From Atopobium sp. oral taxon 199 str. F0494 (GTDB lineage: Bacteria; Actinomycetota; Coriobacteriia; Coriobacteriales; Atopobiaceae), in the NCBI RefSeq assembly GCF_000411555.1, contig NZ_KE150486.1, positions 620,001-684,000 of the forward strand: a stretch of DNA of 64,000 bases. The letters run 5' to 3'. A program made the translations under genes and the position numbers. Shown piece by piece: positions 1-64,000 of this stretch. The notes under the pieces were generated by a model that searched no databases, was not told where the DNA came from, and saw nothing but the letters and a program-made list of their open reading frames with translations. How positions within the stretch are numbered: position 1 is the first letter of the stretch; each line of letters starts with the position of its first letter.

Positions 1-280
1 TCTTAATAAAGGGCAGCTCAATGTCTTCAAGGCTTTGGACGCCCTCGGGAGTCGCAAACGCGCGTGCCGCAAGCTCTCTGCGATTAATCTCGCCGGTGTT
101 TGGGTCAAGCAGATCCTGTCCAAACGCCTCAGCAAGGGCGCGCGCGCAATGAGAACCGGGTGCAAGTACGTCTCGGGAAACCTGATCGAGGTCAAGACGT
201 CGAGCGCCCTTTTTTTCAAGCATACGCGCTACTGTTGACTTGCCTGACGCCATGCCGCCCGCAAGAAAGACCGTATACAT
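1..280 (-). CDS. coaE: Dephospho-CoA kinase, C-terminal part off the window
   Basis: CoaE phosphorylates dephospho-CoA in the last step of coenzyme A synthesis, in the cytoplasm. Reading down from the ATG at 278-280 gives MYTVFLAGGMASGKSTVARM, which carries the P-loop GGMASGKST. It continues with the CoaE-typical LDLDQVSRDVL and then EINRRELAARAF. Only about 93 residues are inside the window, so the gene is cut by the edge. Its ATG overlaps the TGA of the upstream ABC ATPase gene by one base (TGATG), so the two are probably translationally coupled. That coupling to an importer is unusual for coaE. Confidence 0.9.
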   Translation of the reverse strand, partial: MYTVFLAGGMASGKSTVARMLEKKGARRLDLDQVSRDVLAPGSHCARALAEAFGQDLLDPNTGEINRRELAARAFATPEGVQSLEDIELPFIK

Positions 281-909
281 CAAGACCCCCAAAGCTCAAG
301 ACGGTTGATTGTGCCGAGAAGTGCCGCGTCTTCTTTTTCGTGCGTGACCCAAAGCAGCGTTTTGTCCTCCAGATACGGCAACAGAAAACGCATGACCTCC
401 TGTTTCGTATGATAGTCAAGCCCTGTAAGCGGCTCGTCAAAGAGCAAGACGTCAGCATCGGCCATCACGGCTCTCAGCACGGCGACGCGGCGTCTCTGAC
501 CGCCGGAAAGCTCCGCTACAACACGTTTGTCAAAGCCCCCTAAACCAACCTGAACAAGCGCATCCGAAATACGCCGCTCGAAAGCAGCTTTTTCCGTTCG
601 TCTGAGCTGAGTTTGCGCCAGAGAGATATTCGCCATCACACTTAAATTCTCGCACAGACGGTCTTCCTGAAAGACCATCGCTACCCGCTGGCCACACGCG
701 CTCGGCACATTTGAAATGCTTCCCTCATCAGGTGTCTCAAGGCCCGCGATCATTCGTATAAGCGTAGTCTTACCAACGCCTGATGTTCCAAAGAGCACGT
801 TCTTCTCGCCAGCACGCAGAACAAGCGAGACGTGATCAAGTACGCAAAGCGTTCCGAATGATTTCGAAACCCGGTCGAACACGATGTGGCCTTTGGTATC
901 AAAACTCAT
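280..909 (-). CDS. ABC transporter ATP-binding protein, nitrate/sulfonate/taurine (SsuB/TauB) type
   Basis: This is the cytoplasmic ATPase of the importer formed with the next two genes. Motifs in order are Walker A GTSGVGKTT, signature LSGGQRRRVAVLRA, Walker B VLLFDEPLTGLD and the switch histidine in WVTHEKEDA. The product is 209 residues, short but normal for this subfamily. The start chosen is the ATG at 907-909 (MSFDTKGHIVF). It overlaps the permease stop as ATGA, which fits translational coupling, and a longer reading frame upstream would lie inside the permease gene. The substrate cannot be told from sequence. The Walker A region contains one exact copy of the 14-mer ACGTTCTTCTCGCC. Confidence 0.88.
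   Translation of the reverse strand: MSFDTKGHIVFDRVSKSFGTLCVLDHVSLVLRAGEKNVLFGTSGVGKTTLIRMIAGLETPDEGSISNVPSACGQRVAMVFQEDRLCENLSVMANISLAQTQLRRTEKAAFERRISDALVQVGLGGFDKRVVAELSGGQRRRVAVLRAVMADADVLLFDEPLTGLDYHTKQEVMRFLLPYLEDKTLLWVTHEKEDAALLGTINRLELWGS
797..810 (+). repeat. Exact copy 1 of the 14-mer ACGTTCTTCTCGCC
   Basis: This copy lies inside the ABC ATPase gene, where its complement is read as Gly-Glu-Lys-Asn-Val. It is one of four identical copies in the window (also 20185, 39047 and 63423). Confidence 0.8.
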
Positions 910-1751
910 GGACGCTCCTCTATCCGCTTGACAAGGCGCTTGATGAGATACGAGAAGCCCTTTTCTACCAGCACGCTCATGCAGATAATAACTATTGTCC
1001 ATGCGAAAAGACTGGACGTGTCAAGAAACACTTTGGCATGGTACAGCTCTTCACCGATGGAACGGCTCGGGATAGCGATAACTTCGGCGGCAATACCCGC
1101 CTTCCAGCAAAAGCCCAGCGCAAGCGAGGCCGCGGCTTCAAAGTACGGAAGCACCTGCGATAGATAAATCGAACGAACGCGCGCTAAGGGTCGTATCTGA
1201 AAAACGTCAGCCATTTCAAGGAGCTGCGTATCAGTTGCTTCAAGACCCTGCAGGAGGTTGGTATACATAATGGGAAACGCCAACAGATGTGCAACGATTA
1301 CTGAAAGATAGGTCGAATGTACCCATACCAAAAGCAAGATAATGAACGAAGCCACGGGCACCGATTTGACCGTAGCTACTACAGGAGCCATCAAAACTCT
1401 GACCAGCCGCAGGCGATACGCCGCAACCGCCATAAGAGTGCCAAACACAAGCGCGCTCAAAAATCCGCAGGCGATATGCAGCAATGAGTGGGTGATAGTT
1501 GACCAGAAATCAGCTTCAAAAAGCAGCTCACTAAGACGCTGCAGCGTCTCAAGCGGAGAAGGTAGAATAAATTGCTGTCCGACAGCTAAAGCAGCCACCT
1601 GCCACACCAAAAGCCAAAACAGAACAGAAAGCAGGCGACTTGCCCATAGGGAAAACCGGCCTGCCTGAGATGAACGCTGTGGTTCAAAGTGTCCCTTGTT
1701 ATTTATCTGATCCCGCGCCAAAGTAAAAATCGTCCTCCGGAAGCTTGCCAC
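906..1751 (-). CDS. ABC transporter permease, SsuC/TauC-like
   Basis: This integral membrane subunit pairs with the ATPase at 280-909 and the lipoprotein at 1699-2721. It has about six hydrophobic segments, and a permease coupling loop around residues 170-200 (LLEMADVFQIRPLARVRSIY), the usual contact to the ATPase. The reading frame opens with a GTG at 1751, which would overlap the preceding gene by about 50 bases. An in-frame TTG at 1719-1721 preceded by GGAGG is an equally good start and would give about 271 residues. The stop overlaps the ATPase ATG. Substrate unknown. Confidence 0.82.
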   Translation of the reverse strand: MASFRRTIFTLARDQINNKGHFEPQRSSQAGRFSLWASRLLSVLFWLLVWQVAALAVGQQFILPSPLETLQRLSELLFEADFWSTITHSLLHIACGFLSALVFGTLMAVAAYRLRLVRVLMAPVVATVKSVPVASFIILLLVWVHSTYLSVIVAHLLAFPIMYTNLLQGLEATDTQLLEMADVFQIRPLARVRSIYLSQVLPYFEAAASLALGFCWKAGIAAEVIAIPSRSIGEELYHAKVFLDTSSLFAWTIVIICMSVLVEKGFSYLIKRLVKRIEERP

Positions 1752-2721
1752 CTACCGCCTTTTGATCAGCATCAGCTAAAACCTGGAGGTAGCCGGAAAG
1801 GGTGTTTTTCATGTCGTTGCCAACAATATAGGTGATATTACACTTAGGAAGAGCGATTTTAGCGACCTTTTCAGGAACGATATCAGCTTCGCCAATGAGT
1901 TTGGCCGCCTCATCAGTATGGTCATGGACGAAGTCGACCGAATCTTTATAGTGCGAGAGGAACTGAGCGACCGCGTCAAGGTTCTTCTCGGCAAAACTCT
2001 TTGAAACAATAGCAGTGCCGGTAACAAGCTCAGAGGTGGCACCTGTGGCTTTCCACTCGGCTCCAAGGTCAAGAGCCTCGCGGATGCTCTGATCCTTAGT
2101 CTGCGCAACGGTTACAAACGGCTGAGGCAAAAGAGCAATGCCATTCTCGTCTTGCGCAAGGGCTGCTACGCATTCGGCATGTTCGCTTTTCCACTCCACC
2201 TGAACGTCTCCACCAAGCTTAAGGCCGTTCTTTTCAAGAATGTAGGAAAGCACATATTCAGGAGAAGCGCCTTTGCCTGCCGCGTAGAGGGTCTTTCCCG
2301 CAAGGTCAGCAAGTGTCTTGATGGCGTTTCCACGCTCAACGATATACAAAACGTTCAAAACGTTGACACAAAGAGCCTGCACACCGCCTTTTGTCTTGTT
2401 GTAAAGAACCGAAGCGAGATTAGAGGGTATCGACGCGATGTCAACATCACCCTTTGCAACCTTCGCCACTATTTCGTCGGGAGAAGCAACGATATCAAAG
2501 GTGTAGGTATTGTCCGAAACGGCTCCCGCCTTAACGTCACTCATGAACTTCGCAAGACCCATAGCCGTGGGGCCTTTAAGCGTTGCAACGCGAACGTCAG
2601 TCGGTGCCTTTGTTTTTGTGTCTACCGCGCTGTTGTCAGCTGTACTTTCCTGTTGTTTGCAGCCAAAAAGCATGGCAGTAGGGGTAAGTGTCGCAAGTTT
2701 GAGAAATGACCGTCTGTCCAT
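1699..2721 (-). CDS. ABC transporter substrate-binding lipoprotein, NMT1/SsuA-like
   Basis: This extracytoplasmic lipoprotein captures the substrate for the importer encoded downstream. From the ATG at 2719-2721 the protein begins MDRRSFLKLATLTPTAMLFG and then Cys. The twin arginine (RRSFLK) suggests Tat export and the Cys after LFG is the lipobox. A GGAG ten bases upstream of this ATG supports it over an earlier in-frame start. The body (about 340 residues) has the look of the periplasmic-binding family used for nitrate, sulfonate, taurine or thiamine precursors, for example KGPTAMGLAKFM and ASIPSNLASVLYNK. The ligand is unknown. Confidence 0.82.
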   Translation of the reverse strand: MDRRSFLKLATLTPTAMLFGCKQQESTADNSAVDTKTKAPTDVRVATLKGPTAMGLAKFMSDVKAGAVSDNTYTFDIVASPDEIVAKVAKGDVDIASIPSNLASVLYNKTKGGVQALCVNVLNVLYIVERGNAIKTLADLAGKTLYAAGKGASPEYVLSYILEKNGLKLGGDVQVEWKSEHAECVAALAQDENGIALLPQPFVTVAQTKDQSIREALDLGAEWKATGATSELVTGTAIVSKSFAEKNLDAVAQFLSHYKDSVDFVHDHTDEAAKLIGEADIVPEKVAKIALPKCNITYIVGNDMKNTLSGYLQVLADADQKAVGGKLPEDDFYFGAGSDK

Positions 2722-2844
2722 AAACCAGACTCTCCTTTCACATGCACCTTGGAGTCGCGTTGTGCGGCTCAAAGGATCTGGCATAAGCCGTTACTCTGTG
2801 TATCAAACTGTAGCATGTGCATATGGACGCTGTACTCTTGACAC

Positions 2845-3900
2845 TTAATCACCATATCCAAGCACATAGGCGCGGCACAGGTTCTCCGTGCCAACAAGCG
2901 CGTCCATGTGCGTGCGCTCGCGACCATGCGTGCTGAGAGTGGCCGGTCCAAACGCGCCGCTCTTCAGGTTGTTTCCCGCAAAATACGAAGCGTTCGCATC
3001 AGTTGAAAAATGAAACGCTACCTGTTGGTTCCATCTGCCTGGCTCGAGGACCTTCTCGGCGCACCGAATAAGGCGGTTGGAAAGGTTCCAATCGTAAGGT
3101 GAGCGGATGTCGGAAACAATAACGCCTACCGAATGCTCCTCAGAAGCGTAGTCGGGACCGATAAGCGTTATATCGAGAGAAACATATTCATCTACTACCG
3201 TGGGCAAATACGCGCCGCCATGACCGATCTCCTCATAGATAGGAAAGGCAAACAATGTGTCGTAAGCGGGTTGAGTCCCTGTTTGCGCCAGCCACTTCAT
3301 AGTATGAAGCTGCGCCGCCACGCACGCTTTGTCGTCAAGAAAGCGCGAGATGATATAGCCGTTGTCATACGCGATAAAATGCGGGTCAATGGCTGCCACA
3401 GCACCTTCCGATACGCCAAGCTTACGAGCGTCTGCAGGAGATTTGACATCGGCGATGAGCGAAACCGCCATGGTATCCTCCGTGCGCTCCATAGTCTTGG
3501 CGTCCTCAAAAACGTGTATCGAATGGTGATTGCAGATAATCTGTCCGTTGACTGAAGAGCCATCACGACAAATGACATGACAGGTCTCACCCTCGATGCT
3601 GTGGTAGTTAATGCCGCCGAGCTGCCGCACGCGAAGCGTTCCGTCATCATTGAAACCGCGAACAACAAGACCGATAGTGTCAAGATGCGCGTTCACCCCA
3701 ACAGTTTTCTCGCTGCTGGCACCCGGAACTACCACATAGGCTGTCGCCTTGTTGTCGACCTGCATCTCATAGCCAATGTCCGCAAGAAGCATTTTCAAAA
3801 GCGCGTGAATCCGATTGTAATATCCAACGGGGCTGTCGCATGCGATGAGTTGACGTGTCACCTCAAGCAGATAGTCGGTATCAGTTTCAAAGCGCTGCAT
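2845..3900 (-). CDS. M42 family metallopeptidase (glutamyl aminopeptidase/FrvX-like)
   Basis: This is a cytoplasmic zinc or cobalt aminopeptidase that trims peptides. Dinuclear-site signatures are visible: AHLDTIG near residue 73 (His and Asp), SRFLDDKACVA with a metal-bridging Asp, the catalytic pair EEIGHGG, and the C-terminal THGRERTHMD with the last metal His. The length of 351 residues is normal for M42. The start has a strong ribosome site (AAAAAGGAG, six bases before ATG). It lies 84 bases downstream of the pepT stop on the same strand, so it may belong to the same peptide-degradation unit as pepT and the C26 hydrolase. Confidence 0.88.
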   Translation of the reverse strand: MQRFETDTDYLLEVTRQLIACDSPVGYYNRIHALLKMLLADIGYEMQVDNKATAYVVVPGASSEKTVGVNAHLDTIGLVVRGFNDDGTLRVRQLGGINYHSIEGETCHVICRDGSSVNGQIICNHHSIHVFEDAKTMERTEDTMAVSLIADVKSPADARKLGVSEGAVAAIDPHFIAYDNGYIISRFLDDKACVAAQLHTMKWLAQTGTQPAYDTLFAFPIYEEIGHGGAYLPTVVDEYVSLDITLIGPDYASEEHSVGVIVSDIRSPYDWNLSNRLIRCAEKVLEPGRWNQQVAFHFSTDANASYFAGNNLKSGAFGPATLSTHGRERTHMDALVGTENLCRAYVLGYGD

Positions 3901-3984
3901 GAGAACTCCTTTTTGACTGGAACAAAATGTGTGGATAGGTAGAGCAAAAGGGACACAGCAGGAACATCCCGGCGAGAAACCCTG

Positions 3985-5250
3985 TTACTTCCTCTTTTGG
4001 GGCCTCGCGTAGAGCGCGACAAGCACTTGAAGCATATCGACCATAGCCTCAAGCTCGGGAACGGGAACAAACTCTCGCACGCCATGAGCGTTGTAATAAC
4101 AGGCGGACAGATTCGCGCAGGGGAACCCGCGAAACGACAGCTGTGAGCCGTCCGTACCGCCACGCATAGGAACGCATGTCATCTCTTGACCAATCGCCTC
4201 ATACGCAGCTCGGGCGTTTTCAATCAGATGCTCATTTTCGGGCAGCGTTACAATGTCGGCCAGATTATGATATTGATCGTGGATAGCAAGCGTCAGTACT
4301 TCGGTGCCAAACTGGCTGTTAATATAGGCAGCTGCGTCACGCATGAGTTGTTTGCGCAGCTCCAGCTTTGCCTGGTCATGATCGCGAATGATGTAATCCG
4401 CCAGCGCTGATTCACAATCTCCCTGCATGCGCTCTACGTAGAAGAAACCGTCATACCCTTCGGTATACTCAGGACGATCTTGCGGCGGCAGCAGCTGATG
4501 GAAACGCATGATAGCCTCGCTGGCGTGCACCATGATGCCCTTTGCCGTCCCCGTGTGTACCGAAAGTCCCTTCGCACGGACGTTGACCTCGGCGGCGTTG
4601 AAGGTCTCAAAGCAGAATTCACCAAGCGGCCCACCATCAATGGTATAGCCATACGCGGCGCCAAAAGCGTCAAGATCGAGAAGCGCTGCGCCATGGCCAA
4701 TCTCCTCATCCGGAACGAACGCGACAGCAAGGCGCGGATGCGGAAGTTCTGGATGCTCACGCAGGCGACGCAGGAGACTGACCACCATAGCCACGCCCGC
4801 CTTATCGTCACCGCCGAGCAGCGTAGTACCGTCAGTAGTTACCAAATCCCATCCGACCATATGCTCAAGCTGTGGATTTGTTGCCGGACTCACGGCAACC
4901 TCCGCGCCGTCCCGGTCCACACCGATGATGAGCGTATCCCCCTCATAGCGAACCACACGCGGATGCACGGGCGAGCCGCACGATTGCCATGCCGTATCAA
5001 GATGACAGCAAAATCCAAGCACCGGAAGATCTTCAGCGCCGGGACTCGCGGGCCAGTGAGCCGTCACATAGGCGTGTTTGTCGATGGTAACGTCTTCGGC
5101 CTGCAGAGCCTGCAAATCAGTCGCTACTACGCGTGCCATTTCATGCTGAGACTCCGTGGACGGAACCGTGTCGGCAGTAAGTGGATCTGATTGCGAGGCT
5201 ACCTTGCAGTAGCGAATAAAACGTTCAAGCACATCGCTATGGTGAGACAT
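3985..5250 (-). CDS. pepT: Peptidase T (tripeptide aminopeptidase, M20B)
   Basis: PepT removes the N-terminal residue from tripeptides in the cytoplasm, feeding amino acids taken up as peptides. The M20 motifs are present: CCHLDT (first zinc His), GGDDKAG (bridging Asp), PDEEIGHGA (catalytic Glu pair), and TIDGGPLGEFCFETFNA, which is typical of PepT. The chosen ATG at 5248-5250 (MSHHSDVLERFIRYC) lies 11 bases after the stop of the upstream C26 hydrolase and has GGAAGG before it. A longer frame would overlap that gene. About 421 residues, as expected. Confidence 0.92.
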   Translation of the reverse strand: MSHHSDVLERFIRYCKVASQSDPLTADTVPSTESQHEMARVVATDLQALQAEDVTIDKHAYVTAHWPASPGAEDLPVLGFCCHLDTAWQSCGSPVHPRVVRYEGDTLIIGVDRDGAEVAVSPATNPQLEHMVGWDLVTTDGTTLLGGDDKAGVAMVVSLLRRLREHPELPHPRLAVAFVPDEEIGHGAALLDLDAFGAAYGYTIDGGPLGEFCFETFNAAEVNVRAKGLSVHTGTAKGIMVHASEAIMRFHQLLPPQDRPEYTEGYDGFFYVERMQGDCESALADYIIRDHDQAKLELRKQLMRDAAAYINSQFGTEVLTLAIHDQYHNLADIVTLPENEHLIENARAAYEAIGQEMTCVPMRGGTDGSQLSFRGFPCANLSACYYNAHGVREFVPVPELEAMVDMLQVLVALYARPQKRK

Positions 5251-5261
5251 AATATCCTTCC

Positions 5262-6065
5262 CTACAATCGCGAGCTGCGATACGTGCGCGCCGCGTCGAT
5301 GAAAGACTTCCAAAGCATGCAGTCGGCCTTGCTGTATTTCCAGCCGTATTCGGGATGCCACTGAACGCCTACCATCCATCGCCTATCGGAAATTTCAGCG
5401 CCTTCAATGATGCCGTCGGTCGAATGAGCCACTACACTCAGACACGGCGCGACCTTACGCAAAGCTTCATCATGGTAGGAGTTGGCCTGAATGCACTTCT
5501 CGCTGCCAAGCGCATGGTACAAAAGCGAATCTTCAACAACCTCCACCATATGGGCGGGAGCGGTAAGGTCGGCAATGTGGGACCAGTAGGTATGACCGGA
5601 AGCGGGCGCCGGCAGTGTACGAATTTCTTGGACGAGCGTGCCACCGAAGACGACATTGAGCAGCTGAAGTCCACGGCAAATGGCAAAGAGCGGTTTGTCG
5701 GCTTCGTAAACCTTTTTCACCAGCTTAAATTCGAGCACATCGCGACGGGGATTCAAGCGTGCAAGGTCGCGAGGCTCTTCTCCCCAATTGCGCGGATCAA
5801 CGTCATGGCCACCAGGCAAATTAAAGCCATCGCACATCTCAACGTACCGGTCGATAACAGCGTCATCATCAGTCAAGGGCATCATCACTGGAATGCCGCC
5901 TGCCGCGAGAATAGCATCCATCTGCACCTCGGCGATGGACTCTCCGTCAGAAAATCCGGGTTCTTTCATAAAGCGCGGCGTCAGGCCAATGAGCGGCCGA
6001 TCATGTACGGGAACAGCCGCGCTTTCCTTGAAAACCTGCTGAGCAAATACTGGAATGTCAATCAT
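5262..6065 (-). CDS. Class I glutamine-amidotransferase-like hydrolase, peptidase C26 (PuuD-like)
   Basis: The family hydrolyses gamma-glutamyl bonds, for example gamma-glutamyl-GABA or folate polyglutamates. The nucleophile elbow is AICRGLQ, and the His-Glu pair is in GVQWHPEYGW. NLPGGHDVDP is the usual early substrate-loop motif. The length is 267 residues. AGGAGA precedes the ATG, and pepT follows after 11 bases, so the two are very likely cotranscribed. The precise substrate is not visible; given the neighbours it may release glutamate from gamma-glutamyl peptides. Confidence 0.85.
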   Translation of the reverse strand: MIDIPVFAQQVFKESAAVPVHDRPLIGLTPRFMKEPGFSDGESIAEVQMDAILAAGGIPVMMPLTDDDAVIDRYVEMCDGFNLPGGHDVDPRNWGEEPRDLARLNPRRDVLEFKLVKKVYEADKPLFAICRGLQLLNVVFGGTLVQEIRTLPAPASGHTYWSHIADLTAPAHMVEVVEDSLLYHALGSEKCIQANSYHDEALRKVAPCLSVVAHSTDGIIEGAEISDRRWMVGVQWHPEYGWKYSKADCMLWKSFIDAARTYRSSRL

Positions 6066-6340
6066 GCCTTCTCCTGAATTTTTTGCGTGCTCATGACTTT
6101 ACTGCAAATCTTCACCCTCATGGCCGGCAGGCAAAAATTGCATGGTTCATCGCTTATTTTGTCGATAAACCGTAACAAAAACTTTTCAATCGGCAGAAAT
6201 TCCTAGCGCAGGTTGGGTATTTAAATACAACTTACGTGTCCTTGTACGTGAGGCTTTTCGTCAGACTTTCCTGCACGCGAGCATCACGCAAACGTGAGTT
6301 ACTCACATGCGTACGCATTGCCCACCTGAAAGGTATCCTT
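6066..6340. promoter_or_regulatory. Divergent intergenic region between C26 hydrolase and oppA
   Basis: This 275-base stretch separates two divergent genes and must hold promoters for both. It contains a perfect 12-bp palindrome GTATTTAAATAC at 6217-6228, upstream of oppA, that could be a regulator site or overlap a -10 region. No gene is seen in it. Confidence 0.45.
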
Positions 6341-7945
6341 ATGAACTCCTCACTTAACAGCCTCTCCCGCCGCAGCTTTCTCAGCGGCTCTCTCGCAGCC
6401 GCAGCAGCGGCAGGCTCAGCCACGCTTCTGTCCGCGTGCGGCACCGGTGATGGCGCAGGCGACGGAGACAAGCTCATTCTTACGTTTGGCGTCAACAATC
6501 CCAAAGTCACCTTTGACACGCAAAAAACCTCCGGTTCCATCGGCGTTTCCGAAGCTGTCGGAGAATCCCTGCTCAAGCTCGACCCGGAAACCAAAGAGAT
6601 TGAACCGTGGCTCGTAACCAAGCTGCCCGAGGTTTCCTCAGACGGACTCACATACTCCTTTGAGCTGAAAAAGGGCATCAAGTTCCACGACGGATCCACG
6701 CTCAAATCTTCCGATGTAAAGTACTCTTTTACTCGGATGTTTTTGCCGGACACAAAGGCAACTTCAATCGATTCGTATGTGTACATCGAAGGCGCGCAGG
6801 ATATTATCGATGGCAAGACAACCGAGCTTTCCGGCATCACCATCACTGATGACCGCCATTTTGATATCAAGCTTACCCAGCCCTATTCAACGTTCAACGC
6901 GCTTCTCGCTCAGTTCTACGCTTTCATCTATCCCGAGAAGAGCTGCTCAGAAGCGGGCGAAAAATGGGGGTCCGACACCACGTTTTACGGCACCGGTCCC
7001 TTTAAGCTGGTGTCTAACGACAATACAACCGAAGTTGTACTCGAAGCCTTCGCTGACTACCATCAGGGCAAACCAGCCCTCGATGAGCTGCATTTTTCTT
7101 ACATCGATGACGGCAATACACGCATGCTGAACTACAAACAAGGCACCATTGACCTCACGTTTATTAATCAAAACCTGGTTCAGCAGTTTAAAAATGACAC
7201 GGCGGTCGCTGATCAGATTGTCTACTACAATCCCGCGTCTACGCAGTTTGTAAACCTCAATCTTAAAAACGAGTACCTCTCAGATGTGCGCGTTCGCCAG
7301 GCGCTGTCACTTGCCCTTGACCGCCAAACCTTGTGCGACACGGTTCTTTCCGGCGCCGCTCAGCCTGCTACTTCATTTATCCCGGTGTCTGAGACGGGCA
7401 ACGACTCTTCACTTGAAATCTTTGAATATAACGTTGATACGGCAAAAAAGCTGCTCTCTGAAGCCGGCGTGTCAAATATTACGCTTGACGCCCAGGTTCG
7501 CGCGCAAGACCAAAACCTCATGGTGGCTATCCAGGACGCCTGGAGCAAAATCGGCGTCAATCTCAATGTTTCCGTTATTGACGCGGGCGTATGGAGTGAA
7601 TCGCGCAAGAATGGAGATCTTCAGGTCACCCTTGTTACCTGGTCAACTCTCTCATTCCAAGGAGTTGAGCATATGGGCTCCTATTTCCGCTCCGATCGAG
7701 CGGCTCTTAAGAGTTCTTTCTACAGCAGCGAGAAGTTCGACCAGTTGGTAGACGCCGCTCGCCTTACAATCAACGATCCCGACAAGGTCATCGAGCTCAC
7801 CAAACAAGCCGACGCGCAGCTTACCCGCACCGATTACGCGTGTCTACCCATCGACTGGACCCAGATGCCGTATGTTCTCAATAAGAAATTCACCGGCCTC
7901 AAGGTGCTCGTCAATCCACTCTTTGGCGAGGTCAAGAGAGCATAG
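6341..7945 (+). CDS. oppA: Oligopeptide/dipeptide ABC transporter substrate-binding lipoprotein (family 5)
   Basis: This is an extracytoplasmic peptide receptor. The ATG at 6341, with AAAGG eight bases upstream, gives an N-terminus with SRRSFLSG (twin-arginine signal) and the lipobox LLSAC. The mature part is a classical SBP family 5 protein, with EPWLVTKLPEVSSDGLTYSF near the start and a VRQALSLALDRQ helix in the second half. The length is 534 residues. It sits tail-to-tail with the oppB-oppC-oppDF operon, which has no binding protein of its own, so it is the natural receptor for that importer. The function as peptide rather than nickel receptor is inferred from the context. Confidence 0.88.
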   Translation: MNSSLNSLSRRSFLSGSLAAAAAAGSATLLSACGTGDGAGDGDKLILTFGVNNPKVTFDTQKTSGSIGVSEAVGESLLKLDPETKEIEPWLVTKLPEVSSDGLTYSFELKKGIKFHDGSTLKSSDVKYSFTRMFLPDTKATSIDSYVYIEGAQDIIDGKTTELSGITITDDRHFDIKLTQPYSTFNALLAQFYAFIYPEKSCSEAGEKWGSDTTFYGTGPFKLVSNDNTTEVVLEAFADYHQGKPALDELHFSYIDDGNTRMLNYKQGTIDLTFINQNLVQQFKNDTAVADQIVYYNPASTQFVNLNLKNEYLSDVRVRQALSLALDRQTLCDTVLSGAAQPATSFIPVSETGNDSSLEIFEYNVDTAKKLLSEAGVSNITLDAQVRAQDQNLMVAIQDAWSKIGVNLNVSVIDAGVWSESRKNGDLQVTLVTWSTLSFQGVEHMGSYFRSDRAALKSSFYSSEKFDQLVDAARLTINDPDKVIELTKQADAQLTRTDYACLPIDWTQMPYVLNKKFTGLKVLVNPLFGEVKRA

Positions 7946-7966
7946 AATTACTGCTCTCTTGACCTC
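7928..7966. terminator. Perfect 15-bp inverted repeat over the oppA stop, bidirectional terminator
   Basis: GAGGTCAAGAGAGCA (7928-7942) pairs perfectly with TGCTCTCTTGACCTC (7952-7966) around a 9-base loop that contains the oppA stop codon. A T-run follows at about 7983-7988. It lies between two convergent transcription units. Confidence 0.8.
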
Positions 7967-8081
7967 CCTCCTACTCAGCTTGATTTTTTGTATGCCCCGC
8001 CGGTCCCCTTCACCATGCAATTCGGCAGTCCTTGTACCGTGCTAATGTGCACCGTGCTATTGGATAGCCCTTGTGAGCGCG

Positions 8082-10115
8082 CTAGTCGATGGCAATATGC
8101 GTAGCGGGAATCAGCTTGCCATCCTTGTAGATAAGACGCTCGCGCGTACGCTCAATCTTGGGATCGGGAATAGGAATCGCGGAAAGCAGCGCCTTAGTAT
8201 AGGGATCCTGCGGATTGTTGAAGACATCCTCAGTCTCGCCGTACTCCACGATTTTCCCTAGGTGCATAACGGCAACCGTATCAGAAATGTGGCGAATAAC
8301 CGCCAGGTCGTGCGCGACGAAGAGATACGAAATCTTCAGCTGAATCTGAAGGTCCTCAAGCAAGTTGATAATGCCAGCCTGAATGGAAACGTCAAGCGAG
8401 GCAATAGGCTCGTCAAGAAGCAAAATCTTGGGATTGGTTGCCAGAGCGCGGGCAATAGCAATACGCTGACGCTGACCGCCGGAGAACTGAGAGGGGAAAC
8501 GGTCAACGTAGTCAGGGTTAATGCCGACAAGTACCATAAGCTCGCCAATGCGCCTATTGATATCGGCGTCCTTCCAGCCCTGAGCTTTCAGAGGCTCTGA
8601 CAAAACGTCGTAAATGGGCATACGAGGATCGAGAGAACTCATAGGATCCTGGAAGATAACCTGGAGATCCTTGCGAACCTCACGACGCGCTCGGGCAGAT
8701 CTGAGCTCGGAAGTATCCTTTCCAAGCACCACAATACGGCCATCTTCAGGCTTCAGAAGATCCATAATTTGCATGAGCGTCGTAGACTTGCCCGAACCTG
8801 ACTCGCCGACAAGGGCCAGTGTTTCACCCTCGTGAATTTGAAAACTCGCATGGTCGACCGCCGTCATTGTACCCTTCTCGCGGCGGATAAAGCCTTTGCC
8901 CTGGACGGGGAACGTCTTGGTAAGATTTTCTACCTCAAGCACAATCGGACGCTCAGAGCGCGGTACATCCACCCACTTAGGTAGCAGGGGTTCAAACTCG
9001 GGATACACCTCTGCGTAGGTGAGATTCTTTTTGCAAATCTCATCCAGACGATGGCAAGATGCAAGATGACCCTCGGAAGCATTTGCAGGTGTCAGCTCAG
9101 GCTCAACCGCACGGCACTTCTCGGTTGCCATAGGGCAACGCGGATTGAAGGGACAGCCTGAAGGAATGGCTACAAGCGAAGGCGGATTGCCCTTAATGGG
9201 AACGAGGCGGTGCTCCGCAGGTAAGTGCGGCTTTGGCACGGCGCCCAAAAGACCCATAGTATACGGATGCCGTGGCTCAGCAAAAAGCGTATCTACGCTT
9301 GCACGCTCAACGCCGCGGCCCGCATACATAACCATAATGTCATCAGCGGTGCCTGCGACGACGCCAAGATCGTGCGTAATCAAAACGACAGCCGCACCCG
9401 TCTCTTTCTGGGCGACTTTCAAAACATCGAGAATCTGTGCCTGAATCGTTACGTCAAGAGCGGTAGTAGGCTCATCGGCAATGATGATGTCGGGGTTGTT
9501 GGCAATGGCGATAGCGATAACCACGCGCTGACGCATGCCGCCGGAAAACTCGTGCGGATACGCATCTAAACGCTCTTCCGGGTTGGTGATGCCAACAATC
9601 TCAAGAAGTTCAAGGCAGCGCTTACGAACATCAGCCTTTGGCATATGGGGATTGTGAGTCAAAAGAGCTTCGGCAAGCTGATCGCCGATAGTAAACATCG
9701 GAGTCAACGCGGACAGAGGATCCTGGAAAATCATGGAAATCTTCGTGCCGCGAAGTTTAGACATCTCCTCGTCGGTTTTGCCGAGAAGCTCCTCATCACC
9801 GAGCTTAATCGAACCGGTGACATGCGCGTTGTCATCAAGAAGACCGATAAGAGAAAGCGCGGTAACTGACTTTCCGGAACCGGATTCGCCAACGATGCCG
9901 AGGGTACGGCCGCCCCAAAGGTCAAAGTTTACACTACGGACGGCATCGACACGACCGGCCTCAGTGTTAAAGGACACCTTGAGGTCGCGAACGGTCATGA
10001 CGGGCGCGCCCTGCGGAGCGCCTTTCGGCCCGTTGGACTCAAGCAGCTCATAGCGAAGAACGTCGTCTACCGCGCTGTTCTTCTCGACCGTTTTATTCAT
10101 ATCAATATCAGCCAT
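8082..10115 (-). CDS. Fused oligopeptide ABC transporter ATPase (OppD-OppF in one chain)
   Basis: This is the cytoplasmic motor of the peptide importer. Two complete ATPase domains lie in one 677-residue protein. The first has GESGSGKSV, FSGGMRQRVVIA and IIADEPTTALD, followed by the OppD/F C-terminal region with RHPYTMGLLGAVP and its Cys cluster (GCPFNPRCPMATEKC). The second, from about residue 380, has GESGSGKSTT, FSGGQRQRIAIARA and LLLDEPIASLD, ending with DPYTKALLSAIP. Most bacteria have OppD and OppF as separate genes. The ATG overlaps the oppC stop (TAATG). Confidence 0.93.
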   Translation of the reverse strand: MADIDMNKTVEKNSAVDDVLRYELLESNGPKGAPQGAPVMTVRDLKVSFNTEAGRVDAVRSVNFDLWGGRTLGIVGESGSGKSVTALSLIGLLDDNAHVTGSIKLGDEELLGKTDEEMSKLRGTKISMIFQDPLSALTPMFTIGDQLAEALLTHNPHMPKADVRKRCLELLEIVGITNPEERLDAYPHEFSGGMRQRVVIAIAIANNPDIIIADEPTTALDVTIQAQILDVLKVAQKETGAAVVLITHDLGVVAGTADDIMVMYAGRGVERASVDTLFAEPRHPYTMGLLGAVPKPHLPAEHRLVPIKGNPPSLVAIPSGCPFNPRCPMATEKCRAVEPELTPANASEGHLASCHRLDEICKKNLTYAEVYPEFEPLLPKWVDVPRSERPIVLEVENLTKTFPVQGKGFIRREKGTMTAVDHASFQIHEGETLALVGESGSGKSTTLMQIMDLLKPEDGRIVVLGKDTSELRSARARREVRKDLQVIFQDPMSSLDPRMPIYDVLSEPLKAQGWKDADINRRIGELMVLVGINPDYVDRFPSQFSGGQRQRIAIARALATNPKILLLDEPIASLDVSIQAGIINLLEDLQIQLKISYLFVAHDLAVIRHISDTVAVMHLGKIVEYGETEDVFNNPQDPYTKALLSAIPIPDPKIERTRERLIYKDGKLIPATHIAID

Positions 10116-11191
10116 TACGCACGCTCCGTCATATCTGTACTCATATCGGCCTCGCCTGTGGTTTCAGACGTTTTGGCGTCAGCTTCATCATCGTCATCCT
10201 CAACCATGCCGGCTGCGCGTGAATAGGGATCGAAGGCGTCGCGAAGACCGTCGCCGATAAGCTGCATGCTCACGCAGAGAATGATAAGGACAACGGACGG
10301 GATCAAAATGAGCCAAGGCGTGGAGAGCATCGCCGAAGAGCCGGCGCTCAAAAGATAGCCGAGCGATGTATCGGGAGCCTTGATACCGAGACCCAAAAAG
10401 CTGTATGCCGTCTCGGAGTTGATACCGCCGATGACGCCAAGAACCGTGTCGATAATCAGAATCGAGCCAAGGTTCGGAATAAGGTGGCGAATGATGATCT
10501 TAATTGAAGGAACGCCCATGTATTTAGCGGCCTTGACGTAATCGCGCTCACGGAGCGACAGCGCCATCGTACGCAGGGTACGAGCATAGCCAATCCAGCC
10601 AAAGGCGGTCATACCCACGATAAGCATGACCCATCCGGTTGTACCGGAGGCCGCGCGAACAATCATGGCAACCAGAAGGAAGCTCGGAATGACCATGAGC
10701 ATGTCAAGGATCCACATGCCAATCTTTTCGGGCACGCCGCGGACATAGGCAATGGCGGTACCAATGACAGCCGCGATGACTGACGTCAGCAGCGCGTATG
10801 TGATACCAATCGTCAGCGAGCGGCCAAGACCGTGTACAACGCTGGCAAACAAATCAATACCCGCGCCATCCGTACCAAACCAATGGTTGGCGTTGGGCGC
10901 CTGATTGATAGCCGCAAAGTCCGGATCGATATAGTTATGCGGGGTCAGGTACTTACCGAAGAGGGCCACAAAAATCAAAACTACCAGAATACCCAAACCG
11001 ATCATGGCGGAACGCTGGCGCAAGAAACGGCGGCCAATCAGACCGAAGTAGCTGATGCGCTTAACTTCACCTGAACCAAGCGAGTCAGCCTGAAGTTCAA
11101 GCTCCGCGTTGGTCATCTGACCATTATTGACGGTGGTAAGAGCATCGGATTCTTCCGTTGTTGGAGCAACTTTTTTTGTATCGTTAGCCAT
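10115..11191 (-). CDS. Oligopeptide ABC transporter permease, OppC/DppC type
   Basis: This is the second membrane subunit of the peptide importer. It has about six transmembrane segments, a long cytoplasmic N-terminus, and the permease loop ERDYVKAAKYMGVPSIKIII that contacts the ATPase. The C-terminal tail (about 30 residues) is very acidic (DDDDEADAK). The length is 358 residues, longer than typical OppC because of both tails. GGGAGG precedes the ATG. It sits 10 bases after oppB and overlaps the fused ATPase gene by one base. Confidence 0.92.
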   Translation of the reverse strand: MANDTKKVAPTTEESDALTTVNNGQMTNAELELQADSLGSGEVKRISYFGLIGRRFLRQRSAMIGLGILVVLIFVALFGKYLTPHNYIDPDFAAINQAPNANHWFGTDGAGIDLFASVVHGLGRSLTIGITYALLTSVIAAVIGTAIAYVRGVPEKIGMWILDMLMVIPSFLLVAMIVRAASGTTGWVMLIVGMTAFGWIGYARTLRTMALSLRERDYVKAAKYMGVPSIKIIIRHLIPNLGSILIIDTVLGVIGGINSETAYSFLGLGIKAPDTSLGYLLSAGSSAMLSTPWLILIPSVVLIILCVSMQLIGDGLRDAFDPYSRAAGMVEDDDDEADAKTSETTGEADMSTDMTERA

Positions 11192-11201
11192 TGCTGCCTC
11201 C

Positions 11202-12194
11202 CTAGCTCATCTTGATTCGCGGATCGAGCGCAGCCGCAAAGAGATCGGCGAGAAGCGCACCCACGAGCGTACATGCAGCGGAGAACGCGGCGACTGCAAC
11301 GGCGCCATGAATGTTGTTATTGTTGATGCAGTTGATGAAGTACTCACCAAGACCGTGAATAGCGAAGATTTTCTCGGTCATAACGGCGCCGGTAAAGATA
11401 CCCGCAATAGAGAAGGCAACGTTTACCGCAGTAGGAATTAAGGACGCGCGCAGAGCGTGTCTGCGGATGGCCTGCTTGCGGGTAAGTCCCTTTGCGCGAG
11501 CCGTACGCACATAGTCAGCGTGCATCTCATCAAGAAGGTAGGTGCGTTGCGTAAGGTGATAGCCAACCGAACTGACAATAGTCAAAACGAGCGTTGGCAG
11601 GAAGATGTGCTGTAAGAAGTCAAGAAGCCATTCGAAAAACGTTGGGAAATCTCCACTGGAAAGGCCCGTAACGTAGAAGATTCTGTTGCCTGCAAGGGCG
11701 TTGATCTCGATTGCCGCAAAAACAATGAGAATGGCGAGAACAACCGTCGGAATAACCATAAAAAGCGATGCCACGCCACTGAAGAAGCGGTCCTGCCATT
11801 CGTATTGCCGCTGGGCTGTATATACGCCGAGTCCGACGCCTATGAAAATAGACAAGATAGTTGCCAGCGTCAGAAGCTGAACAGAAGCCAAAAACTTTGT
11901 GCTCATCTGCGTATTGATGGAACTGCCATCAGGAGCCATGCCCCAGTTGAAGCTGGTCACAACACCAGTAAGCCACTTCTGGTAACGCTCGATAATAGGA
12001 GTCTTGTCGTTCAAGTTAGTTTTATACAGCGACTGCTCAATGGATTCCTGAGGAGGACGAGGAGTACGCTGCTCATAGTTAGAACGAGGACTCATGAACG
12101 CGGACGCAAGAAAAAACGTAAGCGACGTCGCAACAAAAATCATTACGATATAGCTCAGCACCCTTTTAGTTAAATACCAGGCAAACCGTGCCAT
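11202..12194 (-). CDS. Oligopeptide ABC transporter permease, OppB/DppB type
   Basis: This is the first membrane subunit and first gene of the importer operon. The N-terminus (ARFAWYLTKRVLSYIVMIFV) is typical of OppB, and the coupling loop is near residue 220 (HADYVRTARAKGLTRKQAIR). The length is 330 residues with about six hydrophobic segments. AAGGAG lies before the ATG. The order oppB-oppC-oppDF lacks an adjacent binding protein, which is instead the convergent gene at 6341. Confidence 0.92.
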   Translation of the reverse strand: MARFAWYLTKRVLSYIVMIFVATSLTFFLASAFMSPRSNYEQRTPRPPQESIEQSLYKTNLNDKTPIIERYQKWLTGVVTSFNWGMAPDGSSINTQMSTKFLASVQLLTLATILSIFIGVGLGVYTAQRQYEWQDRFFSGVASLFMVIPTVVLAILIVFAAIEINALAGNRIFYVTGLSSGDFPTFFEWLLDFLQHIFLPTLVLTIVSSVGYHLTQRTYLLDEMHADYVRTARAKGLTRKQAIRRHALRASLIPTAVNVAFSIAGIFTGAVMTEKIFAIHGLGEYFINCINNNNIHGAVAVAAFSAACTLVGALLADLFAAALDPRIKMS

Positions 12195-12602
12195 TTACTC
12201 TCCTTACCGCCAGCGCTTGCACAGATGCAAGCGAGGAATTTTCGGAATGGCAATCGAACATTTCCAACGATTTCCGACACACACGACACTTAGCGCCTGC
12301 AACGCTCGCAAACACTAAACGGCAATTTTATCACGAGAGTCGCTCCAACGGCCAAATTACTCAAAGAAAAATGACCATGTATGCTTCCCTCGAAATAAAA
12401 TCGCTTCTATGATGACAGCATCTTTCTGCTGTTTTGCCGAGAAACACCCATTGTTTACCTTTGGGAAATGTTTTGCCCGTCATGCTGCAACGGCCTTTGC
12501 TGCAACTATCCTCGCTGTAATGACCTTCGCTGCGGCGGCCTTCTTACGTTCAAACTCCAAACGCAAAACGAGTGAAAGGACAAGAAAAAAACCTGAATGT
12601 CA
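12195..12602. other. Intergenic region upstream of oppB, downstream of xerD
   Basis: This 408-base stretch must carry the oppB promoter and the xerD transcript end (a run of seven A at about 12584-12590 is a T-run in the xerD direction). Small inverted repeats are GCTTGCA/TGCAAGC near 12225 and ACAGCA/TGCTGT at about 12417-12434. A plus-strand frame at 12409-12606 would encode 65 residues with one hydrophobic segment (TAFAATILAVMTFAAAAFL) and a basic tail. No ribosome site is visible, and it would run into the xerD stop, so I do not call it a gene. Confidence 0.4.
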
Positions 12603-13496
12603 CTAACGGGCACGAGGATGAGCGCTGAGGTACACGTCGCGCACATGCGTGCGATCGACATGCGTATACAGTTGCGTTGTGGAAATGTCGGCGTGGCCGA
12701 GAAGCTCCTGTACGGAGCGCAGATCCGCGCCGCCCTCCAAAAGATGCGTCGCAAACGAATGGCGCAGCGTATGGGGATGCAAGTCTTCGATTCCCACCGC
12801 ACGACCGTACGCGGCCACGGAACTATGAATCCACTGACGAGAAAGGCGCCCTCCTCGACGATTCAGAAACACGAACGGCACCTCACCGTGGATAAGAAAC
12901 TCACTGCGAGCGCCTTCGAGATAGTCTCGCAACGCTCTTTTCGCAGTTCCAAAAATAGGTACCGTACGTTCCTTGGAACCCTTGCCAAAGACGCGCAGCA
13001 GCTCTTCATCGAGAAGAACACCGCGCGTCTCAAGGGCGCTCAGCTCACTTGCGCGAAGCCCACAACCATAGAGCACTTCAAGCATAGCCTTGTCTCGTAT
13101 GCCACGCGGACTCTTCTCAAAAGGCTGGTCCAAAAGCTCCGCGGCCTTCTCGCGAGATATAACATCGGGAAGCCGAAGCGCCCGCGCGATTGTTGGAAGG
13201 TCATCGGCGGGAGACGCGGCACAGATTTGCTCGGCAACCAAAAACCGGTGGAAATTGCGGATAGCCGCCGTATGCCGTTCAACAGATGCCGGCGCAAGGC
13301 CAATATCGCGCAAAAGCGCAATGTACGCCTCGATAATCTGCTGCGTCACATCGCATGGATCATCTAGTCCCTGGTCCGAGAGCCACTCAACATAGTTAGT
13401 CAAATCGCGGGCGTACGCGTCAAGCGTATTGTCGGAAAGGCCGCGCTCGACGGAGGCGTAGGCGAGAAATTCTTTACGCGCCTGAGTGAGATTCAT
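12603..13496 (-). CDS. xerD: Site-specific tyrosine recombinase, chromosome dimer resolution
   Basis: With XerC, this type of enzyme resolves chromosome dimers at dif. The N-terminal SAM-like domain ([20 protein letters not shown]) is followed by the catalytic domain. Visible active-site groups are the first Arg in [13 protein letters not shown], the [12 protein letters not shown] box (His, Arg), [15 protein letters not shown] with the second His and the nucleophile Tyr. The length of 297 residues matches XerD. Its ATG overlaps the pyrG stop (ATGA). XerD rather than XerC is inferred from similarity and the pyrG-recN neighbourhood seen in Gram-positives. Confidence 0.88.
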
Positions 13497-15142
13497 GACC
13501 GGCTCGCCACATCATGACGCCCTGCTCCTTCATGATGCGCAATCGCGGCACGGGCAAACTCACGGAAGAGCGGCGCGGGAGAGGTGGGGCGACTCTTGAA
13601 CTCAGGATGCGCCTGAGACGCCACAAACCAGGGATGCACGCTCTCAGGCAGCTCTATCATCTCAACAAGGCGCTCATCAGGAGAGACACCGGAAATCACC
13701 AGTCCCGCGTCAACAAGCTGACGGCGATACGCGTTGTTAACTTCAAAACGATGGCGATGGCGCTCATAGATAAGCTCATCTCCATAGGCTTCAGACGCAA
13801 GGGTGTGTGGCGCAACCTTACAGGGATACGATCCCAGGCGCATCGTACCTCCCTTATCGGTAATGTCTTCCTGGTCGGGCATGAGATCGATGACGGGGTA
13901 TGACGTTTCAGGAGCAAACTCAGCTGAATTGGCTCCTTCCAAGCCGGCGACATCACGCGCGAACTCAATGACCGCCGTCTGCATGCCGAGACAGACGCCG
14001 AGATAAGGAATGTTTCGCTCGCGTGCGCGGCGGATGGCAACCATTTTACCCTCGACTCCACGGATACCAAAGCCTCCGGGAACCAAGATGCCGTCAGCGT
14101 CTTTAAGCTCTGCTTCAGCGCTTTCCTCCGTCAACTCTTCTCCGTTGACAAGGCGAATGTCCATGTGACGCCCGTAGAAAATTCCAGAGTGATGCAGCGC
14201 TTCAATCACCGAAAGATACGCGTCGGGAAGCTGTGTGTACTTGCCCACCACATAGATGCGGGTAGCGTCTGGAAGAGCATGCGCCGTATGCATTGCAGAC
14301 GTAAACGACTCCCAGCCAGACAAGTCAGAAAGGCGAGCCTCAAGGCCAAGGCGCTCGCAGACCTTGCTATCGAAGCCCTGCTCTTTAAGGTGCGAGGGAA
14401 CGTCATAGATTGAGGGAAGATCGTTATTCTCAAACACGCAATCGGCGTCAACATCGCAGAAATTGGCGATCTTCTCGCGAATAGATGCGTCAACCGTATG
14501 ACTTGAGCGGCACACGATAAAGTCCGGCTGTATTCCCATGGAACGCAGCTCCTTGACAGAGTGCTGCGTAGGCTTTGTTTTCACCTCATGAGCAGCGGCA
14601 ATGTAAGGCACAAGCGACACGTGGATGATGGCGACGTTTGCCGCGCCACGCTCCTTGCGGAATTGACGAATAGCCTCAACGAACGGCTGAGACTCAATAT
14701 CGCCAATAGTGCCGCCAAGCTCAGTAATGACCACATCGGCATCGGTCACTTCCTCAATGCGCGCAAAACGGGCTTTAATGGCGTTGGTGACATGAGGAAT
14801 CACCTGCACCGTGCCGCCGAGAAAATCCCCTGCACGCTCACGCTGAATGAGCGACTGATAGATGAGGCCCGTGGTAAAGTTTGACTCACGCGTAAGGTTC
14901 TCGTCAATGAAGCGCTCGTAATGGCCGAGGTCAAGATCGGTCTCCTTGCCGTCCTCAGTCACAAACACCTCGCCATGCTGAAACGGACTCATAGTACCGG
15001 GGTCAACGTTCAAATAGGGATCAGCCTTTTGCATCATGACCTTATAGCCGCGGGCTTTGAGCAGACGACCCAGAGAAGCCGCGGTAATGCCCTTGCCCAG
15101 CGAAGAAACGACGCCGCCTGTTACAAAAATATGCTTGGTCAT
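13493..15142 (-). CDS. pyrG: CTP synthase
   Basis: PyrG converts UTP to CTP with ATP and glutamine. The synthetase domain begins [20 protein letters not shown] with the P-loop, and the C-terminal glutamine amidotransferase domain has the nucleophile in GVCLGMQ and the His-Glu pair in HPEFKSRP. The length of 549 residues is normal. The ATG is at 15140-15142. It overlaps xerD by four bases, and a 183-base leader separates it from recN. Confidence 0.96.
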
Positions 15143-15257
15143 GAAAATCTCCCGTACTCGTGGCAGGGCCAGCCGGCGGTGCCAAAACGTTTCTACGGGT
15201 CTCTATACTATCGCGTTGTCTTAAAAAAGAGGGCGAGAAAATCAATCACACCAACAC

Positions 15258-15277
15258 AAAAACAGAGACGCTTCTGT
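15258..15277 (-). terminator. Probable recN transcription terminator
   Basis: ACAGA (15262-15266) pairs with TCTGT (15273-15277). On the minus strand the hairpin is followed by a T-run (plus-strand A's at 15258-15262). The stem is short, so it is a moderate call. Confidence 0.45.
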
Positions 15278-15325
15278 GTCTGTGCGCCAAGTATCTCCGC
15301 GCCCCAGCGCTTCTTGCCTTCAGTG

Positions 15326-16960
15326 CTAACGCGTCTTCGCTGCAGCGCTCAGCATTTCGCGGGCATGCGCCCTTGACGTCTCCGTCAGCGTTCCGGAAAG
15401 CATGCGTGCAATCTCCTCCACACGATCTTCTCCCGTGAGTTCTTCCAGAGAGGTCTCAGGGGACATATCCTCTGATTTTTTTACCAGATAGTGGCGCTCG
15501 CCCATAACAGCAATCTGCGGCACATGCGTGACCACTATGACCTGATGCGTTTGGGCAAGCCGCGCCAGCACCTCCGCAAGCGCTACAGCAGTGGCTCCTC
15601 CGACACCAGCGTCCACTTCGTCAAACACAAGCGTTTCACAGCCATCTGCGGCTCCAAGAACCACTTTACAGGCCAGCATTACGCGAGAAATCTCACCGCC
15701 AGACGCAATCTTTCGCAGCGGGCGGGCGCTGAGCTCCGCGCCCGGCTTGTAGAGAAGCTCCACACGACTAGGACCGGCCTCAGTCCACTTGAGGCGCTCC
15801 AGGCGGTCTTGAGCCACCGTAATCTCCGCGCTGCCCATCTCCAGGAAGGCCATCTGTTTGGTAATCGCTGCGGCAAGCTGAGGGGCAGCCTGCGCCCGCA
15901 AGACGTCAAGCGCGTCAGCTGCGGCCGCAAGGTCCTTCTCGGCAGCCTCATATGCCTCTTGAGCGCAAGCAAGGCGCTCGCCTCCGTCCTCGCACGCGCT
16001 CACCACTTCCTGCGCCTCTTCAGCACGGCGAAACACGTCCTCCATCGCAGGACCGTAAGCTCGCATAAGACCCTGAAACGCCGCCGCACGAGATTGCAGG
16101 CGCTCAAGCGTCTCGCTGTCAATCTCCAGCGAATCGATGTAGGATCTTAGCTCGGAAGCGCTATCCTCAAGATCGATGAGCGCAGATGAGAGCGATTCTG
16201 AAAGCGCTGCAAGCTCCGCATCAAAGGAGGCGACGCCACGAAGCGCCAAAAGCGCCTGCGTCAGCCTGTCCGCAGCGCCATCGTCATCGGAAAGCGCGGC
16301 ATACGCACCCTGAGCCGCCTCCAAAAGCGCTTCCCCATGCTCAAGACGGGGCAATTGCTCTTGGAGCTGCTCATACTCCCCTCGCTGTGGATTGACCTCT
16401 CCGATTTTTCGCAGAACAAACGCAGCCTCGTCCAGTTTGGCGTCCGCCGCACCGCATACCGCACGCACGCGTTCAAGCTCCGCCTTTGCGTTTTTTGATG
16501 CAGCGAGAAGTACCCGCCACTTGTCAAGCGCTTCCTGCGCCGGCGCGCCAATCCATGAGTCCAGAAGGTCTATATGGGTATGTACGTCCAGAAGACGCTG
16601 ATGCTCATGCTGACCGCACAGGTCAACGGTTGCGCCGACCTTCTCTGCAAGCTCGCGTACCGACGCCATATGACCGTCGATTTCCACGCGGCCACGACCG
16701 TCCGACTGTACGCGACGGCGGACAATGGTTCCCTCTTCGTCGGAGTCGCCCAGAAAGAAGCGGGCTTCAACCTGCAGTTCATCCGCACCTTCGCGCACCA
16801 TCGTCGTATCGGCGCGCTCCCCTACCAAAAGTTTTATGGCCGAGAGCAGGGCCGTCTTGCCGGCGCCCGTCTCGCCTGTCAGTACGGTCAGCCCAGACGC
16901 AGGTTCAATTGACGCTTCCTTGATAAGCGCCACATTTTTTACCGCAAGCTCATCAATCAT
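15326..16960 (-). CDS. recN: DNA repair ATPase of the SMC family
   Basis: RecN acts early in double-strand-break repair. The N-terminus holds Walker A GETGAGKTALLSAIK, the middle is a long coiled coil (about residues 150-370), and the C-terminus holds the Walker B region LVFDEVDAGVGG with the signature SGGEISRVMLA before it. The length of 544 residues is typical. Its ATG overlaps the nadK stop (ATGA), as in many Gram-positives where nadK precedes recN. Confidence 0.94.
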   Translation of the reverse strand: MIDELAVKNVALIKEASIEPASGLTVLTGETGAGKTALLSAIKLLVGERADTTMVREGADELQVEARFFLGDSDEEGTIVRRRVQSDGRGRVEIDGHMASVRELAEKVGATVDLCGQHEHQRLLDVHTHIDLLDSWIGAPAQEALDKWRVLLAASKNAKAELERVRAVCGAADAKLDEAAFVLRKIGEVNPQRGEYEQLQEQLPRLEHGEALLEAAQGAYAALSDDDGAADRLTQALLALRGVASFDAELAALSESLSSALIDLEDSASELRSYIDSLEIDSETLERLQSRAAAFQGLMRAYGPAMEDVFRRAEEAQEVVSACEDGGERLACAQEAYEAAEKDLAAAADALDVLRAQAAPQLAAAITKQMAFLEMGSAEITVAQDRLERLKWTEAGPSRVELLYKPGAELSARPLRKIASGGEISRVMLACKVVLGAADGCETLVFDEVDAGVGGATAVALAEVLARLAQTHQVIVVTHVPQIAVMGERHYLVKKSEDMSPETSLEELTGEDRVEEIARMLSGTLTETSRAHAREMLSAAAKTR

Positions 16961-17817
16961 GAATTGTTAGCCTTACCGTAAAACACACGAGACACCGAGC
17001 GGTAGAAACTTTGCGCGCTTCTATCAAGCAAGATGATGTCGCCAGGTCCACGTTTTACCGTAGCAGAAATACCCGTAGCCTCAGTTGCATGGGCTATATT
17101 TTGCCCATCGGCAAAGAAGTGACGGCACGCCGGCCTTTCGCGCGACATGGTAATTTCAACGATGTCCGACGATGAAGTCAAAAAGGCGCGCGCCATAATG
17201 GTGTGAGGAGCAACGGGCACGCATGACATGCCGGTAAACTCAGGAGTCACAATAGGACCTCCTGCGGCAAGCGCGTAGCCGGTAGAACCCGTAGCTGTGC
17301 TGACAATAAAGCCATCTCCGCGCAGGGTGTCAATGTAGTTGCCCGAAACCGACACGCTGAACTCAATCATATCGCCGGCGCCGCCGCGAGACACGGCAAA
17401 GTCATTCAGCGCAAAGCTCTTCTCGGTATGAAGCGAGCCGTCAGGAGCCTCGTACACCGATTCAATTTCAAGGGTCGCGCGACGGGACGCGTGCAACTCA
17501 CCTGCCAAAGCGTCGGCGATTGTCTCAAGCATCTCATCAGGTGTGGCCGATGTCAAAAACCCCAGGTGACCATAGGAAATGCCCATAAGCGGAATTTCGG
17601 AATAGCCTACGATACGAGCTGCGCGCAGAAGCGTTCCGTCGCCGCCCAGCGATATCACCAGCTCACAGCCGGAAAGGTCCACCTGCTTTTGAGGGAAAAG
17701 TTTTTTGTCGTGAGCCCAGACAACATCGCAGCCCTGCTCACCGAGCCATTCCTCAAGCATGTGAGCACCCTGCACGGCAACTTCACGCGAATAATTTGGG
17801 ACAAGAAGAACTTTCAC
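16957..17817 (-). CDS. nadK: NAD kinase
   Basis: NadK makes NADP from NAD. The diagnostic GGDGTLLRAARI and the phosphate-binding RGDGFIVSTATGSTGYALAAG are intact. The usual Asn-Glu motif reads ALNDF here, a conservative change. I start at the GTG 17815-17817 (VKVLLVPNYSREV) because AGGGG lies six bases upstream and the family normally begins there; the longer frame would add 16 unmatched residues. About 286 residues. It is followed directly by recN with a four-base overlap and preceded by tlyA. Confidence 0.92.
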   Translation of the reverse strand: MKVLLVPNYSREVAVQGAHMLEEWLGEQGCDVVWAHDKKLFPQKQVDLSGCELVISLGGDGTLLRAARIVGYSEIPLMGISYGHLGFLTSATPDEMLETIADALAGELHASRRATLEIESVYEAPDGSLHTEKSFALNDFAVSRGGAGDMIEFSVSVSGNYIDTLRGDGFIVSTATGSTGYALAAGGPIVTPEFTGMSCVPVAPHTIMARAFLTSSSDIVEITMSRERPACRHFFADGQNIAHATEATGISATVKRGPGDIILLDRSAQSFYRSVSRVFYGKANNS

Positions 17818-17888
17818 GGATGACCCCTCTCCGAACCCAGCGCCGGGATACGGCGCCTCTGTCAAAGAGTATAGCGAATACCTTCTGC

Positions 17889-18692
17889 CTACACACGAAC
17901 AACTGTATGTTTTTCCACGACCGCCTTCAGGTCCAGCACGGCCGGCTTGACGCCCTTTCTTCCAAACAACAGGTACTCCACGTTGCCTTTTGCTCCGTGA
18001 ATAGGACTTTCACACGCCGCAATCGGGCCGAGACCCGCTTGCGAGAAGAGCTGTGCGACTCGCGTAAGCGCCGCAAGGCGCGTCTTTGCACTCGTTACAA
18101 CGCCGCCGTCATCAACCTCGGTTTTGTCCGCTTCAAATTGAGGCTTTACCAGCGTAATGAAAGCTCCTGTTGGCTTGAGCGTCACAAGTGTCGCGGGCAG
18201 GATGTGCGCGACTGACGTAAATGAAACATCGCATACGGCCAAATCAAACGAAGCCTCATAGCCAAGGCCGGGAAGCGCCGTTACGTTGGTACGTTCCAGC
18301 AGTTTGACACGCACGTTATTTCTCAGCGACCAATCAAACTGAGCGTAGCCAACATCAACGGAAGTTACCTGCAAAGCACCTCGCTGCAGCAGGCAATCGG
18401 TAAAGCCGCCGGAAGAAGCTCCTATGTCAAGACAGGTCAGACCCTCCGGGCTGACATCAAAGGCATCCAGCGCACGCTCAAGTTTAAGTCCGCCGCGGCT
18501 CACATACGGAAGCGTATGCCTGACATGCAAAAAAAGACCTTCTTCCACAAGCTCTCCGGCAGAAGTCAGTCTTCTTTCGTGTGTGGAAACATCGCCTGCG
18601 AGAATGGCACGCAAGGCGGTTTCTGTATCGGGAAACAATCCCTGGCGTACCAGCTCCGCGTCAAGGCGCCTCTTAGATGGGCGCTTTACCAC
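17889..18692 (-). CDS. TlyA family rRNA 2'-O-methyltransferase (S4 + RrmJ fold)
   Basis: TlyA proteins methylate ribosomal RNA riboses and in mycobacteria control capreomycin sensitivity. The N-terminal S4 RNA-binding domain (RRLDAELVRQGLFPDTETAL) is followed by a Rossmann methyltransferase with the SAM loop DIGASSGGFTDCLLQ, and catalytic-type residues in RGGLKLERAL, CDVSFTS and LVKPQFE. The C-terminal HGAKGNVEYL is family-typical. The length is 267 residues. The start is a GTG overlapping the xseB stop (TAGTG), so it is translationally coupled. Confidence 0.92.
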   Translation of the reverse strand: MVKRPSKRRLDAELVRQGLFPDTETALRAILAGDVSTHERRLTSAGELVEEGLFLHVRHTLPYVSRGGLKLERALDAFDVSPEGLTCLDIGASSGGFTDCLLQRGALQVTSVDVGYAQFDWSLRNNVRVKLLERTNVTALPGLGYEASFDLAVCDVSFTSVAHILPATLVTLKPTGAFITLVKPQFEADKTEVDDGGVVTSAKTRLAALTRVAQLFSQAGLGPIAACESPIHGAKGNVEYLLFGRKGVKPAVLDLKAVVEKHTVVRV

Positions 18693-19021
18693 TAGAGCTC
18701 AGCGCTTTCTGTTGATGCAGCGCTTTCTTGGGAAGCGTCATCTACCTGGGTGTCTACCTGGGTGTCACCGGGCTTCTTGCCACTGTTGGCAGGAGCCTCA
18801 GGAGTCTTTTTACTATCGATAAGACGCGCCTCTTCTTCAGGCGTAAACTCAGTCGTATCGACCATCTCTACCGCCTTGGAGCCAAGAGCGATAGCTTCGT
18901 CAAAGAGGTCAAGCGAGTGTTCAAGCGAAATATCTTTACCGCGCACCTGACTGACAATGTCATCCAGGCGGTCTGTAATCTGATCGAATGTCCGGTAGGC
19001 TGAAGTATCAGGCTTAGCCAT
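18692..19021 (-). CDS. xseB: Exodeoxyribonuclease VII small subunit
   Basis: XseB is the small helical subunit of exonuclease VII. The conserved core is at residues 10-60 (FDQITDRLDDIVSQV and ISLEHSLDLFDEAIAL). The protein is 109 residues, longer than the usual 70-85, because of a low-complexity tail rich in Asp, Ser, Thr and Gln that contains a duplicated VDTQ unit. The large subunit gene xseA, which often lies next to xseB, is not adjacent and not in this window. Confidence 0.85.
   Translation of the reverse strand: MAKPDTSAYRTFDQITDRLDDIVSQVRGKDISLEHSLDLFDEAIALGSKAVEMVDTTEFTPEEEARLIDSKKTPEAPANSGKKPGDTQVDTQVDDASQESAASTESAEL
18741..18764. repeat. 12-bp direct tandem repeat in xseB
   Basis: TCTACCTGGGTG occurs twice back to back (18741-18752 and 18753-18764). 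It keeps frame and encodes the duplicated Val-Asp-Thr-Gln in the tail of XseB. It is a likely slippage site. Confidence 0.85.
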
Positions 19022-19023
19022 GG

Positions 19024-19527
19024 CTACTCGTTCCTCTCCTGAAGCGGCGACTCTTCTTGAGCCATGGACTCTTCGCTGTTTGCAGCAAGACGAGCAAACT
19101 CATAGATATCCTTACCCTCCGCCATATCGGTTGCCACGCGGCCTAAAATGCCGTTGATAAAACGGGGGGACTCGTCTCCGCCGTACGCGCGCGCAAGCTC
19201 AACAACCTCGTTGATGGTCACCGCCACGTCAACGTCAGGAACTTCAAGCATCTCATAGAGAGAAAGACGCAATAGATTTCTGTCCACGGACGGCATGCGG
19301 GAGACGCTCCACTCACGCGAATAGGCACGCAAAATAGCGTCGAGGGCGTCCCGAATACCGTCAGTGCCACAAGCAAGCTGCTTGGCATAAGCATCCAGGG
19401 GCCCTTCGGAAAGCACATACTCCCCCGCAAGAACCTCAGAAACCATGCGATCGGTCTGCTCGGCCTGAAACAGAATCTGAAGCGCCTGGCTTCGAGCCAG
19501 CGTCCTGCCAAAGAACTGAGTGCTCAA
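19024..19527 (-). CDS. nusB: Transcription antitermination factor
   Basis: NusB binds boxA of rRNA leaders with NusE. The all-helical family pattern is seen: RSQALQILFQAEQ at the start, PSVDRNLLRLSLYEML, and VAVTINEVVELARAYGGDESPRFINGILGRV. The length is 167 residues. The start is a TTG at 19525-19527 supported by AAGGAG six bases upstream. The gene follows asp23 without a gap and precedes xseB by two bases, all in one operon. Confidence 0.93.
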   Translation of the reverse strand: MSTQFFGRTLARSQALQILFQAEQTDRMVSEVLAGEYVLSEGPLDAYAKQLACGTDGIRDALDAILRAYSREWSVSRMPSVDRNLLRLSLYEMLEVPDVDVAVTINEVVELARAYGGDESPRFINGILGRVATDMAEGKDIYEFARLAANSEESMAQEESPLQERNE

Positions 19528-19529
19528 GC

Positions 19530-19895
19530 CTACTCCTTGGGGAACACGAGGCTGTCGATATACACGTCAACCGCGGAGATAGAAACGCCTATCTGCTCGT
19601 TGACGGCAGTCGCTACAACGCCGCGAACGTCGGCGGCGAGCTTGGTAAAGGGATAGCCGTAAAAGACCGCGAGATGAACGCCAATACGAAGCGTATCATT
19701 TTCCACAACGGATTCAACGGCCTTACCAGGCGCCATGCTCTTATTGGTAAAGACATTGATGAGATTGGAGGCAATGGTATCGTTTCCGCCAACGGAAGCT
19801 ACACCGGCAACGTTTCCAGCCGCATGTGACACAACCGCAGAAACAACGTCCTTTGATATACCGATTCCCGCAATGCGCAGTTCGTTATCGGCCAT
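19530..19895 (-). CDS. Asp23/Gls24 family envelope stress protein
   Basis: This is a small protein of the Asp23/YloU family, linked in Gram-positives to envelope stress and membrane-associated scaffolding. The family core LRIAGIGISKDVVSAVVSHAAGNVAGV and the later VHLAVFYGYPFTKLAADVRG are clear. The length is 121 residues. AGGAGG precedes the ATG. The position efp-asp23-nusB is the conserved order in many Gram-positives. Confidence 0.9.
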   Translation of the reverse strand: MADNELRIAGIGISKDVVSAVVSHAAGNVAGVASVGGNDTIASNLINVFTNKSMAPGKAVESVVENDTLRIGVHLAVFYGYPFTKLAADVRGVVATAVNEQIGVSISAVDVYIDSLVFPKE

Positions 19896-19934
19896 GTAAA
19901 CCTCCTAAAAACTGAATGGATATCCCACGAACAC

Positions 19935-20498
19935 CTACACGCGAGAGACAAACTTACCAACGCGCGTGTCAACCTTGATGCGCTCGCCCTGATTGAGATA
20001 CATTGGAACCTGCAGGGTTGCGCCGGTCTCCACGGTCGCGGGTTTGCTGCCGCCCTGAACTGTGTCTCCCTTAAATCCAGGGTCGGTCTCGGTAATCTCA
20101 ACCTCAATGAACATCGGCGGCTCAACGCCCAGAAGTTCCGTGTCAGCATAGAGCAGCTGGCAGTTGTCGTTCTCCTTGAACCAGACGTTCTTCTCGCCGA
20201 TGAAGTCAGCAGGTACCGTAATCTGATCGTAGGTCTCGTTGTCCATAAAATAGAAGGATTCGCCGTCGTTGTAGAGGTACTGCATCTCCTTGGTGATAAG
20301 CTGCACGTTCTCAAATTTGGTGCCGGCGTTGCACGTTTGATCAATCACACGACCGCTCTTAAGATCACGAATCTTGTAGCGGACGAACGCACCGCCTTTG
20401 CCCGGTTTGACATGCTGAAATTCAACGATGGTATAGTACTTGTCGTTAATCTTGAGGCCCATGCCGTTTCTGAAATCTGCCGTACTGATGGTTGCCAC
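19935..20498 (-). CDS. efp: Elongation factor P
   Basis: EF-P rescues ribosomes stalled on polyproline. The N-terminal KOW-like domain contains the loop KPGKGGAFVRYK with the lysine that is often modified, and the two OB domains follow (FIEVEITETDPGFKGDT, VPMYLNQGERIKVDTRVGKFVSRV). The length is 187 residues. The start is a GTG with a GGA-rich site upstream. It begins a run of genes (efp, asp23, nusB, xseB, tlyA, nadK, recN). One exact copy of the 14-mer signal lies in it at 20185. Confidence 0.95.
   Translation of the reverse strand: MATISTADFRNGMGLKINDKYYTIVEFQHVKPGKGGAFVRYKIRDLKSGRVIDQTCNAGTKFENVQLITKEMQYLYNDGESFYFMDNETYDQITVPADFIGEKNVWFKENDNCQLLYADTELLGVEPPMFIEVEITETDPGFKGDTVQGGSKPATVETGATLQVPMYLNQGERIKVDTRVGKFVSRV
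20185..20198 (+). repeat. Exact copy 2 of ACGTTCTTCTCGCC
   Basis: Inside efp; its complement is again read as Gly-Glu-Lys-Asn-Val. Confidence 0.8.
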
Positions 20499-20669
20499 GT
20501 CTGTCTTCTTCCTTCTTCTTGTTTGTCGCGAGAAGCGCTTGGGTCTTGACCCTTACCGCTTACGACTCTTATACGCATGCTGCATTTTAGCAGTTTTCAT
20601 GCCCTTACGCTGACGGATCTGATGTTTTGCATCAAAACTGCTTTTGAACAGTGAGGATGCGAACCTGAC

Positions 20670-21122
20670 TCACTTTTTTCTGGAGGCCTTTTCAGAAGCT
20701 TTTTTGGAAACTTTTTGAGAGATCTTTTTAAAGGCGTCGCACACGAGGCGAGGGGCCTGAGGGATCGCCGCAAGCCCGTGCTTAAACACATACCAGAAGT
20801 TCGGGGAGCGAACGAGTTTTTCTTCACCTACATATTCGCGGATAGCGCGAAGTGCGGCTTTGTTGTCGCGCACAGAAAATGAATAATTGCCGTTTTTCTT
20901 GGTAAAGATAGCAAAACGGGAAATAACCTTGCCGCCGCCCATAACTGAAGCGGCCACATGATCCACCTCATCCCATGGAATCTGAATATAATCTTCCGGG
21001 TTTTTCTCGTTATAAAACTCAAAGGCCTTGTTGCCGATAAGAACGTCACCGTATGTCGTCAAACCGTGAAACGATGTTGCCTTTATCGTCAGGTCAATGC
21101 TGCTGTTTTGCGACTGCGCCAT
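20670..21122 (-). CDS. DUF956 family protein of the mannose PTS cluster
   Basis: DUF956 proteins accompany mannose-type PTS operons and are thought to be regulatory or accessory; the function is not settled. This 150-residue protein has a PH-like beta-rich core (TSFHGLTTYGDVLIGNKAFEF, IQIPWDEVDHVAASVMGGGK, FAIFTKKNGNYSFS) and a strongly basic Lys/Ser tail. It follows manZ by 91 bases on the same strand, so it is likely the last gene of the PTS operon. Confidence 0.83.
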   Translation of the reverse strand: MAQSQNSSIDLTIKATSFHGLTTYGDVLIGNKAFEFYNEKNPEDYIQIPWDEVDHVAASVMGGGKVISRFAIFTKKNGNYSFSVRDNKAALRAIREYVGEEKLVRSPNFWYVFKHGLAAIPQAPRLVCDAFKKISQKVSKKASEKASRKK

Positions 21123-21213
21123 AGCTTCCTTTCAACAATGGGTCGCACCCATTATAGAGTGCGACCCATATTCATGCGAGCTTTTTGTATCTGCAGCTCC
21201 TGTGAAGCTCTTC

Positions 21214-22131
21214 TTACATGAAGTTGAAGTAACGACCGATAACGCCAACGGCAAAGAGCGCTAGGATGATAACGATCGGAGAAACCTTCTTCTTCAATAG
21301 ATAGCAGCAAAGCAATGTCAAACCAACTGCAGCGAGACCAGGAATCAGTGAATCAAGGTTCTGCTGAAGCGTTGTGACCTTCATTTGTTCAAGACCAGTC
21401 GGCCCAAGCTGGGAATACAGAGAAAGTGCCTCATGGATGCCGTCAACTCCCGAAGGAAGGCTGGTCCAGTCGATATAGGCGCCCGCCTGTTGAGGAACGG
21501 TAGATACTACTGGGGTAAACGAAATGGACACCCAGCGCTCAACCAGAGAGCCGATGATAAACATACCCAAGATGGACGCACCTTCGGTGACTTTACCCAG
21601 CATGCCGCCGGAAAGGTCTGAAGAAATGGAAGCGCCGGCCTTATAGCCAAACTCCTGGGTGTACCACAGGAAGGCAAGGCGGATAAGGTTCCACGCCACA
21701 AAGAAGAGGATGGGGCCAAGAATCGAGCCGCCAAGCGCCAAAGACGCACCGAGAGCGCCAAGGATTGGACGGACCGTGAACCAAAAGACTGGGTCTCCAA
21801 CACCGGCCAAAGGACCCATCATACCTACTTTAACGCCCTGGATCGCAACATCGTCGATGGGCTCGCCGTTAGCGCGGCCCTCTTCCAAAGCGAGGGTAAC
21901 GCCGATGACCGGCGCGGAAACGTAGGGGTGAGTGTTATAGAACTCAAGATGACGCTTGAGAGCTGCAATCTGATCTTCCTTTTTTGGGTAGAGCTTCTTG
22001 ATTGCAGGAATCATCGAGAATGCCCAGCCGCCGTTCTGCATACGCTCGTAGTTCCAAGAACCCTGAAGGTACTGATGACGAAAAGCGACGGACATGCGGT
22101 CTTTCTGAGAAAGCTCAATCTTTTTCTCCAT
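21214..22131 (-). CDS. manZ: PTS mannose/fructose/sorbose transporter, IID subunit
   Basis: This membrane component pairs with IIC to move the sugar. The family start LSQKDRMSVAFRHQYLQGSW and the loop GPLAGVGDPVFWFTVRPILG are diagnostic. The C-terminal hydrophobic hairpin is present. The length is about 305 residues from the ATG at 22129-22131. A GGAG ten bases upstream supports it, and the earlier GTG at 22140 is too close to that site. It lies 21 bases after manY. Confidence 0.92.
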   Translation of the reverse strand: MEKKIELSQKDRMSVAFRHQYLQGSWNYERMQNGGWAFSMIPAIKKLYPKKEDQIAALKRHLEFYNTHPYVSAPVIGVTLALEEGRANGEPIDDVAIQGVKVGMMGPLAGVGDPVFWFTVRPILGALGASLALGGSILGPILFFVAWNLIRLAFLWYTQEFGYKAGASISSDLSGGMLGKVTEGASILGMFIIGSLVERWVSISFTPVVSTVPQQAGAYIDWTSLPSGVDGIHEALSLYSQLGPTGLEQMKVTTLQQNLDSLIPGLAAVGLTLLCCYLLKKKVSPIVIILALFAVGVIGRYFNFM

Positions 22132-22152
22132 TGTTATCACACTCCTTCAGGA

Positions 22153-22968
22153 TTAGTAGTTGTCGATAATGTCGCCGAGGGGATCTCCCGATCCGCCGCC
22201 AAGGCCGCCGCCCTGTTTAGCGAGGTCCTTAAGACCCAGATAAATAATGGCAAGGCAGACGCCAATAACACCCAGCGCGATAAGGGTAAGCTGGTTGATA
22301 GCCGCGAAGACAAAGCCGAGCGCGAAGAAGGGCCAGACCTCGCGGGTTGCCATCATGTTGATAACCATGGCATAACCAACAGCGGCAACCATGCCGCCGC
22401 CGACAGCCATACCGCCTGTAAGCCATGCTGGCATGGCGTTCAAAGCGTCAGTCACAAGGACGGGATCGACAAAGCAGAGAGCTGCTGCGGGAATGGCAAT
22501 GCGAGCGCCCTGCATGCAGATAGCTACGATGTGCCATCTCTCAATAGCACCAAAGTCGCCCTTCTCAGCAGCTACGTCCATGGCATGCACAATACCGGTT
22601 GCGATGGTACGCGCAATCATCGTTAGGAAAAGACCGGCGACAGACAGTGGAATTGCCAGTGCGATAGACGTATTGATTGCGGCAACGGTATCGGTGTCAC
22701 CTCCGTTAAGAGCAAGCACCATGATGATGGCGGAAGCCACGGACGCGAGCGCGGCGTCAGGAGCAACCGCGGCGCCGATATTTGCCCAACCGAGAGCAAT
22801 CATCTGAAGCGAACCGCCCAGAATAATGCCTTCAGCGGGATGACCAGTCACAAGACCGATAAGTGTACAGGCAATCAAGGGCTGGTGGAATTCCCACTCA
22901 TCGAGGATGCCCTCCATGCCGGCAAGAAAAGCGACAATAACAACGAGCAGTATCGTAATAGGCGTCAT
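22153..22968 (-). CDS. manY: PTS mannose-type transporter, IIC subunit
   Basis: This is the sugar-translocating membrane subunit. It is 271 residues with many hydrophobic segments and the family start PITILLVVIVAFLAGMEGIL, then HPAEGIILGGSLQMIALGW. The C-terminus is glycine-rich. A strong GGAGG precedes the ATG. It sits 16 bases after the IIAB gene. Confidence 0.92.
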   Translation of the reverse strand: MTPITILLVVIVAFLAGMEGILDEWEFHQPLIACTLIGLVTGHPAEGIILGGSLQMIALGWANIGAAVAPDAALASVASAIIMVLALNGGDTDTVAAINTSIALAIPLSVAGLFLTMIARTIATGIVHAMDVAAEKGDFGAIERWHIVAICMQGARIAIPAAALCFVDPVLVTDALNAMPAWLTGGMAVGGGMVAAVGYAMVINMMATREVWPFFALGFVFAAINQLTLIALGVIGVCLAIIYLGLKDLAKQGGGLGGGSGDPLGDIIDNY

Positions 22969-22984
22969 TTCTACCTCCTTCTAG

Positions 22985-23983
22985 TTATTTTCGAGCAGCA
23001 AGCTCGGACTTGGCCTTTTTAATCATGGCGTCAAAGTTCTCCGCGCCGTCAGCCGGAACTTTCCGGACGTCAAACTTCACGCCGTGGTTCTTAATGGCCT
23101 CGAGAGTCTCAACGTCCTTCTCGTCCATTGCGACGGCATTGGTAACAACAACCTTGCCGACAGAGTGGGCCATAGAACCGAGGTTGGCTTCCTTGATGTC
23201 AACGCCACCCTCAAGGGCGCGAAGCATATCCTGGGGAGTTTCAAAGAGAAGCATGGCTCTAGTGTTGCCGAAGCGTGGGTCATGAGCAATCTCAATGATT
23301 TTGTTGACCGGCACCACATGAACATGAACTCCCGGAGGTGCCGCCTGCACAATCATAGTCTTGCGAAGCTCATCTTTTGCAACGCCATCGGAGCACACGA
23401 TAATGCGATCCGGCTTGGTCATCTTGGTCCATGTAGTTGCTACTTGGCCGTGAAGCAGGCGGGTATCAATACGCGCGAGGGCAATCTTGAGCTTACCATC
23501 GCCAATAACCGTACCCTCAGGAATGGCTCCTTGAGACGCTGCTGCAGCGGGAGCTTGCGCTGACACCACTTCTTTTGGCTCAAGGTCTTCCGGCTTGATT
23601 TTCACACCGGAGCGAGCCTCAGGCAAGATCTCTTTTGCGACTGCCACCGCCGTATCAGAGCCCATGCGCGAGCCATATGCGGCGACTAACATCGGAAGGT
23701 TAAGGCCGGTAACAGCGACCCAATCCTCTTTTCCCTGCTCCTCAAGGATTCGGGAGACCTGATTAAAGGGGGTGCCTCCCCACAGATCTACGAGGAAGAG
23801 CACGTGCTCCTGATCCTCGAGCATGGCAATTGTGTCGAGAAGCTTTTGGTGTAGGTCATCAGGACCCATGTCGGGCGTAAGTGCTACTGCAGCAACGCCT
23901 TCCTGCGGTCCGAAGATCATGCCACCGGAATCTTTTATGCCCTCGGCAAACTTACCATGGCTGGCTAGAACGATACTAACCAC
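22985..23983 (-). CDS. manX: PTS mannose-type transporter, fused IIAB protein
   Basis: This cytoplasmic phosphocarrier takes phosphate from HPr and passes it to the sugar. The IIA domain has the phospho-His at residue 9 (ASHGKFAEG) and VDLWGGTPFN. A linker rich in Ala/Gln follows (about residues 145-160). The IIB domain has its phospho-His in ALARIDTRLLHGQV. The length of 332 residues fits ManX. It starts with a GTG behind GGAGG. It is the first PTS gene, 40 bases after pepP. Confidence 0.93.
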   Translation of the reverse strand: MVSIVLASHGKFAEGIKDSGGMIFGPQEGVAAVALTPDMGPDDLHQKLLDTIAMLEDQEHVLFLVDLWGGTPFNQVSRILEEQGKEDWVAVTGLNLPMLVAAYGSRMGSDTAVAVAKEILPEARSGVKIKPEDLEPKEVVSAQAPAAAASQGAIPEGTVIGDGKLKIALARIDTRLLHGQVATTWTKMTKPDRIIVCSDGVAKDELRKTMIVQAAPPGVHVHVVPVNKIIEIAHDPRFGNTRAMLLFETPQDMLRALEGGVDIKEANLGSMAHSVGKVVVTNAVAMDEKDVETLEAIKNHGVKFDVRKVPADGAENFDAMIKKAKSELAARK

Positions 23984-24023
23984 TTTTACCTCCTTCTGTG
24001 CCTAGTAGTGCAACAATATAGCG

Positions 24024-25148
24024 CTAGCAGTCAATCGACATAAGATCATGCGTAGACTGCGTAAAGACATCGTAGCCGTCCTCGGTAACCACGCCAAAGT
24101 CTTCAAGGCGGATACCAAACTTACCCGGCAGATAAATACCCGGCTCATCGGTAACGACAGAACCAGCGGGAAGCACTTTGTCGTAGCGGGCGTTGCAGAA
24201 CGGACGCTCGTGAATCTCAACACCAACGCCGTGACCAAGGCCGTGGCCGAAGTACTCGCCATATCCGGCGTCAGAGATAACCTTCACGGCGAGGTTATGG
24301 ATGTCGGCGCCTATAACGCCGGCGTGAATCGCCTTCGCGCAGGTCTCATTTGCGAGACGAACCACGTCGAAGACATGCTGCTGCTCTTCAGAAGGTTGAC
24401 CGAGTACAACGGTACGCGTCATGTCTGAATGGTAATCCAGATATCCCGCGCCGTAGTCCATGACAATCATATCGCCCTTCTGCACTACGCGCTCACCGGG
24501 CTGCGCGTGCGGATTGGCGCCGTTAGGACCGGAAGCCACAATGGAGTCAAAGGAAAGCGCGTCCGCGCCATGAGAAAGCATGTAGTTCTCAAGCTCAGCG
24601 CGAATCTGCTGCTCAGTAAGGCCCGGCTTGATGTACTCAAGCATATGCAAAAACGCCTTGTCCGTAATGGACTGAGCGTGACGCATAAGCTCAATCTCAG
24701 CGGGGTCTTTTACAATTCGAAGATCGGCAATGGCGCCATGCATGCGAGGCATCAAAGCGGCAATGCTCTGATCGGCAAGTTCTCGCTGAAGGTCATCAAA
24801 AAATGCCAGCTCAACGGTATCCTCAACAGCTACTACGCGAGCACGGGAAGTTGCCACATGCTTTGCCGCCCACGCCGCGTGGCCGACAGTATCCATATCA
24901 ATCTGCCAAGGAGTATCGTCACCGAGACGATCTTTGAACGTACCAAAGTAGCGGGAATCCGTATGCAGATACAGTGCATCTGCCGTAATGAACGCCGTAT
25001 GGGCGTCCTCGAAATCAAACGTGCGCTCGGAATCCGTCAACCAGCGAAGATCCGGATTGTGACGAAGAATGACCGCGTCGTAGCCTTTCTCGGTCATAAC
25101 CTCGCGAAAACGAGCAACCCGCTTTGCGCTAACTTGTACATCTGCCAT
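24024..25148 (-). CDS. pepP: Xaa-Pro aminopeptidase (M24B)
   Basis: It cleaves the residue before proline in peptides. The creatinase-like N-domain is followed by the pita-bread catalytic domain with the metal ligands in VMDYGAGYLDYHSDMTR (two Asp), GHGLGHGVG (His), DEPGIYL (Glu) and IRLEDFG (Glu). The length is 374 residues from the ATG at 25146-25148; the longer frame adds an unmatched N-terminus. It lies downstream of the aroB-like gene and upstream of the PTS genes. In many Gram-positives pepP is directly followed by efp. Confidence 0.93.
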   Translation of the reverse strand: MADVQVSAKRVARFREVMTEKGYDAVILRHNPDLRWLTDSERTFDFEDAHTAFITADALYLHTDSRYFGTFKDRLGDDTPWQIDMDTVGHAAWAAKHVATSRARVVAVEDTVELAFFDDLQRELADQSIAALMPRMHGAIADLRIVKDPAEIELMRHAQSITDKAFLHMLEYIKPGLTEQQIRAELENYMLSHGADALSFDSIVASGPNGANPHAQPGERVVQKGDMIVMDYGAGYLDYHSDMTRTVVLGQPSEEQQHVFDVVRLANETCAKAIHAGVIGADIHNLAVKVISDAGYGEYFGHGLGHGVGVEIHERPFCNARYDKVLPAGSVVTDEPGIYLPGKFGIRLEDFGVVTEDGYDVFTQSTHDLMSIDC

Positions 25149-25229
25149 ATGAAATCCCTTCTCGAGAATGATTATAACCGCCTTAACACCGCATGCAAAC
25201 ACCGGACGACAAGAGACGCGAGTACAAGC

Positions 25230-26342
25230 CTATGGCCTATGAGCCTCACACCACGCGCAAGCATGCTCAAAAAGAAGTGTTTCGTCAATCGATGATAGTC
25301 TTACACGACTTATGTCCAACGGCAACACAATCATGAAACGATTTGTCGAGCGGAAACATTCCGCTTTGAGTGCCGCAATCATGTGCTCCGCGCTGCTGTC
25401 GCAGATCACTGATCCGATTCCCAGTTTTTCCAAAAGCTCATCTTGAGCGAGCATATCATCAATGTCCAAATCTCCCTTGGCTACCGAAATTCTCGCGGCA
25501 AAACGAAGGCCGTCGGCGAGAAGCGCCGAGCGTGGTTGATTGAGCACAAGCTGTTCCATGGCGTACATGAAATCAAGGCCGTAGTTCACCGACTGCCTGA
25601 TTGCAATCGCTGTTGATGACGTCAAACGTCCTCGAACCTTAATCGTACTGGCGATTTGCTCCGCAAGGGCGTCAGCATTGCCCTCACGCAAATCTTCCGC
25701 CGTATCCCACACATGACTGAACTCGGTAACGTTTTCCGCCATTGCTGTTGTGACCATAAGCGCGCGGGCAAACTGGGCATGTTCGTCATCCTGATCCACA
25801 GGCATAACGTCCAAGTCCACAAAGCAAAAACGGGCTACGCCCGGACAGGTCACCGTACGAGGCTGAACAGGTGAAACCGTAAGGGCTCTAGGCTGCACCG
25901 ATGAGAGCACGGCAGCTTCAAGATCAAGCGGTACAAGGCTGAGCGAAACTCCCCCACACCATGACTGCGCGACGAAGGCCGCCACCGACATAACACCTGA
26001 ATCGCCGACTGCAAGCAACAGATCATCACCGGTAAGCTGCGCTTCAGCCAGTGCTGAAAAAAGCGCCGAGGCAACATTGAGCGTCGCCGCCTCATCTCCG
26101 TCAGGCAACTCACACTTCTCTACCGTAAATCCGACCGTCGTAAGATCTCGTTTCAGAAGCTCTACGATATCTTCGGCTGCGGAAGCAGAATGCGCTATTA
26201 CGCACTTCTGCGGATGGCCCACGGCAGTGCGCATCTCTGCGCCAAAGGCGCTCAGCGCACCCGAGCCAACGCGCAGCGCTAAAGAGCCCTGCGGGAGCGA
26301 CACCCATTGCCTGATTTGAGTCGGCTCAACTTCTTGACTCAT
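25230..26342 (-). CDS. AroB-like protein, 3-dehydroquinate synthase fold without catalytic residues
   Basis: The protein aligns by eye with 3-dehydroquinate synthase along its length (LPDGDEAATLN, VQPRALTVS after a LSSV segment, NYGLDFMYAME, RFMIVLPLDI near the end). The residues that define the enzyme are gone. The NAD-binding GGGVVGD is GDSGVMS. The zinc Glu in AEVIKYG is a Met (ALMVTTAM). The zinc His motif NLGHTFGHAIE is NYGLDFMYAME. The last zinc His in LHGEAV is absent (PRSALLA). The frame is open for 370 residues, so it is a maintained gene, probably a pseudoenzyme or a new function. The start ATG 26340-26342 overlaps the aroK stop (ATGA). Confidence 0.75.
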   Translation of the reverse strand: MSQEVEPTQIRQWVSLPQGSLALRVGSGALSAFGAEMRTAVGHPQKCVIAHSASAAEDIVELLKRDLTTVGFTVEKCELPDGDEAATLNVASALFSALAEAQLTGDDLLLAVGDSGVMSVAAFVAQSWCGGVSLSLVPLDLEAAVLSSVQPRALTVSPVQPRTVTCPGVARFCFVDLDVMPVDQDDEHAQFARALMVTTAMAENVTEFSHVWDTAEDLREGNADALAEQIASTIKVRGRLTSSTAIAIRQSVNYGLDFMYAMEQLVLNQPRSALLADGLRFAARISVAKGDLDIDDMLAQDELLEKLGIGSVICDSSAEHMIAALKAECFRSTNRFMIVLPLDISRVRLSSIDETLLFEHACAWCEAHRP

Positions 26343-26902
26343 AACAAGCCCCTTTCCCACAGCAGCTTACCCGAGTCAAGGGCGACCTGCTGAAACGTTT
26401 TCTCTCGAATATCAATAGTAATATCGGCGGCATGCTCGTAAAGCGGCTTTCTATGTTCAAACAGCCGCCGAGCGTGGTCAGCCGTGCCCAAGTCAGGCCG
26501 TCTATCAAGGCGCTGAATCTGCCGCAGCGAGTCAGTGAGGTCGCCGTCAAGATACACGATGGTTCCCATCTCATGCATAAGCTCCACGTTCTGCGCGCGC
26601 TCAACAATACCGCCTCCGCAGCTTACCAGAAGCGACTTTTTTGAGCGCAGATTACGCAGCACCTGTGTTTCCACGTCACGAAAATATTCCTCACCGGCAA
26701 GCGCAAACATCTCTCCAAGTTCTTTTCCGGCAATTCTTTCAGCCAGCCGGTCAGTATCAACATAGCGGCGGTGAAAGAGTTCACCCAAGTTGCGCGCAAG
26801 CGTCGACTTGCCTGCTCCAAGAAATCCTACGAAGAAAATATGGTCACAGTTGTCATGGACAATATATCGTGTGTCATCAAACTCCAAAATTCCTCCAGCC
26901 AA
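26339..26902 (-). CDS. aroK: Shikimate kinase
   Basis: AroK phosphorylates shikimate. The motifs look complete: P-loop FLGAGKST, VDTDRLAE with the substrate Asp, FRDVE with the substrate Arg, CGGGIV, and the lid Arg followed by HRKPLYEHAAD. The length is about 187 residues, with a short extra N-terminus. No ATG is available in frame; the TTG at 26902 or another TTG at 26885-26887 (closer to GGAGG) are candidate starts. It overlaps the degenerate aroB-like gene, so an intact kinase is coupled to a protein that cannot be a normal AroB. Confidence 0.85.
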   Translation of the reverse strand: MAGGILEFDDTRYIVHDNCDHIFFVGFLGAGKSTLARNLGELFHRRYVDTDRLAERIAGKELGEMFALAGEEYFRDVETQVLRNLRSKKSLLVSCGGGIVERAQNVELMHEMGTIVYLDGDLTDSLRQIQRLDRRPDLGTADHARRLFEHRKPLYEHAADITIDIREKTFQQVALDSGKLLWERGLL

Positions 26903-26935
26903 TCATAAAAAGTGTATCATCCGGAGGGAATTTCC

Positions 26936-27469
26936 TTACTGCCGTGTAGAAGGTTTCTCAGAAAGCGCATGAGCTCCTTCAAATTGTACATTTCTGAGCA
27001 AGATCTTCTCGATATGACGCAGAAGTTTGGTGTACCAAAGATCTACCTGAGACTGGGGACGCACAAGGATAGTCTTGACTCCGGCAAGGTTACCGGAAGC
27101 GATATCGGTAAAAAGCTGATCTCCGATGAATACCGTCTCGTTTTTCTCGGCACCAAAACGCTTCATGGCCGCACGGACCGCCGTTGGAGACGGTTTCATA
27201 GCACAGCCGACGCCCTCAATTCCAAGCTCGGAGGCGCTTTTTTGCACCTGATCAAGATGGATGTTATTCGAAACAAGACACAGCGTCAGTCCCGCCTCCT
27301 TTGCACGGGCAAACCACGCGGCTACTTGCGGAGGCACTATATGAGAGTCGCGCGGCACGCATGTATTGTCCCGGTCAAGCAGGACAAGCCTGACGCCCTC
27401 TGCAAGAAGACCGTCTATTGATATGCCATCAACGGTAGAAACGTATTGTGAAGCGGAAAGAATACTCAT
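26936..27469 (-). CDS. YqeG family HAD phosphatase
   Basis: This is a HAD superfamily IIIA phosphatase of unknown substrate. Motif I is LLDRDNTCV, motif II CLVSNN, and the later ETVFIGDQLFTDI holds motif III/IV acidic residues. The length is 177 residues, normal for YqeG. It is 3 bases after mltG and 33 bases before aroK on the same strand. Confidence 0.86.
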   Translation of the reverse strand: MSILSASQYVSTVDGISIDGLLAEGVRLVLLDRDNTCVPRDSHIVPPQVAAWFARAKEAGLTLCLVSNNIHLDQVQKSASELGIEGVGCAMKPSPTAVRAAMKRFGAEKNETVFIGDQLFTDIASGNLAGVKTILVRPQSQVDLWYTKLLRHIEKILLRNVQFEGAHALSEKPSTRQ

Positions 27470-27472
27470 AAG

Positions 27473-28771
27473 CTATTGTGAACTTTCCTTATCCTTTGAG
27501 TTATTGATAGCTTCAAGGTGCTCATCGTATGTTTTTGAGAATACGTGCTCATTTTTGGTAATCCAGAAATACAGATAGTCCGTATTATTTGGCCTAAGAG
27601 CAGCCTTCAGCGCATTGAGGCCTGGCGAGCAAATCGGCGTTGGCGTCAGCTCATCGTGAGCGTATGTGTTGTACTTGTCGTCAGTAAGCGTCTGAAGCTC
27701 ATCGGCGGTAGGTTCTCTGCCAAGCGAATACGCGAGCGTCGCGTCGCTTTGAAGCGGCATGCCCTGTGACAGGCGATTGTAGATGACGGAGGCAACGTTG
27801 CCGCGATCCTCCTGGTTAGACGCTTCTTTTTCAACAATGGAGGCGACCGTCAGTATTTGCTCATCGGTAAGGTCAAGGTTGTAGCGAGCCTTCAAATCTA
27901 TGCGCGCCGCGTCAAAGTTTAAATCAGACGTCTCTTCCTTATACTGGTCAAGCATAGCGCGAATGATCGTATCGGCGCTGGGAGTGCTTTCAAACGTATA
28001 GGTCTTGGGGAACAGGTAGCCTTCCAGGGAATCGTTAGCTGAAACGGCATCTTTGAGGAAAGGATACTCTTCAACGTAGTTAGAGGCCTTCGCCTGAGCG
28101 AGAAAATCGTCTTTTGAGATGCCATAGTACTTCTCGACAGCTTCCGCGGTTTGTGAAACCGTATAACCTTCGGGGATAACAAGTCCGTCCCCGTTGGTAT
28201 TAGGTCCTTCCGCAAGCAAGCGGATAATGTCAGCGTAGCTCATACCTGTTGTGATGAGATAGGTACCGCTCTTGATTTTCTGATCTGACTGCTGTTTTTT
28301 GAGTTGTGCCAAAAACTCGGCCTTATTTGCGATGACTTTATTTGTATATAGGATATCTGCGACAGTTGACGCGTTGGCGCCTTCGGGAATTACAACGGTA
28401 ACTTCCTCACCACTCGTAATTTCCTGCGTTGGATTGACGGTATCGGTAATTTTAGGAACTACAACAAAAACAAAGATGGCGGCGGCGAACCCTATAAGCG
28501 CAAGCGCTATGAGCGTTGCAAAAAGTCGAGAACGACGATGCGCTTTCTTATTACGGTGCGCGACATTACCTCGAACAGCCCTGCGGGTAGCCGCGGCAGT
28601 ACGTTTGGAAATGCGATTTGTCTCAAGTGACGCCGGCAATGCTGCCGCATGCTTGCCCAAGCTTGGTTCAGGAGACTCTTCCCTGCCTGAGAGGACTTCC
28701 TCAGATGAAGCATCCTCCGTAAAGCGCGCCGCGCCTGTGCTAGATGTATCGTTATCGGGCGAAATCGACAT
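27473..28771 (-). CDS. mltG: Endolytic murein transglycosylase
   Basis: MltG cleaves nascent glycan strands and sets their length. There is a cytoplasmic N-terminus of about 90 residues, unusually long and Ser/Arg-rich, then one transmembrane segment (FATLIALALIGFAAAIFVFV). The extracellular YceG domain has the family motifs VIPEGYTVSQTAE and VASIVEKEASNQEDR with the catalytic Glu. The length is 432 residues. It lies 10 bases after ruvX. Confidence 0.92.
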   Translation of the reverse strand: MSISPDNDTSSTGAARFTEDASSEEVLSGREESPEPSLGKHAAALPASLETNRISKRTAAATRRAVRGNVAHRNKKAHRRSRLFATLIALALIGFAAAIFVFVVVPKITDTVNPTQEITSGEEVTVVIPEGANASTVADILYTNKVIANKAEFLAQLKKQQSDQKIKSGTYLITTGMSYADIIRLLAEGPNTNGDGLVIPEGYTVSQTAEAVEKYYGISKDDFLAQAKASNYVEEYPFLKDAVSANDSLEGYLFPKTYTFESTPSADTIIRAMLDQYKEETSDLNFDAARIDLKARYNLDLTDEQILTVASIVEKEASNQEDRGNVASVIYNRLSQGMPLQSDATLAYSLGREPTADELQTLTDDKYNTYAHDELTPTPICSPGLNALKAALRPNNTDYLYFWITKNEHVFSKTYDEHLEAINNSKDKESSQ

Positions 28772-28781
28772 TCAGTCTCCC

Positions 28782-29195
28782 TTACTCATGCCGCGCATCA
28801 AGCCATGCTTGCAAAAACAATGACGCGGCCACCATATCCACTTTGCCTTTCATAGACTTCTCGCTGAGTCCTTGTGCTTTCAGGATGCGCTTAGCCTCTG
28901 CTGACGAAAGCCTTTCGTCGGTTAATTCTAATGGAAGACCTGACTGCGCCGCAATTTTTTTTGCTTGCTCAATGACTTTTTGCGCCTGAGGACCCTCTTC
29001 GCCGGCAAGCGTCATTGGTTTACCGCACACAAGCAACTCGGGTTCCCAATCTTCAAGCAGCAGTCTGAACGGGCGGGCATGAGAAAGAACCTCCTGCGCA
29101 GGAAGCACGCACAGAGGCGAGGCGACACGACCATCGGGATCGCTTATTGCAATCCCGATTCGCACGTCACCAATATCAAGCGCCAAGACGCGCAC
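28782..29195 (-). CDS. ruvX: Putative pre-16S rRNA nuclease/Holliday junction resolvase
   Basis: The YqgF/RuvX family processes the 5' end of 16S rRNA. The RNase-H-like core has LALDIGDVRIGIAISDPDG at the N-terminus, LLVCGKPMTLAG, and LELTDERLSSAEAKR. The length of 137 residues is normal. It starts with a GTG at 29193-29195, immediately after the alaS stop. Confidence 0.92.
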   Translation of the reverse strand: MRVLALDIGDVRIGIAISDPDGRVASPLCVLPAQEVLSHARPFRLLLEDWEPELLVCGKPMTLAGEEGPQAQKVIEQAKKIAAQSGLPLELTDERLSSAEAKRILKAQGLSEKSMKGKVDMVAASLFLQAWLDARHE

Positions 29196-31847
29196 TTATG
29201 CGCCAAGCTTGCTTTTTGCTGCCGTAAGAGCGGCATCAATGCCGGAAGCATCCGTACCACCCGCTTGCGCCATGGAAGGCTTTCCTCCGCCACGTCCGCC
29301 AACAAGACCCGCGATGTCTTTGATAATGTCGCCAGCAGAAAAACCGGCAGCCACAGCAGTATCAGTCGCGGCCGCGAGAAGAGCCACCTTGCCGTTAGCC
29401 GCGCCAGAAGACGCCAAAACACAAGCAATAGGACGGCCGTCCGACGCGTCGCGTATGCCATCCCAAGCGCTTCTCAACTCGTTGCCTGAAAGACCTTCAA
29501 GCTTTGCAAAAACACAGTGGTATCCATCGAGCTCAACAGCATGTTTGACAGCATCGGCAACTTGATTTGAGCTTGCGCCCACAGTAACCGCCTCCGCTTT
29601 GCGGGCGGCCTCACGCAGGTCGCGCTGAAGCTGCATAATGCGATCAACGAGAGCGTCGGGACGAACCTTGAGCACATGCAAGGCCTCATCAAGCTGCATG
29701 AGCCGCCCATCAACGTACGCTATGGCTCCCATGGAAGTGACCGCCTCAATGCGGCGGACGTTGGAGCCGACTGAGGATTCGGACACGATCTTAAACAAGC
29801 CGATCTCAGACGTATTGCGCACATGGGTGCCGCCGCAGAGTTCGCGGGAAAAAGGATGTTCTTCTTCCCCGACAGAAACCACGCGAACCACGTCGCCGTA
29901 CTTCTCGCCAAAGAGCGCGACGGCGCCTGCCGCCTTAGCGTCCTCGATGTTCATGATTCTGGTGACGATGGGCTTTGCCGCGAAAATCTCAGCGTTAATC
30001 ATGCCTTCAACCTGAGCAAGCTCATCGGCTGTCATGGCTTCAAAATGTGTAAAGTCAAAACGCAGACGGTCCGGAGCAACTAAAGAGCCTGCCTGGTTCA
30101 CATGATCGCCGAGAACTTCCTTAAGAGCGGCGTCCAAAAGGTGCGTCGCGGTATGGTTACGGCGGATAAGCTCGCGGCGACCGGCGTCAACAGACGCGCA
30201 AAGCGCATCGCCAATATTCAGACTGCCCTCTTCTACATATCCGACATGAGACACGATAGCACCGTCACGCTGCTTGGTGTCGTCAATCTGAACAAAAAGG
30301 CCATCCATGGACAGGCTGCCGGTGTCTCCCACCTGGCCACCCATTTCCGCGTAGAAGGGCGTGCGGTCGAGCACGATTTCCACCTTATCGCCGGCAGAAG
30401 CCGAATCGACCTCCTGGCCATCTTGTACGAGAGCTTTGACTACACAGCCTTCCAGCTCATTGTGGTCATACCCGTCAAAAACGGTCGCATCGAGCCGGTC
30501 GGAAAGCGCCACCCATACGGACTGCGCCTTGCCCCAAGCGTCACGGTTTGCGCTCGCGCGCGCTCGCTCACGCTGCCGGGTCATAGCCGCGTCAAACTCA
30601 CTGTCGTTTACGCTATGACCGGCAATCGCTGCAATCTCACGGGTAAGGTCAATAGGAAAGCCATAGGTATCATGGAGGAGGAAAGCGACTTCACCGGAAA
30701 GGCGCTCACCGGCGGAAAGTTTGGCGAGCTCGTCTTCAAGTTTGGCCTCCCCCGCGTCAAGCGTTGCACCGAAGCGCTCCTCTTCCGCTGTCAGAATGCC
30801 GTCAATCAGCGCGCTTTTCTCAATAAGTTCTGGATAAGCAGCGCCCAAAAGATGCGCGACTTCATACGCATACTCCGCCATAAACGTGCCGTGGATACCC
30901 ATAAGACGACCATGGTAGACAGCGCGACGAAGCAGGCGGCGCAAAATGTAGCTGCGTCCTTCGTTGCCGGGAAGAATACCATCGCCAATCATAAAGGAAA
31001 CAGCGCGGCTGTGGTCGGCCAAGATGCGCAGGCTTCTGTCTACTTCTTCATCGCCCGCCTGATAGCGCTTGCCAGAGAGCTTCTCGCCCAGCCTGATGAG
31101 GGAAATCATGATATCGCCCTCGTAATTAGAGCCCTGGTGCTGCATAATAGCGGCGATGCGCTCAAGACCCATGCCGGTATCAATATTGCGATGAGGAAGC
31201 TCTGGCATGGAGCCGTCTTCTTGACGATCGTATTGCGTAAAGACAAGATTCCAGAACTCAAGATAGCGGTCCCCATCATCGCCGGGCTTCTCGCCCTCAA
31301 ATTCCGGACCCTGGTCAAAGTAAATTTCAGAGCATGGCCCGCAAGGACCAGTGGGGCCTGCCGCCCAGAAATTGTCTTCCTCGCCTAAACGAGAAATGTG
31401 ATCTGGAGCAACGCCAAGAGATTCCCAGATTTCCGCGGCTTCATCGTCTTCGGTAAAGACGGTAAAGTACAGCCGGTCAAGAGGAAGCCCCAGATGTTTG
31501 GGGTCCGAAATAAACTCCATAGCCCATGTGCACGCGTCGCGCTTTGTGTAGCCGCCAAAGGAAAAATTGCCCAGCATTTCAAAGAAGGACAGGTGACGGT
31601 TGTCGCCAATATTTTCAATATCATTAGTACGCAGGCATTTCTGACATGAAGTGGCGCCTATTTTCTTCATGGTCTTTATGCCCTGATAGTATTCTTTGAA
31701 CTGGTTCATACCCGCGTTGGCGAGAAGCAGCGACGGGTCGGAAGGAACAAGCGATGATGAGGGGTACTTTTTGCATCCCTTTGATTCAAAAAAGTCGAGA
31801 AAATCTTCTCGAATCTCAGCTGTGGTCATGGTCTTGTAATCAGACAT
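29196..31847 (-). CDS. alaS: Alanyl-tRNA synthetase
   Basis: It charges tRNA-Ala. The class II catalytic domain is at the N-terminus (FFESKGCKKYPSSSLVPSDP, FSFGGYTKRDA), the editing domain has RRNHTATHLLDAAL and CGGTHV (zinc and editing residues), and a C-terminal DHHA1 domain with GGRGGGKPSMAQAGG. The length of 883 residues is standard. The plus strand here carries a 428-codon open frame (30102-31388) that is only a shadow. Confidence 0.97.
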   Translation of the reverse strand: MSDYKTMTTAEIREDFLDFFESKGCKKYPSSSLVPSDPSLLLANAGMNQFKEYYQGIKTMKKIGATSCQKCLRTNDIENIGDNRHLSFFEMLGNFSFGGYTKRDACTWAMEFISDPKHLGLPLDRLYFTVFTEDDEAAEIWESLGVAPDHISRLGEEDNFWAAGPTGPCGPCSEIYFDQGPEFEGEKPGDDGDRYLEFWNLVFTQYDRQEDGSMPELPHRNIDTGMGLERIAAIMQHQGSNYEGDIMISLIRLGEKLSGKRYQAGDEEVDRSLRILADHSRAVSFMIGDGILPGNEGRSYILRRLLRRAVYHGRLMGIHGTFMAEYAYEVAHLLGAAYPELIEKSALIDGILTAEEERFGATLDAGEAKLEDELAKLSAGERLSGEVAFLLHDTYGFPIDLTREIAAIAGHSVNDSEFDAAMTRQRERARASANRDAWGKAQSVWVALSDRLDATVFDGYDHNELEGCVVKALVQDGQEVDSASAGDKVEIVLDRTPFYAEMGGQVGDTGSLSMDGLFVQIDDTKQRDGAIVSHVGYVEEGSLNIGDALCASVDAGRRELIRRNHTATHLLDAALKEVLGDHVNQAGSLVAPDRLRFDFTHFEAMTADELAQVEGMINAEIFAAKPIVTRIMNIEDAKAAGAVALFGEKYGDVVRVVSVGEEEHPFSRELCGGTHVRNTSEIGLFKIVSESSVGSNVRRIEAVTSMGAIAYVDGRLMQLDEALHVLKVRPDALVDRIMQLQRDLREAARKAEAVTVGASSNQVADAVKHAVELDGYHCVFAKLEGLSGNELRSAWDGIRDASDGRPIACVLASSGAANGKVALLAAATDTAVAAGFSAGDIIKDIAGLVGGRGGGKPSMAQAGGTDASGIDAALTAAKSKLGA

Positions 31848-31863
31848 GCGTACCTCTCTAAAT

Positions 31864-33297
31864 CTATTGCTCTTCAGAACGGCGGCGTTTCGTATCCGCC
31901 GGGGATGGATTAGTTTCAGCCTTTGAGTCTACCTTACTCGATGCCTGTCTGCCGTCCGCATTCGCGGGTTTTGGAAACTTTGCAAGAACCTTTGCAATGT
32001 CTTCGGCAATGCCAACAGTACCTTCGGGCCTTTCGTCAGCTTCTGCATCAATCGCTTCACCTCGGTCAACAAGGCGTGTGGACTCAAAGAACGAATCGTC
32101 GTCGAGGGCATCAAACGCCGGATGAATATTGCCGTTCGTATCATGAAAAGGCGTACTGTTGAAAAGCGCACCGTTATAAGAAACAATCTGTCTGCCAGTA
32201 TGTTCTTCAAAATAGTAGACAAACACACCGCGAAGCGCCGCAGTGAGAGGAATCGCCAAAATAGTGCCGACCACGCCACCAAGCGCGCCTCCTATCGTAA
32301 TACCCACCAGCGAAAGACCTGGGTGGACTTTGACGCTTGATGCCAGCACCAAAGGAGACAACACATTATCGGTAACGTTTTGAGCCACAATGAGAATCAC
32401 GAGCGTCCAAAGCGCCAGCATCGGGCTTTGCAGCACCGAAAGAATCAAAGCGATGCCCGCTGAAAAGGCAGGGCCGACAACCGGAATGATATGAAAAATA
32501 CCGACGATGGCGCCAATAAGGCCTGCGTACGGATTTCCAATCAAAAGACAACCCACATAGGCAAAGATTCCATTGGCAACCGAAGTAATAATGGTACTGC
32601 GCATATAGCCGCCAACGGAACGGCTCAAAATAGCAAGCAGAAGCCTGAGTTCGTCGTCTCTGTCGGGACCGGCAATAGTCGCCAACTCACGGACGATGAC
32701 GGGATAGTCCTTTACAAGCCAATAGGCCAGCACAAGACCGAGAAAAAAGCTCATGAAGTGTTCGCCCAGCGTTGAAATGTTGCTCAGAGCATTAGCGGAG
32801 AGCCAGCGAAACGCTTCGCTTGCAAACGATACGCCGAGGCTGGAAGCTTGTGACACAACGGAATTAACCGCATCGCGGACGGTGGGGTTTCCTATCGCGT
32901 CATAGGTAGTCCACACCTCACTAATCATTGACTGCAGCTGACTGGCATAAAGAGGCGCGTTTTTAAGCAATATCAGCAGCTCATCAATGAGCGGCTGCGC
33001 AATGAGAGCCACAAATCCCAAAAAGATGAGAATAACCAAAATGAGGGCGAGAAAGGCAGCTAATGCGCGCGGCACTCCCCACCCTTCAAACCTGTTGGTC
33101 AAAGGGCTACATATAAACGCGACAATGCCACCGATAGCTAAAAGTTCTACGGCCTGACCGATTCTGCCTAACGCCATGACGGAAACGACAAAAACTCCCG
33201 CCATGCCAAGCAGCGACCATGCGATAATTCCGCGGCGGCGCCACTGGTTCTCATTCAGAAAGGGATTGCTTGCAAACTTCTCGTCTTTATCCTGCAC
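31864..33297 (-). CDS. AI-2E family transporter (TqsA/PerM-like)
   Basis: Members are eight-helix membrane exporters or antiporters; the substrate here is unknown. Hydrophobic segments are seen throughout residues 25-350, and the family end motif (PLVLASSVKVHPGLSLVGIT, GALGGVVGTILAIPLTAALR) is intact. A long charged C-terminal tail (about 110 residues) follows. The chosen GTG at 33295-33297 has AAGGAG six bases upstream; an upstream TTG would sit on that site. It follows the sigma-factor gene by 17 bases. Confidence 0.86.
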   Translation of the reverse strand: MQDKDEKFASNPFLNENQWRRRGIIAWSLLGMAGVFVVSVMALGRIGQAVELLAIGGIVAFICSPLTNRFEGWGVPRALAAFLALILVILIFLGFVALIAQPLIDELLILLKNAPLYASQLQSMISEVWTTYDAIGNPTVRDAVNSVVSQASSLGVSFASEAFRWLSANALSNISTLGEHFMSFFLGLVLAYWLVKDYPVIVRELATIAGPDRDDELRLLLAILSRSVGGYMRSTIITSVANGIFAYVGCLLIGNPYAGLIGAIVGIFHIIPVVGPAFSAGIALILSVLQSPMLALWTLVILIVAQNVTDNVLSPLVLASSVKVHPGLSLVGITIGGALGGVVGTILAIPLTAALRGVFVYYFEEHTGRQIVSYNGALFNSTPFHDTNGNIHPAFDALDDDSFFESTRLVDRGEAIDAEADERPEGTVGIAEDIAKVLAKFPKPANADGRQASSKVDSKAETNPSPADTKRRRSEEQ

Positions 33298-33314
33298 ACG
33301 TATCTCCTTCAACC

Positions 33315-34145
33315 CTAGCGGGTTGCGCTTTCAGGATCAATCTTTTCTTGGATTCGTTTGAGCGTGCGTCTGAGCAAGCGAGATACCTGCACTTGGGAAA
33401 TGCCCAGTTTTTCGGCAATCTCCACCTGTGTAAGCCCTTCCACAAACCGCATGCGGATAATTTCCTGCTCACGCGGGGAAAAATCAGCGATGGCCTCTTC
33501 AAGTACGATGCGGTCATCAGATCCCGCAAGATCCTCGTCTTCAGTGATGTACTGATCAATGATGGACGGAGCTTCATCGCCGTCTGCCGACGAGCCTCCC
33601 CCTTCAAGCGGAACCGAGCTGTAAGCCCCCGATGACTCCATCGCTTCGAGAACCTCTTCAACGCTCACCCCCAGCTTTTTGGCAATCTCGTCAACGGAGG
33701 GGCTGCGCTGAAGTTCTGTCGTCAACTCATCGGTGACTTGATTCACTTTTGCGGAAAGCTCCTGCAAACGCCGGGGAACCCGTACCGACCAGCCTTTGTC
33801 GCGGAAGTGGCGCTTAATCTCTCCCATGATAGTGGGTGTAGCGTAGGTGGTAAATTCAAGGCCGCGCGAGGGATCAAAGCGGTCTATCGCTTTAATGAGG
33901 CCGATAGTTCCCACCTGAATCAAATCGTCAAGCGGTTCTCCGCGGTTCTTAAACTTAGAGGCCAAAAAGCGTACAAGATTCAAATGGCTTACGATCAGCT
34001 GATCGCGAACCTCAGGATCATGCGTTTCTTGATACTCTGCAAAAAGTTTGCGTGTACGTTCTTTGTCCCATGCCGGAGTTCCGCGAGATGCTCTACGTGC
34101 CGCCCTTCGTGCAGCTTTTTGTTTGGCAGCATCGTTATTTGGCAT
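33315..34145 (-). CDS. RNA polymerase sigma factor, SigB/SigF/SigG group
   Basis: This is an alternative sigma-70 factor for stress genes. Region 2 (LVRFLASKFKNRG, DDLIQVGTIGLIKAIDRFD, GLEFTTYATPTIMGEIKRHF) and the SigB-specific RDKGWSVRVPRRLQEL are clear. Region 3 follows and region 4 has SPREQEIIRMRFVEGLTQVEIAEKLGISQ as the -35 binding helix-turn-helix. The length is 276 residues with a basic N-terminal extension. It overlaps the RsbW-like gene by 11 bases. Confidence 0.92.
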   Translation of the reverse strand: MPNNDAAKQKAARRAARRASRGTPAWDKERTRKLFAEYQETHDPEVRDQLIVSHLNLVRFLASKFKNRGEPLDDLIQVGTIGLIKAIDRFDPSRGLEFTTYATPTIMGEIKRHFRDKGWSVRVPRRLQELSAKVNQVTDELTTELQRSPSVDEIAKKLGVSVEEVLEAMESSGAYSSVPLEGGGSSADGDEAPSIIDQYITEDEDLAGSDDRIVLEEAIADFSPREQEIIRMRFVEGLTQVEIAEKLGISQVQVSRLLRRTLKRIQEKIDPESATR

Positions 34146-34524
34146 ATGCGCCGCCTGTCACCTTAAGCAGGTGGAGCGTGTATCCGTTGTCATTAAGGGA
34201 AAAATCATCGCAGATAGCAGAAAGGAGCAGTTCCACCAGTTCAAGCGGCTGGCTCTCAGTACAGTCGCCGCTGTCGCTTGGGTCGTCCTCGCCAAGGGCA
34301 AAATCCATTTCCATAGAGCTGTCCGTAAGCGTAAAGACTATCGCGACATCTTCCGACTGCGTACTGCAGGCATATACAAAGCCTTCTTCCGCGGCCATGC
34401 GAACATCTTCCAGCTCATCAACGTTCATTCCCGCAAGAACGGCAAGGTTGGCTGCGGTCATGCGAACAGCACGCGCAAAGCTTCCGTCTGCAGGAACGGT
34501 AAGGGTGACTACTTTTTGATCCAT
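34135..34524 (-). CDS. RsbW-like anti-sigma factor with degenerate ATP-binding motifs
   Basis: Position and fold match RsbW/SpoIIAB, which binds SigB-type factors and phosphorylates an RsbV antagonist. The protein is 129 residues. The region ELEDVRMAAEEGFVYAC lines up with the N-box EACTNAV, but the key Asn is replaced and no D-x-G-x-G box is evident near the C-terminus (DNGYTLHLLKV). It may hold the sigma factor without kinase activity. No rsbV gene is present. The start overlaps the DUF948 stop (TAATG). Confidence 0.72.
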   Translation of the reverse strand: MDQKVVTLTVPADGSFARAVRMTAANLAVLAGMNVDELEDVRMAAEEGFVYACSTQSEDVAIVFTLTDSSMEMDFALGEDDPSDSGDCTESQPLELVELLLSAICDDFSLNDNGYTLHLLKVTGGAYAK

Positions 34525-35174
34525 TACAGTCCCTGCTCCTTTGACGCCTCAGCATCGTTTGCCGCGCCTGCTACAAAAGCCGACTTGGTTCCTTTGGCTT
34601 CATCGCCATAGTCAACGTATGCGGGACCTTCAGGTTTCGCTTTTGCGGACGACCGCTCCGTCGAGAGCAGAGGCAACTCTTCCAGAGTCTCGTCAGCCTT
34701 TTGCTGGTCCCCTTTCGAAGCTCCTTGAAGCCGGGCTTGAGCCGCGGCGGCAAGCTTTGAAGGACTCACCACAGAACCAATGCCGCCGCCAATCTTGGAA
34801 ACGGACTCAACGACACCTGTCACGGCGTCTGACGCCGCTTTGCTTACCGTTGCCGTGACCGCGGAGGCGGCTCCTGATACCGTTGCAACGTCACCGAGCA
34901 CCACGTTGAGACTCTCAAGGGAACTGTTCGCGGCGTCCACGGTAGTATCCACTTTTTCCATCAGCGCGGGAAGCTGCTTGACCGTTGGATCAAGTTCATC
35001 CATCATGCCATCAAGTTTGGCGATGATTGGCTGCACTTGCTCGATGGTTTGATTTGCGGAAACCGTTACCTCTTCAATCGACTTTCGTGTTGAACGAAGC
35101 GTCAGAGCGATTTCAATGACAGCCCATACGCCGGCAATCACTAAGACTATAAGAACGATATCCATGTAGCTCAT
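34524..35174 (-). CDS. DUF948 domain membrane protein
   Basis: Function unknown. It has one N-terminal transmembrane segment (IVLIVLVIAGVWAVIEIALT) and a long predicted coiled-coil/helical region (about residues 30-130) of the DUF948 type found in general-stress operons (YtxG). The C-terminus is Glu/Ala/Lys-rich and probably disordered. The length is 216 residues. It is the first gene of a three-gene unit with the RsbW-like and sigma genes and may sense the envelope. Confidence 0.72.
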   Translation of the reverse strand: MSYMDIVLIVLVIAGVWAVIEIALTLRSTRKSIEEVTVSANQTIEQVQPIIAKLDGMMDELDPTVKQLPALMEKVDTTVDAANSSLESLNVVLGDVATVSGAASAVTATVSKAASDAVTGVVESVSKIGGGIGSVVSPSKLAAAAQARLQGASKGDQQKADETLEELPLLSTERSSAKAKPEGPAYVDYGDEAKGTKSAFVAGAANDAEASKEQGL

Positions 35175-35237
35175 TGAGCACCTCTCCCTCGCCGTTACGA
35201 CAGCACCGCAGGGTTGACAATCATTAACGTTCTCATT

Positions 35238-35261
35238 TTACCCATCCGCACTTACTTTGAC
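35238..35261 (-). promoter_or_regulatory. Possible SigB-type promoter for the DUF948-rsbW-sigma operon
   Basis: On the minus strand GTCAAA (35256-35261) is 12 bases upstream of GGGTAA (35238-35243). It resembles the SigB consensus GTTTAA/GGGTAT at 9 of 12 positions. It overlaps the 3' end of rarA. It would give autoregulation of the sigma operon. This is a weak, unverified match. Confidence 0.35.
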
Positions 35262-36634
35262 CCTCCGGGCTCAGACTTTTTGTTCGTTTGTGAAGATGAC
35301 TCCTCACCTCGGCCACGCGCAATCGCGTCAAGGCGCCACGCTTCCCAGCCCCGCGGAGAGGGCGAGAAGAACGCGCTGCTGTCAAGTCCCTCAGGCAGAT
35401 AGCGCTGCGCAACCCATCCTTCCGGATAGTTATGCGGATACAGATAGGCTCCATACTCATCTGAACCAGGACGATGACGATCGCGTAAGTAACTTGGCAC
35501 TTCTCGCCTGGGACCGTGACGAACTTCCGCTAACGCCGCGTCAATGCCCGCCTCCGCCGCATTGGATTTTGGAGCAAGCGCCATATACAGTACGGCCTGA
35601 GCAAGATTGATGCGGCATTCGGGATAACCGATAACCTCTGCGGACTTGAAAGCGGCTTCCGCAATGAGTAACGCCTGCGGATCCGCGTTGCCAATGTCTT
35701 CTGAAGCCAAAATCATGATTCTTCGCGCAATGAACTTGGGATCTTCTCCCGCGTCAATCATGCGCGCGAGCCAGTAGAGCGCTGCATCAGGGTCAGATCC
35801 TCGCATGGATTTAATGAAGGCGGAAATGATGTCATAGTGCATGTCTCCCGCCTTGTCGTAAGAAAGTCCACGGCGGGGATTTGCTTCATGGACATGCTGC
35901 GCTGTTATTATCACAGGCTTTTTGGAGTCGGCATCTTCCGTACCAACAGGTAGCGCCATCTGACTTGCCAGCTCAAGCGAGGTAAGCGCTGCGCGGCCAT
36001 CCCCGCCCGCAAGCATTACGATCTCTTGAAGCGCTTCGGGACTGAGTTCATACTCCCCTGCAAGGCCATCGGGGCTGACAAGCGCACGTTCGACAAGCTC
36101 AACAATGGCATCATCGTCAAGTGGCTGTAGCTCCACTACACGCGAACGCGAGATGAGAGCGCTATTGACTTCAAAATACGGGTTTTCTGTAGTCGCGCCG
36201 ATAAGCACGACCGTGCGGTCCTCCACCGCATGAAGCAAAGCGTCCTGCTGTGAGCGATTAAAGCGATGTATCTCGTCGATAAAGAGGATGGTACGGCGAC
36301 CGGCCGTCAAAAGACGAGACTCCGCCGCTTCTATCTCATGCCTCAGGTCCTTGACCGTCCCGGTGATTGCTGATACTTCCACAAACTCGGCATGCGTCGT
36401 ATTGGCAATGATGCGAGCAAGCGTAGTCTTACCCGTACCGGCAGGTCCATAGAGTAATACCGACGAGAGCGTGTCATGCTCGATAGCACGGCGCAGCCAT
36501 GAGCCTTCGCCTACCGCCTGCTCCTGACCCACATAGCCTGCAAGTGAAGTAGGTCTCATACGGGCGGCAAGCGGCGCGTTTGAGCGCTTGACAGCACGGT
36601 TTATGCCTGAAAATAACGTATCCATACTGCACAT
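35252..36634 (-). CDS. rarA: Replication-associated recombination ATPase RarA (MgsA)
   Basis: This AAA+ clamp-loader-like ATPase acts at stalled forks. Walker A is LLYGPAGTGKTTLAR, Walker B ILFIDEIHRFNRSQQDALL, sensor GATTENPYFEVNSALISRSRV. The C-terminal tetramerisation domain has GSDPDAALYWLARMIDAGEDP and EYGAYLYPHNYPEGW. The length is 460 residues from the first ATG; a second ATG three codons later is equally possible as neither has a strong ribosome site. The C-terminus carries a 13-base copy of the repeated signal at 35361. Confidence 0.92.
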   Translation of the reverse strand: MCSMDTLFSGINRAVKRSNAPLAARMRPTSLAGYVGQEQAVGEGSWLRRAIEHDTLSSVLLYGPAGTGKTTLARIIANTTHAEFVEVSAITGTVKDLRHEIEAAESRLLTAGRRTILFIDEIHRFNRSQQDALLHAVEDRTVVLIGATTENPYFEVNSALISRSRVVELQPLDDDAIVELVERALVSPDGLAGEYELSPEALQEIVMLAGGDGRAALTSLELASQMALPVGTEDADSKKPVIITAQHVHEANPRRGLSYDKAGDMHYDIISAFIKSMRGSDPDAALYWLARMIDAGEDPKFIARRIMILASEDIGNADPQALLIAEAAFKSAEVIGYPECRINLAQAVLYMALAPKSNAAEAGIDAALAEVRHGPRREVPSYLRDRHRPGSDEYGAYLYPHNYPEGWVAQRYLPEGLDSSAFFSPSPRGWEAWRLDAIARGRGEESSSQTNKKSEPGGSK

Positions 36635-36669
36635 TGTAACCGACTGATCCTACGGAAAGCGCGAGCGTC

Positions 36670-37911
36670 TTAAGCGTGAACGCCGTTACCAAAGTATGTG
36701 CGCTTGGGAAAAAGCACACGCGCTTCAGGGAAAAGGGCTTCACAGGTTGCTATGAAGTAATCGTCTGTCATAGCGGAAATGAAATCCACTACCACGCGGT
36801 CGGGATCATCTTCCCACACATAGACTGCGCCGTAGTAAGCCAGATAACGCTGAAGCGGCTCAATATGGTGCTTGAAGATAGCGCACGACTCATCCCCTGA
36901 AGCGAGAGCGGAAAGCTCATAGTTATACAGTCTGGCGAAGAGATTTTTGATGTCGTCCGAAAAGTCTCCGTTTGCCTCGGAGGCTCCATAAATCTTCTGG
37001 TAATTCTCGCGCTTGGCGCGGCGCAGCTCTTTGAATGCTTCCTCACTCATTGAAATGCGATCTCTGCCAAAGCTATGCTCAATGATATCCGCCGCAAAAG
37101 CGGAAAGCGCCCAGGTATTATATGCACCACCAAGGCCGTCATCGAAGGACTCAGGCGACACGGCAGCAACGCGAATGGCGTCTTGGCGGTCTTTTCCCAC
37201 ATAGGCGATGATATCCGAAACGCGGACAACACAGCCTTCAAGCGTCATGGGGCGAAGACGATCGATGACCTGCACTCCTCGCTGCCAGCAGTCTTCAACC
37301 ACACGGTCAAACTCATCAAACGAAGAAAGATCGCTCATGTTGAGGACCTGCTGCTCAAACTCACCGTTGTGGCAAATGACGCCGTCAAGAGTTTGTAGCG
37401 AAAGGTTGCGACTATACAGCTCATCGAGAACGCGCACGCTCTGTACGTTGTGAAAGAACCAGCGACCGGTACGAGCGCGATAGAGATCATTTAAAAAGTA
37501 CTCGCCGGCATGGCCGAAAGGAGTGTGGCCAACGTCATGTCCAAGCGCGATGGCCTCGATAAGGCCAACATTAAGACCGAGCGCGCGCCCGATATCGCAT
37601 GCGATACGGCCTACCAGCTGCTCATGAAGGCCACGTCTGGTAAGGTCATCATTCGCACGGAATGAAAATACCTGCGTCTTTCCATTGAGCCTGTTATACG
37701 CCGGAGTATGCATGATCTTCTCGATATCCCGCACAAAAGCCGGCCGTATGACGCTTGCACCATCAGTGTCCGGATCTCGGCGGATAATTTCAGCGTCCCT
37801 GCAGGCGTATGCGCTGAGGCGCCCGGACGCTACTTGAGCGGCAATTTCATCTTCAAGTTCTTTCGAAAGAGCTCCCGTTAGAGTAGGAGCGAGGGTATTA
37901 ATCAACGTCAT
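36670..37911 (-). CDS. dgt: dGTPase-like HD-domain triphosphohydrolase
   Basis: It hydrolyses dNTPs to the nucleoside and triphosphate. The HD metal site is in ALGHDVGHTPFGHAGE, with the first His in YNRLNGKTQVFSFRANDDLTRRG and a later Asp in VRVSDIIAYVGKD. The length of 413 residues fits. It lies 35 bases upstream of rarA on the same strand; both deal with genome maintenance. Confidence 0.86.
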   Translation of the reverse strand: MTLINTLAPTLTGALSKELEDEIAAQVASGRLSAYACRDAEIIRRDPDTDGASVIRPAFVRDIEKIMHTPAYNRLNGKTQVFSFRANDDLTRRGLHEQLVGRIACDIGRALGLNVGLIEAIALGHDVGHTPFGHAGEYFLNDLYRARTGRWFFHNVQSVRVLDELYSRNLSLQTLDGVICHNGEFEQQVLNMSDLSSFDEFDRVVEDCWQRGVQVIDRLRPMTLEGCVVRVSDIIAYVGKDRQDAIRVAAVSPESFDDGLGGAYNTWALSAFAADIIEHSFGRDRISMSEEAFKELRRAKRENYQKIYGASEANGDFSDDIKNLFARLYNYELSALASGDESCAIFKHHIEPLQRYLAYYGAVYVWEDDPDRVVVDFISAMTDDYFIATCEALFPEARVLFPKRTYFGNGVHA

Positions 37912-38014
37912 ATCAACCTCCGCTGTTGTTTTTCAAAGCTATTGTAGCCGCAGGCCCGGACACAAATTAAAGTCGCAGCTAGATAGGGGTAGCTCGATAA
38001 GGGCAAAGAGGCAA

Positions 38015-39136
38015 CTACACGGATTTCTTGAAGTTTTCCGCAAGACACGCCGCGATGTGAGCAGCTCCACGCACATTGGGATGGTCATCATCGGCAAAAA
38101 GCTTTGGGTCCGCCTTAAGAAGATTGGTCCCCTCGATCACGTCAATGCGCTCGGAGGCCGCCGCTTCCGCGATAAACCCAGGCATGTCCTCAAAGCAGGA
38201 GAGCGGATGCGTTTGATACGTTACTTCAAAATGAGGCGTTGGGGTCAGCGCGACTATACGAGCATCTCCATACGCGTGGCGAATCTCATGAAGCGTCCGC
38301 GAAATTTCGCGTTTAACCCGATCCCTGTCGGTCTTCTCGAAACGATAATTTCCACCGAGAGCCACTATGACAAGCTGTACAGGTTCAGGCGTCGTTGGCG
38401 CTTCCACTGTCTCAGGTTGAAAGACTTGCCCGCCAACGCTTTGATTTATAAGGCCGAGCTTACATTTTTTGGCAAGCTGCGCAGGCCACGTTTTTGCCGG
38501 ACTCCCCGTCACAAAGCCCTGCGCAATGGAATCTCCTATCACTACCAGCTGCCCTTGCGGCTGCGCGGGCGAGAAGAACGACCCATTCCCATAGAGCATG
38601 CGCACCGCCGCGCTCGTCAAACACGGAAGCCAGATTCGCATGTGATGGATTTCGCCAAAGCCGGGAAGGCGTAGTTCTCGCTTCGCATCGTTTGGATTGG
38701 TCAAATCAACGTGTATGCAGGTGGGCGTCCCCAAAGGAAGCTGCGCCGTCCCTTCGGGACTGCCAAGCGAGATTGGCAGCAGCATCGCCTGCCTGCCGTC
38801 AATTTCAACCGCTACAGAATCATGGATACCCTCAGGCACCTGCCTCAGCACAGCCTGAGTTCCCTGAGGAAGCTTCTCTACCCAAAGCTCCAGCGCAATC
38901 ACAGTGGAGTCTGTCGTAAACGAAAGAGACACGCCGGACGTGCAGCGAGCCATCTGCCGATACAATCCCGGATGCCACGCCAAACAACTGCCCAAAGCAT
39001 GGAGCTGGTTCTCTGAAAACCGCTCGGGACGCGCCCAGCCATCGGCACGTTCTTCTCGCCAGAGCGCGCCCTGTAAAACGTCAACAGCAGGACGGCAGAG
39101 CCCATAAGCGGATATGTCCTGCTGCACCATTACCAT
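38015..39136 (-). CDS. SGNH/GDSL family esterase or acylhydrolase
   Basis: This is a probable cytoplasmic esterase; the substrate is unknown. An N-terminal beta-rich region of about 190 residues precedes the SGNH hydrolase domain with block I VVIGDSIAQGF (nucleophile Ser), the GGNYRF block III Asn and the DDDHPN block V Asp/His. The length is 373 residues. AAGG lies just before the ATG, inside a 7-bp hairpin. One exact copy of the 14-mer is at 39047 and a 13-base copy at 38568. Confidence 0.8.
   Translation of the reverse strand: MVMVQQDISAYGLCRPAVDVLQGALWREERADGWARPERFSENQLHALGSCLAWHPGLYRQMARCTSGVSLSFTTDSTVIALELWVEKLPQGTQAVLRQVPEGIHDSVAVEIDGRQAMLLPISLGSPEGTAQLPLGTPTCIHVDLTNPNDAKRELRLPGFGEIHHMRIWLPCLTSAAVRMLYGNGSFFSPAQPQGQLVVIGDSIAQGFVTGSPAKTWPAQLAKKCKLGLINQSVGGQVFQPETVEAPTTPEPVQLVIVALGGNYRFEKTDRDRVKREISRTLHEIRHAYGDARIVALTPTPHFEVTYQTHPLSCFEDMPGFIAEAAASERIDVIEGTNLLKADPKLFADDDHPNVRGAAHIAACLAENFKKSV
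39047..39060 (+). repeat. Exact copy 3 of ACGTTCTTCTCGCC
   Basis: Inside the SGNH gene, but here its complement is read in a different frame (Arg-Glu-Glu-Arg), which argues against protein-level selection. Confidence 0.8.
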
Positions 39137-39141
39137 CTATC

Positions 39142-39166
39142 CTTACAGTAACGACATCTCTGTAAG
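39142..39166 (-). promoter_or_regulatory. Hairpin over the ribosome site of the SGNH gene
   Basis: CTTACAG (39142-39148) and CTGTAAG (39160-39166) form a 7-bp stem with an 11-base loop. On the mRNA the AAGG of the ribosome site is inside the stem, just before the ATG at 39134-39136. It could reduce translation. Confidence 0.45.
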
Positions 39167-39227
39167 TATAGCGTCATTCACTCTTTTCAGCAGGAATCGC
39201 TGTTGCTGGGGCACCTTGAACATAGTC

Positions 39228-40229
39228 TCAATCGGCTTTTTTCTGAGCATCATGCTCACCAGGAGCGGCCACGCCTTTGCAGAACAGCTTGTCGACCCAG
39301 CCGGTAATAAGAGGGGCCGCAACAGCGGTAATAACCACCGCCGCCGCAATCTGAGCCGTTGCAATGGGCGCGATGTTGGTATACGAAGCGTCGGCTTCTA
39401 CAAAGGCTTTCGGCGTCGTAGCGGCTGTTCCGGCAACCGTACCGGAAGCAACGCCGGCTTTGCCCGATCCGCCACAAAGCCTCTCAAAGAGCGAAGTCAA
39501 AATTCCGATGACGATGCAAAGCAACGCAAGCAGCACGCCGGAAAGACCGCCTTGAATGAGCTGCTCCAAACTCATACCGCAGCCAAGAGCAAACCCTACC
39601 GCCGCGATGCAGGGATTGATACCGGGGACCAGCAGGTTTTTGAGGAAGGGGCTGAGGTTGCCCATAATGACGCCCAGCACCAGCGGAAGCAGCGTTCCCA
39701 CGTATACCAAAGGCTTGATGTCAGCAAGACCAGCGACACCGAGAGCCAGCATGGTAATCGTAGGTCCGGCAGTAAGGGCGAGAAGAGCCGTCGCTCCCTG
39801 CTCACCGGAGTCTCCGTATTCCGTCATGATGCCGGAATAGAGCGCGACATTGCAAAAGGCGATGCCCCCGATGATGGAAAGAGCAGACAGGCCGAAGAAG
39901 TTGTTGTCAAAGACCGCCGCCACGCCCAGGCCAAGCGCAATCGACAGAGCCAGTTTTGGCACGAGAACAACAATGCCCGTTTTCAGAGCCTCGGGAACCG
40001 CGCGCAGGTTAATGCTGGCTCCCATGAACAGTAAAAGCAGGCCGACAATCGTGGAGGATCCTTTGGCAATCGCCGTGGTAAAGCTGCCAACAGCCAGTAC
40101 CTGTGGGAAAAAAGAGTTCAAGAGCAAGCCGGCAAGTAGCGGATAAAGCATAATGTCGCCGGGAATGCGAGGAACCTGAAACCCTCTTTTTTCTGCTTTC
40201 GCGGCCTGCTGTTCTGCGGATTGTGTCAT
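39228..40229 (-). CDS. 2-keto-3-deoxygluconate permease family transporter
   Basis: This is a ten-helix proton symporter of the KdgT family. It has an almost continuously hydrophobic 333 residues, with PRIPGDIMLYPLLAGLLLN at the start, MGASINLRAVPEALKTG, and PGINPCIAAVGFALGCGMSL. The ATG at 40227-40229 has GGGGAGG ten bases upstream. No genes for ketodeoxygluconate use are nearby, so the substrate is an inference from family. The region upstream (40230-40386) contains a CCCGC/GCGGG hairpin at 40278-40292. Confidence 0.78.
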   Translation of the reverse strand: MTQSAEQQAAKAEKRGFQVPRIPGDIMLYPLLAGLLLNSFFPQVLAVGSFTTAIAKGSSTIVGLLLLFMGASINLRAVPEALKTGIVVLVPKLALSIALGLGVAAVFDNNFFGLSALSIIGGIAFCNVALYSGIMTEYGDSGEQGATALLALTAGPTITMLALGVAGLADIKPLVYVGTLLPLVLGVIMGNLSPFLKNLLVPGINPCIAAVGFALGCGMSLEQLIQGGLSGVLLALLCIVIGILTSLFERLCGGSGKAGVASGTVAGTAATTPKAFVEADASYTNIAPIATAQIAAAVVITAVAAPLITGWVDKLFCKGVAAPGEHDAQKKAD

Positions 40230-40386
40230 AGACAGACGCCTCCCCTTTTGTACGGTCGAACCTCGAGCACGCATCAACCCGCGTAAGGCGGGAAGATGTT
40301 TCGGTTACTCTATCAGCACAAAAGCTGAGATCCTTCTCATCCACAAGTTATTAACCATTTTGTAGCAAATGGATGGTGCCGCAAAG

Positions 40387-41277
40387 TTATACCTTGCCTC
40401 CCTCGACAACGATAGTCTCCGGATCAACATCATCGCCATAAACGGGTCTGAGCGTTTCCTCATAGTCCTTGTGGAAGAAACTCTCCTCTGCCAAAGGACC
40501 GGTTATTTCATTGTTGATAAACTCCAGAAGCGTAGTGTTGCCCTTGTGGACAGCGGCCGCGATAGTGTCAGCGTTTCCCAAGTCATCGACACCCACGACA
40601 AAACCGGGATTGGATTTTACCCACGCCAAAACCTCCGTGTTGTCGGTTGAAAACGCGTCTCCCCGTCCGTCAAGAAGAGCGTTGTACGCGTCGGCGTAGG
40701 AGTCAAACTTTACCAGCTGTACGTTGGGGTGCTGTTTTTCAAAGTACGTTTCCGCAGTCGTCCCCTTGGAGACGATAAGCTTTTTGCCTTCGAGCTCATC
40801 AACGCTTCTGATAACCGCGGCCTCAGGTGAAACAATGCCCAGCTTGATCTTCATATACGGCAACGAGAAATCAACCTTTTCAGCACGCTCATCGGTCACA
40901 GTAAAGTTCGCAAGCATGATATCAACCTTGTTTGACTGCAAAAACGGCACGCGATTAAGACCGTCGGTAGAAACGTAGCGCGCCTCCACGCCAAGATCTT
41001 GCGCAAGCCGATTGCCAAAAACAACATCATAGCCGGCGGGATTTCCATCCTTATCGACATAGCCAAAGGGAGCCTTATCGGAAAAATAGCCGATATTGAC
41101 AGCGCCTGACGTCTTGATATCGTCAACGGAGCGGAAACGATCGGACGCCTTCGCGGCGGCACCTCCCCCTGCCGTCTGAGACCCACCATGGTCGCAAGCG
41201 GACAAAACGAGGGCGGCAGAACTTTCAACAATACCAAGAAACGCTCGGCGCGTCAGCTGTACAGAGATACTCTTCAT
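40387..41277 (-). CDS. Polar amino-acid ABC transporter substrate-binding lipoprotein (family 3)
   Basis: This extracytoplasmic receptor is the last gene of a four-gene importer operon. The signal TRRAFLG (twin arginine) and the lipobox LVLSAC near residue 28 are clear, and the SBP family 3 core follows (VNIGYFSDKAPFGYVDKDG, DIMLANFTVTDERAEKVDFS). The length is 296 residues. The ligand may be cystine or cysteine, because the operon leader encodes a Cys-rich peptide; that is inference. Confidence 0.86.
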   Translation of the reverse strand: MKSISVQLTRRAFLGIVESSAALVLSACDHGGSQTAGGGAAAKASDRFRSVDDIKTSGAVNIGYFSDKAPFGYVDKDGNPAGYDVVFGNRLAQDLGVEARYVSTDGLNRVPFLQSNKVDIMLANFTVTDERAEKVDFSLPYMKIKLGIVSPEAAVIRSVDELEGKKLIVSKGTTAETYFEKQHPNVQLVKFDSYADAYNALLDGRGDAFSTDNTEVLAWVKSNPGFVVGVDDLGNADTIAAAVHKGNTTLLEFINNEITGPLAEESFFHKDYEETLRPVYGDDVDPETIVVEGGKV

Positions 41278-41291
41278 AACAAACTCTTTTC

Positions 41292-42101
41292 TTATTCCGA
41301 GATGGGGTTATGGGAAACTTTTTCAAACTCAAACGTCCGCAGAAATTCCTTTGCTCGAGCGGTTGAGGGTGACGAGAAGAACTTCTCGGCATCATCTGAT
41401 TCCTCAACGATAGTGCCTTGATCAATCAGTAGGATGCGGTCTGCGACGGCGCGGGCGAAACGCATCTCATGCGTGACGATGACCATCGTGAGACCCAGTC
41501 GCGCCAACTCCATTACTACACCAAGGACTTCATGCACCATCTCAGGATCAAGAGCCGCGGTTATTTCGTCAAACAGCATGACCTCAGGATTGGTCATGAG
41601 CGCTCGAACAATAGCGACGCGTTGTTTTTGTCCGCCTGAAAGCGATGAAGGATATGAATCGCGCAAATCCCACAGACCCACACGGCGCAGCCATTCTTCA
41701 GCCTGCGCAAACACCTCTTCTTTCGCGCGTTTTTGCGCGACAAGTGGCGCTAAAGTGACGTTTTTCATCACGCTCATATGAGGGAAGAGGTCATAGCTCT
41801 GAAATACCATGCCGATACCCGCCGCCGCGTGATCGCGCTTCTCGCCGGAAATTTGCTGCCCGTTAAAAAATACCACGCCTCCCTGGATATCTTCCAAGCC
41901 AACAATACAGCGCAAAAGCGTTGACTTCCCGCAGCCGGAAGGTCCGAGCACCACGACAACCTGACCGCGGTCGACAGAAAACGAGACGTCGTCAAGAACG
42001 GGCTTTTTACCTCCATAGGACTTCACAAGGTGGCTGACCTCAAGCACGGGCGCTTTGGCATCAGCGCGTTCGGAAACGGCGGTAGATTCATCAGTACGCA
42101 T
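41292..42101 (-). CDS. Polar amino-acid ABC transporter ATPase (GlnQ/TcyC-like)
   Basis: This is the cytoplasmic ATPase of the importer. Walker A is LGPSGCGKSTLLRC, signature LSGGQKQRVAIVRAL, Walker B VMLFDEITAALD, switch VTHEMRFA. The length of 269 residues includes a 20-residue extra N-terminus. The Asp-Glu-Ile in place of the usual Asp-Glu-Pro after Walker B is a mild variation. The ATG overlaps the upstream permease stop (TGATG). Confidence 0.9.
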   Translation of the reverse strand: MRTDESTAVSERADAKAPVLEVSHLVKSYGGKKPVLDDVSFSVDRGQVVVVLGPSGCGKSTLLRCIVGLEDIQGGVVFFNGQQISGEKRDHAAAGIGMVFQSYDLFPHMSVMKNVTLAPLVAQKRAKEEVFAQAEEWLRRVGLWDLRDSYPSSLSGGQKQRVAIVRALMTNPEVMLFDEITAALDPEMVHEVLGVVMELARLGLTMVIVTHEMRFARAVADRILLIDQGTIVEESDDAEKFFSSPSTARAKEFLRTFEFEKVSHNPISE

Positions 42102-42772
42102 CAGCGCATCCTCCTCTCAAGCCTGCGTGCAATAAGCGATAAGGGGGAGCAGGCTGCAAAGTATAGAAAGAAAACGGTGCCATACACCCACAAGGCACCT
42201 GTCGTGGGAAATTGAAAACGGTAGAAATCAGTGATTTGTGAACCGACACGAATAAGTTCTACAACACCGATTAAATTGCAGAGCGCTGTTGTTTTGATCA
42301 TGCGCGTCATCAGATTGATTGCAGGCGGAAGCAGTCGCGTGACTGCCTGAGGCAAGACAATGCGCGTCAACGTTTGTTTTTTAGAAAGACCCAGTGCGAA
42401 CGCGCTGTCATACTGGGAACACGGAATCGATTCGAGAGCTGCGCGGACAAGATCTCCCAGCTCAGCGGCTCCCCAGAATGTAAAGACCACAATAGATGCC
42501 TCAAACCCATCGAGATTGACATCAAACCAAGCAGCCGTGCCAAAGAACACCACATAGAGCAAGACCAACTGAGGCATCACACGAACGATTTCCAGATATA
42601 ATCTCAGAACAGCACGGGCAACTCGCTTGCGCGAAGTCATCATAACTCCCACGAGAATACCAAGAGGAATTGAAAGCGCCGCCGAGAGAAGACCTATCTC
42701 AACGGTGACCCAAAGCCCTCCCATAAGACGAGCTATGACATTGTCTTGAAGAAGAATGTTATCGACGAGCAT
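42101..42772 (-). CDS. Polar amino-acid ABC transporter permease 2
   Basis: This is a HisM/GlnP-type membrane subunit. Four to five hydrophobic segments and the coupling loop SAFALGLSKKQTLTRIVLPQA are seen. The ATG at 42770-42772 (MLVDNILLQ) has AGAGG seven bases upstream and limits the overlap with the previous permease to 14 bases. About 223 residues. Two different permeases in one operon suggest a heterodimeric channel. Confidence 0.88.
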   Translation of the reverse strand: MLVDNILLQDNVIARLMGGLWVTVEIGLLSAALSIPLGILVGVMMTSRKRVARAVLRLYLEIVRVMPQLVLLYVVFFGTAAWFDVNLDGFEASIVVFTFWGAAELGDLVRAALESIPCSQYDSAFALGLSKKQTLTRIVLPQAVTRLLPPAINLMTRMIKTTALCNLIGVVELIRVGSQITDFYRFQFPTTGALWVYGTVFFLYFAACSPLSLIARRLERRMR

Positions 42773-43412
42773 AGTCAAACCTCTTCTCAAGCCAACTGCC
42801 AAAAAGAGACAGGGGAACTAAGATAACGGCATATGACACCACCAGCATAAAAAGGGCTTCCGTTGTGTTGTACATCATGCCGATAAGATCCTTAGTTACA
42901 AACATCAAATCAGCCAAGGCGATGCCGGAGACGACCGAAGACTCCTTGATAAGAAAGATGACGTTAGCGACAAGACCGGAAAGAGACACTGAAAACGCCT
43001 GTGGAAGAATCACATACCGCAATGACTGCAAGCGCGACAAACCGAGCACTTGCGATGACTCATATTGAATGTTTTCGACAGAAGCTATGCCGGCCCTCAG
43101 AGACTCAGACATATAGGAGCCTCCGAGAAACGTGAGACCCACCACTGCCGCTGCTTCAGCGTCCATTGTAAGACCGAGCTTGGTCAAGCCGAAATATATA
43201 AGGAAAATCTGTACCAGCAAGGGTGTATTTCGAGAAAGCTCCGTATACGCTGTAATAAGCCACCTTGCTATTGAACTGTTTGTCTGCATAGCCATGGTGC
43301 ACATAAGTCCCACTATAAGCGAAAATACAACGCCTAAAAACGATATGACAATGGTTGTCTGCGCGGCCGCGGCATACAGGGGAAGATACTTCCCGATGAA
43401 GCCCCAATCCAT
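42759..43412 (-). CDS. Polar amino-acid ABC transporter permease 1
   Basis: First structural gene of the importer operon. It is a GlnP-type membrane subunit with the loop SSQVLGLSRLQSLRYVILPQ and family start PLYAAAAQTTIVISFLGV. I start at the ATG 43410-43412 (MDWGFIGKYL) with GGAGAGG upstream; a GTG nine codons earlier is possible. About 217 residues. It lies downstream of a leader peptide and hairpin. Confidence 0.87.
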   Translation of the reverse strand: MDWGFIGKYLPLYAAAAQTTIVISFLGVVFSLIVGLMCTMAMQTNSSIARWLITAYTELSRNTPLLVQIFLIYFGLTKLGLTMDAEAAAVVGLTFLGGSYMSESLRAGIASVENIQYESSQVLGLSRLQSLRYVILPQAFSVSLSGLVANVIFLIKESSVVSGIALADLMFVTKDLIGMMYNTTEALFMLVVSYAVILVPLSLFGSWLEKRFDYARR

Positions 43413-43512
43413 GCGATTATAATCCTCTCCAAAACGCACGCCGTAATCTGCGTACCTATCGCTGTCTGTAAAAGATGGAATGGCGTAACGCCCGAACCCT
43501 CACCAACTAGAG

Positions 43513-43553
43513 AGACAAAAAACGACTAGCCCCTCGTCCTATAGGACTCGGGC
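43513..43553 (-). terminator. Attenuator-like hairpin in the amino-acid importer leader
   Basis: On the minus strand GCCCGAGTCC loops by TATA onto GGACGAGGGGC (43529-43553), with an inner 4-bp stem, tandem G-A mismatches and an outer GC stem. A T-run (TCGTTTTTTG) follows at 43513-43525. The leader-peptide stop lies between the stem and the T-run. Confidence 0.65.
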
Positions 43554-43612
43554 ACCGGACAGATCGCGGTACATGCGCAAGGCATGGGATATGTCATCGT
43601 TTCGAATCGCAT
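43526..43612 (-). CDS. Cysteine-containing leader peptide upstream of the amino-acid importer
   Basis: This 28-codon frame runs from the ATG at 43610-43612 to the TAG at 43526-43528. It has Cys at positions 12, 14 and 18 (PMPCACTAICPVPE), and its last eight codons form the terminator-like hairpin. A strong promoter (TTGACA, 16 bases, TAGGAT) ends about eight bases before the ATG, so the mRNA would be nearly leaderless. The arrangement (short Cys-rich peptide, then hairpin and T-run, then a family 3 importer operon) resembles transcription attenuation by cysteine supply. It is inference; the peptide has not been compared with relatives. Confidence 0.5.
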   Translation of the reverse strand: MRFETMTYPMPCACTAICPVPESYRTRG

Positions 43613-43619
43613 GGTAGTA

Positions 43620-43647
43620 ATCCTACTTGCAACTAGGAATTTGTCAA
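43620..43647 (-). promoter_or_regulatory. Promoter of the leader peptide and amino-acid importer
   Basis: On the minus strand TTGACA (43642-43647) and TAGGAT (43620-43625) are 16 bases apart. The -35 is perfect and the -10 is 4 of 6. Confidence 0.6.
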
Positions 43648-43667
43648 CCGCCCGTAAGAAACAATAA

Positions 43668-44234
43668 TCATTTGGAAACATTTGCTCCATCAGCAGCTTC
43701 TTTGACCTCTGAAAAAGCCTCGATAAGATCGTCGAGCGTCATACAAGCATGAGCGGGGCTCGTAGAGGGCAGCGGCACAGAGGCTATCTTACTATCAGGC
43801 AGGATAAAGCGACGATAAAGCCGCGTAGCAGCGCCTCCGAGCGTAAATATGCGCACTATGTCAGCCTGTGCAAGCAGCATGTCGATAGCATTGGGGACGG
43901 GATTTTCGATACTTGCATCAGACGCCCCGACAATGTCACATGATGCAAGAACATCGCAGAGAGCAATATGGTGCCTGTGGCAAAAATCTCTTTTCTCATC
44001 GATTGTGTCCGGAAGATTTTCTCCCCAAAGACCCGCCATAACACGCCAGAAACGGTTTTGTGGATTGCCGAAGTAAAAACCGATCGCCCGCGATTTAGGA
44101 CTTGGCATTGATCCTAAAAGCAGCACGCGGGATTCTCTGTCAATAACGGGAGGCAGAACATTTTCAACGTGCTCCCGCTTGTGCATCCGTGTACCTTGCA
44201 AGGTTCCACGTTTGTCTCGCGACAATTTAGTCAC
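43668..44234 (-). CDS. Hypoxanthine/uracil-type DNA glycosylase (UDG superfamily)
   Basis: It probably removes deaminated bases such as hypoxanthine from DNA. The core motif VLLLGSMPSPKSRAIGFYFG and NPQNRFWRVMAGLW are typical of the hypoxanthine-DNA glycosylase group (UDG family 6). ALCDVLASCDIVGASDASI and SVPLPSTSPAHA complete the fold. The length is 188 residues. It starts with a GTG, with GGGAG upstream, three bases after the phosphatase stop. Mug-type is the alternative. Confidence 0.82.
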   Translation of the reverse strand: MTKLSRDKRGTLQGTRMHKREHVENVLPPVIDRESRVLLLGSMPSPKSRAIGFYFGNPQNRFWRVMAGLWGENLPDTIDEKRDFCHRHHIALCDVLASCDIVGASDASIENPVPNAIDMLLAQADIVRIFTLGGAATRLYRRFILPDSKIASVPLPSTSPAHACMTLDDLIEAFSEVKEAADGANVSK

Positions 44235-44237
44235 GCG

Positions 44238-45041
44238 CTATTCTCCCTCTCGAAGAGGCTCCACGAACTCCATGGCATCATCGAGACGAATCACGGTGGC
44301 CTGTCCGTATCCCGCTCCTCCTACGGTTCCTGTGTCAATTCCCCATTTGTCATGTACGTTGCCCGTGGCGGGCGTAGCCCCAGCTCGAATATACTGCGCA
44401 AGACCCTCTTTGTTCTGAGCGCTTCTGTTAAAATCCGAGCCGCCAACTGACGCCAAGTAAGGCGTAGGAGTATGCCCACATATAACTATAGGCCCCCTGC
44501 CTTCCGCATCGATAAGCCCCGTCGGCCGAGACCAGAAATCTTCCCGAATCCACAACAAGTCATCTTCTTGCTGGTTTTCTACGAAAGCTCGAAGCGTCTC
44601 AAGAGTCCAGACGGGAGGCACCGGCGAAACACCCGCGCGAATCCCCGCGTGAACAAGAATGTAAGGGCGATTCTGCACTATACCCTCATGGTGCAACGGT
44701 AGATTGAAAAGCCATTGCGAAAGCTCGTGCAGTTTCTCATCGGACCAACCTTCCAGCTGATCAAGCGTTGCACCGCCGCCGTTGTAAAGCCACGTAATCA
44801 GCGCTTCCTTGTCATCGGCGTTGGCCAGAGCGCGGGCCATCATCTGCTCATGGTTGCCCTGCAGCATAACCACATGGGGCAATGACTTGACAACCTCCAC
44901 AACGCCCATCGGGTCAGGTCCGCGATCCACCATATCGCCAAGGCATATGAATTGATCATCCTCGGAAGGGGAAATTCGGTCAATCACCCGTTTCAGCGGC
45001 GCGCTGTGACCATGAATATCTGTAAAAACGTAAGTCGCCAC
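44238..45041 (-). CDS. Metallophosphoesterase, ApaH/PrpE-like
   Basis: This is a calcineurin-like phosphatase; substrates may be phosphoserine/threonine proteins or diadenosine tetraphosphate. The metal motifs FTDIHGHSAPLKRVI, GDMVDRGPDPMGVV, GNHEQMMA and VHAGIRAG are in order. The chosen GTG at 45039-45041 with AGGA five bases upstream gives 267 residues; the longer frame would overlap the previous gene by about 60 bases. Confidence 0.85.
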   Translation of the reverse strand: MATYVFTDIHGHSAPLKRVIDRISPSEDDQFICLGDMVDRGPDPMGVVEVVKSLPHVVMLQGNHEQMMARALANADDKEALITWLYNGGGATLDQLEGWSDEKLHELSQWLFNLPLHHEGIVQNRPYILVHAGIRAGVSPVPPVWTLETLRAFVENQQEDDLLWIREDFWSRPTGLIDAEGRGPIVICGHTPTPYLASVGGSDFNRSAQNKEGLAQYIRAGATPATGNVHDKWGIDTGTVGGAGYGQATVIRLDDAMEFVEPLREGE

Positions 45042-45048
45042 AAAAGTC

Positions 45049-46020
45049 CTAACGGTTGAGCAGCCTCGGGCCGTCCTCCAAAGACGGCTTGCCGTCAAAA
45101 TTGAGGCCATGCGTCAGGTTCTGAGCCGCCTCCAGGTTAAAGTCATGCGAGAAGAACGTATCAAGCGCATAGGGAACATTTGCCAGCGCAGCGTCATAGA
45201 GACTCCAGAAACTCTCATAGCGTTTCTCGCCTGTTGCAGGATCAATCCACATAGTACCCAAACGGTTATCGAAATCAGAATCAGCCGAGGCGCGTGGCCG
45301 GTGGGAAATAGCCTCCAGCAAAGAATACCGCTGCGTACCGAACGTACGCTCCATATGACTTAGCACCTTTATCTTTTTGCCGCTTGGCGAATATGCCAGA
45401 TGCTGCATCATGCGATTATCCACTACTGCTGACGAGAAGATCCTCGTATCAGTAGGCTGATCATACGTCCAGAGCAAAACATAGAAGTATACGCGATCAA
45501 GCACATAGAGCGTCCGAAGTGAAGCGCGCAGCGTTTCTGAATACGGGCGATACGTCTTGACGGTCTTGCCCGTCCGAGCGTAGAGGATTGCCTCATCAAG
45601 GTCGCGCTCTATCTCCGCATGCACCACAGGAGCCGCTTTTTCGTCCAGCCCCTCAACACCCATCGACGTCAGATTGTCCTGCAGAAAGAAAATGAATGGA
45701 TGCGTTGTGGTATCCAACAGATAATGACAGAGAAAACCCGCGATATACGCTCGCGCGACCGCCACGTCTTTCAGTGGCAAGGGCGCAATGGCATCCCGCA
45801 TAGACAACAACAATTCAGACGTACGCGCCTTGTGCATCAGCGAACCCATGGTAGCCCATCGATGCAGCAATGGATCGACCTGCAAGAAGAAGAGAGGGTC
45901 GGGGCCCTGATTGCCTAAAAGGAAGGCTTCCTGCTCTTCCATTGTGGCAAAGCCAAGCCTACCAGCCGCGATTTCAAAGGCGTCTTTGCCAAAGAAATCG
46001 TGAGTTAAAATTGCCGGCAT
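45049..46020 (-). CDS. Zinc-dependent phospholipase C-like protein
   Basis: A member of the zinc-dependent PLC fold; the real substrate is unknown. The His/Asp cluster is seen in THDFFGKDAFEIA, QGPDPLFFLQVDP, HKARTSELLLSM and GFLCHYLLDTTTHPF, matching metal-binding residues of this group. The length is 323 residues. No signal peptide is seen, so it is probably cytoplasmic. It lies 7 bases before the phosphoesterase. Confidence 0.75.
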   Translation of the reverse strand: MPAILTHDFFGKDAFEIAAGRLGFATMEEQEAFLLGNQGPDPLFFLQVDPLLHRWATMGSLMHKARTSELLLSMRDAIAPLPLKDVAVARAYIAGFLCHYLLDTTTHPFIFFLQDNLTSMGVEGLDEKAAPVVHAEIERDLDEAILYARTGKTVKTYRPYSETLRASLRTLYVLDRVYFYVLLWTYDQPTDTRIFSSAVVDNRMMQHLAYSPSGKKIKVLSHMERTFGTQRYSLLEAISHRPRASADSDFDNRLGTMWIDPATGEKRYESFWSLYDAALANVPYALDTFFSHDFNLEAAQNLTHGLNFDGKPSLEDGPRLLNR

Positions 46021-46221
46021 ACTCTCCTCCTTCTACATCTCACGTGCGCTCACAAAACGCATGCGCCTTGTTCGCTGCACATATCGCTACGCAGCGCTTC
46101 AAAATATAGTTGCCATTGTATACCCGCTTTCGGCCTCAACTATTTGAGCGCTTGCGTCTCTTTTGTGTTTCTTGCTTGTCCAAGCGCCTGCACTCCCAAG
46201 GTAAGCGCTCCGAGAACACCC

Positions 46222-46428
46222 CTACGCTAGATGAGCCTCATAACCAGCGTCCTCCACTGCCTTGACGAGCTTCTCGCCAGAAACATCGCTGTCAAGCTCA
46301 ATAACGGCGGACTTTTCTTCAAGTGAAACTTCCGCCTTGACAACGCCCTCAATGGCCTCAAGAGCCTTGGTGACGTGCATGACGCAATGCTTGCAGCTCA
46401 TTCCTTCAACATTCAGTTTCTTTTCCAT
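46222..46428 (-). CDS. Possible internal CopZ copper chaperone made from the 3' end of copA
   Basis: Inside copA, in the same frame, an ATG at 46426-46428 is preceded by AAGGAAAGGAAAAACGTC, a plausible ribosome site. It would make a free 68-residue protein that begins [15 protein letters not shown] and is a complete CopZ-like metallochaperone. The linker before it looks like a low-conservation spacer ([17 protein letters not shown]). Whether it is made separately is inference. Confidence 0.5.
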
Positions 46429-48840
46429 GACGTTTTTCCTTTCCTTCACTGCAGATGCAGCTGTTACAGATGACAGAGTCGAACTTGCGACAAACCCTGA
46501 TTGGACTTGAGTTTTTATGGGTTCTACTCGGTTGATATCAATTTCTTTTGGTTTCCATGTGCGCAGGCGCAGCGCGTTAGTTACCACAAAAACTGACGAG
46601 AAGCCCATGGCTGCAGCGCCTATCATCGGGTTGAGCGTTATCCCCAAGGGCGCCAGAAGACCCATGGCCACAGGAATACAAACCGTATTGTAGAAAAGCG
46701 CCCAGAAGAGGTTTTGCTTGATATTTCTCATGGTAGCTCTTGAGAGTTCTATTGCTCGAACAACGTCAGCGGGATCAGAGTGCATGAGTACGATGTCTGC
46801 CGAACTGATAGCAACATCGGTGCCTGCTCCAATCGCAACGCCAATGTTTGCGCGGGCAAGAGCTGGAGCATCATTGATGCCATCGCCAACCATAATGACA
46901 TGTTCGCCGGACTCTTGAAGGCGACGGATCTGAAGTTCTTTTTCGCTTGGCAAGACATCAGAAATTACCTGATTAACTTTAAGTTTCTGTCCGATGACGG
47001 CAGCTGTAGTTGCTTGATCACCCGTAAGCATGACAGATTTGATGCCCAAAGCTCGAAGCCGTGTGATTGTTTCTTCGCTTGTCGGCTTAACTTCATCCGC
47101 AACAGCAATGAGCCCGATGAGCTTGCCGTCTTTTGCAAAAAAGAGCGGCGTTTTCGCATCAGCGGCAAGGGTATCCGCATGTTGGATAAGTTCGCCCAGA
47201 ATGACGCTTTCCTGCTCCATAAGACGAGCGTTTCCCGCAACAATCTTAGAACCTGCATTCGTTGCCGTAAGACCGCCGCCAGCCACCTGTTCAAAATCCT
47301 GGAGCTTGAGGTTCTTCTCGGCAGCAGTGCAGGCTTCGGCATATTCTTCCTCAGCATACTCAACGATAGCTTGCGCCAGAGGATGCTCACTTTTGCGTTC
47401 AATCGCAGCCGCCAGCTCAATAAGATCTTGCTTGCGTACGCCTTTTGCCGCAATGACATCGGTTACGCCGGGTCTGCCCTCGGTAAGCGTTCCTGTCTTA
47501 TCGAAAACAACAGTCGTTGCATTGACCGTACCTTCAAGAGCCTCAGCGGACTTGACGAGAATGCCATGAGAAGCCCCGAGGCCAGTGCCAACCATAATCG
47601 CGGTAGGCGTCGCAAGTCCAAGCGCGCAGGGGCAAGAAATAACCAGTACGGATACCGCGTGAGAAAGTGCAACAGCAACATCGCCCGGCGCAAAGACAAC
47701 CAGCCAGCCGATAAACGTCACAAGTGCCAAAGCGATGACCACCGGAACAAACACGCCTGCAATAGCATCGGCAAGACGCTCAACAGGCGCTTTAGAGCTT
47801 GTCGCCTCATCGACAAGATGGATAATGTTAGCAAGGGTCGTATCGTCGCCAACAGCCAGCGCTTGCATTTTGAACCACCCGCTGGTAGAAGTCGTAGCGC
47901 CGGTTACATGTGAATCCACCGTCTTTTCTACAGGAAGCGGCTCGCCCGTAATGGCTGATTCGTCTACCAAAGCTTGTCCCTCGCACACGACGCCATCTAC
48001 GGGAATGGATTCTCCGGCGCGAACTACCAGGATATCGCCTGTGTGAACAGAATCGATTGGAACAACTTCTTCCTTGCCGTGACGCTCCACCGTAGCAGTC
48101 TGAGGCGCTAAGTTCATAAGAGCTTCAATAGCGCCTGTCGTGCGACCCTTCGCGCGAGCTTCAAAGAATTTACCAAGCGTAATGAGGGTGAGAATCAAGC
48201 CGGCCGATTCAAAGTACATGCCGTGCATAGCGGCGTGAGCAGCTTGCATATCCCCTGTCGCAAATGCGTCTGCCATCTGATAGAGACTTACCACACTATA
48301 GGCAAAACTTGCGGAGGAGCCTAAGGCGATAAGGGCGTCCATGTTGGGAGCTCCGTGAATAAGCGAGCGAAAACCGCCGATAAAATAGGAGCGATTGATA
48401 CACAGTATCGGAACACAAAGCAGAAGCTCAGTCAGAGCTAAGTTCAACATGTTTCGCATGCCCACAAGCTGCGGCGGAACAGGCAAGCCAAGCATACCTC
48501 CCATAGCGATGTAAAAGAGAGGAACCGCCGCTACCAATGAGCCTATGAGCTGCCTCTTTTTTGATTCTACTTCCTTTTGAGAGGCATCAGCGACAGCGGT
48601 TTCTTTTGAGACCGCAGCTGCCGATTCTAAGCGAAGATGCGCTTCATAGCCTGCTTTGGAAACCGCCGTGCTCACCTCTTGGAGGGTCTCCTCGCCACCG
48701 TCATAGTCGATTTCCATTGAGTTTTTAAGCAGATTGACACGAGCCGCAGACACACCGGACACAGAAGACGCAGCCTTTTCTACGTGAGCCGCACAGCTCG
48801 CGCACGTCATACCAGATATATCAAAAGTTTTCTGATTCAT
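46222..48840 (-). CDS. copA: Copper-exporting P1B-type ATPase with an extra C-terminal CopZ domain
   Basis: It exports Cu(I) across the membrane. An N-terminal heavy-metal domain has [13 protein letters not shown], followed by eight membrane segments with the Cu signature [12 protein letters not shown], the phosphorylation site [10 protein letters not shown], and [22 protein letters not shown] is the nucleotide site. After the last membrane helix, a short linker leads to a second metal domain [16 protein letters not shown] at the C-terminus, an unusual place. The total is 872 residues. It lies 14 bases after csoR in one operon. Confidence 0.94.
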
Positions 48841-48854
48841 TTCCCAGTGCCACC

Positions 48855-49244
48855 TTACATGAACTTCTTGAAGAGATCCATAACTTCATCGATAACTTCG
48901 GTATCGCCTTGCCGCACCCGATCAACTACGCAAGACGTAAGATGATCGCGCATAATCTCTCTGGAAACCGCCTTTACCGCAGATTCCACCGCCGCAAGTT
49001 GGATAAGGACGTCTCCGCAGTAGCGATCCTCCTCAACCATGTTTTTAATACCGTTGAGCTGACCAATCACACGGTTGATGCGTCGTGATACGCCAGATTT
49101 AAGCTCTTGAGAGCGCGGTTTATCCTTACGCGAGCAGCAGGAATTGTTTGAAGCAATCTGATTGCTCGCAGCTGAGCCTTCAGATAGCGTATGTTGTGGT
49201 TTGCCATGTACAACAGCTCGAATAAGCCTCTCTGATGATGACAT
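48855..49244 (-). CDS. csoR: Copper-sensing transcriptional repressor, CsoR family
   Basis: It represses copA until Cu(I) binds. The four-helix DUF156 core has [27 protein letters not shown] with the first Cu Cys, and [13 protein letters not shown] with the His and second Cys. The protein has an extra N-terminal tail of about 50 residues with two adjacent Cys. The ATG at 49242-49244 is chosen for AAGGG upstream; an earlier in-frame ATG exists. It is the first gene of csoR-copA. Confidence 0.9.
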
Positions 49245-49371
49245 GCGCTTCCCTTTCCGTACAGCAACCCTTTGCAGGCACTCTTTTTGCAACATCTCGC
49301 ATATACATGCCTCTAGGTGGCTCTTGATCGTAGTCTTTCTGTATCAACCTGCATCCTAGGTTTTTCTACCA

Positions 49372-49400
49372 ATCATAATACCCCCTAGGGGCATTTTCAA
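49372..49400 (-). promoter_or_regulatory. csoR-copA promoter with a CsoR-like operator filling the spacer
   Basis: On the minus strand TTGAAA (49395-49400) and TATGAT (49372-49377) are exactly 17 bases apart, and the spacer itself is ATACCCCCTAGGGGCAT on the plus strand (49378-49394). That sequence is the pseudo-palindromic type of CsoR operators. Binding there would block RNA polymerase, as expected for a copper-derepressed operon. Confidence 0.75.
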
Positions 49401-49404
49401 ACAG

Positions 49405-49444
49405 GTAAAAAAGTGACGGCCACCTCGCTGTGAAGTGGCCGTCA
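49405..49444 (-). terminator. Terminator of the VWA protein gene
   Basis: TGACGGCCAC (49414-49423) pairs perfectly with GTGGCCGTCA (49435-49444) and on the minus strand is followed by a T-run (plus-strand A's at about 49407-49412). Confidence 0.85.
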
Positions 49445-49476
49445 ATGACGTTTCCTCTATGCTGCGGCGCGTAAGC

Positions 49477-51177
49477 CTAGTGCTTCTTCAACACCTTCAC
49501 GCCCACAGCCGTACCAATGGCCGCCGTGCCGACAAGCGCCGTCGTAATGAACGGCAGAAAGCTCACCGGATCACCCATCTGAGGCAATGCTCCACGGGAC
49601 CTGGTCTTGGTCGCGGGAGTCTTGGAAGCAGGAGACTTTTCTTCCGGCTTTCCAGGCTTTTCTGGATTGTTTGGCGCCTTAACGGTATACGCCAGCTTTG
49701 GAACATCAAAGTTTTCCGCTGCACCCTGAACACCTGCGGAATTGACAGGCAAAAGCGTTGCTTCGGTGTTGGTGGCAAGCTCGTAGTCGCCCGGCGCGGT
49801 CGGAGCCTTCGTCAATGTAACGTCATACGTCAGTTTCACAGGCGCAAAGTTGGAAACCGGCTCGTGCGCGGTGAATTCAAAGGTATCCGTATCCGCGTTA
49901 TAAGCCAAGGTGAAACGAGCATTTGTGGATCCTGTGCTATGGAAGCTCCAGGTATTCTCGCTCTCTTTCGTAGCTTCAAGCTGTTCGTCACCAACGCTAA
50001 CTTTTGCTGTTCCAGGGATGAAGTCGAAATCGTAGTTGTCGCCCTTGCCCATAGAATCAGTAATCTTAGATCCTGTGCCACAGGCGTACAGGATGTTATT
50101 GGTAATCTGCGTGAAGTCAAGCGACGCACCTCCATTGAGCTGGTTCATAAACTTGACCGAGAAGTCAGAGTCACTGCCCGTACGCACGGCATAGCAGGTA
50201 TAACCGCTACCCTTCAAAGCCTGCCATACGGTATAAGCCTCATAAACCGCGCGGTCAGGAGCCATGGCGTGGTCAGCTTGGGTTCCATGCTCAATGAACG
50301 CGAAACTTGGATCGGTGATGGCTCCCGTCACAGGATCTTTCACCTGGCTTGTAGCGTCATTGCCGTAGGTTGTGAAGTCGCGCGCATATGTGTCACCGTC
50401 GTGCGCAACCCATCCGATGAGGTGGGAATAGTAGGTGTCCCAATCGCCGTAAGGCATGGCATAGGTGCTTGAAGTAGGCGTACGCGCCTGACGCCATTCA
50501 TCAATCATGCCGAAGTACACGAAGTTCTTCGGGTCAATTGTACTTGCGGCCTGCTGAGACGTCGGATCGGTGTATGAATACTGATAGTAGATGTCCTTTA
50601 CTATACCGTCCTCGGCTGTAAACAGACGCGTCAGACCGTCACTTACCAGAATGACATACTTGCGTTTCGCAGGTGTAGCCGTATCCGCGTCCAGCATGTC
50701 CTGAGCCTTAGCTAGGCCGCCCTGCATGTTCGTACCGGAGTTCAAACTTCCTGTGTAGCCTCCTGAGATGGCGTTCTTGAACGTGTCAACATTGCCGGCG
50801 TTCAGTTCCGACAGGTCCTTTTCTACATGACCGTCGCCTCTAAACGACACGACACCCACCTTCACACGATCGGTACCCGATACTTCAGTAACAAGCCTGT
50901 CAAGCGTTGCTTTAGCATCGTTGATGGCATCGTCGCTGCAACTTGAATTGTCCACGACGAACACAACATCAGCTGAAAGCTTGGACTCGGGACTCGAAAG
51001 CTGGAGCGTGACGCGAGCGGTCTTGCCCTCGTCAATCCATGTTGCTGTCTTCGATTTTGAAATTGTGTCTGCCCATGCAGATGTTGGAAGCGCGATGAAG
51101 CAGGTTGTAACGAGCATAACGGCGCATGTGAGAATCAGAATTCCCTTCTTGCGCAGTGACGGTACGGTTTCCCTCAT
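49477..51177 (-). CDS. VWA-domain cell-wall-anchored surface protein
   Basis: Probably a sortase-anchored adhesin or pilus-like subunit. A signal peptide is at the start (CAVMLVTTCFIALPTSAWAD). The von Willebrand A domain follows (SADVVFVVDNSSCSDDAI, later LNSGTNMQGGL and VILVSDGLTRL). Its metal-site DxSxS motif has Cys in the last Ser position. The C-terminus has a Pro/Lys-rich stretch, the sortase-like LPQMGD, a hydrophobic helix and the basic end VLKKH. The length is 566 residues. It stands alone with its own promoter and terminator; no sortase gene is in the window. Confidence 0.82.
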   Translation of the reverse strand: MRETVPSLRKKGILILTCAVMLVTTCFIALPTSAWADTISKSKTATWIDEGKTARVTLQLSSPESKLSADVVFVVDNSSCSDDAINDAKATLDRLVTEVSGTDRVKVGVVSFRGDGHVEKDLSELNAGNVDTFKNAISGGYTGSLNSGTNMQGGLAKAQDMLDADTATPAKRKYVILVSDGLTRLFTAEDGIVKDIYYQYSYTDPTSQQAASTIDPKNFVYFGMIDEWRQARTPTSSTYAMPYGDWDTYYSHLIGWVAHDGDTYARDFTTYGNDATSQVKDPVTGAITDPSFAFIEHGTQADHAMAPDRAVYEAYTVWQALKGSGYTCYAVRTGSDSDFSVKFMNQLNGGASLDFTQITNNILYACGTGSKITDSMGKGDNYDFDFIPGTAKVSVGDEQLEATKESENTWSFHSTGSTNARFTLAYNADTDTFEFTAHEPVSNFAPVKLTYDVTLTKAPTAPGDYELATNTEATLLPVNSAGVQGAAENFDVPKLAYTVKAPNNPEKPGKPEEKSPASKTPATKTRSRGALPQMGDPVSFLPFITTALVGTAAIGTAVGVKVLKKH

Positions 51178-51226
51178 TGCGATCTCTCTTTCTCTATGGA
51201 GATTTTATGAATATACTAATGCACAC

Positions 51227-51232
51227 ATTATA
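51227..51232 (-). promoter_or_regulatory. -10 element of the VWA gene promoter
   Basis: On the minus strand TATAAT lies about 50 bases upstream of the ATG. No clear -35 element is seen at the usual distance. Confidence 0.45.
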
Positions 51233-51291
51233 TGCTCGTATAGCGATAAAAGTGACGAAATTTTAAATCCAGTATAATTTTTTCCTGCAAA

Positions 51292-51358
51292 GGAGATTGA
51301 TATAGGCTACAAACTAAGGCTAAAAGAGATTCGGAACGAGCGAAAAACTAGGAAAAGA
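51292..51358 (+). pseudogene. Remnant of an XRE-type HTH regulator start
   Basis: The plus strand has TATAAT at about 51273-51278, then AAAGGAG, then six bases, then an ATA codon followed by GYKLRLKEIRNERK, the usual start of an XRE-type helix-turn-helix protein. The start codon would have been ATG. The frame then becomes poly-Lys/Arg and runs into the tRNA terminator. I read it as a decayed 5' fragment. It is only about 19 codons, so chance is not excluded. Confidence 0.35.
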
Positions 51359-51364
51359 AAGAAA

Positions 51365-51399
51365 AAAGCAGCCGCTACAAAGCGACTGCCTAATTTTTT
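51365..51399. terminator. Terminator downstream of tRNA-Thr
   Basis: GCAGCCGC and GCGACTGC form an 8-bp stem with one G-T type mismatch; T-runs lie on both sides, so it may work in both directions. It lies just past the tRNA 3' end. Confidence 0.8.
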
Positions 51400-51400
51400 A

Positions 51401-51476
51401 TGGAGCCAGCTACCAGACTTGAACTGGTGACCCCCGCTTTACGAGAGCGGTGCTCTACCAACTGAGCTAAGCTGGC
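51401..51476 (-). tRNA. tRNA-Thr (anticodon CGT)
   Basis: The 76-base cloverleaf is complete on the minus strand. The acceptor stem is GCCAGCT/AGCTGGC, the D stem GCTC/GAGC, the anticodon stem CCGCT/AGCGG with loop CTCGTAA, the T stem ACCAG/CTGGT, and CCA is encoded. Anticodon CGT reads ACG (Thr). Confidence 0.97.
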
Positions 51477-51533
51477 ACATGTGCGATGCGAAAACTTCTT
51501 GATACACAGCTACGCAAGCATATGCGGCTAACA

Positions 51534-51562
51534 ACTATACGGGGAACATCGTTGCATTTCAA
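51534..51562 (-). promoter_or_regulatory. Promoter of tRNA-Thr
   Basis: On the minus strand TTGAAA (51557-51562) and TATAGT (51534-51539) are 17 bases apart, ending 58 bases before the tRNA 5' end. Confidence 0.7.
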
Positions 51563-51570
51563 GCCATAAT

Positions 51571-52760
51571 TTAGAGAAGCCGTAAAATACCCCTTACAAG
51601 CCGCTCGAAATCATCCGCATAGCGTTTTGCAGCTTCAAGAACGCTCTTGTGGGTGGTACCGCGCGCGCCAGCGGGATTGGCGGCTAGCGTCAGTCCAAGC
51701 ACGTTCATGCCAAGCGCACGGGCCATAATAACCTCAAGCGCCGTCGAAACGCCCGCATAAGAAACATTCATGGCACGCAACATATTGACCTCAGCAGGAG
51801 TTTCAAAATTAGGGCCGAGAAGACCGGCGAAAATTCCTTCTTCTACGGTAATGCCTAAATCATCCGCAACACCGCGTGCAAGTGTACGGAGATAAGGAGA
51901 ATATGCGTCGTTCATGTCGACAAAAGGAGTTTTAACGTTCTTGAGACCCGCCCATTCGGCAAGAGGGTTGGTACCGGTAAGATTGATTTGATCGGTGATG
52001 ATGCCAAGACCGGTACCGGCGTTTCCCGGTACAGAACCAGTAGCGCCTGCAAAATGATGTCCCGGCAGCCCAGGTGATGGGCGTGCTGAACCAGCGCGGT
52101 CACTTCGGCAGCAGAATATCCCTGGTAGAGATGGACACGTCCCGGATACACCACCACGGGAACATCATCAATAGTGCCAATGGTCGCCTCGAACTTGTGC
52201 CCGTCAACAGGCTGAGCATCAATCGGAAAACCATCGATATCACGATAATCAATACGCCGCACAGGCTTCACAAGACGTGCCAGATGCCCTAAGCCTGTTC
52301 CAAGAACAAGCGCAACAGGATGTTCAACAGACGGCTTTACTGACTCAACGGTCTTCTCGGTAACCACGCAAATCCCCTCCTCCTCCAGACGACGGGCAAA
52401 TACGCCCTCGCCAGAGATTACTTTTCCAGAGTAGGTACCATCATAAATCTCATGCACGCCGCAAGACGGGCTTCTGGCCTTCAAAACGGCAAGCGTCGCG
52501 CCAAACTCTTTAACGGTAGCAAGGGCACACTGAGATCCTCGCTCAAAGTCAGCGGTAACATCGAGGCCATTTTTGAGCCACACCCGGTTGCCGCGTTGCT
52601 CAGCAGGCGGTCGCGGTACAGGCAAGTCGGCGGATGTCTCAGGACAAACGCACACCGCCTCAGTCTTTGCAGCGAGCTCTTGAACAGCGCGAGTAAGCTT
52701 AGAGCTGCCATCATAGCGAACGGGCCATCCTGCTAAACAAGCGCTCAAGGCAATCCTCAT
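51571..52760 (-). pseudogene. Frameshifted fusion of a TudS/DUF523 domain and purine nucleoside phosphorylase
   Basis: The first half (from 52760) is a DUF523 domain of the 2-thiouracil desulfurase (TudS) kind: SACLAGWPVRYDG, VCVCPETSAD and LKARSPSCGVHEIYDG carry the three Cys that hold an iron-sulfur cluster in that family. The second half is purine nucleoside phosphorylase, starting LVLGTGLGHLARLV and with PNFETPAEVNMLR and STALEVIMARALG. At about 52042-52043 one base is missing. The frame leaves the family (QALLVLY) and returns in another frame (ATGSVPGNAG, then ITDQINLTGTNPLAEW). The two reading frames are 51912-52760 and 51571-51915. The two domains may be intact in relatives, so this may be a real mutation or a sequencing error. 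Confidence 0.78.
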
Positions 52761-52783
52761 TGCAGTCCTTACTTCTTACCTGA

Positions 52784-52820
52784 AAGAAAAACCTGCAATC
52801 ATGCAGTTGATTGCAGGTTT
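52784..52820 (-). terminator. Terminator of the PrsA/SurA-like gene
   Basis: AAACCTGCAATC (52789-52800) and GATTGCAGGTTT (52809-52820) form a perfect 12-bp stem with an 8-base loop; on the minus strand a T-run follows (TTTTTCTTT). Confidence 0.85.
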
Positions 52821-52844
52821 TTGCGGTCATACGAAAATACAAAC

Positions 52845-53687
52845 TTACAGAGCCATTGAGTACGCTGTTACTGAAGCCTTATCCAAGACTTTATTGACAA
52901 TCTCACGCCACTCTGCAGCTGCCTGAGTTGCAACCTGCTTATAGTTGCCACCGGCAACATTGTAGGCTGCCAACGCCGCCTCATAGGAAGCGGAATCGTT
53001 TGAAATGGAGTAACCGTTAAGCGCCTGGTAATAAGCGCCGTCAGTTGAGGCCCATGTATTTTTCTCTGCGTCCCACTCATTGCCGGCAAGCGAAATAATG
53101 TACTTGGCGTATTCTTCGCTGGTAGTTTCCTTATTGCCGTCAGACGGAGCCTGCGGCGCTGTGGGAAGCTCGGGTACCTTAGTGGTAACAACGGAATTCC
53201 GATACTTCTCAATCGTGACAGCCTGACGCAAAAGTTCTTTTGTGGCATCGGCAGAAAAACCGTACTGCTTACCGATAGCCTCATAATCATCGGTCTTCAA
53301 ATTTGTTTTGGCATATTCACTGACATCGTCATCAGAAGCGGAGAAACCAGCTTTTTCTGCTTCCTTTAAAATGACCTTATTGCGCGCATAGCCCACAACC
53401 TTCTCCATAGCAGGAACTGCGTAGGAGCCGTCCTTCTGCTTAGCAGCTTCAACACCGGTTGAGGCCTCAAGGACTTGGCGGACCGTAATATTTTCCGTCT
53501 TTCCGTCAATGGTATACGAGCCAATGTTCGTGTCGAGCTCTCCCTCTGAAACCACGGTCTTGCCGATTCCCGTGCTTCCTCCAACAGGAAGGTAGTGGCC
53601 GAGTAAAACTCCCACTACAAGAGCAAGAACGCATACCACAGGAAGAACAATCTTCATGTTCCAGTGCTTTGTATCAATTTCTGGCAT
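52845..53687 (-). CDS. Membrane-anchored SurA/PrsA-N-like protein
   Basis: A possible extracytoplasmic chaperone. One membrane segment (IVLPVVCVLALVVGVLLGHY) is followed by a helical region of the SurA N-terminal type (VVGYARNKVILKEAEKAGFSASDDDVSEYA). No peptidyl-prolyl isomerase domain is seen. The ATG at 53685-53687 has AAAGG six bases upstream; a longer frame gives an implausible N-terminus. About 280 residues. The 247-base upstream region is otherwise empty of genes. Confidence 0.62.
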   Translation of the reverse strand: MPEIDTKHWNMKIVLPVVCVLALVVGVLLGHYLPVGGSTGIGKTVVSEGELDTNIGSYTIDGKTENITVRQVLEASTGVEAAKQKDGSYAVPAMEKVVGYARNKVILKEAEKAGFSASDDDVSEYAKTNLKTDDYEAIGKQYGFSADATKELLRQAVTIEKYRNSVVTTKVPELPTAPQAPSDGNKETTSEEYAKYIISLAGNEWDAEKNTWASTDGAYYQALNGYSISNDSASYEAALAAYNVAGGNYKQVATQAAAEWREIVNKVLDKASVTAYSMAL

Positions 53688-53934
53688 AACAAACCTTTCA
53701 TTACTCGTCCGCTTTGCGCGGTCACATGATATGAACCGTAAGCAGTTTACCCTAACAGCTGAGATTTTTACCCGATTACAGCAACTCTCCCGTATTTGCA
53801 CATACTCATACCTGCTCATATGTACAACAATTTTGCAGTAAGAGTCCAAACAAAGGTCTCTTGCCGCAAGCTTTTCTAGTCCCTACGCGCTGTATGCGAG
53901 CCTTAAGGCATATGTGAGCGATAAGAAAAAGCGC

Positions 53935-54729
53935 TTACTTTACTGCAGCAACAATCTCCGCGGAAAATTTCTTCATATAGCCTGAGGCGTTTTCGGAATC
54001 AAACAGAAAACGTTCCTTCAGTGCCTTTTTAGTCTCTTTGGAGATATCACTCTTTGCAAAAGCAAGGATGCCGATAAGCATGTCGTAATACTCCGCGTCA
54101 CCGTGATAACACTGAATGGCCTCATTTAACAGTGGCCACGCTGCATCAGAGTGCTTTTGAGAAGTAGAACCATACCGCGCAAGGAATAAAAAGGCCGCTA
54201 AACGAACCGTTGAGGATGATTCATCAAAAAGAGACGCCTCTGCGCCGTCAAACGCTTTGACTACTTCCTCTCCATATTTCTCGCTCAGATTTGCGAGAGC
54301 AGAGAGAATCTCCCATCTTGTCTGCGCCTCAGGACGATACAGCGCGTCAATGAGATCTTCAACCTTACCTTCGAAAGCCTCAGGAGCTGTTGCCGCGATG
54401 TCCGCAAGTTCATGAGCGGCCTCTTGACGGTGGCGGCGGCTTGAATCAGACAGGGATTCGATATGCTGCGAGACCGTCTTAATCTGCGCTGCAGACGGCT
54501 TTTTTGCCTTAGTCGCCTTGGGCGCCACAGCCTTTTGATCGGCTGGTTTATCGGAAGCAGATTTGACAACCTTTTTTTGCGACGCTTTCGACTTCGTCGC
54601 AGCTGTTTTCTTATCAGTTTTTGGTTTTGCCGCGGCCTGTGTCTTAGTTTTGACCTTTGACTTCGCCGCGCTTTCGGTTTCCTGAGAAGATGTCTTGTCC
54701 TTCTCGGCGGTCTCTTTTTTAGTAGCCAT
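53935..54729 (-). CDS. HEAT-repeat protein with lysine/alanine-rich histone-H1-like tail
   Basis: Not a named family to me. The first 80 residues are Lys/Ala/Thr/Ser-rich (KTKTQAAAKPKTDKKTAATK), like bacterial histone-H1 tails, and should bind nucleic acid. The rest is helical in HEAT-like pairs (RHRQEAAHELADIAATAPEA, VRLAAFLFLARYGSTSQ, KALKERFLFDSENASGYMKK). 264 residues. The ATG has a GGAA-type site upstream. The NYN/OST-HTH gene lies 29 bases upstream on the same strand, so the two are probably one operon and may work together on RNA or DNA. Confidence 0.6.
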   Translation of the reverse strand: MATKKETAEKDKTSSQETESAAKSKVKTKTQAAAKPKTDKKTAATKSKASQKKVVKSASDKPADQKAVAPKATKAKKPSAAQIKTVSQHIESLSDSSRRHRQEAAHELADIAATAPEAFEGKVEDLIDALYRPEAQTRWEILSALANLSEKYGEEVVKAFDGAEASLFDESSSTVRLAAFLFLARYGSTSQKHSDAAWPLLNEAIQCYHGDAEYYDMLIGILAFAKSDISKETKKALKERFLFDSENASGYMKKFSAEIVAAVK

Positions 54730-54758
54730 CGAAGCAATTCCTTTCTCTGCTTTTTTGT

Positions 54759-55523
54759 CTACTCGTCACGAAAACCGTCAACCATCGTTCCGGTTTTCTC
54801 GTCCTTATGAATTTTAATAAATCCGAGTCTCGATGCCTCCTGAAGTAGAGCAGTAAACGAACGATATCCATATGTCGTCTCTGAAAAATCAGGACGCTTG
54901 CGTTTCATGGTCTGCTTAAGCTGCGAGGCGTAAATAGCTTGATCGTTCTCACTTTGCAGCGAGTCAATCGTCTGAAACAGCAGCTTATAGCACTTTTGCT
55001 TGTCTTTCGGCACCTTGGATCGGTAGCTGGGATAGGGGCCGGGCAGCTTTTCTTTATTAACGATGTCCTCATAGAAAATGAATTCGTCGCATACGCCTTC
55101 AAGAAGGGACGCCGTACCCATTTTTCGCCCTATGCCAATAACTGTCTTGTCATATTCTTTCAGCTTTGCCACAAGCGGAGAGAAATCGGAATCACCTGAA
55201 AAAATGGCGAATGTGTCAATGTGTTCTTTTGCCAGACATGTTTCAAGGGCGTCAACCGCAAGATGAATGTCGGCAGAGTTTTTGCCTTTTTGGGAATTAT
55301 CCGGAATCTCGATAAGTTCAACACCAAGCTCGTGGAGGATTGGCTTCATGTTCTCATGGCGGCTCCAGTCACAATATGCTCGCTTGATGGTAATGCGGCC
55401 TTTGTCGACAAGTCGTTCAAACACAAGCTTGATATCATCCTGTGACCCATTTGAGCCCACAGGGAAATTTTCATAATCAATAAATACCGCGATAGAACTC
55501 TGCGGTGTAGGTATCTCGCTCAA
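54759..55523 (-). CDS. NYN domain putative ribonuclease with OST-HTH/LOTUS domain
   Basis: A PIN-like (LabA/DUF88) domain begins SSIAVFIDYENFPVGSNG and has the acidic triad residues in VFIDYENF, KNSADIHLAVDALE and IFSGDSDFSPLV. A C-terminal OST-HTH/LOTUS-like region (RPDFSETTYGYRSFTALLQE) follows, a small RNA-binding fold. It is 254 residues. The start is a TTG with an AGG-type site. It probably cleaves or binds RNA. Confidence 0.78.
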   Translation of the reverse strand: MSEIPTPQSSIAVFIDYENFPVGSNGSQDDIKLVFERLVDKGRITIKRAYCDWSRHENMKPILHELGVELIEIPDNSQKGKNSADIHLAVDALETCLAKEHIDTFAIFSGDSDFSPLVAKLKEYDKTVIGIGRKMGTASLLEGVCDEFIFYEDIVNKEKLPGPYPSYRSKVPKDKQKCYKLLFQTIDSLQSENDQAIYASQLKQTMKRKRPDFSETTYGYRSFTALLQEASRLGFIKIHKDEKTGTMVDGFRDE

Positions 55524-55538
55524 TGTACCTGCTTTCTA

Positions 55539-55655
55539 TTACTCGTGGTGGTGGTGATGACCGCCGCAGCATTCATGACCATCGTCGTGGTGATGGTGCC
55601 CGCCACAGCATTCGTGGTCGGCGTCGTGATGGTGATGACCGCCACAGCATTCGTG
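55539..55655. repeat. Three 39-bp tandem repeats encoding HECCGGHHHH units
   Basis: Units at about 55539-55577, 55578-55616 and 55617-55655 encode 13, 13 and 13 codons of the metal tail (the last one includes the stop). They differ at few bases, so they are recent duplications or are under selection. Confidence 0.8.
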
Positions 55656-56618
55656 GTCGGTATGGTCATGTTCATGGCTCTGTTCAGGCTCGTCTATCTC
55701 AAGAAGCGACCAGTCAATGCCGGCGGCGGCGCCTGTCTGCTCATCGCTGTACAAGAGCGAAAGTGCCTGCGTGCCCATGCGGGAACCGCCAACCTGACAG
55801 AGCATGTCAAAGAGAGTAAACGCTGTTTCGGCGCCCGGAAGCGTAATATCCAAATCTTCAGACTGCGCGAGCGCGAGCGCAATATCCTTACGGAAATGTT
55901 CCGCCAAAAATCCAGGTTTGAAATCGCCTGCAAGAGACTTCGGAGCAAGCTCCTTAAGCGCACGAGAAGAGCCCATGCCCGATTCAATCATACGAAGTGT
56001 CTGCTCGACATCAAGTCCGCCCTGCTCAGCAAGGGCCATCGCATCAGCATAACCCATCATGCACGAAGCAAGAGATACCTGATTGCACAGCTTTGCCGTC
56101 TGACCTTTGCCAGCGCCTCCCATGCAGTAGATGTTTGATGAAAAAACTTCAAGCAGCTCGCGGACGGGTTCAATGTCCTTCTCTGTTGCTCCCGCCATAA
56201 GTGTCAAAGTGCCCGCCTGAGCGCCCGCTTCTCCGCCGGTCACAGGGCAGTCAAAGGCGTGCTTATCCTCAACTTCAGCGGCATCGTGAATATCGCGAGC
56301 CAACTGGGGTGAAGAAGTAGTCAAATCAATCATCCAAGCTCCGCGTTTGGTAGCGCGCAGCAAGCCTTCCGTAGAAAGATACACGTCTTCGACATCGCTT
56401 GGATACCCAACCATGGTGCATACAACATCGGCATGAGCCGCCGCTTGAGCAACGCTTTCTGCCCAATGGGCTCCTTGCGCGAGAAGAGCCTCTGCTTTCT
56501 CTCGAGTTCTGTTGTGGACAGTCACATCATATCCCGCACGAAGGAGATGACCCGCAATGGGAGCTCCCATGATACCTGTACCAATACATGCGACCTTCAT
56601 GCTCTTGCCTACTGTCAT
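55539..56618 (-). CDS. NAD-binding 3-hydroxyacid dehydrogenase family enzyme with a His/Cys-rich tail
   Basis: It is a beta-hydroxyacid dehydrogenase (3-hydroxyisobutyrate or tartronate semialdehyde reductase family). The Rossmann motif VACIGTGIMGAPIAGHLL, the substrate motif FDCPVTGGEAGAQAGTL and the catalytic Lys region GKGQTAKLCNQ are intact. After about residue 313 a 46-residue tail holds three HECCGGHHHH units, a strong metal-binding sequence. No such tail occurs in the usual enzyme. The start ATG at 56616-56618 has AAAGG upstream. 359 residues. Confidence 0.88.
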   Translation of the reverse strand: MTVGKSMKVACIGTGIMGAPIAGHLLRAGYDVTVHNRTREKAEALLAQGAHWAESVAQAAAHADVVCTMVGYPSDVEDVYLSTEGLLRATKRGAWMIDLTTSSPQLARDIHDAAEVEDKHAFDCPVTGGEAGAQAGTLTLMAGATEKDIEPVRELLEVFSSNIYCMGGAGKGQTAKLCNQVSLASCMMGYADAMALAEQGGLDVEQTLRMIESGMGSSRALKELAPKSLAGDFKPGFLAEHFRKDIALALAQSEDLDITLPGAETAFTLFDMLCQVGGSRMGTQALSLLYSDEQTGAAAGIDWSLLEIDEPEQSHEHDHTDHECCGGHHHHDADHECCGGHHHHDDGHECCGGHHHHHE

Positions 56619-56703
56619 GAATTACCTTTCTACATACGCGAAGTTTACATACGCTGAATTTATATGCGGAACTCTTATAGCTCTTGTATACGAGCAGTAT
56701 GTG

Positions 56704-57732
56704 CTAGCGACTACCCCGAACCTTATTTGCGATTTTATCCGCAAGCGACATCTTCTCCCGACGGTCAGTCCCCCAAAACACGATTGCTACCATGCCTGGG
56801 CCCACGTGAGAGCCAATCACAGGACCAACGGTGCTTTGGATAACAGTAACGCCTTCGCAACCCTTTTCTTTCCTAATCTGCGCCTCAACCCATTCGGCGT
56901 CCTTTTTTGCGTCAGCTGAAACAATAGCTACAGGAAGTGAAAGATCATGCGAGTAATTATCCCGAAAGTCCTGGATAATGGCTCGAAGCGCCTTTTTGCG
57001 CCCGCGACAGATTGTTTTGAGCGTCAAAGCGCCGGCCGCATCGTAAGAGATTTCGGGTTTGACGTCGAGCTTTCCGCCGATATTAGCGGCGGCCGGAGGA
57101 ATACGTCCGCCGGCAGCAAGCGAATCGAGAGTTTCAAGCGTGAAATAACCGTGCAAGAAGTAGTGGGCATCATGCGCCCACTCTGCCAACTGCTTTGCGA
57201 TCAGTCCCGCATTTGCCTGATGAACGGCCTCAATGGCAAGCAGCTCCGCCGCAACAGATGGAGCGCCATTATCGACAACATACAGCTCGAAGTCAGGGTA
57301 TTGTTCCTGAATCATTTCCGCTGCTTGCTGAGCGGCATAAAATGAAGAGGATAACGCTGCGGGAAAGCAAAGATATACCGTTGGGGTACCAACTTTGGCG
57401 GCACGCTCAAAAACTTCAAAATAATGGCCAGGAGTCACCGCAGAAGTCTTGTAATGGAGTGCCCTGTTTTTGCGCATGCTCTCATAAAAATCATGCGCGG
57501 AAGCGGTCTTCCAGCCATCGTCGAACTTCTCGCCATCAGGCCCTGTATAGGGAAACTCGATGACCTCCACGCCCAGTTGCTCCGCAATGCCCGGCGCGAA
57601 ATCAGCATTTGAATCTACGATGATGTGAACGTTGCTTGGCTTATGGTACGCAGTGCCGAGCGCGTGATTGTGCCCGACACCGCCTTTTTCTGCATCTGTC
57701 TTTTTTTGCGTCTCGTCGACGTGCTTAGTCAT
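56704..57732 (-). CDS. DegV family fatty-acid-binding protein
   Basis: DegV (FakB-like) proteins bind fatty acids and can present them to a fatty acid kinase. The motif VHIIVDSNADFAPGIAEQLGV, GHYFEVFERA, CFPAALSSSFYAAQQA, and FTLETLDSLAAGGRIPPAAANIGG are the family signatures. About 342 residues from the ATG at 57730-57732, with GAGGA seven bases upstream. The N-terminal 40 residues are charged and unmatched. It overlaps the hpf stop by eight bases. No fakA kinase gene is near. Confidence 0.82.
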   Translation of the reverse strand: MTKHVDETQKKTDAEKGGVGHNHALGTAYHKPSNVHIIVDSNADFAPGIAEQLGVEVIEFPYTGPDGEKFDDGWKTASAHDFYESMRKNRALHYKTSAVTPGHYFEVFERAAKVGTPTVYLCFPAALSSSFYAAQQAAEMIQEQYPDFELYVVDNGAPSVAAELLAIEAVHQANAGLIAKQLAEWAHDAHYFLHGYFTLETLDSLAAGGRIPPAAANIGGKLDVKPEISYDAAGALTLKTICRGRKKALRAIIQDFRDNYSHDLSLPVAIVSADAKKDAEWVEAQIRKEKGCEGVTVIQSTVGPVIGSHVGPGMVAIVFWGTDRREKMSLADKIANKVRGSR

Positions 57733-58312
57733 TATGTTCCTCAATCCTTGGCTTGATGATTCCGTATCCACCGTTCTTACGATGGTAGATAACATTGGTC
57801 AAACCTGTTGTGGAATTAACAAAAACATAAAAATCATGGCCGAGAAGATCTGTCTGTACCAAGGCCTCTTCTTCCGTCATAGGGAGAAGATCGATATATT
57901 TTTCACGCACCAGCTGGTCATCAAGGTCTTCCTCAGGTATATCGATAAGTTTCGCAAGCTCCTCTTGCGACAATGCCTGCATGTGAGAATTCTGAGCATG
58001 GTGGTGCTTGTCGACAATGCGCGTCTTATATTTGCGAAGCTGACGTGATACTTTTTCCGCAGCCTCGTCAATGGCGCTATACATATCATCGTTGCTTGAA
58101 ACTACGCGAACGACACTATTACGAACGAATACCGTTACTTCAACGGACTTGCGCTCGAGATTTGAAGGATTCTTGTCCACACGAAGAACAACATCGCATG
58201 TCATTGGCTGGATGTCAAAAACTTTGAGAGCTCCGCCAATCTTTTCTTCAACGTGAGAACGAAGGGCATCAGAAACCGTTACCTTGCGTCCAGAGAGTTT
58301 AATATCGACCAT
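57725..58312 (-). CDS. hpf: Long-form ribosome hibernation promoting factor
   Basis: It dimerises 70S ribosomes into 100S particles in stationary phase. The N-terminal RaiA domain (VDIKLSGRKVTVSDALRSHV, VKVFDIQPMTCDVVLRVDKNP) is followed by a linker and the C-terminal dimerisation domain (EKYIDLLPMTEEEALVQTDL, LGHDFYVFVNSTTGLTNVIY). 195 residues, the long form. The start is the ATG at 58310-58312 with GGAGG upstream. Confidence 0.93.
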   Translation of the reverse strand: MVDIKLSGRKVTVSDALRSHVEEKIGGALKVFDIQPMTCDVVLRVDKNPSNLERKSVEVTVFVRNSVVRVVSSNDDMYSAIDEAAEKVSRQLRKYKTRIVDKHHHAQNSHMQALSQEELAKLIDIPEEDLDDQLVREKYIDLLPMTEEEALVQTDLLGHDFYVFVNSTTGLTNVIYHRKNGGYGIIKPRIEEHND

Positions 58313-58835
58313 AGAGACCTCCTAACGACTGCGTGCACGACCTTTGTTTTTCAAAGATCGCTGCTGTTTTGATACCCATTAGTACACCAAATGTGTCCAC
58401 AGAAGCAGAAATAACGGCAAGCGGAGTTCCCTATTCGGCAAGCGCTCTAAAAGCATGTGCTCAAGGCTGCATTCCCAGTCGCTGAAGCATGGCTCTCTAT
58501 CCCCAGGCGGCAAGCATATAAAATGCCTTTCCAGCTGACCTGGTATTTGACCCCACACTCGCGCACCGGAGCGGTTGCTTGGACACGGTGTATCCTCACT
58601 GAAAGCTCTCTCGCCTGCGAAGCCGTGTGCCTCAGAGATATCAGACGGTGCGACTTACTTCTAGGACGAGCCATGCTCGCTTGGAAAGCCAAGCTTACGT
58701 GGATCCTTTTGACCTCGTCTGCCATGGACTAGGAAAACCGTATCATTTTCCGCAACCACAGACCTGGAAAGGCTCTCAAAGTATACCTCGCTGTTCTGAG
58801 AAACGCTTGTCCACTCACGAGAATACTCTCTTTGT
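58313..58835. other. Unassigned 520-base intergenic region between hpf and comF
   Basis: This is the largest gap in the window. Small opposed open frames exist (58447-58725 minus and 58457-58732 plus, about 91 codons each), but neither has a ribosome site, a hydrophobic or known motif, or the codon pattern of the neighbours. Several short hairpins are visible, for example GCTTGG/CCAAGC and GAGC/GCTC near 58670-58695. It may hold a structured RNA, but no known RNA signature (RNase P, tmRNA, 6S, SRP) was recognised. It must also carry the hpf promoter. Confidence 0.4.
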
Positions 58836-59585
58836 TCACCAAACTCGGGCAAGCGCACCTACAGTCACCGAGGCCGCTCCTTGCGCATGCAGCACCCGTG
58901 TGGCTTCACGCACAGACGCACCTGTCGTAATAACATCATCAAGCAGAAGCAAACGAGCTCCTGACACGTCTGAGATTGTCGAGACAGTCCCCTGCAGATT
59001 TATTGTCCTGTCCTGAACACCTAAGCCACGCTGATCTTGGGCTTCCGGCCTCGTGAGCACGTCGGCAAGGGGCAGCTGCGCCTGACGACAAAACGCCTCT
59101 GATACAAGCTGCATATGGTCAAAGCCTCTTCTCGCGTACGCTCGTTTTGTAGCGGGAATAAAACATACGCCATCGATTGCATCGGAATCCCATCGGGGCA
59201 ATCCGTCCGGCGCAGGCCACGCTTGCGCTTCCTCTAAGGCCGTAAGAATTGCCGCCGCCATAAGAGGCGCGAGCCGAAGTTCATGAGCGTCTTTCAGATT
59301 CGTGATCATACAAGCCGGAGGCCCTTTGAAGCCCATGGCGCAAACAACGCTCCTGCTTTCCCAAGCTTCCTGTGAGGGATGCTTTCCCATACATTCCGAA
59401 CACACGATAGAACCAAAGGGCGTGCCGCAATGAGGACAAGCCCATCTCTGCTCAATCCATGGGAGCGTCGCACGACATTCTTCACAAAGCAATTCACCGG
59501 GCATATTGCAGACAACGCAACGCGTCTGCCACATTAACTCCAGCGCATCCTGGCCAATATCACAAAGCGCAGAAAAAGCAGACAC
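58836..59585 (-). CDS. comF: ComF-type amidophosphoribosyltransferase-like competence protein
   Basis: ComFC helps DNA uptake in natural transformation, and its zinc-finger/PRTase architecture is clear: paired Cys motifs (CVVC, CEEC, CPHC, CSEC) in the first 70 residues, then the phosphoribosyl-binding loop LLLDDVITTGASVREA. The length is 249 residues. GTG start with AGGGGG just upstream. No other competence genes (comE, comGA) are here, but this gene is relevant to the uptake-signal-like repeats in this DNA. Confidence 0.87.
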   Translation of the reverse strand: MSAFSALCDIGQDALELMWQTRCVVCNMPGELLCEECRATLPWIEQRWACPHCGTPFGSIVCSECMGKHPSQEAWESRSVVCAMGFKGPPACMITNLKDAHELRLAPLMAAAILTALEEAQAWPAPDGLPRWDSDAIDGVCFIPATKRAYARRGFDHMQLVSEAFCRQAQLPLADVLTRPEAQDQRGLGVQDRTINLQGTVSTISDVSGARLLLLDDVITTGASVREATRVLHAQGAASVTVGALARVW

Positions 59586-59752
59586 AATACCCCCTTAAAA
59601 AAAGACGGGGGTTATACGTGTTTAGTATAGCAGCCCATGCCGTTCCGTCGCCTAATTGCTACGCTCACCGTCTTATGAGGATTTCTCAGCTCCGCACAGG
59701 TCATTTGCCATAAACTTTTATATGACTACATTTGGATTGCTTGGGGGTACCT

Positions 59753-60214
59753 ATGATTTATATCGGCAATTTCAGCTATAACGACGCGAAAGACGATAAG
59801 GACAACTACTGCCTTATGCCCTGCATTGTTGAGGCTGCAAACACAGATGAGGCGCTCGAGCTTTTCTCTGAGCATTTGTTTGAAGTAAGCAAGATGTCCG
59901 ATCTTCTTGACGGAGCTCAGGAAATTTATCTTGACTCTATCATTGAGCTGCCTGAAGTTCCTTCGTCCCCGCTTATTGCGCAGTGGCAAAAGATTATGCC
60001 TGCAGGCGATGGCCTCTGCAGTATCACAAGCGCCCTGCCCACCGTTGAGTTTGACGATGATATCGCCAACGCCTACTCATGGAATGAGACAGAACACAGC
60101 CATGATTCTGACGATGACGAATACGATCATGAAGACTACGGAACTCTTGACGACCTTAACGAAGAGCTGCTGGAAGAGCTCGCGCAGGACGAAGAACCCT
60201 TTATGCGCTTTTAG
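59753..60214 (+). CDS. Small acidic protein of unknown function
   Basis: I do not recognise a family. The ATG at 59753 follows GGGGG by five bases (TTGGGGGTACCTATG). The protein is 153 residues: a mixed N-terminal part (MIYIGNFSYNDAKDDKDN, CIVEAANTDEALELFSEHLF) followed by a strongly acidic C-terminus with clustered Asp and Glu (DSDDDEYDHEDYG). No signal peptide or membrane segment is seen. It is one of only two plus-strand genes here and is convergent with the surface protein at 60262. Confidence 0.6.
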   Translation: MIYIGNFSYNDAKDDKDNYCLMPCIVEAANTDEALELFSEHLFEVSKMSDLLDGAQEIYLDSIIELPEVPSSPLIAQWQKIMPAGDGLCSITSALPTVEFDDDIANAYSWNETEHSHDSDDDEYDHEDYGTLDDLNEELLEELAQDEEPFMRF

Positions 60215-60261
60215 CGTACCGTAAAGAAAGCGCAAGAGAAATTTCTGCGTCACAATCCCCG

Positions 60262-62610
60262 CTAGAGATTCAGCGCGTCTTTCTTGTCGGCAATGTACAG
60301 ATAGGAAAAGATTGCCGCAAGCGCGCTGATTGTTGTCAGCCCCAAAATAGTACGCATGGGTAGTGATGACGTCTGGGTATCGGCGTTAGCGGACGTCTCA
60401 GAGGATGAGGCTGCCTTTTGGGGCGCCTCAACGGTGCTTTTCTGACTTTTTTCAGTCTGTTTCGAAAGAGCATCTATAGTAGTTTTTACAGTACTTTGCG
60501 TCTGTATGCCACTTGTACTGTCACTCTGACGAGCATTGACACGCTTTTCCGTTTGATGCTCATCTACCGCATCAGGTACATCTTTGCGGTCAGACGGCTT
60601 CGGCGGGTCTGCGGGATCCGGTTTGTTTGTATCATCGGAAGTTCCCTTACGCGCAACAAGGGCAAACAGCACTCCGGAGTCATTGGTATAGTACAGATTT
60701 CCCGCCGCGTCACAGATGACCGATGATGAACTGCCCTTCTGATACTGCTTCTCAGGCGTATAAATCTGCACTGCACCTGCAGAATCACCAAGCTTATATC
60801 TCCAGACACCACCGGTTCCGTCGGTGCTCGTGAAATATACATATGTACCGCTATCCTGCTTCGAAACGAGAGGGGCGCTCTGCACTCTGCCTTCTCCCGC
60901 ATAGACGGTATGCTCTATCGTTAGCGTTTCAAGATTGATAACAGACAGACATGCGCGCGCTTCTCCGCTCGATGTATCTGTTCCGCCTACAAAAACCCTG
61001 TTGCCACTAATTGTAGGCGTTGAGAAAGATTCCTGAGCAAAGGAAACCTCTCCTGTTTTGTTCAAGACATCCCCGCACTTTGAGAATACATGCAGCACGC
61101 CGTCTTTGGTAACGGCAACATAGGTACCATCTCCGATTGAAGCATCAACCGTATGCGGCAGAGGAATGATTCCTGTTCTAACCGGCGCACCAAGCGCAAG
61201 TTCCGCTTTGACGAGCCCGGTTGCGCTGTCAAAAAGAGTTACGTTTCCAGACTCATCACCAACCATGAGCCTATTACCGGCAGCCACGGCGCCAGACCAG
61301 TAATATCCCGTCGGCTGATGCGGGCCGTACGCTTTACGCACGAGCCACGAAATTCCGCCATCGGTAAGACTCACGCACACGAGTATGCCTGAAGTACTCT
61401 CACTCAACATCTTTGTAAAGCCCGCAATAACGAAAGAGCCGTCAGAAGAAACGGTCAGCGATGAGAGCGTTTGATACGTAGCGACATATTCCAGCAGCAT
61501 CTGAGAGCGCCAGACGCAATCAAGCTCTGTCAACGTGAAGGCTGAAAGACGACCGTCCTCAGTTGGAACAATCATCATGCCTTGAGCAACAATGGGACGG
61601 GACGTCCTTGAGATACTGCCTCCTAAAACTACCTTTTTGAGAATGTCACCCGTTGTCGCGTCCACCTTATACAGCATGTTTCCACGCGCGAAATACAGCG
61701 CGTTACCTACAATAACTTGATCAGATACGGCAAAGGGCATCTCGCCGTTCATCTGCGGCGCAATAGTCCAGCGAACATCAACGGCGCCGGTAGGAGTAAG
61801 GGCGTCTACCGCGGCGGAGTTCTTTCCATTGGGATAGCCGCCCCAGTCGGGCTTCACTTCCGGATGAGAAGCCTGTGGCTTAAGGATAAGTTCCTGTTCT
61901 TCAGTGGGAACTGCGGCTCCTGCAATACCGTAGCGCCATTCAAGAGTGGCATTGGCATCAAGAGATGTTTTGTCGACAGTTTTTTGAGACACCTCACGCC
62001 CGTTGACAAAGAGTCTCCACTCTATTGTTGTCTGAGTCGTTGCATCTTCTTGAGCAGAAAGAGTCAGATTCTCAAAAGGCGATGTGACGCTGACCAGCTT
62101 GCCGTCAGTCATGGTATACGTAAGATTGTGGCTTTTGAGGTAGCGTTCGGTTACCTCAGCAACCGAAGTCCCCTTTTGTATCTCAAGAGACTCATCGGAA
62201 GCCCAATATTGCGTCGTACCTTCTTTGTTCTGTCCAACAATCTTGATAGTCACTTGAATGGTAGCTGTATTGTTTGACGTCATAGAGCCTTTAGCGGCTG
62301 CATCCAGCGATGATGTATCCGTTGTGTCCGCAGTTTTTTCAGATGGAGTCTGCTCAGCGTCTTTCTGAGAAGACGTGGGATTGTCGGGAGTTTCCTTTGG
62401 CGAGAGCGCGCTTTTCTCGGCAGAAAAATTATTGCCGGTATCTGAGGACGTTCTTTCATCATGCGTGCTTTTAGTCGCTGATTCAGTTGCTGATTCGTCA
62501 ACGTACGCAGAAGCGTCTGTCTGGCTAGAAGTCGCTGCATATGCAGACAAAGGCATCAGTGACAGAGCTACTACGAAGGACAAAAGGGTTGCTATGACCC
62601 TTTTTCTCAT
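60262..62610 (-). CDS. Surface protein with DUF4430-like domain and PQQ-type beta-propeller
   Basis: It is probably exported and anchored in the membrane or wall. A signal peptide (VIATLLSFVVALSLMPLSAYA) is followed by a Ser/Thr/Glu-rich stretch to about residue 115, a DUF4430/transcobalamin-like domain (EGTTQYWASDESLEIQKGTS, WRLFVNGREVSQ), then repeated blades of a PQQ-like propeller (LYFARGNMLYKVDATTGDIL, VTLFDSATGLVKAELALGAP). The C-terminus has a low-complexity Lys/Ser/Thr region and one membrane helix (ILGLTTISALAAIFSYLYIA). 782 residues from the ATG with GGGAGG upstream. It follows lgt by one base. Confidence 0.78.
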   Translation of the reverse strand: MRKRVIATLLSFVVALSLMPLSAYAATSSQTDASAYVDESATESATKSTHDERTSSDTGNNFSAEKSALSPKETPDNPTSSQKDAEQTPSEKTADTTDTSSLDAAAKGSMTSNNTATIQVTIKIVGQNKEGTTQYWASDESLEIQKGTSVAEVTERYLKSHNLTYTMTDGKLVSVTSPFENLTLSAQEDATTQTTIEWRLFVNGREVSQKTVDKTSLDANATLEWRYGIAGAAVPTEEQELILKPQASHPEVKPDWGGYPNGKNSAAVDALTPTGAVDVRWTIAPQMNGEMPFAVSDQVIVGNALYFARGNMLYKVDATTGDILKKVVLGGSISRTSRPIVAQGMMIVPTEDGRLSAFTLTELDCVWRSQMLLEYVATYQTLSSLTVSSDGSFVIAGFTKMLSESTSGILVCVSLTDGGISWLVRKAYGPHQPTGYYWSGAVAAGNRLMVGDESGNVTLFDSATGLVKAELALGAPVRTGIIPLPHTVDASIGDGTYVAVTKDGVLHVFSKCGDVLNKTGEVSFAQESFSTPTISGNRVFVGGTDTSSGEARACLSVINLETLTIEHTVYAGEGRVQSAPLVSKQDSGTYVYFTSTDGTGGVWRYKLGDSAGAVQIYTPEKQYQKGSSSSVICDAAGNLYYTNDSGVLFALVARKGTSDDTNKPDPADPPKPSDRKDVPDAVDEHQTEKRVNARQSDSTSGIQTQSTVKTTIDALSKQTEKSQKSTVEAPQKAASSSETSANADTQTSSLPMRTILGLTTISALAAIFSYLYIADKKDALNL

Positions 62611-62611
62611 A

Positions 62612-63424
62612 TTAACGAATCCTCCCAACCTGAGGCCGATGAGCCTTATGAGCAAACACTAGAATTCCAATACCCAAAATTACCAGCGGCATGCTGAGAA
62701 GTTGCCCCATAGTGATAAAACCACCAAAAAGATATCCAAGCTGCTCATCCGGAACGCGAACAAACTCGATAACAAAACGGAAGATGCCGTAAAGCAGCAA
62801 GAACACACCAATGAACGTGCCCTGAGGACGAGGCGGATTTTTCCGGGAAAGCGCGTAAAGTACTGCAAACAGTACTAAACCCTCGAGAATAGCCTCATAG
62901 ATCTGGGAGGGATGACGGTAAACCGCTCCACCCGTTTCAAACATGACTCCCCACGGAAGATCCGTTGGCTTACCCCACAACTCTCCATTGACAAAGTTTG
63001 CACAGCGGCCGAAGAAGAGACCCAACGGAGCGCCGATAGCCGCTAGATCAGCAATGGTGGGAATCGAAAAATGCAAGAAATGACAGGCAAGCGAACCGCC
63101 AACAATGGCGCCGACAAGCCCTCCATGAAAGCTCATGCCAGCACGCGCGAAAATATCAAGTGGATGCTCGAGATAGTACCCAGCTCCATAAAAAATGACA
63201 TAGAACAGGCGTGCTCCGATAATAACCCCGAATGCAATCCCTAAGAGGATATTAAGGGTATCGTCCACCGTTATAGTAAGATTCCAGCGGCGCGCAGTGC
63301 GATACAGTATGAGACCCGCCAAGGTAAAACCAGCAAGATAGGCAAGGCCGTACCAGCGGACGGAGAGCGCTCCAATCGAAAAAGCAACAGGACTTAAGGA
63401 TTTGTAGAGTTCGTCAAGATACAC
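62612..63424 (-). CDS. lgt: Prolipoprotein diacylglyceryl transferase
   Basis: Lgt adds diacylglycerol to the lipobox Cys of prolipoproteins, such as the Cys lipoproteins in this window. The family signature is FHGGLVGAIVGG and GRCANFVNGELWG, with the essential His and Arg. About seven hydrophobic segments. 270 residues. It opens with a GTG at 63422-63424 that directly follows GGCGAGAAGAAC, a copy of the repeated 14-mer rather than a classical ribosome site. Confidence 0.95.
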   Translation of the reverse strand: MYLDELYKSLSPVAFSIGALSVRWYGLAYLAGFTLAGLILYRTARRWNLTITVDDTLNILLGIAFGVIIGARLFYVIFYGAGYYLEHPLDIFARAGMSFHGGLVGAIVGGSLACHFLHFSIPTIADLAAIGAPLGLFFGRCANFVNGELWGKPTDLPWGVMFETGGAVYRHPSQIYEAILEGLVLFAVLYALSRKNPPRPQGTFIGVFLLLYGIFRFVIEFVRVPDEQLGYLFGGFITMGQLLSMPLVILGIGILVFAHKAHRPQVGRIR

Positions 63425-63436
63425 GTTCTTCTCGCC
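63423..63436 (+). repeat. Exact copy 4 of ACGTTCTTCTCGCC, across the lgt start
   Basis: The copy spans the start codon and upstream bases of lgt, so it is not constrained as coding sequence. Confidence 0.8.
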
Positions 63437-63438
63437 AC

Positions 63439-63996
63439 CTAATCCTGAAGGATGTGCGAGGGGGTAGCTCCACGCTGTCCTTGATAATGGCTCCCAAGAT
63501 TTTTGGAGCCGTAGGGTCGCTCAACAGGCGAACTCATGCGCTCAAAAGAAAGCTGACCCACACGCATGCCGGGATGCAAGATGATTGGAAGGTTTGCGAC
63601 GTTGGAAAGCTCAAGGGTCAGCTCACCGTCCCAGCCGGGATCGACGTAGCCTGCTGTCGAGTGAATCATGAGCCCCAGGCGGCCCAGCGTCGATTTGCCT
63701 TCAAGTTTGCCCAGGATATCATCGGGAATAGCGATGCGCTCAAGCGTAGTGCCTAAGGCAAACTGGCCTGGATGCAGGACAAACACGTCGCCCTCAGGTA
63801 CATCGATAGATTCCGTAAGGCCTTCCTGCGAGGTCAAAGGATCAATGAACGCGTGGGTGGAATTTCGAAAGATTCTAAAGTTTGAACCGAGACGCACATC
63901 GACAGAAGCAGGCTGGATATTTTGTTCAAGCAGCGGCTCAATAATAATGCGACCAGCTGAAAGTTCACTCTTAATATCATAATCTGAGAGGACCAA
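63439..63996 (-). CDS. dcd: dCTP deaminase, possibly dUMP-forming
   Basis: It deaminates dCTP, and in the actinobacterial type can go on to dUMP. Family signatures are VLSDYDIKSELSAGRIIIEP, IQPASVDVRLGSNFRIF, LEGKSTLGRLGLMIHSTAG and YVDPGWDGELTLELSNVANL with the catalytic Glu. The end GSHYQGQRGATPS is typical. 185 residues. The TTG at 63994-63996 is at the window edge, so an upstream start cannot be excluded. It lies 14 bases before lgt. Confidence 0.9.
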   Translation of the reverse strand: MVLSDYDIKSELSAGRIIIEPLLEQNIQPASVDVRLGSNFRIFRNSTHAFIDPLTSQEGLTESIDVPEGDVFVLHPGQFALGTTLERIAIPDDILGKLEGKSTLGRLGLMIHSTAGYVDPGWDGELTLELSNVANLPIILHPGMRVGQLSFERMSSPVERPYGSKNLGSHYQGQRGATPSHILQD

Positions 63997-64000
63997 AGCG

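Follow-up and report, generated by a model that had tools for sequence, protein, structure and literature searches.

A native 3-dehydroquinate synthase homologue of Coriobacteriales that has lost its catalytic residues and is probably kept for a non-catalytic role

The closest described relatives of the protein reported here, termed AroBx, are 3-dehydroquinate synthases (DHQS, AroB; TIGR01357, PF01761/PF24621). AroBx shares with them the whole fold, the length and the neighbourhood of the native aroB gene of Coriobacteriales, and a structural model matches solved DHQS with Z-scores of about 40. However, it lacks the zinc-, NAD- and substrate-binding residues, scores only 56.5 bits against the NCBIfam equivalog TIGR01357, for which the cut-off is 305, and has an old active site that appears to be unconstrained. 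The fold is also that of the sugar phosphate cyclases 2-deoxy-scyllo-inosose, 2-epi-5-epi-valiolone and desmethyl-4-deoxygadusol synthase (Z 33-37), which are metal- and NAD-dependent, as indicated by the bound metal and NAD in their structure titles, whereas AroBx is without these sites. Bifunctional AroK-AroB proteins likewise link a shikimate kinase with a DHQS-fold protein, but in a single chain whose DHQS half is active, rather than as separate genes with an apparently dead DHQS.

In terms of how such a protein might work, the nearest published analogy comes from fungi: the quinate repressor QutR is similar to the C-terminal half of AROM, and the hypothesis is that it has no catalytic activity (PMC10512348). 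Domains of shikimate enzymes have there been turned into a regulator that is putatively inactive, QutR/QA-1S, which acts on QutA/QA-1F (PMC10512348). The analogy is one of function; QutR is fungal, and the part of AROM that it resembles is not the DHQS domain. A search of the open-access PMC literature yielded no description of a DHQS pseudoenzyme from a bacterium.

The window, a 64,000-nucleotide stretch of DNA, comes from the genome of a Lancefieldella (1.67 Mb, 99.6% complete); among named relatives, Lancefieldella rimae and Atopobium sp. BS2 are the nearest. The aroBx gene (25230..26342, minus strand) encodes 370 amino acids in a full-length frame that runs from an ATG at 26342 to a stop at 25230 with no interruption. 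Its start overlaps by 4 bp (ATGA) the stop of aroKx (26339..26902, minus strand), which encodes a shikimate-kinase-family protein. Upstream lie yqeG, for a HAD IIIA phosphatase (26936..27469, minus strand), and mltG (27473..28771, minus strand), and downstream lies pepP, for an M24 Xaa-Pro peptidase (24024..25202, minus strand); all three are conserved neighbours. The Pfam model DHQ_synthase PF01761 matches AroBx with 30.3 bits, above its cut-off of 24.2, and the homology to AroB, judged from such profiles, is genuine though remote and spans the whole length. Defence-system models gave no match to AroBx, and a promoter and terminator scan remained near chance level.

A sequence-only reading had described the gene as a full-length, recognisable AroB in which the zinc glutamate, both zinc histidines and the NAD loop are replaced, and alignment to canonical AroB bears this out. 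The zinc-ligand Glu is replaced by L195 (25758..25760, minus strand), the first zinc-ligand His by L256 (25575..25577, minus strand) and the second, in the HG motif, by R271 (25530..25532, minus strand). The NAD loop GGG..xD..GF reads GDSGVMS..AF, with its remnant GDSGVMS at 25986..26006 (minus strand), such that GGG has become GDS and D119 has become S. Of the phosphate and substrate residues, GGKT and GKN are each QPR and DKK is ECF, the catalytic Lys is T198, and the K250-type Lys is an Arg (R237). The only canonical charged active-site residue that is kept is the R264-type Arg (R249, the Arg of R..LN.GHT). None of 49 AroBx sequences, 39 from family f1 and 10 from f10, keeps any of the zinc ligands, the NAD loop or the Lys set, and the same residue set is complete in 11 of 11 native AroBs from family f2 and in 12 of 12 AroBs from a second operon described below. 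From the named loci and general knowledge of the order, we take f1 to be Atopobiaceae, f10 Coriobacteriaceae and f2 Eggerthellaceae.

An AF2 model of AroBx has the complete DHQS fold with a mean pLDDT of 95.2 and a pTM of 0.92. It superposes on solved DHQS over about 350 residues, best on 5eks, 6lla and 3qbe with Z-scores of 39-40 (40.3 for 5eks_B), and TM-scores to most solved DHQS are 0.80-0.90. As judged by sequence and model, AroBx is therefore a DHQS by fold, but not by zinc ligands, NAD loop, phosphate and substrate residues or equivalog score. Homology over the whole length might be taken to mean that AroBx is still a DHQS, with unusual residues or with the usual ones hidden by misalignment. 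This is practically untenable, because the profile alignment, the same losses of zinc ligands, NAD loop and phosphate-binding residues in 49 orthologues and the superposing model all indicate that the residues are missing and not shifted, and because a canonical AroB is encoded elsewhere.

That canonical AroB belongs to a second aro operon at C1:339-346 kb of the source genome, which encodes DAHP synthase, AroB, AroA, AroC, chorismate mutase, an AroE::AroK fusion and AroQ. Its AroB contains GGG..D..GF, EIIK, NLGHTIGHAIE and SHG. The sequence-only reading had offered a broken shikimate pathway as one explanation for the dead gene, and the complete second operon removes that possibility while leaving the residue losses as they were observed. 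The AroE::AroK fusion (L017:6307-7653(-)) has intact kinase motifs, so that the genome has two shikimate-kinase-type proteins. The AroQ of this operon is a type II dehydroquinase that, in the source genus, has a PTS EIIB domain with a C-x-T-R-L-R motif at its N-terminus (L017:5174-6232(-) = C1:339174-340232; also in L018 and L019), an arrangement by which the shikimate pathway would be linked to sugar-transport phosphorylation. Two AroQ copies from Coriobacteriaceae, checked by length (about 150 amino acids), have no room for an EIIB domain.

A diverged AroB was found, by protein query and family profile, in 139 of 140 Atopobiaceae genomes from 35 genera. The apparent loss in the one remaining genome, G079, is an artefact of 10 kb of N at the locus. 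AroBx was also found in all 25 Coriobacteriaceae genomes sampled, at the same locus where this was fetched and with a canonical second-operon AroB elsewhere. Most Atopobiaceae loci fetched have the gene order alaS-ruvX-mltG-yqeG-aroK-aroBx-pepP. At the same locus, Eggerthellaceae-type genomes and several other families have yqeG-aroE-aroC-aroK-aroB-(aroQ)-pepP-efp with a fully canonical AroB, and in the Eggerthellaceae-type genomes the native aroE-aroC lies between yqeG and aroK. AroBx is thus placed as the orthologue of the native AroB of the order, at a locus from which native aroE, aroC and aroQ have gone. In a phylogenetic tree, AroBx from the two families forms one clade (support 98/94, or 100/99 with a copy from family f7) and the second-operon AroBs form a separate one (100/100). 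The tree is midpoint-rooted and the AroBx branches are long, so the orthology to native AroB rests mainly on synteny. In a phylum-wide control, TIGR01357 scored above its cut-off in 70 of 80 genomes, with AroBx copies at about 54 bits or less. The native locus of G028 (L254) is scrambled, with pieces of aroBx joined to fragments of mltG and alaS, through either misassembly or real rearrangement; only fragments of aroA and aroC are left of its second operon.

In close pairs (dS 0.13-0.62), the dN/dS of aroBx is 0.05-0.10. This is at or below the 0.13 obtained for canonical aroB from the same two species and is similar to that of mltG and yqeG. In two more distant pairs, it rises to 0.5-0.6, where mltG and yqeG are similarly high. 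These ratios indicate that AroBx is under strong purifying selection and, with the loss of catalytic residues in 49 of 49 orthologues, support its description as a pseudoenzyme, which had been put forward from the single sequence. A decaying pseudogene that is open by chance might be expected from the lost residues and from the faster divergence of AroBx than of AroK between genera. This explanation is highly improbable: it is refuted by the selection data, and AroBx is open and full-length in nearly all of the 35 genera, is modelled with a pLDDT of 95 and is kept in a genome of 1.0 Mb.

The remodelled active site could instead have acquired a new enzymatic activity, as the sequence-only reading also proposed. 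The intact fold, the retained R249 and the re-fixed positions near the old site (W128, R237 and S119) would be compatible with this. However, the 52 columns that are invariant in canonical AroB have a mean entropy of 2.10 in AroBx, the same as that of the other columns (also 2.10), and in close pairs substitutions amount to 57/413 at the old active-site columns versus 339/2417 at the others (P=0.94). Because the old active-site columns vary as much as the rest, nothing special seems to constrain them, and a new activity at this site is disfavoured. Nor is there a new conserved set of metal ligands, given that only H360 and C365 near the C-terminus were found, and a new activity is unlikely. 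New or kept constraints lie elsewhere, at R24, F72, D107, W128, R237, R249, R280, F281, R284, D295, D301, R335, P341, R348 and H360. These residues may just hold the fold, and R280/R284 and D301 could form an internal salt bridge.

The neighbouring kinase is the first candidate partner of AroBx, because the two genes are coupled and adjacent. AroKx carries the intact motifs of a shikimate kinase (Walker A, DTD at DxD, FR..E, GGG, RP and R-P-Y), with RPDL in place of the usual RPLL, and almost all Atopobiaceae and Coriobacteriaceae copies have RPD instead of RPL in the lid. A weak NCBIfam match to hom_kin_desulfo raised the possibility that AroKx is a homoserine kinase, but the source genome has a proper ThrB, so that this assignment is not needed. 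The sequence-only reading found the retention of an intact, overlapping AroK with a dead AroB odd. The aroK-aroB pair did outlast native aroE, aroC and aroQ at the locus, but there are several genera in which AroBx persists and AroK does not. AroBx could be chiefly a non-catalytic partner or allosteric subunit that tunes or stabilises AroK, comparable to fused AroK-AroB proteins. In keeping with this are the ATGA overlap, the adjacency in most genera, the strong conservation of AroKx with invariant extra residues (D20-H21-F23-F24, RPD and a C-terminal LL.E.GL) and the existence of AroK::AroB fusions as the NCBIfam models PRK14021 and PRK13951.

As the main role of AroBx, such a subunit seems rather doubtful. 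The aroK gene is absent from the locus, with AroBx kept, in 8 of 39 Atopobiaceae loci, and no shikimate kinase was found anywhere in G036, G011 and G013, all of which have AroBx. A relative-rate test gave no acceleration of AroBx after the loss of aroK, and in G041 aroB alone is kept. A mirror-tree comparison of AroK and AroBx gave a partial r of 0.41, no stronger than between control pairs of unrelated neighbours. AroKx therefore cannot be the universal partner. The pathway itself also appears to be dispensable: aroA, aroC, DAHP synthase and shikimate kinase were not detected in G036 (1.0 Mb, 94% complete) or G011 (86%), and G043 (family f7, 94% complete) keeps aroKx and AroBx with no aroA, aroC or DAHP synthase detected. 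These are incomplete metagenome-assembled genomes (86-94%), in which one missing operon explains the absence of aroA and aroC together. From gene content, the retention of AroBx is thus independent of aroK and, within the limits of incomplete genomes, apparently of the pathway. The persistence of AroKx in G043 (L132) means that it may phosphorylate something other than shikimate.

Other genomes of the order have comparable arrangements. G041 (family f5) has the second operon. Its native locus no longer contains aroE, aroC and aroK, and the AroB encoded there retains GGG but has lost the zinc Glu, the catalytic Lys and Asn and one of the zinc His residues. On its residues, the same decay has thus occurred in part, and independently, in a second lineage. 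In G052 (family f9; L129/L143), the second operon is without aroB, and a canonical native AroB and AroQ are kept; in G051 (family f8; L126/L127), both AroB copies are canonical. These two are transitional states of pathway displacement. Another genome from family f5, G176 (L136, G176:C50:52607-53674), has a partly degenerate AroB away from the usual neighbours.

A short motif links the active and inactive proteins. After the HG motif, A-E-G-M-R-F is found in 19 of 19 aligned native canonical AroBs of the order, but in none of 27 AroBs from other Actinobacteriota; the second-operon AroBs lack it too. The motif is retained in the window as ADGLRF (25500..25517, minus strand) and, by a loose pattern that allows D/E and M/L variation, in 47 of 49 AroBx, as well as in the degenerate copies of G041, G043 and G176, the last with AEGMRY. 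This conservation suggests that some constraint other than catalysis was in place before the catalytic loss; it might also be explained plainly by an internal salt bridge. By a bolder and more tentative account, which we rate at somewhat below even chances, the native AroB of Coriobacteriales moonlights: the active enzyme would already have a non-catalytic role, with the order-specific A-E-G-M-R-F helix as its mark, and this role would have become the sole reason for the gene after displacement, at least twice independently.

Taken together, AroBx is probably a native Coriobacteriales AroB that has become a pseudoenzyme and is kept for a non-catalytic binding role after a second operon took over the chemistry. 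This takeover would have occurred in the ancestor of Atopobiaceae and Coriobacteriaceae, followed by loss of native aroE, aroC and aroQ from the old locus, where aroK and aroB would have stayed. AroB would have lost zinc, NAD and substrate binding while keeping the DHQS fold, and been retained for a non-catalytic job, most likely to bind another macromolecule via that fold. The new role envisaged by the sequence-only reading thus finds support in purifying selection, family-wide retention and retention in genomes with no detected pathway. Displacement of the native enzyme, like the loss of its catalytic residues and the selection on its gene, is shown by sequence. We infer that the job is that of a binding or regulatory surface; that it predates the catalytic loss is possible, but less certain.

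AroBx probably has a second, non-catalytic job for which no description was found in the open-access literature. The locus offers a clean case in which enzyme chemistry is lost and the gene is still under selection, with displaced, transitional and catalytic states in one bacterial order. Whether a second function lay hidden in a core biosynthetic enzyme can thereby be tested. In these gut and oral bacteria, homology-based annotation could mistake AroBx for AroB, and metabolic models may therefore misplace the pathway.
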